64,000 bases of DNA, from the NCBI GenBank assembly GCA_013373205.1, contig JABXIG010000020.1, positions 1 to 64,000 on the forward strand, read 5' to 3'. Shown piece after piece: positions 1 to 64,000 of the stretch. Below the pieces are notes generated by a model. That model ran no database searches. It was not told where the DNA came from and saw only the letters and a list, made by a program, of their open reading frames with translations. Positions within the stretch are counted from its first letter, which is position 1. The number at the start of each line of letters is the position of its first letter. Origin of the DNA: Methylocystaceae bacterium (GTDB lineage: Bacteria; Pseudomonadota; Alphaproteobacteria; Rhodospirillales; Terasakiellaceae). The translations under genes and the position numbers were made by a program.

Positions 1-52
1 ATTTTCTTACGCCCGATCGTCCAAAGATAGGGGCAAGTTCAAAAGCCAGAAA

Positions 53-385
53 CTAACATAACGGTTGGACCACCAAAGTGGGGCACGTCAATTGCACCTC
101 GTCTATAGCAGCGGCGATATACTCATCGTCTACAATGCCAGCGAATGTATCTCCCAACTGATCTTCAGCATCATAGGGGCCTCCCCAAATATAGACAAAC
201 TCCCCTTCATCGCGTGGGGTGCTATGTGCCGGGTCTTCGAAGTTCTCGAAAAACCACTCGACAAGCGCATTAACAATTTCATCGCCCGTCATATTGGTAA
301 AGTCTGTTGGGGGCGTTGTCATTGGCCCCATTCTTAACCCTGTCATTGGAATAGCATCCTTCTTAGCCGCGTGCATGTAGTACAC
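53..385 (-). CDS. hypothetical protein with WFxENFEDP / YIWGGPYDA motif, possibly truncated
   Basis: ORF with a motif resembling the N-terminal region of some HEPN-associated hypothetical proteins; short, with an unusual C-terminus. Confidence 0.45.
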   Translation of the reverse strand: MYYMHAAKKDAIPMTGLRMGPMTTPPTDFTNMTGDEIVNALVEWFFENFEDPAHSTPRDEGEFVYIWGGPYDAEDQLGDTFAGIVDDEYIAAAIDEVQLTCPTLVVQPLC

Positions 386-498
386 ACTATTATGGTATGT
401 GAATGCAAGTATATGTTATTCCTGCCATTTCAGTATTTGTTCTAACTTTGTTCTTGACGAAGAACGTTGCCTAAGCTACATATAGCCACAGTCAACAG

Positions 499-531
499 CA
501 CCCGTGCGACCAGTTCGTGCGGGTGTTTTTT
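499..531 (+). terminator. rho-independent terminator-like hairpin
   Basis: cacccg...cgggtg stem followed by tttttt. Confidence 0.6.
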
Positions 532-547
532 GTTGTCTGCTGTTTAC

Positions 548-583
548 ACGCCGTCTCTCAGGTTTGGGGGGCGGCGTTTTTTT
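548..583 (+). terminator. second terminator-like hairpin in tandem
   Basis: acgccg...cggcgt stem followed by a 7-T run. Confidence 0.55.
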
Positions 584-606
584 ATGCCTGATTGAAAGGA
601 AGTACT

Positions 607-1449
607 ATGTTTGAGGTCTTAGACGATGTTGCCAACAGTGTTGGTAACTTCTTCTCCATAGATAATGCCGTTACACCGGATACCGCTATGTCTAACCCCG
701 ATGCCATCAAGACAGGAACGGCCTTGTCGGACCTTGGATACTTTGGACAGAACGGTGAGAGCGAATTCTCTCTACCCAACAGCGTCAAAGCATTTCAGGA
801 TACCCATGGCCTCAAGGTGGACGGGATCATTAACAAAGGTGGGCCGACAGAGAAAGCCATCTCTGGTGCGTTAGAACAACAAAGTCTGTCCACGACTGAT
901 CCGATGAAAGCGGCACAGAAGGCTTTGCCGCCCCATGTGACCGCATCCAAGCCTGCAAGCTCCAAGCCCGACCAGAAGTCCTGGACAGCTTCGGCATCGT
1001 TTGGAGATGGGACTATTACCAATAAACCCAAGGCTCCCCCGAAACCGAAAATTGACCCGATGACTGCTTTGCTGTTGGCTTCCTCCCCTAAGGGGAAGAT
1101 GCCAACAGCAAAGCAGTGGGAGGAGGTCGCCAAGATGCAGAAGCAAAAGGCCAAAGCTGCCATAATTCCACAAGGGGAAACTGTGCAGAAACGTATTCAG
1201 TCCATGATGCAAGATAACCGTTATGGCGACAAGAACGACACCCGCTTACGTGACCATGTCGTACAGCAGTTTGAGAAGGCTTACCCCGGTCAGGTTCAAT
1301 ATGACGAGACGGGGAAGATGGTTCAGCCCGTAGCATCTATTAAGCCGGAAGAGGTCGAACCCTTTGATCCAGATGGTCAGTTGCTGCCACAGCAAACGAT
1401 ACATATGCCTTTGCGCCCGCGGCAGCAGCGCAGGATGAAGAGGTCGTGA
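607..1449 (+). CDS. peptidoglycan-binding domain protein (N-terminal part; probably frameshifted near the 3' end)
   Basis: LGYFGQ..SEFSLPNSVKAFQDTHGLKVDGIINKGGPTEKAI resembles PG_binding_1; ATG 607 preceded by aaggaag. Confidence 0.6.
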   Translation: MFEVLDDVANSVGNFFSIDNAVTPDTAMSNPDAIKTGTALSDLGYFGQNGESEFSLPNSVKAFQDTHGLKVDGIINKGGPTEKAISGALEQQSLSTTDPMKAAQKALPPHVTASKPASSKPDQKSWTASASFGDGTITNKPKAPPKPKIDPMTALLLASSPKGKMPTAKQWEEVAKMQKQKAKAAIIPQGETVQKRIQSMMQDNRYGDKNDTRLRDHVVQQFEKAYPGQVQYDETGKMVQPVASIKPEEVEPFDPDGQLLPQQTIHMPLRPRQQRRMKRS

Positions 1450-2006
1450 CATACACTGTATCAGACGGGGAGGAAAAAACGCCTCTGGGTCGTCCATATC
1501 AGGAACAAGAACGGCGAATGACAGCAAATACGGATGAACCGATGTCGCCATATGATGCATATGAAGAGTTTGACTTTGATCCACGAGGAGATGGTCAAAA
1601 AATGTTTGGAGTGAAAAATCCTATTGATGGTGGTCGAGCGTATCTAGATGCGAACACAGCTAATGAGGTGACCAGCAAACTGTTTAAGGGTGTGAAACCA
1701 CACAATAACGAAGCAGATGCCTTTCGTCATGCCTACTGGAGTTATCTCATGACACAGAATATTGGTGCAGATAAGGCCAAGCATGCTGGAAATAGTCACG
1801 AGATCACAGAAGAAAACACCGAGGGTGAGCGTTTAATGGACTTGTACAACAATCGTATTGGGCGTCAATTGGCGTTGGACCCAAAGAACAAAGGTCGTCC
1901 AGCAGAAGAAGTCATTCGCGAAGCAATCAAAGATGGTAAGTTAAGGACTTCTCCGTTTAAGATACTTGGTGAGCGAGATTACGTGCCGTCGCCATTTGGA
2001 AATTAA
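1446..2006 (+). CDS. DUF6973-like (toxin/lysin C-terminal type) domain protein; likely the downstream half of a frameshifted gene
   Basis: NNEADAFRHAYWSYLMTQNIGADKAKHAGNSHE...ERLMDLYNNRIGRQLA motif; GTGA overlap with the upstream ORF. Confidence 0.55.
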   Translation: MTYTVSDGEEKTPLGRPYQEQERRMTANTDEPMSPYDAYEEFDFDPRGDGQKMFGVKNPIDGGRAYLDANTANEVTSKLFKGVKPHNNEADAFRHAYWSYLMTQNIGADKAKHAGNSHEITEENTEGERLMDLYNNRIGRQLALDPKNKGRPAEEVIREAIKDGKLRTSPFKILGERDYVPSPFGN

Positions 2007-2024
2007 CCTTTTAGGGGAACAGAT

Positions 2025-2450
2025 ATGGGCAACATTAAAAAGTGGATAATAAGAGGACTAATGGTTCTGTTTGTTCCCCCTATTCTTATTGCGTCATGGG
2101 CAGGCATTGAGACTGTGCAAGACTGTCGGGGGCATCAGCTTTATGTTAGTAGAACGCACATGGATGACAAAGCGGTTACCTCGATCTTGCACCGTGGGGA
2201 AGTCATGTGGTCGGGTGTGCCAGAGCATGATTACCAATCGGTTGTCATTGATGAAATCGTCGAGGGTGCGTTTGATGTTGAGACTAAGTTCTCGGATGGG
2301 TCAGTTAGACAGAGCTTTGTCCCCTCATATATCACCACAATGGACAAGTTTCACCACTACATCAATATCGGGAAACTTGAGGACGCCAACGTGGATAAAG
2401 AGATCAGCTTCTTCTCAGTTGTGCGGAACGAACTGTCATGCCTGTATTGA
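2025..2450 (+). CDS. small membrane-anchored hypothetical protein
   Basis: N-terminal hydrophobic segment (GLMVLFVPPILIASWAGI); aggggaac upstream. Confidence 0.55.
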   Translation: MGNIKKWIIRGLMVLFVPPILIASWAGIETVQDCRGHQLYVSRTHMDDKAVTSILHRGEVMWSGVPEHDYQSVVIDEIVEGAFDVETKFSDGSVRQSFVPSYITTMDKFHHYINIGKLEDANVDKEISFFSVVRNELSCLY

Positions 2451-2497
2451 TCGCACCAAAGGAGCATTCATTTAACAGTTATAGGTTGAGGTAAAAG

Positions 2498-3055
2498 ATG
2501 ACTGGTATTCGTATGTCCACAGCCTTATGGAATGGCAGGCACGTCAAAGCATCCAACATTACAAACAGGCAAGATGGATATTGCTGTGACGGTTGTGGCA
2601 CATCGGTATCCTTCGTAAATGAACATGTTGTTCGCAAGGATGATCCGGAACTTGAAAGAACAGTCCCTGCGTTCTTTAGGCTTAAGCGAGGAGTGTTCCA
2701 CCAAACAGGTTGTAAGTATACCCCGTTTGGGCAGGTAGACCAGTTAGTTAAGAAGGCAAACGCCGTCGAAGATGGGGGTGAAAACCCATTTGTACAGCAG
2801 GCCCCTAATGGCCCCATTGAATTTCGCTTGAACATTGCGACTGATGCAAAGCAAGGGCTGTATGATCCGAAAGACGGGAAGGAAGCAGGAAAGAAGTTCG
2901 CGGAACGAGTAGCTCGTGTTTGGAGTGGTGATACGCTTTCCAACTATTGTCGTTCTGCAACGGGGTTACGGTATCAGAACCTAAACATTAACCTCCATCA
3001 TGCAGCGCAGCTATGCGAAGTTGAAAACCCGGACGATCCAAATGAACGAGACTGA
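2498..3055 (+). CDS. hypothetical protein, CoiA-like N-terminal zinc/cysteine motif
   Basis: YCCDGCGTSVSFV...FFRLKRGVFHQTGC pattern; ORF length. Confidence 0.45.
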   Translation: MTGIRMSTALWNGRHVKASNITNRQDGYCCDGCGTSVSFVNEHVVRKDDPELERTVPAFFRLKRGVFHQTGCKYTPFGQVDQLVKKANAVEDGGENPFVQQAPNGPIEFRLNIATDAKQGLYDPKDGKEAGKKFAERVARVWSGDTLSNYCRSATGLRYQNLNINLHHAAQLCEVENPDDPNERD

Positions 3056-4298
3056 ACAGTACTGCATCTACACCGACAAGCCCGTAGCACCTGAGAACGG
3101 TAACATGGACCACATCATTCCCCTCTCTTTGGGTGGAGCAAATGAATTCGTGGTCTGGTCTGATTGCGCTTACAACTCCAGACTGGGCAGTAAAGTCGAT
3201 GCTAAGATGTTGCAGGACATCGCCTTGCCTTTTGCGCTTCGCAATGCAGGTGTAAAGGGCCACAGTAAGAAACCAATAATCCCTCAATGGAAAAAAGTCG
3301 TTATGGAAGATCGCCCCATGCAGGTGACTTTCGGCCTTGATGAGATCAAAGCGTGGGATGCAAAAAGCCATCGGACCCTGCCGCAAGAGGAACTTAAAGG
3401 TAAGCCATTTGAAGCGACCTTCAAATTAGACACGGATATGAACTATCGCTTCATCGCCAAGGTATGCCTTGCGGGGGGCTACTTCCTATATGGTGACACC
3501 TTTAAAGAGTTAAGTGAATGCCAGACCCTTCGTCAATTGATGGAGTTCGACAGAAAGACAAGTACGCCAGACGATTATAAAGCATCTACAACACGTTTCT
3601 GTGACCGCTTCCATCCTGATGCGAAGGAAGGCGGGAACGCGTACTTTGAACGTGTTTTATGTGAAACTGTTGGACGCTCCATCCTCATCAGTGAACCTCA
3701 TCAAAAAGGTATTGCAATGCATTTGGGGCTAACAGAGGGGTTCTGGTTCATCGTAGTGACTGAAAGGAACGAAGATGAGACAAAACCAAAAACCTCAAAA
3801 ATTGAAGCGGACAAAACGGTGCGCCCCAACCAACTCTGGCAAACAGATTTTACGTATCTGAAAGTCATTGGCTGGGGCTGGTTCTATCTCTCAACAATTC
3901 TGGATGATTATTCCCGCTATATCGTAGCCTGGAAGCTGTGCACCGGTATGAAAGCAGAGGATGTTACCGCAACACTAGAATTGGCTTTGGAAGCCTCGGG
4001 CTGCGATCAGGTTGATGTTGTTCATAAACCGAGATTGCTCAGCGACAACGGGTCATCTTACATCAGCGGTGATCTGGCAGACTGGTTGGAAGATCAAGGA
4101 ATGAGCCATACGCGCGGAGCTCCCAACCATCCTCAAACTCAGGGTAAGATTGAACGCTGGCACCAGACATTGAAGAACCGCATCCTGTTGGAAAACTACT
4201 ATTTGCCAGGCGACCTGGAAAACCAGATCAACGCCTTTGTCGATCATTATAACAATGAACGTTATCATGAAAGTCTGGTGCTTCAATATCACCCGTGA
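3042..4298 (+). CDS. HNH endonuclease domain fused in frame to an IS3-family transposase (DDE) remnant
   Basis: YCIYTDKPVAPENGNMDHIIPLSLGG (HNH) at the N-terminus; NQLWQTDFTYLKVIGWGWFYLSTILDDYSRYIVAW...SDNGSSYIS...HPQTQGKIERWHQTLKNRIL (IS3 OrfB) at the C-terminus. Confidence 0.65.
   Translation: MNETEQYCIYTDKPVAPENGNMDHIIPLSLGGANEFVVWSDCAYNSRLGSKVDAKMLQDIALPFALRNAGVKGHSKKPIIPQWKKVVMEDRPMQVTFGLDEIKAWDAKSHRTLPQEELKGKPFEATFKLDTDMNYRFIAKVCLAGGYFLYGDTFKELSECQTLRQLMEFDRKTSTPDDYKASTTRFCDRFHPDAKEGGNAYFERVLCETVGRSILISEPHQKGIAMHLGLTEGFWFIVVTERNEDETKPKTSKIEADKTVRPNQLWQTDFTYLKVIGWGWFYLSTILDDYSRYIVAWKLCTGMKAEDVTATLELALEASGCDQVDVVHKPRLLSDNGSSYISGDLADWLEDQGMSHTRGAPNHPQTQGKIERWHQTLKNRILLENYYLPGDLENQINAFVDHYNNERYHESLVLQYHP
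3800..4285 (+). mobile_element. IS3-family transposase OrfB fragment, truncated at both ends
   Basis: rve/DDE core motifs present; no OrfA, no N-terminal OrfB segment, C-terminus ends abruptly after YHESL. Confidence 0.75.
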
Positions 4299-4346
4299 AA
4301 CAGATCATGGAATTGACGATAAAGTTCTCGAGACCCAAGCGACTTA

Positions 4347-5258
4347 TCATTCCATATCATCACAATAAACTTTAAACCGATTGCGTCCTTCATTTTTAGC
4401 GACATAAAGAGCTTTATCTGCACACCTGATGAGTTCCACCGTATTATCGGCATTTTCTGGGAAATGAGATATGCCAATGCTTGCCCCGATCTGAATCTCA
4501 CACCCCATTATGAGAAATGTTTTTTTAAGCTGGTTTATGTATTTTTGAGCAATTTGATTAACAGTTTCGTTTTCTGTTACACCACTCAAAATTATTGCAA
4601 ATTCATCCCCGCCTAGCCTTGCCACTTGATCTACTTCACGAACGCGTCTCGTTAAAAGACCAGCAACATGTTGCAATAACTGGTCCCCAATTGGGTGACC
4701 ATAACAATCATTTACAGCTTTAAATCTATCCAAATCTATTATTAAAAGAGACATGCCATGATCATAACGTCGAGCCAGCTTGATTGCCCGGTCAAGTCCC
4801 GTGATAAAACTATTCCTGTTTGAAAGTCCCGTCAGTGGGTCGGTCATTGCCAGTCTCAGTATTTCATCATCTTTCTTTTTACGTTCTGTAATGTCTTCAA
4901 ACGCGAGTAGAATTTTTAAATCGCTTTCTTGCTGAGCAATAACTGTTCGAGCGTTTAGCAAAAATACTTTATCGCCAATGTCTGAAAAATGATGCTCAAC
5001 AAGAAACGCCTCAATTGTCGTCCCTTTAGTCAGTACTTCATCAAGAAGCCTTTTCAATTTAGCAATATCCCATTCACCCTCTCCCACATTGAAAAGAAGC
5101 TGGTTTTCTACATCAGCTTTGCTGAGACCAAAAGAATGGCAAAAATTCTTACTGGCTTTGATCACATGAAAATGTCGATCCAAAACCAAAAAAGGTTCCC
5201 TGATTGTTTCTAAAATGCACTCAATCAAGTCTTGTTGATTGTTACCCTCATCAGACAC
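4347..5258 (-). CDS. PAS domain diguanylate cyclase (GGDEF)
   Basis: DPLTGLSNR, RLGGDEFAII, ADKALYVAKNEGRNR; PAS-like N-terminus. Confidence 0.92.
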   Translation of the reverse strand: MSDEGNNQQDLIECILETIREPFLVLDRHFHVIKASKNFCHSFGLSKADVENQLLFNVGEGEWDIAKLKRLLDEVLTKGTTIEAFLVEHHFSDIGDKVFLLNARTVIAQQESDLKILLAFEDITERKKKDDEILRLAMTDPLTGLSNRNSFITGLDRAIKLARRYDHGMSLLIIDLDRFKAVNDCYGHPIGDQLLQHVAGLLTRRVREVDQVARLGGDEFAIILSGVTENETVNQIAQKYINQLKKTFLIMGCEIQIGASIGISHFPENADNTVELIRCADKALYVAKNEGRNRFKVYCDDME

Positions 5259-5515
5259 TTGAAGGCCCCTCCTTCTTGAATGAGTAGAAATATTCAGGAA
5301 TTTACCTCATATGGTAAAAATAATAAAAATATCTATTTTACTCAGAATGTATTATAATGAAATATGCGATATTTAACGGGACTAGCCCTTTAAATATTAT
5401 AATTTATCAATCTGATAATCGCATTATACAATATTTTTTTAGACTCCCTAAATAAAGAGTCATTTTCTTTCTTGTATATCACAATATTGTAACGCCACCT
5501 TGATAGGAGGCCGCT

Positions 5516-5818
5516 ATGACTATTCGTACAAACTCTAAATTCGTCATTTTCAAACATCCCTTTAAAATTGGTACTTTAGCTGAAATCCAACCAGCTGGTT
5601 CTTATAAGGTCGATACAGATGAGGAACTGATCGAAGGACTGAGTTTCATTGCTTACAAGAGAGTTCTGACAGTTATTCACTTACACAGCAAAAATAAGGT
5701 CAAGTCACTTACCCATGCATTAACCATCACAGCAAAAGAGCTTAAAGAAGCCCTCCAAAATGACCGGCTCGCCAGTGCTAATATTCTGGAAGACTTGCAC
5801 ATTGATTATAAGTTTTGA
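5516..5818 (+). CDS. conserved small hypothetical protein
   Basis: ORF with aggagg RBS upstream of ATG; first gene of a tightly spaced operon. Confidence 0.65.
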   Translation: MTIRTNSKFVIFKHPFKIGTLAEIQPAGSYKVDTDEELIEGLSFIAYKRVLTVIHLHSKNKVKSLTHALTITAKELKEALQNDRLASANILEDLHIDYKF

Positions 5819-5823
5819 GGATA

Positions 5824-6021
5824 ATGATGTCCTACAAAAAAACGATAAAGCATTCTGCTAAAAATGATACCCCCAAAAAATTCGACACCTTAGATGATGT
5901 CGAAGAAGAAAGCTCTGACAAAAATGAATTGAGTATTTATGGACTAGCCGCTCAATTAAAAAACATCATCACTCAATACAGGATGGATCGAGCAAAACGA
6001 AAACATGAAAGCAAAAAATGA
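5824..6021 (+). CDS. small hypothetical protein
   Basis: ORF between 5818 and 6018 with ATGA overlap to the next gene. Confidence 0.5.
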   Translation: MMSYKKTIKHSAKNDTPKKFDTLDDVEEESSDKNELSIYGLAAQLKNIITQYRMDRAKRKHESKK

Positions 6022-6689
6022 ACAATCATTCTCAATCAAGATTATTGCGGAACTTAACAGTTATACTTTTCGCCCTTACCTTGATCTGGCCTTATCCAAC
6101 GATTGCTGAAACGATCCCCAAAAACGCTCATGCAGAGAAATATGGCTCTGGTTGGAAGTGTGATAAAGGTTATATGAAAACAGAGAGCAAGTGCCTGAAA
6201 ATTCAAACGCCTAAACATGGTTTTTTAACAGGCCGATCCTATAGTGAAGGCTGGAACTGTCTACGTGGATATAAACGAGACAATAAAAAATGTATTGCAA
6301 TAAAAATCCCAAAGAACGCCTTTTTAAATGATGCTGGATATGAATGGGAATGCGAGCGGGGGTATAAAGAGCGAAGTGGAACGTGTTCGAAAATTAATAT
6401 CCCTAAAAATGCTTATCTGTCTTCAGATACATATGGAAAAGGCTGGGAATGTGTTCGCGGTTTTCAAGCAACAAATGAAGCCTGCATCAAAATAGAAGTC
6501 CCTGAAAACGCTTATCTTGACGACAGTGGCTATAAGGTTGGTTGGAAATGTCTGCGAGGTTTCAAAGCGAACCAGGGAAAATGTAACCCCGTCATACTTC
6601 CTGCAAACGCCCATCTTGATTATTCAGGTAACGATTGGGAGTGCGATGCCTCATTCACCAAATCAGCCAACAGGTGCCTACGCCCATAA
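6018..6689 (+). CDS. secreted protein with six W-x-C...C repeats
   Basis: N-terminal signal-like segment (LTVILFALTLIWPYPTIA) followed by about six units of the form (I/V)PKNAxL...GWxCxRGFxxxxxxCxK. Confidence 0.75.
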   Translation: MNNHSQSRLLRNLTVILFALTLIWPYPTIAETIPKNAHAEKYGSGWKCDKGYMKTESKCLKIQTPKHGFLTGRSYSEGWNCLRGYKRDNKKCIAIKIPKNAFLNDAGYEWECERGYKERSGTCSKINIPKNAYLSSDTYGKGWECVRGFQATNEACIKIEVPENAYLDDSGYKVGWKCLRGFKANQGKCNPVILPANAHLDYSGNDWECDASFTKSANRCLRP

Positions 6690-6772
6690 CTTATTAAACT
6701 CCATTCATGAGGGACGACTACTGCTTGTTGGAAGTCCCTTTCCACTTATTCATTCGATGAAATGACCAATTA

Positions 6773-7825
6773 ATGAAAACCAACCATGCAATTACAAAAA
6801 TAAACAAACGCATTGAAATTGTCTCAACAGATACCAGAACGATGAAAGAAACTGGTTTTGGGTCGTTAAAGACCTGTCGAATAATAAGGGACATCCTACA
6901 ACAGCATTACACGGATGTTAGTTTTCGAGAAGCACACAACAAAGGGGACTTGGAAGATATTGTAAAGCGTCGACCTGATCTTGTTGTTCTTTGTGTCAAA
7001 TACATCTGTGATCCAAACAAAATCAACCTTGCTGCTTTTTTTGAAAAGCAAAATATTGCCCATACAGGCTCAGATGAAGTGACACTTGAATATGATTCTA
7101 ATAAAGGCAAAGCCAAAACTTTACTATTGGAACATGGCATTGCCACAGCAAAATTCTTTTTAACACAGCCAAAGGCCGTAAAGAATGAGCTGCAACTCCC
7201 ACTGCCACTCCCATTATTTGTTAAGCCCCTTAATGCTGCCAACGGGAATGGCGTGGATGAAAACTCAATCGTTCATGACTGGCTTAGCTATACTCAGAAA
7301 GTTGAAGAAATTTTCAATCAATATGGTGAGAGTTCTATCGTCGAAGAAATTTTGCCCGGAAGAGAATTCACAGTCGCTGTACTCGAAGACCTTAGCACAA
7401 ATACCCGGTACGCCTACCCTGTAGAGATTATTGCACACAAAAACTCTAAAGGAGATCGTGTGCTAGGTTCGTTCGAAAAATCAAGTAACCAAGAACGTGT
7501 CTTGGCTGTTGAAAGTGCAGTTTCGGACAGTGTATCCGAGCTGGCAAAGAAAGTATTTTCAATTCTTAGAGTAAAAGATTTCGGCCGTATAGATATCAAA
7601 ATGGACGCAAAAGGCATTCCTCATTTTATTGAGGCTAACCTTGTCCCCGGGCTCACGCCTGAAACAAGCTACTTCCCGCGTTCCTGTAACATGGAGAAGG
7701 CGATGCCTTACGATACGTTGGTTTTAAATATTATTGATTTCGCCCTACAACGTAACAGTCAACACACCTGCCGAGAACAGAGAAGAGAAAGCCTTCCATT
7801 TGCCGATTTAAAACCAGCGATTTAG
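6773..7825 (+). CDS. D-alanine-D-alanine ligase-like ATP-grasp protein
   Basis: LFVKPLNAANGNGVDE, EILPGREFTVAVLED, GRIDIKMDAKGIPHFIEANLVPGLTPETSYFP. Confidence 0.85.
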   Translation: MKTNHAITKINKRIEIVSTDTRTMKETGFGSLKTCRIIRDILQQHYTDVSFREAHNKGDLEDIVKRRPDLVVLCVKYICDPNKINLAAFFEKQNIAHTGSDEVTLEYDSNKGKAKTLLLEHGIATAKFFLTQPKAVKNELQLPLPLPLFVKPLNAANGNGVDENSIVHDWLSYTQKVEEIFNQYGESSIVEEILPGREFTVAVLEDLSTNTRYAYPVEIIAHKNSKGDRVLGSFEKSSNQERVLAVESAVSDSVSELAKKVFSILRVKDFGRIDIKMDAKGIPHFIEANLVPGLTPETSYFPRSCNMEKAMPYDTLVLNIIDFALQRNSQHTCREQRRESLPFADLKPAI

Positions 7826-8011
7826 ATTTATGTTGACTTTGTTGAATTATAAGTGCATAAGAAGCGTTCAAAATATCGCACAGTTATGCGTCACTGTTAT
7901 TTTCGGTTCATCTGATATTCCGAGTCTCTCTATACATTGTGATTTATATTGAACGCCTTTCCATACGATGTGGGAGGTGTATTTTGGCATTCCAATTTTA
8001 AGGACAATGTA

Positions 8012-8221
8012 ATGGCTATTGGAAATGTAAAATGGTTTAACCCGACAAAAGGTTTTGGCTTTATTCAACCTGAAAATGGTGGAGATGATGCTTTTGTTCA
8101 TATCTCGGCTGTTGAACAAGCTGGACTTTCTGGATTAGAGGACGGACAAAAAGTCGAATACGAACTGGAAACAGGACGTAACGGCAAGACATCTGCAATT
8201 AATTTGTCAGTTCTTTCTTAA
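8012..8221 (+). CDS. cspA: cold shock protein, CspA family
   Basis: MAIGNVKWFNPTKGFGFIQPENGGDDAFVHISAVE. Confidence 0.92.
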   Translation: MAIGNVKWFNPTKGFGFIQPENGGDDAFVHISAVEQAGLSGLEDGQKVEYELETGRNGKTSAINLSVLS

Positions 8222-8234
8222 GTGAATCATTGTT

Positions 8235-8265
8235 GACCGTCTCTTCGTTTGAACAAGAGACGGTC
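8235..8265 (+). terminator. stem-loop after cspA
   Basis: gaccgtctctt-cgtttgaac-aagagacggtc perfect 11-bp stem; no T-run follows. Confidence 0.5.
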
Positions 8266-8909
8266 AAACTCTCACTTGGCAGGTTTCATTATGCAAAAAT
8301 CGATAAATTCTAGATCAGAAGAAAAAGCGGTTTAGAAAAAAATAAGTAATAATATGCCTCAAGGACAAGATTTCCTAGTCAGGTACGTCTGCATCATTTT
8401 GTAACGGTTGAATGTCACGGCACTTCACCAAGTTTCATTATCGAACGAACGACAAATCAGAAAATGATCTCCCATGCGCAGGACCTTATTGTGGGCGCTT
8501 ACGGGACAAAAACAAAAATCAAACAAGTATATTTATTAATACCCTACAAGCCCTTGCTTCGAAGGCTTAAATCAAATTCGACGCGATATCTTACAACGAG
8601 TGTTTGATGCCCCGATTGTAAAGCTAAGAAAATAGGTATTTCATCAGGCACTCAGTCTTTATTTCGTGTCGTTTAGCCATTCCTCAGAATTTTGTAGAAT
8701 GAGGTAGGTTGACGAACAACGAATTTAGGCACAAATCATCCCTTCAGTATTCATTCGAAATCGCGCAATTCCGCTGAAATTTCAGCGTGACCATATTTCG
8801 AAACTGAAAAATCTCACTAAATAACCCGCTTGCGCTACGGGATGTTAAAAAATGCCGGAGTTCATCCCTGTTTAGATGCAGGATGCAATGCACGGCCGAA
8901 AGAACCTTT

Positions 8910-10145
8910 ATGCAATCTATTAATTTTAAGGCGCTTGGCCTCTCTGAGCCACTGTTGCTTGCGCTAAAAGAACAACAATTTGAAACGCCTACGCCCATTC
9001 AAGAACAATCAATTCCTTCTCTTTTAAATAAATGTGACTTATTAGGCATCGCACAGACCGGAACGGGCAAGACGGCAGCTTTCAGCCTACCCATATTACA
9101 TGAACTCGGCGAAGATTGGGAGCCACCTGCGCCCAAGTTTCCCTTAAGCATCATTCTTGCCCCTACCCGAGAACTCGCCATTCAAATTGGTGAATCCATT
9201 GAAATTTTCGGGCGGCATCTCCCTGTTCGACATACTGTTATTTTTGGTGGTGTGAGCCAAAAACACCAGGTTAAGGCTCTTCATCGCGGTGTTGATATTG
9301 TTGTTGCAACACCTGGGCGTCTTTTGGACCTTATGAATCAAGGGCATATTTCACTAAAACACATTTGGCATTTTGTATTGGACGAAGCCGACCGCATGCT
9401 GGATATGGGCTTCATCCATGATGTTAAAAAAATCATTGCTGTGCTGCCCAAAGAACGCCAAACCCTGTTCTTTTCCGCAACCATGCCCAAATCAGTTTCC
9501 GGACTTGCCAACAGCATACTGAAGGACCCTATCCGTATTGAGATAACACCACAATCTACACCGGTTGAACGCATTGACCAAAGTGTATACTACGTGTCAG
9601 CTGCGGATAAAAATGTATTGTTGACTGGTATCTTAGGCGATAAGTCCATAAAAAAATCCATCGTCTTTACGCGAACAAAACACCGTGCCAACCGTGTAGC
9701 ACAACAGCTTCAAAAGGCGGGTATCACCTCCGCAGCTATTCATGGCAATAAATCGCAAGGGGCACGGCAAAAAGCACTTAAAAGCTTCAGTAGCGGTGAA
9801 GTCCGGGTTTTAGTAGCTACCGACATAGCTGCACGAGGCATTGACATCGACAATGTCAGCCATGTCATTAACTTCGAGCTTCCCAATATCGCCGAAGATT
9901 ACGTCCACCGTATCGGTCGAACAGCAAGAGCTGGTGCATCCGGTGCTGCAATTTCAATGTGTGACCCAGGTGAACAAACTTACCTTCGTGATATTGAAAA
10001 ACTGATGCAGCACCAACTTGATGTTGTAGGTGGTCAACCGTCTCAAGACGAGTCCAAACCGACTAAACGCGATCCACGACAATCCTCGAAGCGCCCAGCA
10101 AAATCGAAACGATACCGAGGTAAACCGAAAGTACGTGCAGCGTAA
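8910..10145 (+). CDS. rhlE: DEAD-box RNA helicase, RhlE-like
   Basis: AQTGTGKT, PTRELAIQI, DEADRMLD, SATMP, RGIDIDNVSHVIN, HRIGRTARAG. Confidence 0.92.
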   Translation: MQSINFKALGLSEPLLLALKEQQFETPTPIQEQSIPSLLNKCDLLGIAQTGTGKTAAFSLPILHELGEDWEPPAPKFPLSIILAPTRELAIQIGESIEIFGRHLPVRHTVIFGGVSQKHQVKALHRGVDIVVATPGRLLDLMNQGHISLKHIWHFVLDEADRMLDMGFIHDVKKIIAVLPKERQTLFFSATMPKSVSGLANSILKDPIRIEITPQSTPVERIDQSVYYVSAADKNVLLTGILGDKSIKKSIVFTRTKHRANRVAQQLQKAGITSAAIHGNKSQGARQKALKSFSSGEVRVLVATDIAARGIDIDNVSHVINFELPNIAEDYVHRIGRTARAGASGAAISMCDPGEQTYLRDIEKLMQHQLDVVGGQPSQDESKPTKRDPRQSSKRPAKSKRYRGKPKVRAA

Positions 10146-10421
10146 TTTGCTTTAAACATGTGAGATCATAAAAAAATAGAGAAAACAATAGAATACAGAT
10201 CAGTCACATTCCGCCCTGAACTGGGCAACGCCAAATGAATTTGCTCCATCTTGTTCTGGGGTGGCCCGGAACAAGATGGACAGAACGGTAGTTACATGCC
10301 GCCACGCCTAATTCACTGACTCCTCGCTGGTATCAATTATGGGAGAGGAGCAACTATTTTGTTTTTGTGAACAGGCCTGAAACAAGTGATTAACCACCTG
10401 AATACAAAGTCCCTAATGGCA

Positions 10422-11534
10422 TCACTCGTCAGACAATTCATTCGTGATGTTTTGAAGAATTTCAGGCATGAAAATTTTCAAATAGGCCGTATTTGATAAA
10501 TGTGAAGCGCGATCATCTTCTCTAAAGATTTCATTTATATTGAAAGAGCTATAGCGCTGCTGAAAGTTTTCTGAGAAATCAATCAGGGTGATTTTGTCGC
10601 TATATTCATGGCTCTGAACAACGCTTTCATACAAAGCCTTCGTATAATTCTTGTAATTTTCGTCTTTAAAAACGTCCAGATGTCCCCGGTGAGGATGAGA
10701 AATCAAAAAGAGATGCTTGACCTCATTTCCAGCAAAGACTTCATCGATATACCCCTGAATAGTTTCCTGAAAAGCACGGGTTTCTTCTTCGCTGATATCT
10801 TTTGCAATTGGACGGATGATTTCATTCCAGCCACAGCGTTTCTTTTGCTTATGTTCACGAATATCCAGTCGCAATGCCAACATGTGATAAAGACGGGTTA
10901 ACCCCAAAGCATCCTGTCGCATAATTTTTTGGTTTTCCAGATAGCGTTGGGTGCTGAAAATTTCCTTGGAATAAATATTTTCTGGTTTTACTGCAATAAG
11001 ATGACCATTTGCCTCTTTTTCGAGCTTAGAAGCATAGCGGCAAAGTTCATCCCCAACATCGGTTTGATCTATGATGGCCGCGACATATGTTGGTTTGAAA
11101 TTAAAGTCCTGTCGCAAGACCTGAAGCTGTACAGTCATGGGTGACGGGGCAAAAGAAGGAATACCTGCATTAATAACATTCAGGTTATTGTCAGCCCCAA
11201 ACTGTTTCAACAAAAGATCAACGCCTTCTGCATGGTTGATCTGATCCGCCCATGAATCACCTTGAAACAGCAGAGTTTCAGGGAGTTCTTTGTCGTAAAT
11301 GGTTTTAAATAGAAGGTCAGTTTTATGGTCGTTATAATTACTGTCATGGCCTTCAAAGTATTTTAGATGATGAAGCTTGTTGTGATAGGTTTCATAAAAT
11401 TCGACCACATCATTATTTAGCTGCAGGTACTTGTTTAATGTCTTGTTCTGAAAATAAAACTGAAGACCAAGCTCAATCAAAACTAACGAAACTAAGAGAC
11501 TTATCCCAATTAAAACTAAGTTTTTGCTTTTCAC
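10422..11534 (-). CDS. SGNH/GDSL hydrolase-like protein with N-terminal TM anchor
   Basis: LLFQGDSWADQ, NAGIPSFAPSPM, DDRASHLSNTAY; N-terminal hydrophobic helix. Confidence 0.65.
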   Translation of the reverse strand: MKSKNLVLIGISLLVSLVLIELGLQFYFQNKTLNKYLQLNNDVVEFYETYHNKLHHLKYFEGHDSNYNDHKTDLLFKTIYDKELPETLLFQGDSWADQINHAEGVDLLLKQFGADNNLNVINAGIPSFAPSPMTVQLQVLRQDFNFKPTYVAAIIDQTDVGDELCRYASKLEKEANGHLIAVKPENIYSKEIFSTQRYLENQKIMRQDALGLTRLYHMLALRLDIREHKQKKRCGWNEIIRPIAKDISEEETRAFQETIQGYIDEVFAGNEVKHLFLISHPHRGHLDVFKDENYKNYTKALYESVVQSHEYSDKITLIDFSENFQQRYSSFNINEIFREDDRASHLSNTAYLKIFMPEILQNITNELSDE

Positions 11535-11644
11535 GCTCTTTCCCCGATGCCTGATTTTTCATGATTAGATTTTTACAGGAAGAAATTAAAAGCCGCAACT
11601 GGTTGTCTGCGCCCTATAAATCCCGTGCATACCATATAAATTTT

Positions 11645-11672
11645 CTGTCACACTTCTGTTACAATCTGTCAC
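11645..11672 (+). promoter_or_regulatory. candidate Pho box (three CTGTYAC direct repeats)
   Basis: CTGTCAC-ACTT-CTGTTAC-AAT-CTGTCAC. Confidence 0.5.
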
Positions 11673-11759
11673 AAAAATTGGGTTGTTTCGCAGGTGCAAA
11701 AATGGAATTATCCCTATATCATAAAGTTCTGAACTACGATTGATGACATGAGGATCAAC

Positions 11760-12209
11760 ATGAAAAAATTACTTTTGGCTGCCTGCGTTACCGTTGCAAC
11801 GGGTATGGGCATTTCTTATAGCTATGAAGCCGTAGCTGCTGAAAACAATCCGGCGATTGTCCATCGTCAAAGCACCTATCAAGTTGTCGCCGGTCATATG
11901 GGGTCTCTAAAATCTATTTTGTTCCTGGGTGGATCTGGTGATGCGGCCTATCATGCTGGCGCGATCAAATCCGCTTTTGAACATATGGGCAATGCGTACC
12001 CAGCCGGTTCTGATAAAGGCGAAACCAAAGCCAAAGCCGAAATCTGGGAAGATATGGACGGTTTTAAGCAAAAAGGCAAAGAAGCATATGGCGCAACTCT
12101 GAAACTGGTTGAAGCCACAGCTGGCGACGATAAAGGCGCACAAATTGAAGCCTTTAAAGCCCTTGGCGGTGCCTGTAAGGCCTGTCACAAAAACTACCGT
12201 GCGAAATAA
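11760..12209 (+). CDS. cycP: cytochrome c'
   Basis: signal peptide, C-terminal CKACHKNYR haem motif, four-helix cytochrome c'-like sequence. Confidence 0.85.
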   Translation: MKKLLLAACVTVATGMGISYSYEAVAAENNPAIVHRQSTYQVVAGHMGSLKSILFLGGSGDAAYHAGAIKSAFEHMGNAYPAGSDKGETKAKAEIWEDMDGFKQKGKEAYGATLKLVEATAGDDKGAQIEAFKALGGACKACHKNYRAK

Positions 12210-12220
12210 ATAACGCTATC

Positions 12221-12257
12221 AATGCGGACAGGGCATATGCTCTGTCCGCATTTTTGT
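12221..12257 (+). terminator. rho-independent terminator after cytochrome c'
   Basis: atgcggacag...ctgtccgcat followed by ttttt. Confidence 0.85.
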
Positions 12258-12288
12258 TTTCCTGTAAATAACAGAGGTCTTTATAGCC

Positions 12289-12966
12289 ATGACCCAAAAA
12301 CATATCCCTGCATGGGACATCCCCACACGTCTGTTTCACTGGCTTTTGGTTGCCTTGATCGCATCGGCCTATCTGACATATGAATTTGGCGATGTCACCA
12401 TGACCTATCATATGTGGAACGGTTATGCCATTTTGACCTTGTGCCTCTATCGCCTTCTGTGGGGGCTGATCGGGTCCAACACAGCACGTTTTAGCCAATT
12501 TATCAAAGGCCCCGGTGCGATCATTGGTTATCTTAAATCGGCGCGCACAGCCACACCACAAAAATTCCTTGGTCACAATCCAGCAGGTGCCTTGATGGTC
12601 CTGGTGTTACTGGCCTTAATTATCGGCCAAGGCAGCATGGGGTTATTTACCACCGATGAAATTTTAGTAGAAGGCCCACTTGTCTTTTTGGCCTCAAGTG
12701 ACTGGGTCGACCTTGCCGGTAGCCTGCACCGCATCGGCTTTTGGGTCATCATGGGCTTTGTTGCCTTACACGTAGTTGCCGCTTTCTTTTATCTGTTTGT
12801 CAAAAAAGAAAATCTGATTCGTCCTATGGTCACAGGGAACAAAGAAGCTGAAAGTGTCCCCGCTGGTGAAACTTTACAACCACGCTCGCCCCTTCTTGCC
12901 CTGATCTGTCTTGCCATTTCAGCGGGTGTGGTCTGGTTTGCGGTAAATATTGGCGCTTATCTCTGA
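12289..12966 (+). CDS. cytochrome b561 family protein
   Basis: WDIPTRLFHWLLVALI, RLLWGLIGSNTARF, GSLHRIGFWVIMGFVALHVVA. Confidence 0.88.
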   Translation: MTQKHIPAWDIPTRLFHWLLVALIASAYLTYEFGDVTMTYHMWNGYAILTLCLYRLLWGLIGSNTARFSQFIKGPGAIIGYLKSARTATPQKFLGHNPAGALMVLVLLALIIGQGSMGLFTTDEILVEGPLVFLASSDWVDLAGSLHRIGFWVIMGFVALHVVAAFFYLFVKKENLIRPMVTGNKEAESVPAGETLQPRSPLLALICLAISAGVVWFAVNIGAYL

Positions 12967-14174
12967 CGCCCCAGAATAAACCAGATGAAGGCGATAACCT
13001 GTAAGCCTAAGAACAGGCCGAATGCGGCCTGATAGGCTTCAGGAGCATAGCCGCCATCAGATGTCACCTCCCACAGGTTAATCACCTGACCGCTGGTCGA
13101 TTGCAGGATAAAGATCGAGATAAAGACCATCAAATTGATCGCCGTATTCACCCGACCAGCCAGATGAGTGGCAAAATGCTGTGACAAAACGGCATATTGC
13201 AAAATTCCGGTGGTACCAAAGAAGCCAAAGGCAATCCAGATCACGGGCCAATCTGCGGCCCATTCAAAAATGATCCCGGCCTGCACAAACATAAAGATAA
13301 ACAAACCAAGACCCGCAATGTTAATTGTCTTAAACCCATGACGCCCCAGCCGTTCACTTAACGCACCCAGCCCAAGAAATCCGGCAACCATGGCAGCGGC
13401 AATCCAGAAAAGTTGTCCGGCGACCGCACTTCGTTCCAACCCGGCAATATCATGATGCCACGGGCCTGCCCACAGACTTTGGATCGAGATAAAAGACGCC
13501 TGACTCATCATCGTAATGGGGGCCACGCGCCAGAAAAAACGGCTGGTAAAGACTTCACGCACCCCGGCCATTTGTTCTTTAATCGTGGTTTTATGGTCCG
13601 GTCGTTTGCTGGATGGAACCAGCAAATAAACCAGTACCGCGCTGATAATAGTCAACCCGGCCAAGCCCCAAAAGCCACCGCGCCAACCAACTTCTGCCAC
13701 GACCAACTGGGTCGGTGCTGTCCCGGTCAAAGCCCCTAGCCCACCAGCCGCCATGATAAAGCCATTGACCAGCGGCAGTTTTCCCGGCTCGTAAAACACA
13801 GTGAAGGCTTTGAATGACGCCATCAAACAGGCCGAGACCCCAAACCCGATCAAGGCACGCCCTGCAATCAGGCTGGTACTATCTTCGGCCATGGCGAAAA
13901 AGACTGCCCCAAGGGCAGCAAAGATCAACAGGCTGGATTCCACAAGACGAGGTCCATATTTATCCAGTAAAACCCCTAACGGAATTTGAAAAGCGGCAAA
14001 GGTTAAAAAATAAGACGCCGTCAACAACCCTAAAATATCCGGACCCAACCCCAGATCATTGACCAGATCCGGTGCGATCACCGCATTGACCACACGATAC
14101 AGGTAGGACAGGAAATAACCGAATGCAAAAGGGACAAAAACCCTAAAGACCATCGCCATCGGACTGTGCGTCAT
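12957..14174 (-). CDS. MFS transporter
   Basis: 12-TM-like hydrophobic protein; LLDKYGPR, GRALIGFGVSACLMA. Confidence 0.88.
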   Translation of the reverse strand: MTHSPMAMVFRVFVPFAFGYFLSYLYRVVNAVIAPDLVNDLGLGPDILGLLTASYFLTFAAFQIPLGVLLDKYGPRLVESSLLIFAALGAVFFAMAEDSTSLIAGRALIGFGVSACLMASFKAFTVFYEPGKLPLVNGFIMAAGGLGALTGTAPTQLVVAEVGWRGGFWGLAGLTIISAVLVYLLVPSSKRPDHKTTIKEQMAGVREVFTSRFFWRVAPITMMSQASFISIQSLWAGPWHHDIAGLERSAVAGQLFWIAAAMVAGFLGLGALSERLGRHGFKTINIAGLGLFIFMFVQAGIIFEWAADWPVIWIAFGFFGTTGILQYAVLSQHFATHLAGRVNTAINLMVFISIFILQSTSGQVINLWEVTSDGGYAPEAYQAAFGLFLGLQVIAFIWFILGRQR

Positions 14175-14248
14175 CTCAATACTCCGTTAAAATCAGGGCA
14201 GTGAATATGACGGGTTGTCCAAATTGTTTCAATCGCAATAATTACGTA

Positions 14249-15430
14249 CTAGCCAGTAAGACCATCAATGCGCGGTTTCAAAAGGATCGGCAAATAGACA
14301 ATCGCAAATAGACCATATCCCAAGACCCATAACGCACCCGATAACACAATCATTTCAGAAGTATCAGCAAGAACACGCAAAATCGCAGAAGCAATAACCA
14401 GCACATAGGACAAAACGGTTAGCCCCGAGGCTTTTAGTTCCCGCCCGGAATGTCCCAATGCCGCGCGTGAAGCAACCGCCAGAACCAGCAGGCCAATCCC
14501 CCCTGTCGTCAACGCATGAATGCCAGCCATTGAGTCAACAGTACCGGTTAATTCTGATAGCGCTTTCAGACCAAAGCCAATGGGCAACCAGATATAAGCC
14601 ACATGTAAAATCCACACAATCGGATCAAAATAGCTGCTTAATGATTTCCAGCCAATCATCCGGATAAATAAAATCAAGGAACAAAACCCGGATAAACCGC
14701 CAGTCAGACTTTCTTCAAAACCAAAGAGCTGGGTTGCGGCAAGGGTGGGCATTACCATCAGTAATGATATGTCTGTCCAAGCAGGTGTGGCACAGATTGC
14801 GTCTTGATCACCGCGTTGACGCAGGGCATTTTGTGTAAATGCAGGGACAACACGCCCCCCGATCAAAGCGGCAAGTGTGGCGATCATATAAATCCCCGCA
14901 TGCAAGGCATTATTAGGCTCATAAAAATGATAGCCCAGATTTGTTGCGACCAATCCCAGAAAGATGGCCAAGATGACATAATTTCGCACGTTACGCGCCG
15001 TAATAATCATACGCGCAACAATAATGGTAAGAACGGGCAGGAACAACACATCCAGATAAGCCAGCGTTTCAAACCGCTTGTCCAGTTCTGCCATGAACAT
15101 ACCGATCCGGCCCACAATCCAAAGCAAAACAAACAAGGCCAATTTCAAACCGACGGGACTGTCCACATTGGTCCATTTGGGCACCGCTGCCATCATGAAC
15201 CCGGCAATTGCCGCACCTGCAAATCCATAGAGCATCTCATGGGCGTGCCACTGACTGCCAAGCTCTATCTCGCCTTCAAATGCCAAGAGCCACAGGGGCA
15301 GCAACACAACTGCCGATAAAGCCGTCAGCAAAAAAAACGGTCGATGGCCTGCTGAAAGAATAGTAGGCCCTTGATATTTCTGAACAGGCTCGTGGATAGG
15401 GGAGGATGTCTGCGACATAGATTGGTTCAC
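14249..15430 (-). CDS. nnrS: NnrS family protein
   Basis: GHRPFFLL, WHAHEMLYGFAGAAIAGFMM, HALTTGGIGLLVLAVASRAALGHSGR. Confidence 0.93.
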   Translation of the reverse strand: MNQSMSQTSSPIHEPVQKYQGPTILSAGHRPFFLLTALSAVVLLPLWLLAFEGEIELGSQWHAHEMLYGFAGAAIAGFMMAAVPKWTNVDSPVGLKLALFVLLWIVGRIGMFMAELDKRFETLAYLDVLFLPVLTIIVARMIITARNVRNYVILAIFLGLVATNLGYHFYEPNNALHAGIYMIATLAALIGGRVVPAFTQNALRQRGDQDAICATPAWTDISLLMVMPTLAATQLFGFEESLTGGLSGFCSLILFIRMIGWKSLSSYFDPIVWILHVAYIWLPIGFGLKALSELTGTVDSMAGIHALTTGGIGLLVLAVASRAALGHSGRELKASGLTVLSYVLVIASAILRVLADTSEMIVLSGALWVLGYGLFAIVYLPILLKPRIDGLTG

Positions 15431-15489
15431 TTTAACGACAATTTTGGGGGATATAATACCGAATTTAAATGTGCCTTAAAATGAGTTCA

Positions 15490-15503
15490 TTGACTTCTAT
15501 CAA
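15490..15503. promoter_or_regulatory. FNR/Dnr/NnrR-type CRP-family binding site
   Basis: TTGAC-TTCT-ATCAA, 60 bp upstream of nnrS. Confidence 0.65.
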
Positions 15504-15556
15504 TGCTCTTTCCATACTGCGCGCAATTGACAATACATCTAACACATGAGAGATCC

Positions 15557-16189
15557 ATGAAAGCTACCATCATCCCGGTCACTTCTTTTGCCCAAAACTG
15601 TTCTCTCATCTGGTGTGAAGACACCATGAAGGGCTGCCTAGTGGACCCCGGAGGGGACATGGATACCTTGATGGATGCCGTTGAAAAAGAAGGCATTACG
15701 CTGGAAAAAATCCTCTGCACCCATGGCCATCTGGATCATGTCGGTGCGGTCGCTGAAATCGCCGCAAAGAAAGACCTACCCATTGAAGGCCCCCATCAGG
15801 GTGATGATTTCTGGATTGATGGGCTGGCAGATCAAGCCCAACAGTTCGGCTTCCCAAAATCCGAAAGCTTCACCCCGACCCGTTGGCTCAACGATGGGGA
15901 CGAAGTCACGTTTGGCAACGTCACCTTGCAGGTCCTGCACTGTCCCGGCCACACACCGGGTCATGTGGTATTTTTTGATAAAGAAACCCGCGTTGCCATC
16001 GTTGGCGATGTGCTGTTCCAGGGTTCCATAGGACGCACCGATTTCCCCAAAGGTAATCACGCCGACCTGATAAACGCCATCAAAACCAAGCTATTCCCCC
16101 TAGGCGACGACGTCGTCTTCATCCCTGGCCACGGCCCGCTTTCAACAATTGGCGATGAAAAACGCAGCAATCCGTTTTTGCAGGGGTGA
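15557..16189 (+). CDS. MBL-fold metallo-hydrolase (glyoxalase II-like)
   Basis: [41 protein letters not shown]. Confidence 0.9.
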
Positions 16190-16261
16190 TGGTTAACATA
16201 TTTGTCACCCCCATATACAGCGTCCCATGCCACCGATTAGACATCAGATAGACAAAACGCC

Positions 16262-16948
16262 TCACAACAAGCCCGTACTCTTAAAACTGTAATAGCCTTT
16301 TCGCCCAACAATGACATGATCGTGTAGTTCGATGCTTAGAGGTTTGGCAATGTCACGGATGCGTTTGGTCATATCGATGTCGCTGAAAGATGGGGTGGTG
16401 TCGCCGCTGGGATGGTTATGCACCATAATTAAGGCACTGGCTTCCAGTTCAAGAGCGCGTTTGATGACTTCACGCGGATAAACAGGTGTGTGATCGATGG
16501 TGCCACGTTGTTGAAGCTCATCAGCGATCAAAACGTTTTTGCGATTAAGGTATAAAAGCCGGAACTGTTCCACGCCATGGTATGCCATGCTCGCACGGCA
16601 ATAATCCAGCAGCATCTGCCAGCTGGACAGCACCGGTTTGTTGATCACCTGTTCCTGCAATAATTTATGGGCAGAGGCTTCGGCCGCTTTTAAAGCACAG
16701 ACCGCCGCCTCGCCTAATCCATCTTCCAGTGCAAGAGTTGCAGGATCAGCACTGACAACATCGGCAAAGCTGCCATAGGTTTCGATCAGCCGTTTTGCCA
16801 ACGGTTTCACATCCCCGCGTGGCTTGGCCCCGAAAAGCAACAATTCGATCAATTCATAATCATGCAGCGCCTTGGCGCCCGATTTTAAAAACCGTTCACG
16901 CAACCGTTTGCGATGGCCGATATAATGGGGTTTCTCACTCACGTCCAT
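16262..16948 (-). CDS. radC: RadC family (JAB/MPN) protein
   Basis: HNHPSGDTTPSFSDIDMTKRI, LELHDHVIVG-like C-terminus. Confidence 0.93.
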   Translation of the reverse strand: MDVSEKPHYIGHRKRLRERFLKSGAKALHDYELIELLLFGAKPRGDVKPLAKRLIETYGSFADVVSADPATLALEDGLGEAAVCALKAAEASAHKLLQEQVINKPVLSSWQMLLDYCRASMAYHGVEQFRLLYLNRKNVLIADELQQRGTIDHTPVYPREVIKRALELEASALIMVHNHPSGDTTPSFSDIDMTKRIRDIAKPLSIELHDHVIVGRKGYYSFKSTGLL

Positions 16949-16990
16949 GCCTCCTTCTATTTGAAAAAGGCTATGAACAGATTTGGGAAG

Positions 16991-18160
16991 TTATTTCATA
17001 CTCGGAAGCGTATCTTTTACAAAATTCACAAATCCATCGTCATAAGTATAAACTTTAGGCAACTTGTGCATCCCGACGAAAGGAAAGACTTGTTGCACCT
17101 TATCCTGCAAGTGCTTCTGCGCCCCTTTTTTATTTGAAATGAAATCAATATAAAAGATTTCTTTCTGCAAACCATCTTCTGCAGTTTCACAGAATTGTTT
17201 CAAGATATAGCGAATTAACGCATCTTCTTCTGGCATACTATAGCCAACAATAACTAATGCTTGGCTATCTCTCAAAACGCGAATAGCTTTTGAGAAAATT
17301 TCTTTAAAATATTGATCCGTATAATCTTGCTCTCTTGAAGGCAGTATCAACTTAGGAGGCATGCATTTGTTTTTGGCCGTAACCTTACGGTAATCAAACT
17401 CATAACTTTTCCCCTTCTTTATGATTTCAAATCCACCATTCAATTTAATTAAATTTGAAACTAGGTAATGGTCATGAATTTTAGTATCTAATTGAAAACC
17501 TTTGATTTTTTTAGGTGTAATCCCCCGATAAGTATAATTAAACAATGTATCATCAGGGCCGATACAGCTATCTAAAATATACTCAATCAAAAAATCATAG
17601 TTGGTAGAAATGAAATTCAAACGAATACCTTCAGCAACACCTTCTGCTCCAGTGCTATATCTACTGAATTTATTAAAAAAACCAATTATATCTTTTTGAT
17701 CACCACTCAATGGTCCATTTTGATCAAATTTATATGAATTTTTATTTAAAAAAATCTCAGGAGTAATCGTGTTGAAATACTTTTTAATGAGAAGAGATAT
17801 TTCTTCTTTTAGAATACGAACATTTTCACGATCAATATATCGAGACTGAATGTCAGGGTATTTTTCATTCATATCCAAAAAATAGATGATCGACTTAATC
17901 TCATCTAGTGACAAATCCGCGTGCGGATCATAACCTAGCTGTGCCCGCAAAGCATTTAAATCTTCATTTCCACAAAGATTTTTCTCTGGAATATTAAAGA
18001 GCTCCACGCCTGTAGGATAACTAAGGTCCCAACTTTTTGAAAAACCAGCACCACACCAAAACGTCATATTTTTCAATTGACGAAGTTTTTCAGCACCATT
18101 CCAAGCCAAATTCTTCGAAAGATATGATGTAAAAGCTTTAACGCAGTCCTTATTAGACAT
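16991..18160 (-). CDS. SIR2-family protein (putative NAD+-processing defence-type)
   Basis: FWCGAGFSKSWDLSYPTG, FISTNYDFLIEYIL, ALVIVGYSMPEEDALIRYIL. Confidence 0.8.
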   Translation of the reverse strand: MSNKDCVKAFTSYLSKNLAWNGAEKLRQLKNMTFWCGAGFSKSWDLSYPTGVELFNIPEKNLCGNEDLNALRAQLGYDPHADLSLDEIKSIIYFLDMNEKYPDIQSRYIDRENVRILKEEISLLIKKYFNTITPEIFLNKNSYKFDQNGPLSGDQKDIIGFFNKFSRYSTGAEGVAEGIRLNFISTNYDFLIEYILDSCIGPDDTLFNYTYRGITPKKIKGFQLDTKIHDHYLVSNLIKLNGGFEIIKKGKSYEFDYRKVTAKNKCMPPKLILPSREQDYTDQYFKEIFSKAIRVLRDSQALVIVGYSMPEEDALIRYILKQFCETAEDGLQKEIFYIDFISNKKGAQKHLQDKVQQVFPFVGMHKLPKVYTYDDGFVNFVKDTLPSMK

Positions 18161-18307
18161 GTATCCCCTCCATAGAAACGTATTTATTTAGAAATGGTTT
18201 AGCTTATCTAAACGCAGGAACGCAACTAAATAATATATCTCCAGAAAGCTATACAATCTTACAGAGCAGTCAATTAACCCCTTAGTCCATAAGGAAGTAA
18301 AATAATT

Positions 18308-19102
18308 TTAATCATAAGGCGGCTTGTCCCAACCTTTTTCAGACAGAGTGAAGATTTCACACCCATCTTTAGTTACACCAATGGAATGTTCAAACTGTGC
18401 AGATAACGAACGGTCCCGTGTCACAGCCGTCCAGCCATCAGACAAAATCTTGATATCATATTTACCTGCATTGATCATGGGCTCAATGGTAAAGAACATA
18501 CCTTCTTGCAGGACCGGGCCTTGGTCTTTGTTACCATCGGCATAATGCAAAACATTCGGCGCATCATGGAAAACGCGGCCCAGACCATGACCGCAGAAAT
18601 CACGCACGACAGAATAACGGAAACTTTCTGCAAAAGTCTGGATTGTGTGGCCGATCAAATTTAACGGCACACCCGGTTTGACCTGTTTGATCGCCAGCAT
18701 CAAAGATTCATAGGTGACATCAATCAGCTTGTTGGCTTTGACCTTGGTTTTCCCCACCGGAAACATGCGCGATGTATCGCCATACCAGCCATCCAGAATG
18801 GTGGTGACATCAATATTAACGATATCGCCTTCCAACAGTTTTTTATCCCCCGGAATACCATGGCAAACCACATGGTTGATGGAGGTACAGATGGATTTTG
18901 GAAAACCACGATAGTTCAACGGTGCACAAATCGCCCCATGATCGGTGATAAAATCATGACACAGCTTATCAAGTTCCCCTGTGGTCACCCCCGGCTTTAC
19001 GTAAGGGGTAATGAAATCCAGCGTTTGTGCGGCCAGTTTACCTGACTTACGCATGCCTTCAAAATCTTCTGCTGTATGAATTTTAATCGGTCCGCGGGCC
19101 AA
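18308..19102 (-). CDS. map: type I methionine aminopeptidase
   Basis: NHVVCHGIPGD, NIDVTTILDGWYGDTSRMF, GHGLGRVFHDAPNV. Confidence 0.96.
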   Translation of the reverse strand: MARGPIKIHTAEDFEGMRKSGKLAAQTLDFITPYVKPGVTTGELDKLCHDFITDHGAICAPLNYRGFPKSICTSINHVVCHGIPGDKKLLEGDIVNIDVTTILDGWYGDTSRMFPVGKTKVKANKLIDVTYESLMLAIKQVKPGVPLNLIGHTIQTFAESFRYSVVRDFCGHGLGRVFHDAPNVLHYADGNKDQGPVLQEGMFFTIEPMINAGKYDIKILSDGWTAVTRDRSLSAQFEHSIGVTKDGCEIFTLSEKGWDKPPYD

Positions 19103-19159
19103 TGGTCTTTCCTTAATCTGAATCTTTAAATTACTTGAGCGTTTTACTTAGTCTAGTTC

Positions 19160-19861
19160 TTATAAAAAAGCAATGTTAACAGGTGTGGTCACTTTAATCT
19201 CGTCGATCCCCACATCACATTGGTAGCAGATCACCTCAACCCCACGCTTGATGGCGGTTTTCAATTCTTCGTCATAGGTTGGATCAATATCACGCGCGAT
19301 ATCCATGACTTTACAATCAGCACGTTGCACCAGATAGAACATAACAGCGCGATGGCCTTCTTCCACCATATCGCCCAACTCGCGCAAATGCTTTGCCCCG
19401 CGCGAAGTCACTGCATCGGGAAAATCTGCATTTTCCCCACGTTTCAGCGTCACGTTTTTCACTTCGACATAGCATTTGGGTTTGTTCGGGTCTTCTAACA
19501 AAACGTCAATGCGGGAATTTTGACCATACTTAACTTCGCGACGTAAACTTTCATAACCTGTCAGTTCTTTGATGTGACCTGCAAGGATGGCTTCTTCAAC
19601 GATTTTGTTGGGATGACCCGTATTGATGCCGACATTAAAGCCGTCAACTTCAATCAGTTCCCAGGTATATTTCAGTTTACGTTTCGGGTTGTTGCTGGGG
19701 GAGAGCCAGACGGTTGCCCCTTCATCCTTAACCGACAGCATGGAACCTGAATTGGCGCAATGGGCGGTGACAACCTCGCCATTTTCCAGCGTCACATCGG
19801 CCAGAAATCGTTTATAGCGTTTAATCAGTTTGCCTTTGATCAGATCGGTTTCAAACTTCAT
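19160..19861 (-). CDS. sfsA: SfsA family DNA/RNA nuclease
   Basis: FLADVTLENGEVVTAHCANSGSM, YVEVKNVTL, FPDAVTSRGAKHLREL. Confidence 0.95.
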   Translation of the reverse strand: MKFETDLIKGKLIKRYKRFLADVTLENGEVVTAHCANSGSMLSVKDEGATVWLSPSNNPKRKLKYTWELIEVDGFNVGINTGHPNKIVEEAILAGHIKELTGYESLRREVKYGQNSRIDVLLEDPNKPKCYVEVKNVTLKRGENADFPDAVTSRGAKHLRELGDMVEEGHRAVMFYLVQRADCKVMDIARDIDPTYDEELKTAIKRGVEVICYQCDVGIDEIKVTTPVNIAFL

Positions 19862-20778
19862 GGTTTGTCTTTACCTTGTAAAATATGTTCCGGCACGCCC
19901 AAAGCATCCGCCAGTTTTTTATCTGCCGAGCCCGGTTTTAAGGGTTGCTGTTGGGAGGGGTCCGGCTTCCAGGCCGTCATATATAAAACCTGAAACGTTG
20001 CAGGAACGCGTCCATCATCGCCTGAAAATTCATCCAGATAGCGTTGCAGGGTATGCATGATCAATTCACGTTTGGTGAATGATTTGCGCCGTTCCAGCAC
20101 TTTGTTATTTTCCCCCATGCCTTTTAGGTCTTTCATCAATTTCATAGGGTTTTCATAACGGACTTCAATGGCATCGGCATCGACAACAGGCAGGTTAAAG
20201 CCTGCACGCTGCAACAACATGCCCGCATCACGCACATCGGCAAAGGGCGAGATACGCGGGCTCATGCCACCATCAACGACCAGTTCTGCATCGCTTAGGC
20301 ATTGGCGCAATTCACGCAGCGTTTCAATGCCGAACATGGTGGCAATAAACAAGCCATCCGGCTTGAGCGCTCTATAGATCTGAACCAACGCACCAGGCAG
20401 GTCATTCACCCAATGCAGACTGAGATTACTCACAATCAGATCAAATTTTTCTGACCCAAACGGAAGGAATTCTTCATCAGCCACCACACTTATGGCTTTT
20501 TGTTTATCAGCACGTCTGACCATGCCTTCAGACAGGTCACACTGAATAAGGTGTTCCACTTTACCGCGCTGGCCGATCACTTCGGCAATATCCCCGCCGT
20601 GGCAGCCAATGTCCAGCGCCATGGGAAAATCACGCACCACATCATCCAAACGATCGCACATCCGTTCGGCGACTTCTTTGTGAAGAAAGTCGAAATCTTC
20701 CCATGTTTTGGACGCCCGGTCGCGATGGGCCCGCACCAGCTTGCGATCAAAGACATTCATGATTTCGATATCGGACAT
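19858..20778 (-). CDS. SAM-dependent methyltransferase (BioC/NDUFAF5-like)
   Basis: ALDIGCHGGDIAEVI, DLIVSNLSLHWVNDLPGAL. Confidence 0.85.
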   Translation of the reverse strand: MSDIEIMNVFDRKLVRAHRDRASKTWEDFDFLHKEVAERMCDRLDDVVRDFPMALDIGCHGGDIAEVIGQRGKVEHLIQCDLSEGMVRRADKQKAISVVADEEFLPFGSEKFDLIVSNLSLHWVNDLPGALVQIYRALKPDGLFIATMFGIETLRELRQCLSDAELVVDGGMSPRISPFADVRDAGMLLQRAGFNLPVVDADAIEVRYENPMKLMKDLKGMGENNKVLERRKSFTKRELIMHTLQRYLDEFSGDDGRVPATFQVLYMTAWKPDPSQQQPLKPGSADKKLADALGVPEHILQGKDKP

Positions 20779-20849
20779 AAAAAACTCTCAGGACCATTCA
20801 TAAAGCAGAACAAAGAGATACGCACCTTATGAAAGGACGTCAAATCTAA

Positions 20850-21557
20850 ATGAGCCCTTTTCGCCAAGTTTTGGACCTTTTACTGCCCCCGCGCTGTATA
20901 TCCTGTGAAAAAATCGTCCCTGACCCTAAAACACTTTGCCTCGACTGTTGGGACAGGGCCGCTTTTATCACCAAACCTTTTTGCAGCTGTTGCGGCCTAC
21001 CTTTTGAAATTGATGTTCCTGATGGCGCACTTTGTCTGGATTGCGCACGCGTTCGCCCACCTTTTAAAAAGGCACGCAGTGTCTTTCCCTATGATGATTT
21101 TTCAAAAAAATTGATCCTGTCTTTCAAACATGGGGACCGGACCGACCTTGCGCCTGCTCTTGCGGGCTGGATGGTGCGCAGTGGTGCAGACCTGATTAAA
21201 CAATGCGATGTCATCACGCCTGTTCCGCTACACTGGCGCCGTCTTGCCAAGCGGCAATTTAACCAAGCCGGGCTTTTGGCGCAGGAAGTGGCAAAACTGA
21301 CAAACTTGACGTTTGATCCCGCCATTTTGAAAAGAATACGACACACCCCACCCCAAGGACATTTAAGCCGCATGGCCCGACAAAAGAACCTGAAGGGCGC
21401 ATTTCGTGTGACAAAACCTGTGCAAGGTCACTCTATTTTATTGATCGATGATGTCATGACAACAGGGGCAACCCTGCTGAATTGCACAAACCTGTTATTG
21501 AAATCAGGCGCAAAAGATGTATTCATTATAACCTTGGCGCGTGCCACTCACGCCTAA
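20850..21557 (+). CDS. comF: ComF family phosphoribosyltransferase
   Basis: N-terminal CxxC zinc motifs; ILLIDDVMTTGAT. Confidence 0.92.
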   Translation: MSPFRQVLDLLLPPRCISCEKIVPDPKTLCLDCWDRAAFITKPFCSCCGLPFEIDVPDGALCLDCARVRPPFKKARSVFPYDDFSKKLILSFKHGDRTDLAPALAGWMVRSGADLIKQCDVITPVPLHWRRLAKRQFNQAGLLAQEVAKLTNLTFDPAILKRIRHTPPQGHLSRMARQKNLKGAFRVTKPVQGHSILLIDDVMTTGATLLNCTNLLLKSGAKDVFIITLARATHA

Positions 21558-21647
21558 GCACGATAAGTTGAACTGGAAATCGGCACAATTCATGCTATAT
21601 CCAAATTAAGCTATATACTTTAACCGCGACAAATAGAGGCCACCCCC

Positions 21648-21908
21648 ATGGCAATGATTGAAATTTACACCACTCAAACCTGCGGCTACTGCATGCGTGC
21701 CAAAATGTTGTTACAGGAAAAAGGCGCAGGGTTTAAAGAAATTGACGTGAACCAGCATCCCAAACTGCGTTTTGAAATGACCAAACGCGCCAACGGTGGA
21801 TATACCGTGCCGCAAATTTTCATTAACGGTGAACATATCGGTGGATGTAACGAACTTTATGCCTTAGAACGAAATGGGCTGCTGGACGAAAAATTGTCCG
21901 CTGCTTAA
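21648..21908 (+). CDS. grxC: glutaredoxin 3
   Basis: IYTTQTCGYCMRAK, TVPQIFINGEHIGGCNEL. Confidence 0.95.
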   Translation: MAMIEIYTTQTCGYCMRAKMLLQEKGAGFKEIDVNQHPKLRFEMTKRANGGYTVPQIFINGEHIGGCNELYALERNGLLDEKLSAA

Positions 21909-21939
21909 CACTCATTCAAGACGATAAAGGCCCCCAGTT

Positions 21940-22764
21940 ATGTCTCTTTTGAAAGCTGCCTGCATTCAGGTCAACGCCAGTGCAGATATGGATAAAAACA
22001 TCCAAACAGCCACCACGATGATCCGTGATGCGGCCGCCAAAGGTGCAAGCTTGATCTGCACGCCGGAAAATGTCTCCATGATGGAATTTGGCGGACAAAA
22101 TGTTATTGCTGCCTCTTTCGCACAGGACGATCACCCGGCCTTAAAAGCATTTCAGGCCTTGGCACAGGAACTCAAGGTTTGGCTTTTACTGGGGTCACTG
22201 GCGATCAAACTGGATAATGGTAAAGTTGCAAATCGGTCCCTCTTGCTAAACGATCAGGGCGAGATTGCCGGACAATATGATAAAATTCATCTGTTTGATG
22301 TTGATTTGGCAGGCGGAGAAAGTTACCGCGAATCCAATACCTTTGATGGAGGCGATCAAGCCACATTGGTTAGCACCCCATGGGGCAAGCTGGGCATGAG
22401 CATTTGTTACGATGTGCGTTTCCCACATCTGTATCGCGATTATGGACAAGCCGGCGCGAAGATTATGACGGTGCCTGCTGCCTTTACACGCCAGACAGGG
22501 CGCGCCCACTGGAAAGTCTTGTTACGTGCGCGTGCTATTGAAAACGGCTGTTTCATCATTGCCCCGGGTCAATGTGGCGTTCATAAAGGGGACCGTGAAA
22601 CCTACGGCCATTCCCTGATCATCAACCCTTGGGGCGAAGTCTTAAGTGAAGGCGGAGATGATCCTTGCGTCCTGGTCAGCGAGCTCAACATGGATGAAGT
22701 TGAAGCCGCCCACGCCAAAGTACCCTCTCTACAACATGATCGCGACTATCAGTTTCAGGGATAA
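21940..22764 (+). CDS. carbon-nitrogen hydrolase (nitrilase superfamily)
   Basis: CTPENVSMM, GKLGMSICYDVRFP, WKVLLRARAIEN. Confidence 0.92.
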   Translation: MSLLKAACIQVNASADMDKNIQTATTMIRDAAAKGASLICTPENVSMMEFGGQNVIAASFAQDDHPALKAFQALAQELKVWLLLGSLAIKLDNGKVANRSLLLNDQGEIAGQYDKIHLFDVDLAGGESYRESNTFDGGDQATLVSTPWGKLGMSICYDVRFPHLYRDYGQAGAKIMTVPAAFTRQTGRAHWKVLLRARAIENGCFIIAPGQCGVHKGDRETYGHSLIINPWGEVLSEGGDDPCVLVSELNMDEVEAAHAKVPSLQHDRDYQFQG

Positions 22765-23276
22765 AGTCTCCGCGGGACTGAATCCTTGATCGCACACAGG
22801 CGCTGCACGACTTTTTCTTCCACAATCCCTTGTTCAAAAGCGATAACACTTAATCGTCCCTGGACAAGGGTGAGAAGCTCTGCCTCTTGCAACAAAAAAT
22901 CAGGATTTTTTGGGCGACCAAACCGTTCATTTCCTCTCGCAAATGTTTCATATATCAACACACCTTGTGGCTTTAGGCTGTCCAGCAGATCGGACAAGTG
23001 TGCGCGATAGAGATAATTCGTCACCACAATCGCATCGAAGGCACCCGCCTCAAAAGGCCAGCTGCGCCCATCTTCCAAATCCATTTCCGTCAGGATTGCA
23101 GTGTTCAATTGATCCAAATCTGAAACGCTTGCAATGTCTTTATCAACAAACTGTACCTGACAGCCGCGTTCTAAAAACACCCGCCCGTGACGCCCTGCCC
23201 CACAAGCCAGATCCAATACACTAGTATTCGGTGACAGTAGGGGGGCAAAACGGATGACCCAATCTGATGGCTGCAT
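22755..23276 (-). CDS. class I SAM-dependent methyltransferase (TehB-like)
   Basis: VLDLACGAGRHGRVF, DAIVVTNYLYRAHL. Confidence 0.8.
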   Translation of the reverse strand: MQPSDWVIRFAPLLSPNTSVLDLACGAGRHGRVFLERGCQVQFVDKDIASVSDLDQLNTAILTEMDLEDGRSWPFEAGAFDAIVVTNYLYRAHLSDLLDSLKPQGVLIYETFARGNERFGRPKNPDFLLQEAELLTLVQGRLSVIAFEQGIVEEKVVQRLCAIKDSVPRRLYP

Positions 23277-23295
23277 CTTTTCCCTCCCTGAAACA

Positions 23296-23326
23296 ACAAA
23301 ACCCCGCTCAGATACAGGAGCGAGGC
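23296..23326 (-). terminator. terminator-like hairpin (minus strand)
   Basis: minus strand ctcgctc...gagcggg followed by gttttgttg. Confidence 0.5.
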
Positions 23327-23352
23327 GGGCACATCATAAATAACAAAGGAAA

Positions 23353-23529
23353 TTAACGGTTAAGCCCATAAACAGGGAAGCCCATCCATCCACGTTTGGC
23401 AGAAGTTTTTGGCTTTTCCTGAAAGCTTTCTTTATCGACTTCAGGTTCAATAGATTGGCAAAGGGTCATGTGGGTATCCACTTCACTATCGCACTCATCC
23501 ATCATATCCCAAACCATTTGGGGGTCCAT
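23353..23529 (-). CDS. 58-aa hypothetical protein, below the ORF-track cutoff
   Basis: manual translation MDPQMVWDMMDECDSEVDTHMTLCQSIEPEVDKESFQEKPKTSAKRGWMGFPVYGLNR; aggagag RBS upstream; terminator-like hairpin downstream. Confidence 0.6.
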   Translation of the reverse strand: MDPQMVWDMMDECDSEVDTHMTLCQSIEPEVDKESFQEKPKTSAKRGWMGFPVYGLNR

Positions 23530-23733
23530 CTCGCTCTCCTAAGACGTTCACACTCGCTTTATTATTCAATTTATCCTTGGAAATTTTGTAATCAAAATTA
23601 CGTTGCTTTGCAACATATTTGTAAAAATTTAAAGTTGCTTTTGCAACTATATTATAATTTTACTTTATTTACATAAACTTACCATATAATTTTTAAAAAT
23701 GAAACTAAATCACCTTACCCTCTTTTGATTCAG

Positions 23734-24504
23734 TTAACCCGTCGGGTCATCATTTTTTCGTAAAATATATGTATCCATGATCCAGCCATTGGCGTCACGG
23801 GCCTTGGTTCTGATCCGTTGGATATCATCAGCAACTTCATGGAGTTTACCCGAAACAAGAATTTCGTCAGACGTGCCGATATAAGCACCCCAGTAAATAT
23901 CTATGTTCTCGTCAATAAACTGTCGATAAGCATCGTTGGCATCCAGCATCACAACAACGCTGTCGGCAGTCTCGGGAAAACCTTGTAAAAGCTTGCGTCC
24001 TGTCGTCACCTGAACGGCCTTGCCAATCGTGTTCAGGGTTGTTTTATGCTTGGCGGCCAAGGCCTGAATACTGCTGATACCGGGAATGACCTCAAAATCC
24101 AGATCATATCTGTCGCTGCTTACGATCGTTTCCATAATACGGACCGTGCTATCATAAAGCGATGGCTCTCCCCAGATAAGAAAAGCACCGATCTCGCCAT
24201 CTTTAAGATCATTTGCAATCAAGCTTTCGAAGACGGCCTGCTTGTCATTGTTCAAAGTCCCGATTGTTTTGTGATAATCGCTGTTACGTCGATTCCACTC
24301 AGGGCTATGCGCTTCGACGAAACGATAGTCTTTATTCGTGATATAACGCTGGCAAATATCTTTGCGGATATCCGTCAGCTTGGACTTATCCTCACCCTTG
24401 TCCATGATAAAGAAAACATCGACCTCATTCATCGCCTTGACGGCCTGCATGGTAACGTAGTCGGGATCACCTGCCCCAATGCCAATGATGAGTATTTTCT
24501 TCAT
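23734..24504 (-). CDS. cobF: precorrin-6A synthase (deacetylating)
   Basis: LIIGIGAGDPDYVTMQAVKAMNEVDVFFIMDKG; tetrapyrrole methyltransferase fold, CobF-like. Confidence 0.85.
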   Translation of the reverse strand: MKKILIIGIGAGDPDYVTMQAVKAMNEVDVFFIMDKGEDKSKLTDIRKDICQRYITNKDYRFVEAHSPEWNRRNSDYHKTIGTLNNDKQAVFESLIANDLKDGEIGAFLIWGEPSLYDSTVRIMETIVSSDRYDLDFEVIPGISSIQALAAKHKTTLNTIGKAVQVTTGRKLLQGFPETADSVVVMLDANDAYRQFIDENIDIYWGAYIGTSDEILVSGKLHEVADDIQRIRTKARDANGWIMDTYILRKNDDPTG

Positions 24505-24700
24505 ATTCAGTCCTTTCTAGGAAAGTCTTTTGCCGTTACGTCCATCACCTAAGATCTGTGAATAGGGCCGAAGCATAGGTCAGCATAAATAAATGAGGCA
24601 AGGTTGTTTTTGCTGGCGAACATCAAATTCGCAACATGCTGACAAAAACGGATAAAAATCAGGCAATAAAAAACCGAACCAAGTGAATGAACTGAAAATG

Positions 24701-24787
24701 TGGTAGCGGCGGGCGGAGTCGAACCGCCACGTCCGTAAGGACAAGGGATTTTGAATCCCTCACGTCTACCAATTCCATCACGCCGCC
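24701..24787 (-). tRNA. tRNA-Leu(CAA)
   Basis: minus strand GGCGGCGTGATGGAATTGGTAGACGTGAGGGATTCAAAATCCCTTGTCC...GGCGGTTCGACTCCGCCCGCCGCTACCA; long variable arm, anticodon CAA, encoded CCA. Confidence 0.93.
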
Positions 24788-25066
24788 ATAGCAGCCATTC
24801 ACTGGTTCGGTTGCCTTCTTTTAGTGCCATGTCCGCATGGGTGCAAGGCTTTTTTGTAAAAGAAGGTGAAATCTTTATCTACCTGCCAAACCCCTCTTTA
24901 AAACAAGGCCGTTTGATTGGTGCGCAGTCCTTTAGCATAGAGAAAATCTTGATGTAAAGTCGCTTTGACATAATTTTTTCATTTTCTTGCGCCATAACAC
25001 GTTGCGAAGCGGCCAAAGCATTGCTAAACAGCTGTAAATTAACCCGTTAAAAACAGGATCAAAAAC

Positions 25067-25648
25067 GTGCTGCAACGATGTTATGACTGGACCATGAACC
25101 TGGCGGCACATCGTCATGCTTTGCTGATTCTGTTTGTGGTCGCTTTTGCGGAAAGTTCCTTCTTTCCGATCCCGCCGGATATTATGCTCATCCCTATGGT
25201 CTTGATGGCACGCGATCAAGCGTGGAAAATTGCCTTTATCTGCACGCTGGCCTCTGTTTTGGGTGGAATCGCAGGATACGGGATCGGCTATGGCCTGTTT
25301 GAAACCGTCGCCCAGCCCATTCTCGAATTCTATAACGCGATGGACAAATTCGAAGCCGTAAAAGCCCTTTATAATGAACATGGGGTGCTGATTGTCTTTT
25401 CCGCTGGCTTTTCCCCGATTCCCTACAAACTCTTCACCATTGCAAGCGGGGTGACACAAATGGATGTGACTTCATTTGCGATAACCTCCCTGATCGGGCG
25501 GGGTTTACGTTTCTTCCTGATTGCAGCATTGTTGTGGAAATTTGGCGCACCGATCAAAACCTTTATTGAACAGCATCTGGGTAAACTTACTCTGATCTTC
25601 GTTCTTGTGCTGGTTGGCGGTTTTACCCTTTTGAAATTATGGCATTAA
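25067..25648 (+). CDS. YqaA family membrane protein (SNARE-associated/DedA-like)
   Basis: FVVAFAESSFFPIPPDIMLIPMV, SAGFSPIPYKLFTIASG. Confidence 0.88.
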   Translation: MLQRCYDWTMNLAAHRHALLILFVVAFAESSFFPIPPDIMLIPMVLMARDQAWKIAFICTLASVLGGIAGYGIGYGLFETVAQPILEFYNAMDKFEAVKALYNEHGVLIVFSAGFSPIPYKLFTIASGVTQMDVTSFAITSLIGRGLRFFLIAALLWKFGAPIKTFIEQHLGKLTLIFVLVLVGGFTLLKLWH

Positions 25649-25651
25649 AAC

Positions 25652-26176
25652 ATGATGACCTTTGTAATTAATCAAATCTCGAACAATCCCCGCCTGCCGG
25701 GTTTATCGATCTTTGTGATCTGCCTGCTGGCGATTTCAACGGCCTTCTATGTTGAATATGTCGTCGGGATAGAACCCTGCATCCTGTGTCTTTATCAGCG
25801 CATCCCTTATGTGGCTGCTGGGTTCTTTTCACTTTTTGCCATCATTGGAAAACCCGGCAGTTTCACCCAGCAGGCCGCCCTATTAGGCTGCGGACTAGCT
25901 TTTTTGTGCGGTGCAACCCTTGCCTTTTATCATTTCGGTGTTGAAGAAGGCTGGTGGCAGTCGGCCTGCAGCGGCGCGCAATCCATGAATATGAGCCTTG
26001 AAGACTTAAAAGCTTCCATTATGGCTGAACCTTTAAAACCCTGCGATAGCCGTGATTGGGTCATGCTTGGCCTTTCTGTCACAGTCTATAATACCATTGC
26101 CAGCCTGTTTTTTGCAGCAAGCTGCTTTACGAGCCTTGTCATCATCCGTAAACTAAAAGCCAACACAAGCCACTAA
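25652..26176 (+). CDS. dsbB: disulfide bond formation protein B
   Basis: EPCILCLYQRIPY, second Cys pair (ACSGAQ...LKPCD), 4 TM-like segments. Confidence 0.88.
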   Translation: MMTFVINQISNNPRLPGLSIFVICLLAISTAFYVEYVVGIEPCILCLYQRIPYVAAGFFSLFAIIGKPGSFTQQAALLGCGLAFLCGATLAFYHFGVEEGWWQSACSGAQSMNMSLEDLKASIMAEPLKPCDSRDWVMLGLSVTVYNTIASLFFAASCFTSLVIIRKLKANTSH

Positions 26177-26193
26177 TCAGGACGAAGGTTATC

Positions 26194-26742
26194 ATGAGCA
26201 GTTCCAAAGGCCGCATGCCCGGCGATCTAAATCACGACCAGATGATTGAACGAATGATCCGTGTCGATCAGGCCGGGGAATATGGCGCTGTGCGTATCTA
26301 TAAAGGGCAGCTGGCCATTTTGGGTAAAGGCGATAAAAAAGAACTGCTCCAACATATGCTGGAACAGGAAGAAGTCCATCTGGATACCTTCAATAAAATG
26401 GCCGCCAAACGCCGGGTTCGCCCCACCTTTATGACCCCGATCTGGCATGCCGCAGGCTTTGCACTCGGGGCCGGGACTGCCTTGTTGGGGGAAAAGGCTG
26501 CTATGGCCTGTACGGTTGCGGTGGAAGAAACCATTGATGGTCATTATGCCGACCAGATGAAAGAACTGGGGGAGACCGAGCCCGAATTAAAAGAAACCTT
26601 TGCCAAGTTTCGTGAAGAAGAACTGGAACATCGCGACATCGGCTATGAACATGGCGCCGAACAGGCACCGGGCTACAACATCTTGAGCAAAGCCATCAAA
26701 ACCGGATCAAAATTTGCCATTTGGGTGTCAGAGCGTTTCTAA
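26194..26742 (+). CDS. coq7: demethoxyubiquinone hydroxylase family protein
   Basis: RVDQAGEYGAVRIYKGQL, EEEVHLDTF, EEELEHRDIGYEHGAE. Confidence 0.94.
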   Translation: MSSSKGRMPGDLNHDQMIERMIRVDQAGEYGAVRIYKGQLAILGKGDKKELLQHMLEQEEVHLDTFNKMAAKRRVRPTFMTPIWHAAGFALGAGTALLGEKAAMACTVAVEETIDGHYADQMKELGETEPELKETFAKFREEELEHRDIGYEHGAEQAPGYNILSKAIKTGSKFAIWVSERF

Positions 26743-26795
26743 CCAACAAAGGCCAGATATAACAAAAAGAAAACACCCTTGAGAGGAAATGCGGG

Positions 26796-28439
26796 ATGGA
26801 CAATCTTCTTATCGCCATTGATTATCGCGATCCGGCCTGGATTGCCATCGCCTTTATCTTTGGATTGCTGTGTAAACAGATCAAACTGCCCCCCATGGTC
26901 GGCTTTTTGGTCGCGGGCTTTATCCTGCACCTCATGGGGGCAGAAGGCGACGATTTCCTGCGTAAAATCGCTGACCTTGGTGTAACACTTCTGCTCTTTA
27001 CCATCGGGTTAAAACTGCGTATCGGCAGTTTGTTAAAGGCTGAAATTTGGGCCTCCACTAGTGTGCATATGGGCATTTCCGTTCTGGTCACAGGTGCCTT
27101 GCTCATGAGCTTAAGCGTTGGGGGTGTGCTGGTCTTTGACGGAATGGATCTGACCACCGCCCTGATCGTTGCTTTTGCCCTGTCTTTTTCCAGTACCGTT
27201 TTTGCCGTCAAAACCATGGAAGATCGCGGAGCGTTAACCTCACGCTATGGTCAAATTGCCATTGGTGTATTGGTTATGCAGGATATCGCGGCCGTTCTGT
27301 TCCTCGCCATATCTGCCGGAAAAATGCCCTCCCCTTGGGCGTTGGCTTTACTCCTGTTAATCCCGGGGCGTCATCTGTTGGGCAAGCTGATGGAACTCAG
27401 CGGGCATAAAGAACTGCTTACCGTTTTTGGCTTTGTCATGGCCTTAGGGGGCGCTGCCCTTTTTGAAGTCGTCGGGATGAAGGGGGATTTAGGCGCTCTG
27501 GTCTTTGGTGTGTTGCTTGCCAATCACCATAAAGGCAGTGAGCTGGCCTCCACCCTATTGGGCTTTAAAGAAGTTTTCCTCGTCTGTTTTTTCCTGACCA
27601 TTGGCCTGACCGGACTGCCGACTTGGGAAACAGCAGGCGCCGCCTTGATCTTATTGTTACTGGTACCGTTTAAAACGATCCTGTTCTTTAAAATCTTCAC
27701 CCTCTTTAAAGTGCGTGCTCGTTCCAGCACCTTGGCTGCTCTCAGCCTTGGCAACTATAGTGAATTTGGCTTGATCGTGGCGGCAATTGCGATTTCCGCT
27801 GGCTGGCTTGGCAATGAATGGCTGACCGTTATCGCATTGACCCTTTCTGCCTCTTTTGCTTTATCCGCGCCCTTTAATGCTTTTGCCGATAAAATTTACA
27901 ACCGCTACCGCCTAAACCTTAAAAAACATGAAATCACCAAACGACTGGAAGGCGATGAAGATATTGCCTTGCACGGCAATCAGGTACTGGTCTTTGGCAT
28001 GGGGCGTGTGGGCTGTGCCGCTTATGACCAAATCGATGCTATGGTCGATGGAAAAATTCTAGGTATTGACCAAGATGACCGCGAGGTTGACCGCCAGCTT
28101 GAAGGCGGACGTAACGTGCTGCGCGGGGATGCCACCAACCCGGAATTCTGGTCCCGGGTTGCCGGAGATCAAACCGATATCAAGCTAATCCTGCTTGCCA
28201 TGCCGAACCCGAAAGCCAACCGACTGGCCGCTGAACATCTGCGCGCACGCGGCTATAACGGCCCTATGGTCGCAACGGCCAAATTCCAGGGCGATGTCGA
28301 AAAACTAAAAGAAGCCGGGATTGACCGGGTCTTTAACATCTACGCCGAAGCCGGGACCGGGGCGGCCAATCACATGCGAGAATTTTTGACCAGCGATGGC
28401 GATTCCATAGAAGGACGTGCGCGAAACTCAGGTATGTAG
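26796..28439 (+). CDS. Kef-type monovalent cation:proton antiporter with TrkA-N domain
   Basis: multi-TM N-terminus; VLVFGMGRVGCAAYDQI NAD-binding domain. Confidence 0.9.
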   Translation: MDNLLIAIDYRDPAWIAIAFIFGLLCKQIKLPPMVGFLVAGFILHLMGAEGDDFLRKIADLGVTLLLFTIGLKLRIGSLLKAEIWASTSVHMGISVLVTGALLMSLSVGGVLVFDGMDLTTALIVAFALSFSSTVFAVKTMEDRGALTSRYGQIAIGVLVMQDIAAVLFLAISAGKMPSPWALALLLLIPGRHLLGKLMELSGHKELLTVFGFVMALGGAALFEVVGMKGDLGALVFGVLLANHHKGSELASTLLGFKEVFLVCFFLTIGLTGLPTWETAGAALILLLLVPFKTILFFKIFTLFKVRARSSTLAALSLGNYSEFGLIVAAIAISAGWLGNEWLTVIALTLSASFALSAPFNAFADKIYNRYRLNLKKHEITKRLEGDEDIALHGNQVLVFGMGRVGCAAYDQIDAMVDGKILGIDQDDREVDRQLEGGRNVLRGDATNPEFWSRVAGDQTDIKLILLAMPNPKANRLAAEHLRARGYNGPMVATAKFQGDVEKLKEAGIDRVFNIYAEAGTGAANHMREFLTSDGDSIEGRARNSGM

Positions 28440-28500
28440 ACCTATATTCTGCATTAGGTTAGAGTGGCAGAGAATTTTTTATAAAATAGGAAGATCGATT

Positions 28501-28683
28501 ATGAAATTTACAGCAAAAGCCTTATTTCTGGCGACCGTCTTTGCATTCAGCGCCCTAACGCTATCAGCCTGTTCTCCTGAAGTCGGATCAAAAGAATGGT
28601 GCGAAGACATGAAAGAAAAACCAAAAGGCGATTGGTCAGCCAATGAAGCTGCTGACTTTGCGAAAAGCTGTGTCTTGAACTAA
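28501..28683 (+). CDS. DUF3012-like small lipoprotein
   Basis: LSACSPEVGSKEWCEDMKEKPKGDWSANEAADFAKSCV. Confidence 0.82.
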   Translation: MKFTAKALFLATVFAFSALTLSACSPEVGSKEWCEDMKEKPKGDWSANEAADFAKSCVLN

Positions 28684-28701
28684 ACAAGACGTCAGATAAA
28701 G

Positions 28702-28748
28702 AAAAACGCCTTTTTGTGCTTGGGAGGAGCAACAAAAAGGCGTTTTTT
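28702..28748 (+). terminator. rho-independent terminator
   Basis: aaaaacgcctttttgt...acaaaaaggcgtttttt. Confidence 0.88.
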
Positions 28749-28820
28749 CGTTTGGGGACGTCTGTTCCGGTATAAAGTCAGTTGGTAAAAGCAAAATTTG
28801 GGAGGTTTGCTTTTAGCCTA

Positions 28821-29006
28821 TTAAGACGAATGTGCCAGACCGGAACCACCGGACGCATTCGAATGGAAAAACTTGGAAACCCAAGACCCGATTTTAACAA
28901 ATACATTCCAAGCTTCTTCAGAACGCATGTGATGGGCCCGAACGATTGCAGCGTCGATCTCATCACGGGTAAGTGGCTCAGCTTCTAAAATCATGTATTT
29001 ATTCAT
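28821..29006 (-). CDS. small hypothetical protein (YjiS/DUF1127-like)
   Basis: AAIVRAHHMRSEEAWNVFVKIG; aggaga RBS upstream of ATG. Confidence 0.6.
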   Translation of the reverse strand: MNKYMILEAEPLTRDEIDAAIVRAHHMRSEEAWNVFVKIGSWVSKFFHSNASGGSGLAHSS

Positions 29007-29131
29007 GAGTCTGTCTCCTAAAATCTTTTCGGTGTGTTCCGATTGAAAAGAATATATGTTTTTTCCATTAAAATGATAATATGGTATTTTATCACATCAC
29101 TTGTGAATTTTAGGAAAAGGTCGTACCAGTT

Positions 29132-30049
29132 ATGAGCATTGAAAGCCAAATGTCCATTTTTGCTCAAGTGGTTAGGCATGGCAGTTTGTCTGGTGCAGCA
29201 CGGGTTTTACACCTCACGCCATCGGCCATCAGCAAACAATTAAGCGCTTTGGAAGACCGTTTGGGGGTACGATTGCTCAATCGCACGACCCGCAAGCTTA
29301 ATTTAACCGAGGCTGGCGCGCGATATCTTGAACATAGTCAACGCATCCTCAGTGAAATTGAAAATGCAGAAATCGAAGTTGGCGGCATGCGCGATACTCC
29401 GCGCGGCCTGTTACGTGTAAACGCACCTGTGGTTATGGGAGCACGCCAAATTTCCCCCCTACTCGTTGAGTTTCAGCAACGCTACCCAGAAATCCGCGTT
29501 GAGATGAATGTGTCGGACCGTCGAGTGGATTTGCTGGAAACAGGGGAAGATCTGGCCTTGCGAATCGGTGAAGAATTATATGATTCATCCATGATTGCGC
29601 GCAAAATCTGCAAATTGCGTCGTATTGTCTACGCATCGCCCAGCTATCTTGAAAAACATGGCGAACCCAAACATCCGGATGATCTGATTGACCATAATTG
29701 TATCTCCTATAACGAACCAGATTACTTGAACGACTGGCCTTTTATCAACTGCCCCGGACCCAAGTTTATCCGCGCCACAGGCAGCTTTATCAGTAACAAT
29801 GGCGAAGCCCATCACTATGCCGCACTACAAGGACTGGGCATCGCCCGATTAGCGACTCTTTTATGCGGAGAAAAGATCAAATCAGGCGAACTGGTGGAGA
29901 TTTTGCGTAACTATGAACCACCATCGAGAATCTTTTTTTGGGCCATTTATCCACAAAATCGCTATGTCGCGCCCAAATTACGTGTTTTTATAGATTACCT
30001 GCTGGAAAAGCTCAGCCCCATTCCACCATGGGACCAATATGACCAATGA
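29132..30049 (+). CDS. LysR family transcriptional regulator
   Basis: GSLSGAARVLHLTPSAISKQLSALEDRLGVRLLNRTTRKLNLTEAG. Confidence 0.95.
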   Translation: MSIESQMSIFAQVVRHGSLSGAARVLHLTPSAISKQLSALEDRLGVRLLNRTTRKLNLTEAGARYLEHSQRILSEIENAEIEVGGMRDTPRGLLRVNAPVVMGARQISPLLVEFQQRYPEIRVEMNVSDRRVDLLETGEDLALRIGEELYDSSMIARKICKLRRIVYASPSYLEKHGEPKHPDDLIDHNCISYNEPDYLNDWPFINCPGPKFIRATGSFISNNGEAHHYAALQGLGIARLATLLCGEKIKSGELVEILRNYEPPSRIFFWAIYPQNRYVAPKLRVFIDYLLEKLSPIPPWDQYDQ

Positions 30050-30720
30050 CCATTACGCAAACACCATCGCCCAATTTTGACGACCGCCCTGATGGCGTGC
30101 CTGTCGATATGCTGGTCCTGCACTACACAGGCATGAAAACCGGCGAGGAAGCGCTTGATCGTTTGTGTGATGAAAAAGCCAAAGTCAGCGCACATTATCT
30201 GGTGGAAACAGATGGCAAGGTCTTTCAACTGGTCGATGAAGAAAAGCGCGCCTGGCATGCCGGGGTCAGTTCTTGGCGCGGGCACACAGATGTAAACGCC
30301 CGTTCAATTGGCATTGAAATGGTCAATCCCGGTCATGAATGGGGCTATCGTACTTTTCCCGATGCGCAAATCGCACAAGTCATTAAACTATGTCAGACCA
30401 TTTTGTCACGTCACCCGATCCCCGCACGCAATGTCGTTGGACATAGCGATGTCGCCCCTGCTCGCAAAGAAGACCCGGGTGAACTCTTCCCTTGGGAACA
30501 ATTAGCCGCAGAAGGTGTGGGACTGTGGACAGCTGACTACAGCCCCTTAAAAGATGAAGACATCGAAGCCATGCTGCACCGTTTTGGCTATGACACCCGC
30601 GACTTAGGAACAAGCCTTATGGCCTTTGAAAGGCATTTCCATCGTCGCGCGCTTCACAATAGAGATATGGAAAAAACACAGCAAAGATTATGCGCTTTGC
30701 TTGACCTCATCGACAAATAG
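30046..30720 (+). CDS. ampD: N-acetylmuramoyl-L-alanine amidase, AmpD-like
   Basis: VLHYTGMKTG, SAHYLVETDGKVFQLVDEEKRAWHAGVSSWRG, GHSDVAPARKEDPGELFPW. Confidence 0.94.
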   Translation: MTITQTPSPNFDDRPDGVPVDMLVLHYTGMKTGEEALDRLCDEKAKVSAHYLVETDGKVFQLVDEEKRAWHAGVSSWRGHTDVNARSIGIEMVNPGHEWGYRTFPDAQIAQVIKLCQTILSRHPIPARNVVGHSDVAPARKEDPGELFPWEQLAAEGVGLWTADYSPLKDEDIEAMLHRFGYDTRDLGTSLMAFERHFHRRALHNRDMEKTQQRLCALLDLIDK

Positions 30721-30734
30721 CCTTAAGTCAAGCC

Positions 30735-31132
30735 CATCAGGTGGTTGGATGATCGCTGTCTGTTTGGTAACGAACAGTCGGAGGAAAGTCCGGGCTTCAT
30801 GGATATACGGTGCCGGATAACGTCCGGCGAGGGTGACCTTAGGGAAAGTGCCACAGAAAGCAAACCGCCACGCAAGCTTCGGCGTAACGCGTGGTAAGGA
30901 TGAAAGGGTGCGGTAAGAGCGCACCGCCCACCTAGCAATAGGAGGGGCACGGTAAACCCCACCGGAAGCAAGACCGAATAGGGATGGACGGCGGATTAAA
31001 CGGGCCGCAGATGCATATTCACATCACGCATCCGGGTGTGTCGCGCGAGGTGGCTGGCAACAGTCATCCCAGACGAATGATCATCTATGCTGTGCAAACA
31101 GCGGGACAGAACCCGGCTTACAGACCACCTGA
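30735..31132 (+). ncRNA. rnpB: RNase P RNA (type A)
   Basis: gaggaaagtccgggctt...gggaaagtgccacagaaa...acagaacccggcttacagaccacctga. Confidence 0.95.
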
Positions 31133-31153
31133 TTTTTCTTTTCCCTAAAGTGC

Positions 31154-31795
31154 TCAGCCTGTCGCCAACCAGATACCGACCCCAATCATCAACGTCCCGG
31201 CCACCCGGTTCATGGCTTTCACATTGCCGCTTTTTTCCAAGAAATGCCGCATGGAACGCCCGCCCCCTGCGTACAGACACAAACATAAAAACTCCACTGT
31301 CAGCAAAACCGTGACAAGGGCGATCAATTGTTGGGTCAAAGGACGGCTTGTATCAAGAAACGGGGGCAACAACGTAACAAAAAAGGCCCAGCCTTTTGGA
31401 TTGGCAATTGCAGTCACAAACCCTTGCAAGGCAAGGCCTGTGCGCGAAATATCTTTTTGCGGATGATCCCCTAACGAGATCGCCATACGCCCGCGTGAAC
31501 GCCACATCTGCACGCCAAGCCAAGCAAGATACGCCCCACCAATCCATTTAAAGGCGGTGAAAAAGGCCGGAAACTGCAACATGATCGTCGCCACCCCAAT
31601 AGCGGCACAAACAGCCACCAGCCCGACACCGACCAATTCCCCCCACATCATCCAAAAGGTCTTGCGCACCCCAATGGTCAGACCCAAAGTCAAAGACAAG
31701 GTCATACACATCCCCGGTGTGATGGAGATAAAAAAGGCCGTCGGTAAAAACAGGGCCAACAGGGTAAAATCGATCAACTCAGACCTCAAAATCAA
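31154..31795 (-). CDS. LysE family translocator
   Basis: FFISITPGMCMTLSLTLGLTIGVRKTFWMMWGE. Confidence 0.92.
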   Translation of the reverse strand: MILRSELIDFTLLALFLPTAFFISITPGMCMTLSLTLGLTIGVRKTFWMMWGELVGVGLVAVCAAIGVATIMLQFPAFFTAFKWIGGAYLAWLGVQMWRSRGRMAISLGDHPQKDISRTGLALQGFVTAIANPKGWAFFVTLLPPFLDTSRPLTQQLIALVTVLLTVEFLCLCLYAGGGRSMRHFLEKSGNVKAMNRVAGTLMIGVGIWLATG

Positions 31796-31967
31796 ACAAG
31801 TTACCCACGCTCATACCTTGAATTGTTGCGCAGACAAAGAAAAACTTGATCGCACGGTCAATAAAAAAAACGCCTATATGACAAGCTTGTCGCATTGTCT
31901 CACCAATAAGGGTGATGTGGCGCGTGCACACATCTCTTAATATATCTCCATTGTCAGGAGAGAGACC

Positions 31968-32144
31968 ATGTACACACAACCCCCTTTTCTATCCGCAATC
32001 CAAAAACATTGCACACAATGTTCCAAGGAATTTAAAACCTGTACGGCACCTTGTAACCTTATAGAAAACATGCTCGAAATTCTGGTGACCAACGCCCCGA
32101 AAGAGCACCGCGATCAGATTTATCGGGCCATTACGGTAAGTTAA
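31968..32144 (+). CDS. 58-aa Cys-rich protein, below the ORF-track cutoff
   Basis: manual translation MYTQPPFLSAIQKHCTQCSKEFKTCTAPCNLIENMLEILVTNAPKEHRDQIYRAITVS; aggagag RBS upstream. Confidence 0.55.
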   Translation: MYTQPPFLSAIQKHCTQCSKEFKTCTAPCNLIENMLEILVTNAPKEHRDQIYRAITVS

Positions 32145-32290
32145 GAATTTACGACATTTCGTGCACAAGTTATGTGCAATCGTTTATTCAACGACTGAAC
32201 GTTCCTGAGATTATTCTTCTCGGAAACGCTTTATGTCTTTTGTCATAACCATAAGCTCAACAAGGCCCCTGTTTCCACAGGGACACGATA

Positions 32291-32863
32291 TCAAAACGTC
32301 GCGGGACTACAGGCCGTCACCAGCTCGCACACGTCTTTGCCCGTGTTTCTGAAACGGTGTTCAAGGGAGCTATCGAAATAATAAGCCTCGCCCGCACGCA
32401 AAATCTTTTTCTTGCCCGCAACGGTGACTTCCAGCTCCCCGCGGATCACAACACCGCATTCTTCGCCTTCATGGGTCAGCATAACCCGGCCTGAATCTGT
32501 GCCCGGGGCGTATGTTTCGTGCAGCATCTGGATGGTGCGGTTTTTCACCTGTGCGCCAACCAGCTTGTAAGAAATACCTTCCTTACCGATTTCGAGCAGT
32601 TCATCTTTGCGAAAAAAGTGACTTTCACGTTTTTCCAGCTCAAAACTGAAAAATTCCGATAAATCCATGGGGATCCCGTCCAAAATCCGCTTCAAAGCCC
32701 CCACAGATGGATTGGCCCCCCCCGATTCAATCAGCGACAAGCTGGAGTGCGCCACCCCGACTTTTTGGGCCAACGCGCGTTGGGAAAGTCCGTGTTTTTC
32801 GCGTACGGTTTTCAGGCGTAACCCCACATCCAGATCATCCATTTTTATGAACCCCTTGTTCAA
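32291..32863 (-). CDS. XRE-family regulator with C-terminal cupin domain
   Basis: LKTVREKHGLSQRALAQKVGVAHSSLSLIESG; cupin GEECGVVIRGELEVTVAGKKKILRAGEAYYFDSSLEHRFRN. Confidence 0.93.
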   Translation of the reverse strand: MNKGFIKMDDLDVGLRLKTVREKHGLSQRALAQKVGVAHSSLSLIESGGANPSVGALKRILDGIPMDLSEFFSFELEKRESHFFRKDELLEIGKEGISYKLVGAQVKNRTIQMLHETYAPGTDSGRVMLTHEGEECGVVIRGELEVTVAGKKKILRAGEAYYFDSSLEHRFRNTGKDVCELVTACSPATF

Positions 32864-32997
32864 ACGTTCAATATTCTGAACAGTCTAGACATCATATCTA
32901 TAAATTTCAATTACTTAACAAACAAAAGAAACAGACTTGTTGTTAAATTGGAAACACATCACACTCCATACAGTTCAGACATGAGGATTATGCAAGA

Positions 32998-34305
32998 ATG
33001 ACAACTCGTCCCAACAATCTTGATAGCTATTGGATGCCTTTTACGGCCAATAAACAGTTTAAAAAAGACCCGCGTATGCTGGTTAGCGCCGATGGTATGT
33101 ATTATACCAGCGACGATGGCCGCCAGATCATGGATACAGCTGCAGGCCTTTGGTGTGTGAACGCAGGTCACAATCGCCCCAAAATCCGCGAAGCTGTCGC
33201 CAATCAAGTGGGAGAACTGGACTACTGCCCTTCGTTCCAGTTTGGTCATCCCAAAGCATTTGAACTTGCCAATCAAGTGGCCGAGTTGTTCCCCGAAGGC
33301 ATGAACCATGTCTTCTTTACCAATTCAGGGTCTGAATCGGTTGATACCGCCCTTAAAATCGCCCTTGCCTATCAACGCACCATCGGGCAAGGGACACGCA
33401 CCCGCCTGATCGGACGGGAACGTGGCTATCACGGCACGGGCTTTGGCGGCATTACAGTGGGCGGTTTGGTCAAAAACAGAATGTATTTTGGCAGCCTTTT
33501 AACAGGCGCCGACCATCTGCCCCACACCCATAACCTTGCAAAAAATGCCTTTAGTAAAGGCTGTCCGGAACATGGCGCAGAACTGGCGAACGAACTTGAA
33601 ACAATCGTTGCCTTGCATGATGCCAGCAATATTGCCGCCGTTATTGTGGAACCTATGGCCGGATCGACCGGGGTTCTCATGCCACCTAAAGGCTATTTGC
33701 AGAAACTGCGCGAAATTTGTACCAAGTACGGGATCTTGCTGATCTTTGATGAGGTCATTACTGCCTTTGGCCGTCTAGGCACTGCCACCGCATCTGACTA
33801 TTTTGGAGTTAAACCCGATATCATCACCTGCGCCAAAGGATTGACCAACGGGGTGGTCCCCATGGGCGGTGTTGTGGTTGCAGATTATATCTATGACACC
33901 ATGGTGGAAAAGGCCGACAGCCCGATTGAACTATTTCATGGCTACACCTATTCCGGCCATCCGATTGCGGCAGCAGCTGGTCTTGCTACGCTGGAAACCT
34001 ATCGCGAAGAAGGGTTGTTTGAGCGCGCAAACGATCTTGCCCCTTACTGGGAACACGCCCTGCATCAATTGAAAGATGAGAAAAACGTCATCGATATCCG
34101 CAACATCGGCCTTGTCGGTGCCATTGAACTTGAACCCATGGCGGGCAAGCGCGGCTATGATGCGATGGTTGAAGCCTATAAGCAGGGCCTGATGATCCGG
34201 GTAACTGGTGATATCCTTGCATTTTCCCCACCCTTCATCATCGAAAAGGGCGAAATAGACCAGATAATGGACACCATGCGTCGTGTTCTCAACACCATCG
34301 ACTAG
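32998..34305 (+). CDS. class III aminotransferase (omega-amino acid/beta-alanine:pyruvate type)
   Basis: [62 protein letters not shown]. Confidence 0.92.
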
Positions 34306-34330
34306 AAAAGACACAAAGAAAGCAAAACAA

Positions 34331-35821
34331 ATGATCGGACATTTTATCAACGGTACCTTCTGTGAAGGTACTTCCGGCAACACTGCTGAAGTTTACAACC
34401 CAACTACAGGCAAAAAAACTAATAACGTTACACTCGCAAATAAAGAAGAGCTGGATACTGCTGTCGCTTCGGCGAAACAGGCTTTCCCCGCCTGGTCGAG
34501 CACACCGCCTTTGCGTCGCGCGCGCCTTCTCTTTAAGTTTAAAATGCTATTGGAAGATCGCATTGATGAACTGGCTGAAATTATTTCCAATGAACACGGC
34601 AAAGTCTTTTCAGATGCCAAGGGCGAAGTCACCCGCGGAATGGAAGTTGTCGAATTTGCCTGCGGCATTCCCCATCTTTTAAAAAGCGCCTTTACCGAAA
34701 ATGTCGGAACGGGTGTTGATAGCCACTCCATGCGACAAGCTCTCGGTGTCGTCGCGGGCATTACACCGTTTAACTTTCCAGCGATGGTGCCGATGTGGAT
34801 GTTCCCACTCGCTTTGGCCTGTGGCAATACATTTATCTTGAAACCAAGTGAACGCGACCCCTCCGCCGCCCTCTGGATGGCAAACCTTCTAAAAGAATGC
34901 GGCCTACCCGATGGTGTGTTTAACGTGCTTAACGGCGATAAAGAGGTCGTGAATGAATTGCTTGAACACCCAGATATCGCTGCAATCAGCTTTGTTGGAT
35001 CCACCCCCATTGCTGAACATATCTATAAAATAGGTACCGCGCATGGTAAACGGGTTCAAGCCCTTGGTGGGGCAAAGAACCATCTGGTTGTCATGCCCGA
35101 TGCCGATTTGGATCAAGTGTGTGATGCGTTAATGGGTGCGGCTTATGGATCGGCAGGGGAACGATGCATGGCCATTTCCGTTGCCGTCTGCGTCGGCGAT
35201 GACGTTGCGGATCGTTTAAATATAAAATTAAAAGATGCCCTGTCCAAACTAAAAATAGGACCTAGCCTAGACGAAACCTCCGAAATGGGTCCACTGGTAA
35301 CCAAAGACCACCTGAATAAGGTCAAAGGTTATGTTAACTTAGGGGTTGAAGAAGGCGCGGAGCTTTTGGTTGATGGCCGCACAGTCACCATAGACGGTCA
35401 TGAGGACGGTTTCTTTATGGGCGGCTGTCTGTTTGACCGGGTAACCCCGGAGATGCGTATCTATAAAGAAGAAATCTTTGGCCCTGTCCTCAGTGTTGTG
35501 CGTTGCCAGAGCTTTGATGAAGCGGTTGATTTAATCAATGCCCATGAATTTGCAAACGGGACGTGCATATTTACAAGAGATGGTGATGCTGCACGAACCT
35601 TTAGCAGCTTTATTCAGGTCGGTATGGTCGGTGTCAATGTCCCCATCCCCGTGCCCATGGCGTTTCATAGCTTCGGCGGCTGGAAACGATCTCTGTTTGG
35701 CGACCACTCGGTTCATGGGGAAGAAGGCATGCGTTTTTACACCCGACTTAAAACAGTCACGACCCGCTGGCCGACAGGAATTCGAAGCGGTGCTGATTTC
35801 ATTATGCCGACAATGAAGTAA
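34331..35821 (+). CDS. mmsA: CoA-acylating methylmalonate-semialdehyde dehydrogenase
   Basis: [48 protein letters not shown]. Confidence 0.94.
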
Positions 35822-35952
35822 CATCGACATCAAAAATACTACTTTAAGAATACATACATACTAATCTATCCCTTTCTGTTCATTTACTAAACAAGGTTTC
35901 TTGATCTTTCAGAAATATCCATTTAGGATTGTTTAGTTGTGGAAGGGATAGC

Positions 35953-36687
35953 ATGTATAGTTTAATTGCATACATATTGTGCTTGCTCGTTTTTGTAAGC
36001 ATTAATACAAAAACGGCCCAAGCTTCTGATGTGGCGATGGTCTATACGTCCTATTTTGCCCGCACAGTCGAAGATAATCCGGACCGTCCCGGTTTTGCCT
36101 ATGAACTGGTCACATCACTGTTCAAACAGGCGGGGTTAAAGGCAAAGATCGAACCTTTGCCATGGGCGCGTTCACAATATATGGCACAAAATACACCCGA
36201 AGCCCTGATTTTCCCTTTATCATGGACCCCAACACGGGATAGTAAATATTCTTGGAGCCTGCTCCTTTTCAAAAACCATACCCATTTCATCACCTATAAG
36301 CACCCCAAAATGGATGCTGAAATTGCCCGAAAACGAAGCATTGGCGTGCAATTAAAATCAAGCTGGGACAACTGGTTAACCGAACAAGGCTACGAAAATA
36401 TCTATCGTGTGCCCGGTGACGGCAGCAGCCTGATAAAATTATTACGCAACGACAGAATTGATGCTTGGTTTACAGATCAAATCATCGGCAATGGTGTCAC
36501 TGTTCCTCTCAAGGACCCGGGCTTTACCTACAGCGATCCGATCCAGACGTTTAACACCTATCTGGCCACGAATAAACAACAACCTTACCCCCATATGGAT
36601 AAACTGGTCAAGGCCTATAAAGAAATCCGCGCATCTGGCCGTCTGAATGAAATCTTTACTAAATACGACATTAGAAATCCCGATTAA
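35953..36687 (+). CDS. periplasmic solute-binding family 3-like protein
   Basis: signal peptide; RPGFAYELVTSLFKQAGLKAKIEPLPWARSQYM. Confidence 0.82.
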   Translation: MYSLIAYILCLLVFVSINTKTAQASDVAMVYTSYFARTVEDNPDRPGFAYELVTSLFKQAGLKAKIEPLPWARSQYMAQNTPEALIFPLSWTPTRDSKYSWSLLLFKNHTHFITYKHPKMDAEIARKRSIGVQLKSSWDNWLTEQGYENIYRVPGDGSSLIKLLRNDRIDAWFTDQIIGNGVTVPLKDPGFTYSDPIQTFNTYLATNKQQPYPHMDKLVKAYKEIRASGRLNEIFTKYDIRNPD

Positions 36688-36896
36688 GCTGTAAAAAAAA
36701 CAAATCGGTTCCCCAAAAGAAGACAATAAACGCAAAGTCATTGATCCTGCTTACTTTTTGTATACAGGCCCTAAAATTTGTCAAAATGCGGCATCTATAT
36801 ATAGATACTCTACAAACTTAGAACCCCATATATTGACACCCTCACTTGTCAAAACCCCTTGTGTTCTGCGGCATTCCCCATGATTTTGCGTTGACC

Positions 36897-36953
36897 TCCC
36901 ATCAAATCCCATGGTATCCCATACTATCCCATCGAATAATACGGGCATCCCAT
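36897..36953. promoter_or_regulatory. MraZ operator array (five TCCCAT/ATGGGA boxes)
   Basis: TCCCAT at 36897, 36907, 36917, 36927 (exact 10-bp period) and 36948. Confidence 0.75.
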
Positions 36954-37058
36954 CTCTTTGACAGAGGTGCGCCCAGACCGAATTGATTTTCTACAAATTT
37001 TGAGGTCAGTCTTCAATGGGTGTTGGTATGAACTTTTATTTTGTAGGCAAAAGCCACC

Positions 37059-37526
37059 ATGGCCCTGTTTGTCGGAAGGCATCTAAATAAAATAGATAAA
37101 AAGGGACGCACCAGTGTTCCCAAGCCCTTCCGCGCGTCTTTTGACGATCAGTCTTTTCGCGGGATGTATGCCTATCCTTCCTTTAAATTCCCCGCTATCG
37201 CCGCTTGTGGTGAAGAGTTCATGACCCTTTTGTCGGACAGCTTAACGGCTGAAACCGATTTCTTTTCCGATGACCAAGACGATCTGGCCACTGTCATTTT
37301 AGAAAATTCCACACAATTAAGCTTTGATGGCGAAGGTCGCGTGATTATCCCGCAAGATCTGCTGGATCATGCCGGAATTACGGATCAGGCCCTGTTTGTC
37401 GGGCGCGGGCGTGAAATGTTCATATGGGAACCTGCCGCCTATGAAGCCCATTCCAAAGCTGCCTTTGAACGCGCAAAAGCCACCAAACGCACCTTGAAGT
37501 TAAAAGTCACGGGGGATGAGACATGA
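37059..37526 (+). CDS. mraZ: transcriptional regulator MraZ
   Basis: first gene of dcw cluster; [30 protein letters not shown]. Confidence 0.94.
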
Positions 37527-38464
37527 ACGGTCATATCCCGGTCCTTTTAGACGAAATCGTTGAAGCCATTAACCCGAAAGACGGGGATGTGGTTGTGGAC
37601 GGCACCTTCGGCGGTGGGGGCTATACCCAAGCGATTTTGGATAAAGCGCGTTGCCGTGTCATTGCCATCGACCGTGATCCGGACGCGATCCAGCGGGGAA
37701 AAAAGCTTTCCCAAGAACTGGATCAGCGACTGACAATGGTTGAGGGCTGCTATGGCGACATGGCGGCCCTTGTGAATCAAAAGGTGAACGCCGTCGTGTT
37801 GGATATAGGTGTATCTTCCTTCCAGATCGACGAAGCTGATCGTGGTTTTTCTTTCCGCGAAGATGGCCCGTTAGATATGCGCATGGCCCAAAGCGGGGAA
37901 AGCGCGGCTGACGTGGTCAACACCTATGGCGAAAAAGACTTGGCTGATATTATCTATAAATACGGCGAAGAACGTCATTCACGCCGTGTCGCCAAAGCGA
38001 TTGTTGAGGCACGAAAAGAAGAAGAAATTACGACCACAGGCCAATTGGCAAAGATCGTAAGATCCGTCGTCTGGCAAGCCAAGGACAAAATCGATCCTGC
38101 GACTCGTACTTTTCAAGGGTTGCGCATCTATGTAAATGATGAATTGGGGGAGTTGGAACGTGGACTTGAAGCCGCCGAGCAGATTCTAGAACCCGGTGGG
38201 CGCTTGGTGGTTGTAACATTCCATTCTTTAGAAGACCGGATCGTAAAGAAATTTATCAAGGATCGTTCCGGCAAGGTCGCACGCGGCAACCGTTATATGC
38301 CCGATGCGGGCGATGCGGGACCAGAACCCACCTTTAATGTCATCAACCGCAAGCCGATTGCACCAAGCGATGAAGAAAATCGCCGCAACCCGCGTGCTCG
38401 CTCCAGCAAATTGCGCGCAGCTTTGCGTACAGAGGCGCCAGCGCGCGCCGGAGGTGAGGCATGA
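37523..38464 (+). CDS. rsmH: 16S rRNA (cytosine1402-N4)-methyltransferase
   Basis: [41 protein letters not shown]. Confidence 0.97.
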
Positions 38465-38784
38465 CTCGTTTAACCATTGCCCTGACCGCTTTTCTGGCCC
38501 TTGCCCTCTCCATCGGGGTATTTCGTATCACTTATCAGGTGGACGAGCTAGAAAAAGAACTGCACAGCCTGAATAAAGAAATCCTCGATGAACAGGAAAC
38601 CATCCACATCCTGAAAGCTGAATGGAGCTACTTGAACGATCCCGCACGCCTTGAGTCTTTGGCGAAACGTTATCTGAACCTCGAAGAAATGAAGGGCGGT
38701 CAGTTAATCAATTTGGATCAGCTCGATAAAAAACTGCTCATCCCGCAAGACCCCAACACCAAACCTGCGAAGTTGGAGCAATAA
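38461..38784 (+). CDS. ftsL: cell division protein FtsL
   Basis: position in dcw; single TM plus coiled coil; [22 protein letters not shown]. Confidence 0.88.
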
Positions 38785-38787
38785 ACC

Positions 38788-40476
38788 ATGGAACTTCGCG
38801 GGGCAAAACTCAAACAACAGCGTAACAAACGCGCCATCGAAACAGGACATAATCGCACCATGGTTGCTGGTGCGGTCTTTGCCGTGCTGTTTTTAGTCCT
38901 AGCTGGGCGTGTTGTTGATCTTTCCATGTTCAACGGTCATCAGGAACCAAGACTTGTCACAACAGAAACAGCAACCGAGATTGAAACCACGCGCGCTAAT
39001 ATCGTGGATCGCAATGGTATCTTGCTTGCAACCTCTTTGCCTACTGATAGCTTATTTGTCGATTCCAAAGCTTTCATGGAAACGGGCGAAGATGCCACCA
39101 TGGCCGCACGCAAGCTCGCCAGCATCTTACCCGAATTAAGCCTGAACCGTGCAGCACAGAAATTATCATCCGGCAAACGCTTTGAATATCTGGTGCGCAA
39201 CCTCACACCTGAACAGAAATACCGCGTCAATATGCTGGGCATTCCGGGCCTGCATTTCCAACGCGAAGAACGTCGCACCTATCCCCAAGGTCCCTTGGCA
39301 GCCCATGTTTTAGGATATACCGATGTAGATGGCCGTGGCATTTCAGGTGTTGAAAAAAGTTTTGATCAACAACTGCTTGGTCCCGATGGCACCCTACAAC
39401 TCTCGCTAGATGTGCGCGTTCAGGCCGTTATGCGTAGCGCTTTGATGGAAGCCATTGATGAATTCAAAGCCATCGGCGGGGCCGGTCTTGTCATGGATAT
39501 TGAAACGGGCGAATTACTGTGCCTTGTTTCATTGCCTGATTTTGACCCGAACGATCCCAACACCATCAAGGGAGATGCCGGGTTTAACCGCGCCTCCAAA
39601 GGCGTCTATGAGATGGGGTCCATCTTTAAGCTATTAAATACCGCCATGGCTTTGGATAGTGGTGTGGTCAACATCAAAGACAAATTCGATGCGACCAAAC
39701 CCTTGAAAGTCGGGCGTTTCCGCATCAATGACTTTCATGGACAAAACCGCGTTCTCACGGTACCGGAAGTTTTGGTCTATTCTTCCAATATCGGTTCTGC
39801 CCAAATCGCCCTTGAAGCCGGAAGCGATTTGCAGCGCGATTATCTTGGCCGCTTTGGTTTGCTGAATACAGCCTCTATCGAAATTCCCGAAGTTGGCGCC
39901 CCATTGCTGCCCGACGTATGGCGCAAAGCCAGTACCATGACCATTTCTTATGGGCATGGTATCGCGGTGTCACCTTTGCAGCTGACCAGCGCTATCGGTG
40001 CTGTCGCCAATGGCGGTATTTTGCGTCAACCCACCTTGTTAAAAACCAACGCTGAAAGCCGCCTGCCCGGCCAACGCGTCATCCGCGAAGATGTTTCTGA
40101 CCAAATGCGCAAACTGATGCGCCTTGTGGTTCTGCAAGGTTCCGGCAAAAAAGCCAATTCCGAATTTTATCGTGTGGGCGGCAAGACTGGCACAGCAGAT
40201 AAGCAACAAGGCGGACGCTATAACCGACGGGCACGTATTTCTTCTTTTGCAGGTGTTTTCCCGATCGAAAATCCGAAATATGCCGTCTTAGCCATGGTCG
40301 ATGAACCTGTGGGCAACAAAAAGACGTTTGGTTATGCGACTGCGGGCTGGGTGGCCGCCCCCATCATCAAAAAAGTGGTTGATCGTATTGGTCCTATGCT
40401 CGGTCTGACTCCATCAAATGTGGAAGAACAGGTCTATCAGCCGGGCGATCCATTATTCATCACGGTGAAGGGATAA
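38788..40476 (+). CDS. ftsI: penicillin-binding protein FtsI (PBP3)
   Basis: YEMGSIFKLLNTAMALD (SxxK), SSNIG (SxN), KTGTA. Confidence 0.95.
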   Translation: MELRGAKLKQQRNKRAIETGHNRTMVAGAVFAVLFLVLAGRVVDLSMFNGHQEPRLVTTETATEIETTRANIVDRNGILLATSLPTDSLFVDSKAFMETGEDATMAARKLASILPELSLNRAAQKLSSGKRFEYLVRNLTPEQKYRVNMLGIPGLHFQREERRTYPQGPLAAHVLGYTDVDGRGISGVEKSFDQQLLGPDGTLQLSLDVRVQAVMRSALMEAIDEFKAIGGAGLVMDIETGELLCLVSLPDFDPNDPNTIKGDAGFNRASKGVYEMGSIFKLLNTAMALDSGVVNIKDKFDATKPLKVGRFRINDFHGQNRVLTVPEVLVYSSNIGSAQIALEAGSDLQRDYLGRFGLLNTASIEIPEVGAPLLPDVWRKASTMTISYGHGIAVSPLQLTSAIGAVANGGILRQPTLLKTNAESRLPGQRVIREDVSDQMRKLMRLVVLQGSGKKANSEFYRVGGKTGTADKQQGGRYNRRARISSFAGVFPIENPKYAVLAMVDEPVGNKKTFGYATAGWVAAPIIKKVVDRIGPMLGLTPSNVEEQVYQPGDPLFITVKG

Positions 40477-40480
40477 GGCC

Positions 40481-41899
40481 ATGATTATGTTACAAGACCT
40501 CATCCCAGAATTCGATCACAATATGGAAATCACCGGCATTACGGTTGATTCGCGCAAAGTTCAACCCGGATTTTTATTTGCTGCTCTGCCCGGCAGTCAG
40601 GTCGATGGGCGCAAATTTATCCCGCAAGCCATCGATGCGGGCGCACGTGTGATCCTGACCTTAAACGATCAGGAAATTGACGTCCCCGATGGTGTCATCG
40701 TGGTTTATGACCCTAATCCACGTCTGCGCTTTGCTGATATAGCAGCCAGTTTTTATGACGCCCAACCCAAATGTATTGCCGCTGTCACCGGGACAAACGG
40801 TAAAAGTTCCTGCGTGACCTTCATCCGTCAGCTTTGGTCCATGCTGGGACAAAAAGCCGCGAGTGTCGGCACCCTTGGTATAACCGCACAGGGTGTTGAA
40901 ATTGCAGGCGGGCTGACCACACCAGATGCGGCAGGGTTACATGAACGTCTGGCCGAACTGCACGAACATGGCGTCACCCACCTTGCCATGGAAGCATCCA
41001 GCCACGGGCTGGATCAATATCGTCTGGATGGGGTGAATGTCCGTATTGCCGCCTTTACCAACTTAAGCCGCGATCATCTGGATTATCACCCGGATATGGA
41101 CAGCTATCTTGCTGCCAAAAAACGTCTATTCAGCGATGTTTTGCGCATGGGCGGTGTCTCTGTATTAAATGCCGATATTGATGAATTTGACGTCCTTAAA
41201 GAAGCCACCGGAAGCTACGGGCACAGCATCATCAGCTATGGTGAAAAAGGTGAAGACATTCAGCTGCTAGACGTTCAGGCCGTAGAAAACGGTCAGGCTT
41301 TAAAAATGCTGGTTCAGGACAAGCTTTATAACATCACCCTGCCTCTGGCGGGCACGTTTCAGGTTGAAAATGTCTTGTGTTCATTAGGTGTCGTGCTTGC
41401 TAGCAAATTCGACGCCAAAGACGTCGTGCCGCTTTTAGAAAAATTAGAAGGCGTGCCCGGTCGTCTTGAATTGATCGGACAGGGCGTTTATGTGGATTAC
41501 GCCCATACACCGGATGCGTTGCAAACTGTCCTTAAGGCCTTGCGTCCCCATACAACAGGTAAACTCTCAGTTTTGTTTGGCTGTGGTGGCAACCGCGATA
41601 AAGGCAAACGCGCTGAAATGGGCCGTATTGCCAAAGAACAGGCCGATCAAATTTATGTCAGTGACGACAACCCCCGCTTTGAAGATGCAGGCGAGATCCG
41701 CCATGAAATCATGGCCGCCTGTCCGGACGCTCGCGAAATCGGGGATCGCAAAACAGCCATTAAAACCGCTATTTCTGAAATGGACGATGGGGACATTTTA
41801 GTCATTGCGGGCAAAGGTCATGAAACCGGGCAAATCGTTGGCGATGAGGTCCACCCCTTTGATGATCGCGCCTTGGCACACGAGGTGATCCATGGCTGA
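40481..41899 (+). CDS. murE: UDP-MurNAc-tripeptide synthetase MurE
   Basis: VTGTNGKSSCVTFI, YAHTPDALQTVL, GNRDKGKRAEMG, SDDNPRFE. Confidence 0.96.
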   Translation: MIMLQDLIPEFDHNMEITGITVDSRKVQPGFLFAALPGSQVDGRKFIPQAIDAGARVILTLNDQEIDVPDGVIVVYDPNPRLRFADIAASFYDAQPKCIAAVTGTNGKSSCVTFIRQLWSMLGQKAASVGTLGITAQGVEIAGGLTTPDAAGLHERLAELHEHGVTHLAMEASSHGLDQYRLDGVNVRIAAFTNLSRDHLDYHPDMDSYLAAKKRLFSDVLRMGGVSVLNADIDEFDVLKEATGSYGHSIISYGEKGEDIQLLDVQAVENGQALKMLVQDKLYNITLPLAGTFQVENVLCSLGVVLASKFDAKDVVPLLEKLEGVPGRLELIGQGVYVDYAHTPDALQTVLKALRPHTTGKLSVLFGCGGNRDKGKRAEMGRIAKEQADQIYVSDDNPRFEDAGEIRHEIMAACPDAREIGDRKTAIKTAISEMDDGDILVIAGKGHETGQIVGDEVHPFDDRALAHEVIHG

Positions 41900-43274
41900 T
41901 ATTTTATGGACAGATCGCGAAGCAGCAAAAGCAACCGATGGCACTCCTTTTGGGGCGTGGGACGTCACAGGCATTTCAATTGATAGCCGCAACATCTCAA
42001 AAGGTGATCTGTTTATCGCAATTAAAGGCCCGAGCTTTGATGGTCATAATTATGTACTCGCTGCCCTAAAAGCGGGTGCAAGTGCCGCCATGGTGTCACA
42101 CATCCCGAAAGAATGCCGCCAGCATGACAATCTGTTGTTGGTTCATGACACCACAAAAGCATTGGAAGATTTAGGTCATGCCGCGCGTGCACGTAGCAAC
42201 GCAAAAATCATTGCTGTGACCGGAAGTGTGGGAAAAACAGGTGTAAAAGAAGCTTTGGCATCGGTCCTTAAACAACAGGGAAAAACCCATGCCACCATCG
42301 GCAATCTAAATAATCACTATGGCCTGCCTCTTACATTGGCGCGCATGCCCAAAGAGTGTGAATATGCCGTACTTGAACTGGGGATGAACCATGCGGGCGA
42401 ATTAACGCCGCTTTCAAACATGGCAAAACCCCATGCCGCCCTGATCACCACGATTGCCTCGGCACATTTGGAACATTTTGACAGTGTGGCCGATATCGCC
42501 CGCGCCAAATGTGAAATTTTTGCAGGATTGGATCAAGACGGTATCGCCATCTTAAATGCCGATAATGACTATTTCGACCTGATGAAAACCGCCGCAGGCG
42601 ATCATAAAGTGTATAGCTTTGGTCAAAACGAAATGGCTGATTTTAAAGCCTTGTCTGCCGATATTACGCCTTTTGGCTCTCACATTCAGTCAGACCTTAA
42701 AGGTCAGAAACTTAATTACACCATCGCCCATAGCGGCAAACACTGGATCAACAACAGTCTGGCTGTTTTAGCAGGGATTAAAGCTCTGGGCGCGGATGTT
42801 GAAAAAGCTGCTGCGCATCTGGAACATCTAACTCAGCTAAAAGGGCGCGGTGCGGTTCATGAAATTGACATTAATGGCGGATCCATTCAGGTGATTGATG
42901 AAAGCTACAATGCCAACGAAGCCTCCATGCGCGCGGCCCTTGATGTTTTAAACCATCAAAACGGGCGTAAAATCGCTGTTCTTGGCGATATGCTGGAACT
43001 TGGCCCCGATGAGGTGGATATCCATCAAGGCCTCAAGGATGCGTTTGACAAAATCGATCTTGTCTTTACCTGTGGCTCATTAATGAAACATTTGCATCGT
43101 GCCTTGCCTGCTGAAAAGCGCGCGGTCCATGCCTCAAGTTCAGAACACCTCGCCCCGCTGGTGGTGCAATCCGTGCGCCCCGGTGATGTTATCAGTATTA
43201 AAAGTTCCCGTGGCTCGCGCACCGATCTGGTGCTGGATGCCCTGTTGGAATTGGATGTGAAGAAAGAGACCTAG
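41892..43274 (+). CDS. murF: UDP-MurNAc-tripeptide--D-Ala-D-Ala ligase MurF
   Basis: VTGSVGKTGVKEAL, LELGMNHAGEL, DESYNANEASMRAAL. Confidence 0.96.
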   Translation: MADILWTDREAAKATDGTPFGAWDVTGISIDSRNISKGDLFIAIKGPSFDGHNYVLAALKAGASAAMVSHIPKECRQHDNLLLVHDTTKALEDLGHAARARSNAKIIAVTGSVGKTGVKEALASVLKQQGKTHATIGNLNNHYGLPLTLARMPKECEYAVLELGMNHAGELTPLSNMAKPHAALITTIASAHLEHFDSVADIARAKCEIFAGLDQDGIAILNADNDYFDLMKTAAGDHKVYSFGQNEMADFKALSADITPFGSHIQSDLKGQKLNYTIAHSGKHWINNSLAVLAGIKALGADVEKAAAHLEHLTQLKGRGAVHEIDINGGSIQVIDESYNANEASMRAALDVLNHQNGRKIAVLGDMLELGPDEVDIHQGLKDAFDKIDLVFTCGSLMKHLHRALPAEKRAVHASSSEHLAPLVVQSVRPGDVISIKSSRGSRTDLVLDALLELDVKKET

Positions 43275-43280
43275 AAACAC

Positions 43281-44366
43281 ATGTTATATCACCTCCTTTT
43301 TCCCCTGGCCGACGAGTTTACGGTCTTCAACCTGTTTAAATACCTGACCTTCCGCACAGGCGGAGCCGTCATGACAGCCATGCTGATCGCATTTGTCATC
43401 GGACCAAAAATGATCCGCTGGCTGCGCCAATGGCAGGGTCAGGGTCAGCCAATCCGGGACGATGGGCCGGAAAGCCATTTGAAAAAACAAGGCACACCCA
43501 CAATGGGCGGCATCATGATCTTGCTATCCATGACCATTTCTGTGCTCTTATGGGCGGACTTAGCCAACCCTTATATCTGGGCTGTTATGCTGGTTACATT
43601 AGGGTATGGGGCTATTGGTTTTACCGATGACTATCTAAAGGTTTCCAAGAAAAACACCAAAGGTCTGCCGGGCAAATTAAAGCTGCTGGGACAGTTGGTT
43701 TTTGCCGGTATTGCTGCGGCACTGATCGCTGCGACACAACCGGACAGCTTAAACACACATCTGGCCTTGCCCTTCTTTAAAGACCTGTTAATCAACCTCG
43801 GCTGGTTCTTCCCCGTTTTTGCCATCTTCGTCATGATCGGCGCCTCCAATGCGGTGAACCTGACAGACGGGCTGGATGGGCTTGCAACCGTCCCCGTTAT
43901 CATCGCCTGTGGCGTTTTCGCCATCATTGCCTATCTGATCGGGAACGCGGTCTTTTCTGGTTATCTGCAAATTCACTATGTCCCCGGCGCGGGGGAACTG
44001 GCGGTCATCTGTGCTGCTGTCATTGGCGGCTGTATTGGCTTCTTATGGTTCAATGCCCCGCCTGCCATGGTGTTTATGGGCGATACAGGATCATTGGCAC
44101 TGGGTGGCACCTTAGGGTCCATCGCCGTTGTCACAAAACACGAACTGGTCCTTGCCATTGTTGGCGGTCTGTTTGTTTTGGAAACCGTTTCCGTCATCGT
44201 TCAAGTTGCCTCTTTCAAACTGACAGGCAAACGGGTCTTTAAAATGGCCCCGCTGCATCATCATTATGAAAAAAAAGGCTGGGCCGAACCCACCATCGTT
44301 ATTCGTTTCTGGATCATCGCCGTTATTTTGGCTTTGGTCGGTCTTGCCACCTTGAAATTGCGTTAA
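43281..44366 (+). CDS. mraY: phospho-MurNAc-pentapeptide transferase MraY
   Basis: [51 protein letters not shown]. Confidence 0.97.
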
Positions 44367-44381
44367 GGGAATAGAAAAAAC

Positions 44382-45737
44382 GTGATCATTCCATCCACAT
44401 ATAAGGGCAAAACAATTGCCGTTCTGGGCTTGGGTAAATCCGGCCTATCCACGTTGCATGCCTTGAAAAAGGCAGGGGCAACCGTGTGGGCATGGGATGA
44501 TAAATCAGACCGTAATGATCTGGTGGATTTAACCAAAGCCGACTGGTCCCAAATCGACCTGCTGGTCATGAGCCCGGGCATCCCGCACACCTACCCCAAA
44601 CCACATCCGGTGGCAGATCTGGCGCGCGCGCACAATGTGGATATCGTCTGCGATGTGGAACTACTGGTCCAATCCCAACCCAAGGCCAGTTATATCGCCA
44701 TTACGGGCACCAACGGTAAATCCACCACAACCGCTCTCATCGCGCATGTTCTTGATGTTGCCGGTTTTGATACTCAGGTCGGTGGAAATCTGGGTGTGCC
44801 TGTGCTTGACCTTGACCCATTAGATGAAGACGGGGTCTATGTTCTGGAAATGTCATCTTATCAGTTAGAACGCACCCCCTCTCTTTGTGCCGATGTCGCT
44901 GTGTGGATGAACATCAGCCCCGACCATCTGGATCGCCATGGTGGGCTGGATGGCTATATCGCGGCAAAGAAAAACATTTTCGCCAACCAAAGCGATGAAC
45001 ATTTCGCCATCATCGGGGTGGATGATCCCCATAGCAAAAGCGTCTTTGAAGAAAGCGAGCTGACCAAAGCCAAACGCATTGCCATTTCTGCTGAAGGTCC
45101 GGTTGCCAACGGGATTTTCACCGACGAAGATATCCTGATTGATGAAGCTTTTGATATAGATGGCGCACAGATTATGGACCTGTCTGGTATCAAGACCTTG
45201 CAAGGGTGCCACAATCAACAAAATGCTGCCAGCGCCTATGGGGCGGCCATGGCCATTGGCGCGGCACCGGAATGGATTGTGCGCGCAATTTCAAGCTTCC
45301 CCGGTCTTGCCCATCGCCAGGAAATTGTCACGACCCTGTGCGGTGTACAGTTTATCAATGATAGCAAGGCCACCAATGCGGATGCCGCCTCCAAAGCCTT
45401 GTCTTCTTACGAAAATATCTACTGGATTGCCGGTGGACAGGCTAAAGAAGGCGGAATTGCACAATTAAAAAACCAACTTTCAACCATTAAAAAAGCGTAC
45501 CTAATCGGCGCAGCAGAAGATGATTTCGCCCAGACACTGGACGGCCTGTTGCCTTATCAACGCTGCCAAACCCTGGATGTCGCCACAAAAGCGGCCTTTA
45601 AAGACGCCAAAGAAACAGGCGGCGTGGTTTTGCTTTCGCCTGCTTGTGCTTCTTGGGATCAATTTGCCAGCTTTGAAGCGCGCGGTGATGCCTTTAAGGA
45701 AATTGTGCACACTCTGGATGAAGAGGAGGCCGCATAA
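44382..45737 (+). CDS. murD: UDP-MurNAc-L-alanine--D-glutamate ligase MurD
   Basis: VLGLGKSGLSTL, ITGTNGKSTTTAL, GLAHRQEIV, FINDSKATNADAASKAL. Confidence 0.96.
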   Translation: MIIPSTYKGKTIAVLGLGKSGLSTLHALKKAGATVWAWDDKSDRNDLVDLTKADWSQIDLLVMSPGIPHTYPKPHPVADLARAHNVDIVCDVELLVQSQPKASYIAITGTNGKSTTTALIAHVLDVAGFDTQVGGNLGVPVLDLDPLDEDGVYVLEMSSYQLERTPSLCADVAVWMNISPDHLDRHGGLDGYIAAKKNIFANQSDEHFAIIGVDDPHSKSVFEESELTKAKRIAISAEGPVANGIFTDEDILIDEAFDIDGAQIMDLSGIKTLQGCHNQQNAASAYGAAMAIGAAPEWIVRAISSFPGLAHRQEIVTTLCGVQFINDSKATNADAASKALSSYENIYWIAGGQAKEGGIAQLKNQLSTIKKAYLIGAAEDDFAQTLDGLLPYQRCQTLDVATKAAFKDAKETGGVVLLSPACASWDQFASFEARGDAFKEIVHTLDEEEAA

Positions 45738-46856
45738 ATGATTAGTTTCTCACGGGTTGATACAAGCATCATGGGACGCTGGTGGTGGACGGTAGACCGC
45801 TGGCTGTTGGCTTCTTTACTCTTAATCGTCGCGGTCGGTGCCATCCTGACGTTGGCCGCCAGCCCCCCTGTGGCGGCACGGCTGCATCTGGGCACCTATC
45901 ACTTTGCCTTGCGCCAATTTGCATATTTACCCATGGCTCTGGCCGTGATGATCGGGGTCTCGCTGATGAACCCCGTCATGGTGCGTCGTCTGGCAACCGT
46001 AACCTTCTGCGTCTTTCTTATTTTAACGGCAAGCACACATTTCTTGGGTGCCGAAATTAAAGGGGCTGCACGTTGGGTGTCTTTTGCCGGATTTAGTATC
46101 CAGCCATCTGAATTTTTAAAGCCGACCTTTGCTGTAGTTGCCGCCTGGATGTTTTCGGAATGGCGCAAAGATTCCAGCTTCCCCGGTCATTTCATTGCCA
46201 TCGCCCTATTTGCCTTGGTCGCTGGTTTACTAGTTACACAGCCGGACTTTGGAATGACTGCGGTTATTTCAGCCGTGTGGGGCATTCAGTTCTTCTTAGC
46301 GGGTCTGCCCGTTTTCTTTGTAGTGCTGGTCGCTTTTGTCTTTATGACCGGATCCATGGTGGCTTACATGACAGTCGATCACGTCAAAAGCCGGGTTGAT
46401 CGTTTCTTGGACCCAACCAGCGGGGATAGTTATCAGATCACCCGCTCGCTGGAGGCTTTCCAGAACGGCGGCATCTTCGGCACAGGCCCGGGCGAAGGTG
46501 AAATTAAACATGTGCTGCCCGATGCCCACACCGATTTTATCTTTGCCGTTGCCGGTGAAGAATTCGGCATGATTGCCTGTCTATTCATCATCGGTTTATT
46601 TGCCACTGTCGTCTTGCGTGGTTTTGCCCGCATGTTCCGCGAAGACAACCTGTTTGTCTTGCTGGCAGTTGGCGGGCTGGTCACGCAATTTGGCTTACAG
46701 GCCGTTATTAACATGGCCTCGACCACTCATTTAATGCCCACCAAAGGCATGACCTTGCCGTTCATTTCCTATGGCGGCTCAAGTCTTTTATCCCTTGCAC
46801 TCGGGATGGGCATGCTTCTTTCTTTAACCCGACGCCGCGCAGGAGGTGACTTGTGA
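45738..46856 (+). CDS. ftsW: SEDS glycosyltransferase FtsW
   Basis: multi-TM; IQPSEFLKPTF, QPDFGM, PFISYGGSSLLSLALGMGMLL. Confidence 0.95.
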   Translation: MISFSRVDTSIMGRWWWTVDRWLLASLLLIVAVGAILTLAASPPVAARLHLGTYHFALRQFAYLPMALAVMIGVSLMNPVMVRRLATVTFCVFLILTASTHFLGAEIKGAARWVSFAGFSIQPSEFLKPTFAVVAAWMFSEWRKDSSFPGHFIAIALFALVAGLLVTQPDFGMTAVISAVWGIQFFLAGLPVFFVVLVAFVFMTGSMVAYMTVDHVKSRVDRFLDPTSGDSYQITRSLEAFQNGGIFGTGPGEGEIKHVLPDAHTDFIFAVAGEEFGMIACLFIIGLFATVVLRGFARMFREDNLFVLLAVGGLVTQFGLQAVINMASTTHLMPTKGMTLPFISYGGSSLLSLALGMGMLLSLTRRRAGGDL

Positions 46857-47956
46857 GCGACACTAAACCCCTTGTCATTCTGGCCGCAGGCGGCACAGGC
46901 GGACATGTTTTCCCGGCAGAAAGTTTGGCAAGCGAATTACAAAAACGCGGCTATCGCTTGGCTTTGTTTACCGATAAACGCGGTGGCAACTACAGCGGTG
47001 TGCTTGGCGGGCTGGAAACAAAACATATTTCCGCAGGCGGTGTCGCAGGTCGTGGTTTTTTTGGTAAAGTCATCTCGGCCTTTTCCCTTGCATGGGGAAC
47101 GTTCCAAGCCAAACGCCTGCTCAATAAAATGGGGCCGCGCGTGGTGGTCGGTTTTGGCGGCTATGCATCCGTTCCAACGATGATTGCAGCCTCTCTTGGT
47201 GGGTTTGCGTCCATGATCCATGAACAAAATGCTGTTCTGGGTCGGGCTAATCGCTTGCTTGCGCCCAAGGTCAAACGCATCTGCACCTCTTATCAGCATG
47301 TGGATTTTATCGGGGAAGTTGATGCCCAAAAGGTCAACTTTACCGGTATGCCTGTGCGTCAAAATGTCATTGAAGTGCGTGATCAAGCCTATCCTGTTCT
47401 TGATGACACCAGCGCTATTGAAATTCTGGTCCTCGGTGGGTCCCAAGGGGCGCAAATTTTCAGCGATGTTTTACCTGAAGCCTTTGCCAAACTGCCCCCG
47501 GAATTACGCAGTCGTTTGCATATCACCCAACAATGCCGCCCGGAAGTACTGGACCAGACGCGCGAGGCCTATAAACGCAATGGACTGAATGCAACGTTGG
47601 AAAGCTTCTTCAACGATGTACCGGACCGTTTGGCCAAAGCGCATTTGTTAATCGCACGTGCAGGTGCTTCCACGGTTGCCGAAGCCACCACCGTGGGCCG
47701 TCCGGCCATTTTGGTGCCTTACCCTTATGCCATCGATGACCATCAATCCAGAAATGCCCATGCGATTGATGAAGTCGGGGGCGGCTGGCTGATGCCGCAA
47801 GAGGCCTTCAAGCCTGAAATTTTAGCCGATCGTCTGGAGGCGCTGTTTAGCGAACCCAGAACCTTAGTCAACACGGCCGCTGCCAGCCTAAACGCGGGAC
47901 GCCCGGATGCCGCTTCGCACCTTGCGGACGCGGTAGAAGAATTAATCGAGGTTTAG
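46853..47956 (+). CDS. murG: lipid II synthase MurG
   Basis: [60 protein letters not shown]. Confidence 0.96.
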
Positions 47957-47966
47957 AGTTAAGAAC

Positions 47967-49379
47967 ATGAAATCCATTCCCCTTTCCATTGGCACCATCC
48001 ATTTCGTCGGTATCGGCGGTATCGGTATGAGCGGGATTGCCGAAATCCTCCATAACCTCGGCTATAAAATCCAAGGCAGTGACTTAAGCGATAACGCCAA
48101 CGTGAAACGTCTGCGTGATCTTGGCATTAATGTGTTTGTGGGTCATCGCGAAGAAAACGTCAATAACGCTACTGTAGTGGTCATTTCGTCTGCCGTCAAA
48201 CCTGATAACCCCGAAGTGGTACGCGCCCGTCACAATCTGATACCCGTTGTGCGCCGCGCTGAAATGCTGGCCGAACTCATGCGTTTAAAAGCGTCCATCG
48301 CGGTGGGCGGTACGCACGGTAAAACAACCACGACCACCATTATCGCAACCTTGTTGGATGCGGCTGAAATGGACCCAACCGTTATCAACGGTGGGATCAT
48401 CAATGCCTATGGCACCAATGCCCGTTTGGGTGAAGGTGACTGGCTGGTGGCTGAAGCTGATGAGTCAGACGGGACCTTTATCAAACTGCCTGCAGCTTGC
48501 GCTGTCGTGACCAATATTGATCCTGAACACCTGGACCACTATGGTAATTTTGATACCTTGCGCAAAGCCTTTGACACCTTTGTTCAGAACATTCCGTTTT
48601 ATGGATTTGCCGCCCTTTGTATTGATCACGGTGAGGTTCAGGCCATGATCCCGCGTGTATCTGATCGCAAAATCATCACCTATGGCTATTCACCCCAAGC
48701 AGACGTGCGCGCCACCAACGTGGATATGAGCGCCGATGGCGTGCGTTTTGATGTGACCATCACCCCGCGTGGTGAGGCCGAACCGCGCACCATTGAAGGC
48801 CTGCATTTTCCCATGTTGGGAAAACATAACGTGCAAAACAGCCTTGCCGCCATCGCCGTTGGTCTGGAATTGGGCATGAGTGACGCCACCATCCGCAAAG
48901 GCCTATCATCATTTAGTGGGGTAAAGCGTCGCTTTACCAAAACAGGCGAAGTCGATGGCATTGCCATTATTGATGATTACGCCCATCACCCGGTTGAAAT
49001 TGGTTCTGTCTTAAAAGCTGCACGTGGGGCGGGTCGCGGCAAGGTGCATGCAGTGGTCCAACCGCACCGCTACAGCCGCCTGCGGGATCTGTTTGAAGAA
49101 TTTTCCACCTGCTTTAACGATGCTGACACCGTGATTGTTGCCGACGTTTTTCCCGCAGGCGAACAACCCATTGAAGGTATTGATAAAGACCATCTGGTCG
49201 ACAGCCTGATCAGTCATGGTCACCGCCATGTGATCGGTCTTGAAAATCAAGACGCCCTTGCAGGCGTGGTCAATGAAATCGCAAGCCCCGGCGACTATGT
49301 GGTTTGTTGCGGGGCGGGCAGCATTTCTGCCTGGGCCTATGCCCTGCCCGATCAGTTAAGCAAAGTAAAGGGAGCCTAA
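47967..49379 (+). CDS. murC: UDP-MurNAc--L-alanine ligase MurC
   Basis: [50 protein letters not shown]. Confidence 0.97.
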
Positions 49380-49385
49380 ATAATC

Positions 49386-50318
49386 GTGACGTCATCCATG
49401 GACTTTAACAACGGATTATTGGATCGCCTGCCCAACGTGCGCGGGCGTCTCAGTGCCAATGCACCTTTGGATAAGGTGACATGGTTCCGTGTTGGCGGTC
49501 CGGCTGAAGTCATGTTCCGCCCTGAAGACCTACAGGATTTAGCCGATTTCATAAAAGCCAAACCAAAAGACGTGCCCCTGACCTTCTTGGGCGTGGGATC
49601 AAACCTGTTGGTGCGTGATGGCGGCATCCCCGGTGTGGTTGTTCGTTTGGGGCGTAACTTTGCCAAAATTGACGTTGACGAAACCCGCATCATTGCTGGC
49701 GCAGGTGCCCTTGATGGCAATGTCGCCAAGGTCGCGTTAGATAATTCTTTAGCAGGTTTAGAATTTCTTAGTGGTATCCCAGGCACAATAGGTGGTGCCT
49801 TGCGAATGAACGCAGGCGCATATGGTCGGGAGATGAAAGACGTGTTGATAGAGACAGAAGCCATTTCACCTTTAGGGGAGGTCAAAACCTTAAGCCTAGC
49901 AGATATGGGCTATAGTTATCGCCATAGTGATCTGGCCGAAGATTGGGTCTTACTGTCTGCGACCATGGAAGGTCAGCCCGGCAAGGCAGAAGAAATTCGG
50001 GCAGAAATGCAAAAAATTCAGGATGCCCGCGGGGAAAGCCAACCCATTCGTTCACGCACCGGCGGGTCCACCTTTGCAAATCCACCCGGCCATAAAGCAT
50101 GGCAGCTAATCGATCAGGCCGGATGTCGCGGTTTAAAACGTGGTGGGGCACAAGTGTCCGAACAACATTGTAATTTCCTGATCAATACCGGAGATGCCAG
50201 CGCAGCAGATCTGGAAGGATTGGGCGAAGAGGTTAAAAAACGTGTGTTTGACACATCCGGCGTAGAACTTCGTTGGGAGATCAAACGCATTGGATTGGAA
50301 AAAGGGGAGAGATCATGA
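49386..50318 (+). CDS. murB: UDP-N-acetylenolpyruvoylglucosamine reductase MurB
   Basis: TWFRVGGPAEVMFRP, GVGSNLLVRDGG, SGIPGTIGGALRMNAGAYG, GSTFANPPGHKAWQLID. Confidence 0.96.
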   Translation: MTSSMDFNNGLLDRLPNVRGRLSANAPLDKVTWFRVGGPAEVMFRPEDLQDLADFIKAKPKDVPLTFLGVGSNLLVRDGGIPGVVVRLGRNFAKIDVDETRIIAGAGALDGNVAKVALDNSLAGLEFLSGIPGTIGGALRMNAGAYGREMKDVLIETEAISPLGEVKTLSLADMGYSYRHSDLAEDWVLLSATMEGQPGKAEEIRAEMQKIQDARGESQPIRSRTGGSTFANPPGHKAWQLIDQAGCRGLKRGGAQVSEQHCNFLINTGDASAADLEGLGEEVKKRVFDTSGVELRWEIKRIGLEKGERS

Positions 50319-51229
50319 GCACACATGTAGCCGTATTAATGGGCGGATGGTCGTCTGAACGCGAAGTCTCTCTTGTATCCGGGGCAGCTTGCGCAAAAGC
50401 GTTACAACAGGCAGGCTATAGCGTCACCACCGTAGACATCCAGCGCGATATGGGCACGCTTTTGACCCGTCTATACCCAAAACCGGATGTGATCTTTAAC
50501 GCACTTCATGGCCCTTACGGTGAAGATGGTTGTATGCAAGGGTTCTTGAACATCATCAATATTCCTTACACCCATTCCGGTGTCATGGCCTCAGCCATTG
50601 CCATGGATAAACCCATGGCAAAACGCCTGTTTGAACAGGTCGGCATTCCATGCGCCAAACATATGATGGCCAAACGCGATGAGGTGCTGGCAGGCGATGT
50701 TATGCCACGCCCTTATGTGATCAAGCCCACCAATGAAGGCTCAAGCGTTGGGGTTAAGATTGTTTTAGAAGGCGATAATGAAGGTCCCTTCACCCATGAT
50801 GACTGGCCTTATGGCGAAGACGTCATGGTCGAACAGTTTATTCCGGGGCGTGAATTAACCGTTGCTGTCATGGGGGATCGCGGGGCCTTGGGCGTGACCG
50901 AGATTTGCACCAAGCATAAATTTTATGACTATGACGCTAAATATGTCGATGGTGGATCCTACCATGTGGTGCCCGCAGATGTTCCTGCTGACATTACTGC
51001 AAAAGTTAAAAAAATGGCGGAATTAGCCCATGAAACATTGGGATGCCGTGGCGTATCGCGCGCTGATTTCCGTTATGACGATGAAAAGGGCGAGCTTTAC
51101 ATTCTGGAAGTCAACACCCAGCCCGGCATGACGCCAACCTCACTGGTGCCGGAACAGGCCGCAGCGGCTGATATTTCTTTCCCCAAACTGGTGGCCTGGA
51201 TGGTGGAGGAAGCTCAATGCGACAATTAA
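50315..51229 (+). CDS. ddl: D-alanine--D-alanine ligase
   Basis: VAVLMGGWSSEREVSL, ALHGPYGEDGCMQGFL, VKPTNEGSSVGV, EVNTQPGMTPTSLVPEQA. Confidence 0.96.
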   Translation: MSTHVAVLMGGWSSEREVSLVSGAACAKALQQAGYSVTTVDIQRDMGTLLTRLYPKPDVIFNALHGPYGEDGCMQGFLNIINIPYTHSGVMASAIAMDKPMAKRLFEQVGIPCAKHMMAKRDEVLAGDVMPRPYVIKPTNEGSSVGVKIVLEGDNEGPFTHDDWPYGEDVMVEQFIPGRELTVAVMGDRGALGVTEICTKHKFYDYDAKYVDGGSYHVVPADVPADITAKVKKMAELAHETLGCRGVSRADFRYDDEKGELYILEVNTQPGMTPTSLVPEQAAAADISFPKLVAWMVEEAQCDN

Positions 51230-52065
51230 GCGTAACTTCCAGCAATCAAAACAAACGCAAACGTAACTCCCCGATCTGGAAGCGCCCGGCTTTTAAACCG
51301 CTCCTCCTAAGCGCATGTCTTGGCTTGATCGCCGCTTTAATAACCTATGGCGCGAAAACGGGATGGGCCGAACGTGCAACCCAACGCATGCAGGAAACCA
51401 CCGTTCATGCAACCGCCTCTTCCGGGTTTATATTAAATGATGTTCTGGTTGAAGGGCGCATAAATACACCGCTTAAAGATTTACGGGCTGTGGTTAATCT
51501 GGAACTGGATCAACCTATTTTCAGCACCGACCCACAGGTCTTGCGTGAACGCATCGAAGCTTTGCCGTGGGTGGCAACCGCATTGGTAGAACGTCAACTG
51601 CCCGACGTCATCTATATCCGTTTAAATGAACACCGCCCCATGGCCATGTGGCAACATGATCAAACCTTTTCCCTGATCAACAAGGATGGCGAGGTCATTT
51701 TGACCGGTGGCGATGACATTAAAGTCTTTGCTCATTTACCATTGGTCGTGGGCAAAGGTGCCCCGGTACATGCGCAAACTGTCTTAGCCATCTTACGCAG
51801 TGAACCTGAACTTAATAAAAAAGTTAAAGCAGCCGTTCGGGTGTCGGATCGTCGCTGGGATGTGGTGATGGAAAACGGTTTCACCATCCGCCTACCAGAA
51901 ATCAACCCAGAGAAAGCATGGTCGCGACTAGCGTTCTACGCAAAAGAAAATGAACTGTTTGAAAAAAAGCTAGCATCCGTCGATATGCGGCTTCCAGATA
52001 GAATTTTAATCAAAATCGACGACTTGGAAACCATTCGTAAACCATTACCGGGGCAAGATACATAG
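51217..52065 (+). CDS. ftsQ: cell division protein FtsQ
   Basis: position; TM plus POTRA; LPDVIYIRLNEHRPMAMW. Confidence 0.9.
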   Translation: MRQLSVTSSNQNKRKRNSPIWKRPAFKPLLLSACLGLIAALITYGAKTGWAERATQRMQETTVHATASSGFILNDVLVEGRINTPLKDLRAVVNLELDQPIFSTDPQVLRERIEALPWVATALVERQLPDVIYIRLNEHRPMAMWQHDQTFSLINKDGEVILTGGDDIKVFAHLPLVVGKGAPVHAQTVLAILRSEPELNKKVKAAVRVSDRRWDVVMENGFTIRLPEINPEKAWSRLAFYAKENELFEKKLASVDMRLPDRILIKIDDLETIRKPLPGQDT

Positions 52066-52091
52066 ATCAGTATTCAAAATCTGATCTTGTT

Positions 52092-53366
52092 TTGAATAAT
52101 TTTGGAATGCAACACGTGACGAAAAAAACCAGAAACGGCCTGATCGCAGCCCTGGATATTGGCACCACCAAGGTGTCATGCTTCGTCGCGCGTGGAGGCT
52201 CGGGCAGAGACCTTGAAATTGTCGGCCTGTCTCATCAAATTGCCAATGGTTTGCGCCGTGGTGTGATCGTGGATATGGAAGCCGCAGAAAAATCAATTCG
52301 CAGCGCCGTCCATGTGGCCGAAGAAATGGCGGACGACACCATTGATCGTGTGATCGTTTCCCTTTCCGGCGGCCATGCCCAAACCAACCTGCATGACGTT
52401 GAAACAAATGTGCATGCGGCTCAAATTACAGACCCGGATGTGCAACGTCTGTTTAGCCAGGCGCGTGCCCATGGTCAATTACCCAAAGATCATGTGTTGC
52501 TGCATACACTGCCAACAGAATTTTCCATCAATGGTGAACATGGTGTACGTGACCCACGCGGGATGGCGGGTGACCGACTGGGCGCACGAATGAATTTGGT
52601 TACAGCCAATTCTTCGGCTGTACAAAATCTGAAAACCTGTCTGGAACGCTGCCACCTTGATGTGGATGAAGAAGTTGTTGCCGCCTATGCCAGTGGCCTT
52701 GGCTGTCTGGTCGAAGATGAATTAAACCTAGGTGTCTGCGTTGTAGATATGGGCGGGGGCACCACTGATCTGGCTGTCTTTGTTGAAGGTGAACTGGTTC
52801 ATGTTGACAGTATTCCGGTGGGCGGAAGTCAGGTCACAAACGATATTTCGCGCGGGCTGAACACCCCGATTGCGCATGCAGAACGTATGAAAACCAAATT
52901 CGGCAGCTGCTTGCCTGCGCCCAGTGATGATCATGAAATTTTGCGCGTCCCCGTCCTGGGGGAAGAAGATGATGCCGAAGGGACAACGGCGTCACGTTCC
53001 ATGCTGGTCAGCATTATCCAACCGCGCCTTGAAGAAACATTTGAACTGGTCCGCGAGCGTCTGGAACATAGCGGCTTTGATAAAACCGTCGGCCGTCAGG
53101 TTGTTCTAACAGGCGGGGCGTCGCAATTGCGCGGCGTGCCGGAACTGGCTGCGCGTATCCTCAATAAAAAAATTCGTCTGGCACGTCCACAAAAACTACC
53201 CGGTCTGGCAGATGCAACAAGCGGTCCTGAATTTTCTACATGCGTGGGGCTTTTGAAATACGCATACGAAAAACAGGGGATGTGGCCCATGGGCGCAACC
53301 CAGTCCGGACCGGACCCAAACAGTCTTTTTGGAAAATTAGGCTTCTGGTTTAAACAAAATTTTTAG
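52092..53366 (+). CDS. ftsA: cell division protein FtsA
   Basis: AALDIGTTKVSCFVA, VVDMGGGTTDLAVF, VLTGGASQLRGVPELA; C-terminal amphipathic helix. Confidence 0.95.
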   Translation: MNNFGMQHVTKKTRNGLIAALDIGTTKVSCFVARGGSGRDLEIVGLSHQIANGLRRGVIVDMEAAEKSIRSAVHVAEEMADDTIDRVIVSLSGGHAQTNLHDVETNVHAAQITDPDVQRLFSQARAHGQLPKDHVLLHTLPTEFSINGEHGVRDPRGMAGDRLGARMNLVTANSSAVQNLKTCLERCHLDVDEEVVAAYASGLGCLVEDELNLGVCVVDMGGGTTDLAVFVEGELVHVDSIPVGGSQVTNDISRGLNTPIAHAERMKTKFGSCLPAPSDDHEILRVPVLGEEDDAEGTTASRSMLVSIIQPRLEETFELVRERLEHSGFDKTVGRQVVLTGGASQLRGVPELAARILNKKIRLARPQKLPGLADATSGPEFSTCVGLLKYAYEKQGMWPMGATQSGPDPNSLFGKLGFWFKQNF

Positions 53367-53479
53367 ATTTAGAACATAAACTACCAAGACTACCCCGTTA
53401 ACCATCCCAAAAAAGATGGAGCGGAAAGAGCGATAACAAAACAAGTCACACACGTTGTTTTTAGAAAGGGCACTTCACT

Positions 53480-55066
53480 ATGGCCATTAATTTTCAAGCA
53501 CCGGAACACCAACCGGCCCCCGTACAACCCGGACCACGTATCTCCGTCATTGGAGTTGGCGGCGCTGGTGGCAATGCCGTCAACAACATGATCCAGGCAC
53601 AGTTGGAAGGCGTTGAATTCGTCGTTGCCAACACAGATGCACAAGCATTGACACAATCCAAATCCGATCACCGTATCCAATTGGGCGCTAACCTGACCGC
53701 TGGTCTGGGTGCTGGTTCCAAACCGGATGTTGGTCGCGATGCTGCGCTTGAATCCATCGAAGATATCATGCAGCAAATTTCTGGTTCCAACATGGTCTTC
53801 ATCACTGCCGGCATGGGCGGTGGTACCGGGACAGGGGCTGCGCCTGTGATTGCACATGCAGCGCGCGAAGCTGGTATCCTGACCGTAGGTGTTGTGACCA
53901 AACCGTTTCAGTTTGAAGGCGTACACCGTATGCGTCTGGCCGAAGCGGGCATTGAAGAAATGCAAAAATATGTCGATACCTTGATCGTCATCCCAAACCA
54001 AAACCTGTTCCGCATCGCAACGGAAAACACAACTTTTGCCGAAGCCTTCCAAATGGCAGACGAAGTGTTGCATTCCGGCGTACGTGGCGTGACCGACCTG
54101 ATGGTTCGTCCGGGTATGATTAACCTTGATTTCTCTGATATCAAAACCGTGATGATGGAAATGGGTAAAGCCATGATGGGCACAGGCGAAGCCGAAGGTG
54201 AACGTCGTGCAATTGAAGCTGCAGAAGCTGCCATTTCCAACCCGCTTCTGGATGACAGCACCATGAAGGGCGCCAAAGGCGTTCTGATCAACATCACCGG
54301 TGGCATGGATATTTCCTTGTTTGAAGTAGACGAAGCTGCCAACCGCATCCGTGAAGAAGTTGACGGCGATGCCAACATCATTTTCGGTACAACATTGGAT
54401 GAAAACCTGGCTGGTAAAATGCGCGTTTCTGTTGTTTCCACAGGCATTGACGCCCAAGCTGACGTGAAACCGGAACCGCGTGTTCTGGATACAGTCACCG
54501 ACGCCGTTGCCCCGCAAGCTGCACCGAAACCGCAAGCACCTGCTGCAAATTCTAATCCGAATCTGAGCGTCGCCCAAACGGTTGCGTCCAAAGTTCTGTC
54601 CATGCAGTCTGTCGCTCAACCCGTTCAGCAACAAGAAGACGTTGTTGCTGTAAAACCAGCACAGGAAAATACTGCTGTGAATGCGGAACAAGTGGCCATG
54701 CGCATTCAAAACACCTTGCGCGAAAACCAGGCCGCAGCCCCGGCACAGGAAGAACGCGCGCCGTTCATCCCGCCTGCCGCTGCAGAAGCGGCGCAAACAG
54801 AAGAACCTGTTGCGGCTCATAACCCGTTCTCAAGTGTGACAACAACTGAAGAACAGGACGAAGCCCCCAGTGCAGCCCGTTCCCTGTTTGACCGTGTAAC
54901 AGGGCGTGGAACACGCGCGCAAAAACCGAAAGAAACGGCTGATATCCATGAAATGTCACAGCCGAGTCTGGATATTTCACCCGCGGATCGTACAACAGTT
55001 TCTTCGCAACAAGCCGAAGATGACCTGCTGGACATTCCGGCCTTTTTGCGCCGTCAGGCAAACTAA
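53480..55066 (+). CDS. ftsZ: cell division protein FtsZ
   Basis: [31 protein letters not shown]-terminal [11 protein letters not shown]. Confidence 0.98.
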
Positions 55067-55131
55067 GGATCGGCCAGCCTTGGCCTTTCCTTTGAAGTAA
55101 CCCATGGTTATTTCAAAAACAACGTGACTTG

Positions 55132-55185
55132 AAAGCCGATCCCGTATGTTGCAATCGCTCGCATACACATGGGGTCGGCTTTTTA
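55132..55185 (+). terminator. terminator after ftsZ
   Basis: agccgatccc...ggggtcggct with inner gtatg...catac stem, followed by T-rich tract. Confidence 0.75.
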
Positions 55186-55320
55186 TTTCAATAACTTATA
55201 TATCTGTTGCATTGTAACAAAACGTAATAAAGCTTGATTTGAGTTCTTCCCAAGGCTTGGTTAATACTACAACCTAGGAAATACGGGGATTAAACCCTCA
55301 GGATATGAATGAGAGGCAAC

Positions 55321-56268
55321 ATGACTATGATTTCAAACCAGAAGGCGGTGAAAGTTTTGCGTCAGAAAACGTTAAAAACAGCGATCAACTGTTCCGGCAT
55401 TGCCCTGCATTCTGGTGAAAAAGTTGCCATCACCTTAAAACCTGCCAATGCTGATACAGGCGTTATCTTCAAACGCACCGATATTGCCGGAAAAGGCGCT
55501 GAGATCAAAGCGACTTACGACAATGTTGTTGAAACTGTCCTATGCACTAAAATCGGCAATGAAGACGGTGTCACCGTTGCCACAATCGAACATCTGATGG
55601 CTGCCTTGGCTGGCTGCGGGATCGACAATCTGATCGTTGAAATTAACGGCCCGGAAATGCCCGTCATGGACGGCAGTGCTGCCCCGTTTGTTTTCCTGAT
55701 CGAATGTGCTGGCACCATAGAACTGGATGCCCCGCGCAAAGCCATCCGTATTGAAAAACCTGTCAGCGTTGAAGACAACGGTCGTTTTGCAGGTTACCAA
55801 CCGGGTGAAGGCTCCGTTCTGGATGTCACGATCGATTTTGAAGACCCGACTATTGGGCGTCAGGAACATGTCGTCCACATGGGCCGCGGTGTCTTTAAAG
55901 AAGAATTATCCCGTGCACGCACCTTCTGCCGCTTGCAAGAAGTTGAATATATGCGCAGCAATGGTCTGGCGCGGGGCGGCTCACTCGATAACGCAGTTGT
56001 CGTTAGTGCCGATGGCGTGATGAATGAAGGTGGCGTTCGTTTTGAAAACGAATGTGTCCGCCACAAAATTCTGGATGCCGTTGGTGACCTTGCCTTGGCT
56101 GGCATGCCGATCATTGGTCGCTTCACCGGAATTTGCACAGGCCATTACATGAATAACCAGCTTCTACGCACTTTGATGGCCGATCAGGATGCCTGGTCCA
56201 TCGTCCCCATGACAGTCGAAGATGAAGATGCTGCTTACGTTGGTGAACGTAAAAACAAATCTGCCTAA
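55321..56268 (+). CDS. lpxC: UDP-3-O-acyl-N-acetylglucosamine deacetylase
   Basis: GIALHSGEKVAITLKPA, EHLMAALAGCGIDNL, HKILDAVGDLAL, GHYMNNQLLRTLM. Confidence 0.97.
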   Translation: MTMISNQKAVKVLRQKTLKTAINCSGIALHSGEKVAITLKPANADTGVIFKRTDIAGKGAEIKATYDNVVETVLCTKIGNEDGVTVATIEHLMAALAGCGIDNLIVEINGPEMPVMDGSAAPFVFLIECAGTIELDAPRKAIRIEKPVSVEDNGRFAGYQPGEGSVLDVTIDFEDPTIGRQEHVVHMGRGVFKEELSRARTFCRLQEVEYMRSNGLARGGSLDNAVVVSADGVMNEGGVRFENECVRHKILDAVGDLALAGMPIIGRFTGICTGHYMNNQLLRTLMADQDAWSIVPMTVEDEDAAYVGERKNKSA

Positions 56269-56294
56269 TTATCTGACTACTCATTAAAACACCT

Positions 56295-56324
56295 GACCCC
56301 GAATCTTCGTTCGGGGTCTTTTTT
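56295..56324 (+). terminator. rho-independent terminator after lpxC
   Basis: gaccccgaa-tcttcg-ttcggggtc followed by tttttt. Confidence 0.9.
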
Positions 56325-56416
56325 GTGGCAAGCTTGCAATTGAATAGAGACAAAACTACCTTTCTTGGTATAGTCTCGCCAGACTTTCAAATCACGGCCA
56401 CAGATGACAGTTTTAG

Positions 56417-57349
56417 ATGAAATATTTCTCTCAACGTTCTTTCCTTCCCCTCGCTGCCCCGTTACTGGCGCTTTCTCTTTTGACGGCTTGCTCTTCCGAT
56501 GGTGAAGAGGATGTCTATGTCGAAAGCCCGGTTGAAGAACTTTATAACGATGGCCACAATGCGCTTTTGGCCAAAGAATATGAAGTCGCAGCCCAAAAAT
56601 TTGATGAAGTTGAACGCCAGCACCCCTATTCCATTTGGGCAACAAAGGCGCAACTGATGGCCGCCTACGCCCATTATGAAAATGAAAAATATGACGAAGC
56701 CGTGATTGCGCTTGATCGTTTCATCCAGCTGCATCCGTCCAATAAGGATGTACCGTACGCGACTTATCTAAAAGGCCTGTCCTATTACGAACAAATCTCC
56801 GATGTCGGTCGCGATCAATTGATGACGGATGAAGCGCAAAAAACCTTCAGAGATCTGATCAAACGTTTCCCCAACAGTAAATATGCCCGTGATGCCCGTA
56901 TTAAACTGGACCTGACCATTGACCACCTGGCGGGTAAGGAAATGGAAATCGGGCGCTATTATACATCACGTAACCAATGTATTGCCGCACTTAACCGTTT
57001 TAAAAACGTCATCCAAAAATATCAGACAACAACCCATGTGCCTGAAGCCCTTCACCGCATGATCGAATGCTATATCCAGCTTGGCCTGGATGATGAAGCA
57101 AAACGCACGGCAGCTGTTCTCGGCCATAACTTTCCCGGGTCTGAATGGTATCTCGATTCCTATCAGATTGTAGAACGCAAACGTCTGGTCGATAAGGAAG
57201 AGCCCAGCTGGTATTGGCCATTTGAAGAAAAAGATACTCTGGAAATGCTGGAAGAACAGGACGGCATCAAGGCAGAGGAAGAAATCCTTGAAGAAGAGGA
57301 CCTCCCCTTAAAAGAAAAAGACAGTTCTTGGTGGAAAATCTGGGAATAA
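56417..57349 (+). CDS. bamD: outer membrane assembly lipoprotein BamD
   Basis: lipobox LTACSS; TPR-like; FDEVERQHPYSIWATKAQLMAAYAHYEN. Confidence 0.92.
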   Translation: MKYFSQRSFLPLAAPLLALSLLTACSSDGEEDVYVESPVEELYNDGHNALLAKEYEVAAQKFDEVERQHPYSIWATKAQLMAAYAHYENEKYDEAVIALDRFIQLHPSNKDVPYATYLKGLSYYEQISDVGRDQLMTDEAQKTFRDLIKRFPNSKYARDARIKLDLTIDHLAGKEMEIGRYYTSRNQCIAALNRFKNVIQKYQTTTHVPEALHRMIECYIQLGLDDEAKRTAAVLGHNFPGSEWYLDSYQIVERKRLVDKEEPSWYWPFEEKDTLEMLEEQDGIKAEEEILEEEDLPLKEKDSSWWKIWE

Positions 57350-57361
57350 GCGTGTTTCAAG

Positions 57362-59026
57362 ATGCTACATCGCCTTTCAATTCGTGACATTGTCCTGATC
57401 GACAAGCTGAATGTGGATTTTAAAAACGGCTTGTGTGTCCTCACCGGGGAAACCGGCGCAGGTAAGTCAATATTGCTTGATAGTCTTGGCCTTGCCTTAG
57501 GGGCGCGTGCTGATAGTGGCCTTGTGCGCCATGGCAGTGATAAAGGCAGCGTCAGTGCAGAATTTGATCTGGCAAGCGATCATCCTTTTTGGGATTTGTT
57601 AGAGGACGCAGACATTGAACGCGAAGACACATTGGTGCTTCGTCGGGTGGTCAATGCCGATGGTCGCAGCCGGGCTTATATCAATGACCAACCCGTCAGT
57701 GTGTCCTTACTTAAGCAAGCCGGGCGTGCCTTGGTAGAAATCCATGGGCAGTTCGATACCCAAGGACTGATGAACCCGGCGACACATCGTGGTCTGCTTG
57801 ATACATTCGGTAATTTAGGCGCACTGGCCGCCAAGACCAAAACCGCCTATCGCGTGTGGAAACAAATCGAGAAAGAACGCATTGAGGCCGAAGCCGCCCT
57901 TGAAAAAGATCGCGCGGATGAAGAATATCTGCGTCATGTGGTCGAAGAACTGACCCAGCTTGCCCCGCAAGAAGGGGAAGAAGAAGACCTTGCGGCCCAA
58001 CGTCAGATGATGATGCATGGGGAAAAGCTTTTAGACGGAATGAAACAGGCCCATGGGGAACTGAATAACCACAAAGGCGTGGAAACCATGCTGCGTAATT
58101 CATTGCGTCATCTAGAACGGATCGCTGAAAAAGCCGAAGGCCGACTGGATGAAGTCATTGAAACGCTGGATAAAGCCTCGGAATACACCTCCCTTGGTAT
58201 CCAGCTGTTAGAACGCGCCAGTACAGAAGTCGACCTTGACCCACGGCACCTCGAAGCCATCGAAGAACGTTTGTTTGCTTTGCGTGGTGCTGCCAGAAAA
58301 CATGATGTTCCCATTACCGAACTGCCGGGCCTGAAAGACCGTTTTGAAGCCCAGTTAAATGCGGTCGAAGCAGGTGATAATGCCTTACAGGATTTACGTG
58401 CGCGTGAAATCGAAAACCGCAATGCCTATATCGAAATCGCTGAACAGCTTGGGGCCAAACGACGCAGTACCGCCCAAGGGCTTGATAAAGCCGTTAATAA
58501 TGAACTTGGCCCCTTAAAATTAGGTGGTGCCACCTTTGGGACAACAATTATCAAGCTTGATCAGGCTGACTGGAACGAAACTGGCTGTGATCGTATCGCC
58601 TTTGAAATTTCCACTAACCCCGGTGCACCACTTGGTCCCATTGCCAAGGTCGCTTCTGGCGGGGAACTGTCCCGTTTTATGCTGGCCTTAAAAGTCGTTC
58701 TGGCCCAAGCCGATCCCATCCCTACCCTTGTCTTTGACGAAGTGGATGCCGGAATTGGAGGCGCTACGGCCGCAGCCGTGGGGGAACGCCTAGGCGCTTT
58801 GGCTCAGGATGTTCAGGTCTTGGTGGTCACACATTCCCCGCAAGTTGGCGCGCGCGGCAACCATCATTTGCGTGTTTCTAAAAGCGAACAAAACGGTACG
58901 GTCATTTCTACCATCCGGCCACTGGATGAAAATGAACGCACCGAAGAGATTGCACGGATGATTTCCGGTGAACATGTCACCATCGAAGCCCGCGCCGCGG
59001 CAGATACACTATTAAACGCGGTATAA
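57362..59026 (+). CDS. recN: DNA repair protein RecN
   Basis: LTGETGAGKSILLDSLGLALGARAD, FDEVDAGIGGATAAAVGERL. Confidence 0.96.
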   Translation: MLHRLSIRDIVLIDKLNVDFKNGLCVLTGETGAGKSILLDSLGLALGARADSGLVRHGSDKGSVSAEFDLASDHPFWDLLEDADIEREDTLVLRRVVNADGRSRAYINDQPVSVSLLKQAGRALVEIHGQFDTQGLMNPATHRGLLDTFGNLGALAAKTKTAYRVWKQIEKERIEAEAALEKDRADEEYLRHVVEELTQLAPQEGEEEDLAAQRQMMMHGEKLLDGMKQAHGELNNHKGVETMLRNSLRHLERIAEKAEGRLDEVIETLDKASEYTSLGIQLLERASTEVDLDPRHLEAIEERLFALRGAARKHDVPITELPGLKDRFEAQLNAVEAGDNALQDLRAREIENRNAYIEIAEQLGAKRRSTAQGLDKAVNNELGPLKLGGATFGTTIIKLDQADWNETGCDRIAFEISTNPGAPLGPIAKVASGGELSRFMLALKVVLAQADPIPTLVFDEVDAGIGGATAAAVGERLGALAQDVQVLVVTHSPQVGARGNHHLRVSKSEQNGTVISTIRPLDENERTEEIARMISGEHVTIEARAAADTLLNAV

Positions 59027-59078
59027 ACCCCGCTCCCCAAAAAGACACTTGCCTAACGCAGGTGAACATAAGAGATAA

Positions 59079-61163
<2,085 letters not shown>

Positions 61164-61249
61164 AACACCGTGTCCCTTGCGAAAGCAAGGACCTTTGAAA
61201 TGACGCACGCGGTGAAAAAGGCTCCTGTTTTCACAGGAGCACAATCAGG

Positions 61250-61669
61250 TCACCCATCCAAATCGATCACTTCAAAATCATGCGTAATCTCAGCCGTCGC
61301 GCCTAACATGATGGAGGCTGAACAATATTTCTCAGCCGACATTTCAACGGCCTGTTTAACTTTCTTTTCTTTCAGACCATGACCTGTAACTTTAAAATGA
61401 GCATGAATTTTGGTGTAGACCTTAGGGTCTTCATCCGCGCGGGTGCTATCGATTTCGACCTCGCAATCCACCACATTTTCGCGCATACGCCCCAAAATAT
61501 GAACGACATCAAAGGTCGTACATCCGCCCATCCCCAGTAAAAGCATTTCCATCGGGCTGGGGCCAACACTGCCTTGGTCGGGACCTTTGGCTTCCATCAC
61601 GACACCGTGGCCGCTGGCGGAGGTGCCCAAGAATAACCGGTCTTCAACCCATTTTACTTTGGTCGTCAT
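61250..61669 (-). CDS. OsmC family protein
   Basis: GPSPMEMLLLGMGGCTTFDVVHIL; conserved Cys. Confidence 0.92.
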   Translation of the reverse strand: MTTKVKWVEDRLFLGTSASGHGVVMEAKGPDQGSVGPSPMEMLLLGMGGCTTFDVVHILGRMRENVVDCEVEIDSTRADEDPKVYTKIHAHFKVTGHGLKEKKVKQAVEMSAEKYCSASIMLGATAEITHDFEVIDLDG

Positions 61670-61734
61670 TGTATCTGTCCTTGACTTAACTGGAATTTGC
61701 TTCCTACATAACAAGAAACACTTAGGAATACCAT

Positions 61735-62499
61735 ATGATTGATTGGGCAAAAGTAACAAGCGCAAAAGCCCCGGCGACGTTAGGTCAGGAAATCTTTCAT
61801 GTTCGGGTCTCCGAGATCAGCCCGAACGGTCTTTTTTCAATCTGCAACGTTGCCGAATATTTACAGGAAGCCGCTTTTCGCAATTCCTCCTTATTGAATT
61901 TAGGGATGGAAAGCATGCAAGGGGCCAGCCTTGCCTGGGTTCTTGCGCGCCTTGCCGTCTTTGTGCGCCACTATCCGCGCAAAGGGGATGCTGTTGCGGT
62001 TGAGACATGGTACGCCGGCCAACAAGGACATTTTGGACTTCGTTTTTATCGTCTGCGAGATGAAAACAACATGGTCATTGCCACAGCCCTGTCTACTTTT
62101 GCCCTGTTTGACCTGGAAACACGCACCATGGCGGACTGGCCGGAGTTTATTAGCGCGCGTATGCCGGAAAGTGGCCCCAAGCCGATCGACTTTGAACGCC
62201 GGATCATTGATAAACCATTTATCGGCATCCCCCAGCCCAGCATCAAACCGAGACTAGGCGACATTGACCTTTATAATCATGTCAACAATACCCGCTTGAT
62301 CGAATGGGCCTTAACCTCAGCAGCCGAAGGATGCAGACATCCCTTTCAACCGCGTGCCATCGATATTGTCTTTCGCCATGAATGTCGTCTGAACGACCGT
62401 GTCGAAGCCGAAGTTCAACAACTCAACACCAAAGAAAGCCTCGTTCTTTTGACCAATAATGAAGATAAAGAACTGATCCGCGCCCACATCACCCGCTAA
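61735..62499 (+). CDS. acyl-ACP thioesterase family protein
   Basis: AEYLQEAAFRNSSLLNLGMESM, DLYNHVNNTRLIEWAL. Confidence 0.85.
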   Translation: MIDWAKVTSAKAPATLGQEIFHVRVSEISPNGLFSICNVAEYLQEAAFRNSSLLNLGMESMQGASLAWVLARLAVFVRHYPRKGDAVAVETWYAGQQGHFGLRFYRLRDENNMVIATALSTFALFDLETRTMADWPEFISARMPESGPKPIDFERRIIDKPFIGIPQPSIKPRLGDIDLYNHVNNTRLIEWALTSAAEGCRHPFQPRAIDIVFRHECRLNDRVEAEVQQLNTKESLVLLTNNEDKELIRAHITR

Positions 62500-62511
62500 A
62501 GGCCCAAATTT

Positions 62512-64000
62512 ATGAAAACAGAACTGCCCCAAACCATTCGCCTTGCTGATTATCAAGCCCCGGATTTTCAAGTCGACCATATTGATCTGGTCTTCGATCT
62601 GGAACCGGATGCCACGCGGGTAATTTCATCGGCGCAATATTATCAGGTGGGGGAAGGTTCAGACCTTGTGCTGGATGGCGAAGACCTCACACTGTTGAAT
62701 ATTGCCCTTGATGGACGCACTCTTTCTGAAAACGATTACACCATCAATGGTGACAAACTGACCTTAACAGATCTGCCAGAACGCTTTGAGCTGGTGGTGG
62801 AAAGTGAGATCGACCCCAAAGGCAACACGCAACTGTCCGGCCTGTATCAAACCAGCGGAAACTACTGCACCCAATGTGAAGCACAAGGTTTTCGCCGTAT
62901 CACCTATTTTCAGGACCGCCCGGATGTGATGACCCGTTTTACCGTGACCATCGTTGCAGATAAAGACACCTGCCCAGTCATGCTATCCAACGGTAATTTA
63001 ATTGAACAAAATGATCTGGAAGATGGCAAGCATGTTTGCGTGTGGGAAGACCCGTTTCCCAAACCAAGCTATCTCTTTGCCCTGGTTGCAGGGAACTTGG
63101 CTTGCGTTGAAGATACCTTTATTACCCAAAGTGGTCGTTCAGTCGATCTGCGCATTTTTGTTGAACAAGGCAATGAAGATCGCTGCGATTGGGCAATGGA
63201 AAGCTTGAAAGCCTCCATGAAATGGGATGAAGAGCGTTTCGGGCTGGAATATGATCTCGATCTTTATAACATCATCGCCGTCAGTGACTTCAACATGGGC
63301 GCGATGGAGAATAAATCGCTCAATGTCTTTAATACAAAATTTGTGCTGGCAAAATCCGACACAGCCACCGATCAAGACTACGCCGGGATCGAAGCGGTCA
63401 TTGCACACGAATATTTCCACAACTGGACGGGCAACCGGGTCACCTGCAGGGACTGGTTCCAACTTTCCTTAAAAGAAGGTCTCACCGTCTTTCGCGATCA
63501 GGAGTTCTCGTCGGACATGCGCTCACGCGCCACAGAACGAATTTCCAACGTCAAAATCCTGCGTGCCGCACAATTCCCTGAAGATGCCGGGCCGCTTGCC
63601 CATCCCGTACGCCCGGATCAATATATCGCCATTGATAATTTCTACACTGCGACCGTTTATAATAAGGGTTCCGAAGTGATCAGAATGATGCATACGCTTT
63701 TAGGCGAAGAAAAGTTCCAAAAAGGCATGCAGCTTTATTTTGAACGCCATGATGGCCAAGCCGTCACCTGTGATGATTTTGCCGCCGCCATGATGGATGC
63801 GTCCGGCATCGATCTGACACAATTTAAACTGTGGTATTCCCAAGCAGGCACACCCGAAGTCCGTGCAAGCTGGGACTTTGATGCCTCTAACAAACAATTT
63901 AAGCTGACCTTAAATCAAAAGCTGGCCCCCACACCGGGACAGGATGCAAAAGAAGTGATGCATATGCCAATCTCTGTTGGCTTGATCGCCCCGGATGGGA
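62512..64000 (+). CDS. pepN: aminopeptidase N (M1 family), partial, runs off window
   Basis: manual translation: MKTELPQTIRLADYQAPDF..., NMGAMENKSLNVFN, VIAHEYFHNWTGNRVTCRDWFQLSLKEGLTVFRDQEF; absent from ORF track because no stop lies in the window. Confidence 0.95.
   Translation, partial: MKTELPQTIRLADYQAPDFQVDHIDLVFDLEPDATRVISSAQYYQVGEGSDLVLDGEDLTLLNIALDGRTLSENDYTINGDKLTLTDLPERFELVVESEIDPKGNTQLSGLYQTSGNYCTQCEAQGFRRITYFQDRPDVMTRFTVTIVADKDTCPVMLSNGNLIEQNDLEDGKHVCVWEDPFPKPSYLFALVAGNLACVEDTFITQSGRSVDLRIFVEQGNEDRCDWAMESLKASMKWDEERFGLEYDLDLYNIIAVSDFNMGAMENKSLNVFNTKFVLAKSDTATDQDYAGIEAVIAHEYFHNWTGNRVTCRDWFQLSLKEGLTVFRDQEFSSDMRSRATERISNVKILRAAQFPEDAGPLAHPVRPDQYIAIDNFYTATVYNKGSEVIRMMHTLLGEEKFQKGMQLYFERHDGQAVTCDDFAAAMMDASGIDLTQFKLWYSQAGTPEVRASWDFDASNKQFKLTLNQKLAPTPGQDAKEVMHMPISVGLIAPDG

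Follow-up and report, generated by a model that had tools for sequence, protein, structure and literature searches.

A conserved and apparently undescribed alphaproteobacterial gene module, gA-gB-gC, is accompanied in some lineages by an optional amide ligase, which in the DNA studied here is gD and which by residue tests is not a D-alanine-D-alanine ligase (Ddl). The window, 64,000 nucleotides in length, lies on contig C69 of a 4.09-Mb Terasakiella genome and carries gA, gB, gC and gD in the same direction (Table 1). With moderate confidence, we interpret the locus as an uncharacterised envelope module whose optional and exchangeable amide ligase would yield an aminoacyl unit or a short peptide that is not D-Ala-D-Ala. 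Literature searches brought up no account of gA, gB or gC.

Table 1. Genes of the locus and their flanks in the window.
Feature	Position	Strand	Basis or remark
PAS-GGDEF protein, divergent from gA	4347..5258	-	Pfam PAS_4 and GGDEF
gA, conserved protein of 100 aa, no Pfam family	5516..5818	+	ORF; good AGGAGG ribosome site
gB, 64-aa charged protein with a conserved C-terminal GLAAxLKNxI...R segment	5827..6021	+	
gC, 223 aa, predicted exported, six PxNAxL..GWxCxRGF..C units, 12 Cys	6018..6689	+	ORF
gD, 350 aa, ATP-grasp ligase with a Ddl fold, from a subfamily of its own	6773..7825	+	
csp, CspA-type cold-shock protein	8012..8221	+	Lies 187 nt past gD; likewise placed in genome G037
RhlE-type DEAD-box RNA helicase	8883..10145	+	NCBIfam RhlE models

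A sequence-only reading of the window had described four tightly packed genes. Its calls of gA and of a six-unit, exported-type Cys/Trp protein (gC) agree with ours, and the gB stop and gC start do overlap in an ATGA junction, whereas gD is set off from gC by 83 nt. The gB product, previously taken as ~66 aa from a TTG overlapping gA (TTG 5815), most likely begins at ATG 5827, 8 nt past the gA stop, because a GAGG ribosome site lies at the gA stop and its counterpart in another Terasakiella genome (G037) has 65 aa and begins MSYKK. Moreover, the row of genes does not end with gD at 7825, as had been supposed, and continues with csp and then with the RhlE-type helicase, which may also be part of the neighbourhood. 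The PAS-GGDEF gene is a possible regulator, and its belonging to the module is uncertain. Rfam searches of the cluster returned nothing credible, with one below-threshold chance match, and an RNA element at the locus was therefore rejected.

To define how the genes travel, six sampled Terasakiella genomes were compared. In G037, gA, gB, gC, gD and csp occur in the same order as in the window, with identities of ~89%, ~78%, ~80% and ~86% for gA, gB, gC and gD, respectively; the arrangement is therefore more than chance. Two further genomes of the genus (G067 and G079) possess gA and gC and lack gD, which excludes an obligate four-gene operon. Terasakiella pusilla (G054) carries, where a contig ends, a shortened gD that adjoins a fragment of an IS-type transposase, and it shows no gA or gC match, while none of gA, gC and gD was found in G016. 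Based on these patterns, gA-gB-gC and gD constitute two units that are together only sometimes. Across the wider set, in most genomes gA(-gB)-gC has no gD with it, most gC loci adjoin no ligase, and most gD relatives lie away from gA, gB and gC, so the four-gene unit proposed earlier is not retained.

The related proposal that gD has partners of its own fared better, although the four genes are no obligate unit. In G895, the only genome available from its family, a gD relative of the same clade as the window's overlaps by 8 nt a seven-repeat gC homologue that follows it on the same strand, and no gA or gB was found beside this pair. The gene order is opposite in the two lineages, gC preceding gD in Terasakiella and gD preceding gC in G895. 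Furthermore, in the gC tree, the G895 protein is separate from Terasakiella gC, and the starred branches force two changes. The opposite orders and the tree thus indicate that the pairing was not one simple inheritance along with gC, and the adjacency of gC to gD in an unrelated family, in the opposite order, argues that gD has a real partner. As a rough inference, chance adjacency of gD and gC in one genome would have a probability of <0.1%, given two neighbour places among ~3,000 genes. In addition, the presence of the two genes is associated among 297 genomes of the order: gC occurs in 4 of the 6 genomes with gD versus 33 of the 291 without it (P = 0.003; P = 0.006 with Terasakiella counted once). 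The sequence-only reading would have fallen had these genes never co-occurred elsewhere or had gD been an ordinary Ddl by sequence, and neither was found.

The accidental presence of gD beside gC was considered, with gD acting as an independent metabolic ligase that forms, for example, an opine- or phosphonate-type peptide. The varied contexts of gD relatives favour this explanation. In G1022, outside the class, the relative is adjoined by an AlaDH/PNT-family dehydrogenase that looks opine-type (carboxyethylornithine synthase-like; L094 7711-8889). PEP mutase and neighbouring phosphonate-biosynthesis genes lie within ~10 kb of the relatives in T. pusilla (L022 5331-6635) and G094 (L024 696-2372), and a viral contig carries a further relative. 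However, adjacency to gC is seen twice, in different families and in opposite orders, and the window's genome contains no PEP mutase above the cut-off, for which reason a phosphonopeptide route for gD was rejected. We consider an accidental neighbour doubtful.

Among named genomes, a scan with the gD pattern matched only T. pusilla (83% identity), and no gD match was obtained in plasmids and phages. gD as mobile-element cargo was rejected accordingly, though one viral contig does carry a relative (L095 1890-2942) together with T4-type ssDNA-binding and DNA-end-protector genes. This viral protein groups with that of G319 (99/98) and is possibly encoded by a phage-borne metabolic gene.

The gA-gB-gC module itself was examined in ~46-50 gC neighbourhoods. 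gC is present in 11 of 289 genomes of the class (Alphaproteobacteria) and in 37 of 297 genomes of the order. Homologues of gA, for which no Pfam or PDB relative was identified, occur in 16 of 190 alphaproteobacteria and are near gC in 15 loci. A gB profile recovered copies directly after gA in L187, L170, L171 and L173, none of which had been used in building it, and gB is also present in L019, L021 and L195. In three genomes of genus g58 (L170, L173 and L175), a gene for a trypsin-like protease is placed between gA and gC. The gA loci without gC gave no Ddl-like or MurE-like ligase, only two transglutaminase and two desaturase matches, and gA as the carrier of the ligase link was rejected on this ground. 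In G079, a circularly permuted ATP-grasp/alpha-E protein and a transglutaminase-DUF2126 putative amidoligase are encoded divergently beside gA-gB-gC (L021 696-6449).

A different ligase occupies the same type of locus in other genomes. In L181, L187 and L195, gC is adjoined by a shortened MurE-like ligase, which lies directly before gC in L181 and gives the order gA-gB-ligase-gC in L187 and L195. Similar to MurE, this protein scores above the murE cut-off (TIGR01085) and has the Mur_ligase_M and C domains as well as the DNPR motif, which we take to denote meso-DAP specificity. In contrast to MurE, it is without the N-terminal UDP-MurNAc domain, Mur_ligase_M beginning at residue 36-64 with no match before it, and it stands between gA-gB and gC. 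As both gD and the MurE-like ligase lie beside gC, two unrelated ligases of peptidoglycan-precursor type are found in one operon type. The proximity of Mur ligases to gC approaches significance by neighbour position only, and the density test against random regions gave P 0.31. If the two unrelated cell-wall ligases serve one exported repeat protein, peptidoglycan-type chemistry would have a branch apart from murein, one whose link to cold adaptation could be tested.

To characterise gC, its sequence and predicted structure were compared with known folds. The protein has a signal-like N-terminal segment, and its model (pLDDT 90, pTM 0.60) consists of a leading helix and four short strands per unit. 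gC matches EGF_MSP1_1 (PF12946, MSP1 EGF domain 1) at 9.1e-10, above the curated cut-off, and its sequence profiles lean weakly to MSP1 EGF domains. No PDB fold was matched at E <0.001, the nearest being EGF and TNF-receptor modules. Thus, gC shares with EGF-like domains the tandem PxNA ... WxC ... GY ... C pattern, but each unit carries two Cys rather than the six of an EGF-like domain with its three disulfides. In genus g54 (L201, L202, L203 and L204), repeats of the gC type also form the N-terminal part of a protein that is probably membrane-bound and has CxxC motifs at its C-terminus. The g54 operon contains DnaJ-like, ThiF/E1, ubiquitin-like, E2-like (L201 3621-4271) and JAB genes, and in L201, L202 and L203 there is a 4-nt overlap between JAB and the gC-like gene.

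The presence of such repeats in a membrane protein of a ubiquitin-like E1/E2/JAB operon bears on another explanation, in which the module's own proteins are the substrate: gD, or the MurE-like ligase in its place, would attach an amino acid or a peptide to gB or to not yet exported gC. It would also suit gB, which is small and charged, belongs to the same operon and keeps its C-terminal segment. However, gA-gB-gC is common without a ligase, and the gD-gC pair of G895 has no gA or gB alongside. Furthermore, no conserved acceptor residue was identified, and to our knowledge Ddl-fold ligases act on small molecules, which we count against this explanation; it appears unlikely. The gD neighbourhood resembles the loci of ATP-grasp amidoligases and graspetides in that a ligase stands beside small proteins and a repeat-bearing neighbour. 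Unlike in graspetide loci, gD is Ddl-like, and gC is a predicted exported protein of 223 aa; among the models searched, gD was matched only by Ddl-type and general ATP-grasp models and by none of the graspetide-type (RimK/GshB-like) ligase models.

To understand the relationship of gD to Ddl, fold, domain and residue comparisons were performed. The Pfam domain Dala_Dala_lig_C (PF07478) is recognised in gD at E 4.5e-22 (79 bits versus a cut-off of 24), and its closest solved structures are Ddl enzymes. The gD model (pLDDT 86.6) matches Ddl folds at ~20% identity, with Pseudomonas DdlA as the top match (E 9e-22). Eight residues (K151, E191, E198, K236, R272, D274, E287 and N289) are invariant across 16 gD relatives and, in an alignment to the Ddl of the same genome, map onto the presumed ligands of ATP and Mg. 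By its fold and these ligands, gD belongs to the ATP-grasp superfamily with a Ddl fold. The motifs VKPLNAANGNGV and EANLVPGLT, reported earlier as diverged, are both present as given. gD differs from Ddl (TIGR01205, PF07478) on the side of the substrate: E15, the HGxxGEDG loop, S150, Y216 and S281 (E. coli Ddl numbering), presumably the D-Ala-binding features of Ddl, are absent or unconserved when gD is aligned with the Ddl of the same genome and across its 16 relatives. Because the ATP and Mg ligands are kept while the D-Ala features are lost, gD is probably an active amide ligase with a substrate other than a D-Ala pair. A role for gD as a further, ordinary D-alanine-D-alanine (or D-Ala-D-Ser/D-Lac) ligase is highly improbable despite its fold match and Pfam domain, since the NCBIfam Ddl/Van models all score far under their cut-offs (best 94.5 bits versus 243), the D-Ala recognition residues are missing, and the canonical Ddl is encoded, as the sequence-only reading had noted, in the dcw cluster (ORF 50273-51229), the sole other gD match in the genome. 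The earlier view of gD as an extra, diverged Ddl-like ligase is thereby upheld at the sequence level.

The gD subfamily is separated by a score gap, its members scoring >245 bits and other proteins <135, and consists of two supported clades (99/98). Clade 1, that of the window, comprises proteins of Terasakiella, G895, G536 and two genomes outside the class, whereas clade 2 comprises those of other alphaproteobacteria and the viral contig. Homologues of Ddl are readily named D-alanine-D-alanine ligase; for this subfamily, the name is, residue by residue, probably wrong, and the partner genes supply a way to seek the real substrate.

The activity, substrate, localisation and physiology that we infer for the envelope module from the observed layout, recurrence, residue conservation, pair of ligases and csp enrichment would be as follows. 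gA-gB-gC is a conserved alphaproteobacterial module around the predicted exported, EGF-like repeat protein gC, and in some lineages the module would have taken up an ATP-dependent amide ligase of peptidoglycan-precursor type. Here, this ligase is gD, which may bind ATP and Mg as Ddl does, phosphorylate a carboxylate and couple it to an amine, with no formation of D-Ala-D-Ala; in other genomes, the MurE-like ligase without the UDP-MurNAc domain occupies the same operon. In the cytosol, the ligase would make a short peptide or add an amino acid to a small acceptor other than UDP-MurNAc. Its product would then work alongside exported gC in the envelope, where the probable setting is a response to cold or stress. 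In its most complete form, the proposal is tentative: within a hitherto undescribed system of the envelope, Ddl- and MurE-like ligases recruited from peptidoglycan-precursor synthesis would replace one another in serving an exported EGF-like repeat protein and two small proteins, and their product would be a peptide or conjugate outside murein, made probably in response to cold.

To assess the neighbourhood of gC, 46 gC loci (473 kb) were compared with 40 control stretches of 20 kb (800 kb) from the same genome set, at positions chosen blind to content. Genes for csp were near gC in 10 of 46 loci versus 1 of 40 random regions (P = 0.0004; 0.005 with one count per genus), and this enrichment underlies the probable link of the module to cold. 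In 5 of the 46 loci, from 3 genera only, gC had a PAS domain like that of the window nearby, against none of the 40 random regions (P ~0.05). DEAD-box helicases, found near gC also in L128, L130, L132 and L136, were commoner near gC, as were fatty acid desaturases, transglutaminase-like proteins, 2OG oxygenases and PAS proteins (P 0.02-0.07 genus-collapsed, with about ten families tried). After collapsing by genus, these helicase, desaturase, transglutaminase, oxygenase and PAS links are weak leads. Four genomes encode a PKHD-type 2OG-Fe(II) oxygenase near gD or gC (L022 9461-10060, L019 1784-2383, L135 2897-3460 and L182 2657-3259); the random regions and the window gave none.

An anti-phage defence role of gA-gD was rejected, as none of the four was matched by PADLOC models. 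Elsewhere in the window, an rve integrase-core protein with an N-terminal HNH-like stretch lies upstream of the cluster (3000-4298), possibly as a mobile-element remnant, and a 389-aa protein on the reverse strand (16991-18160) matches SIR2 models of the anti-phage defence library.
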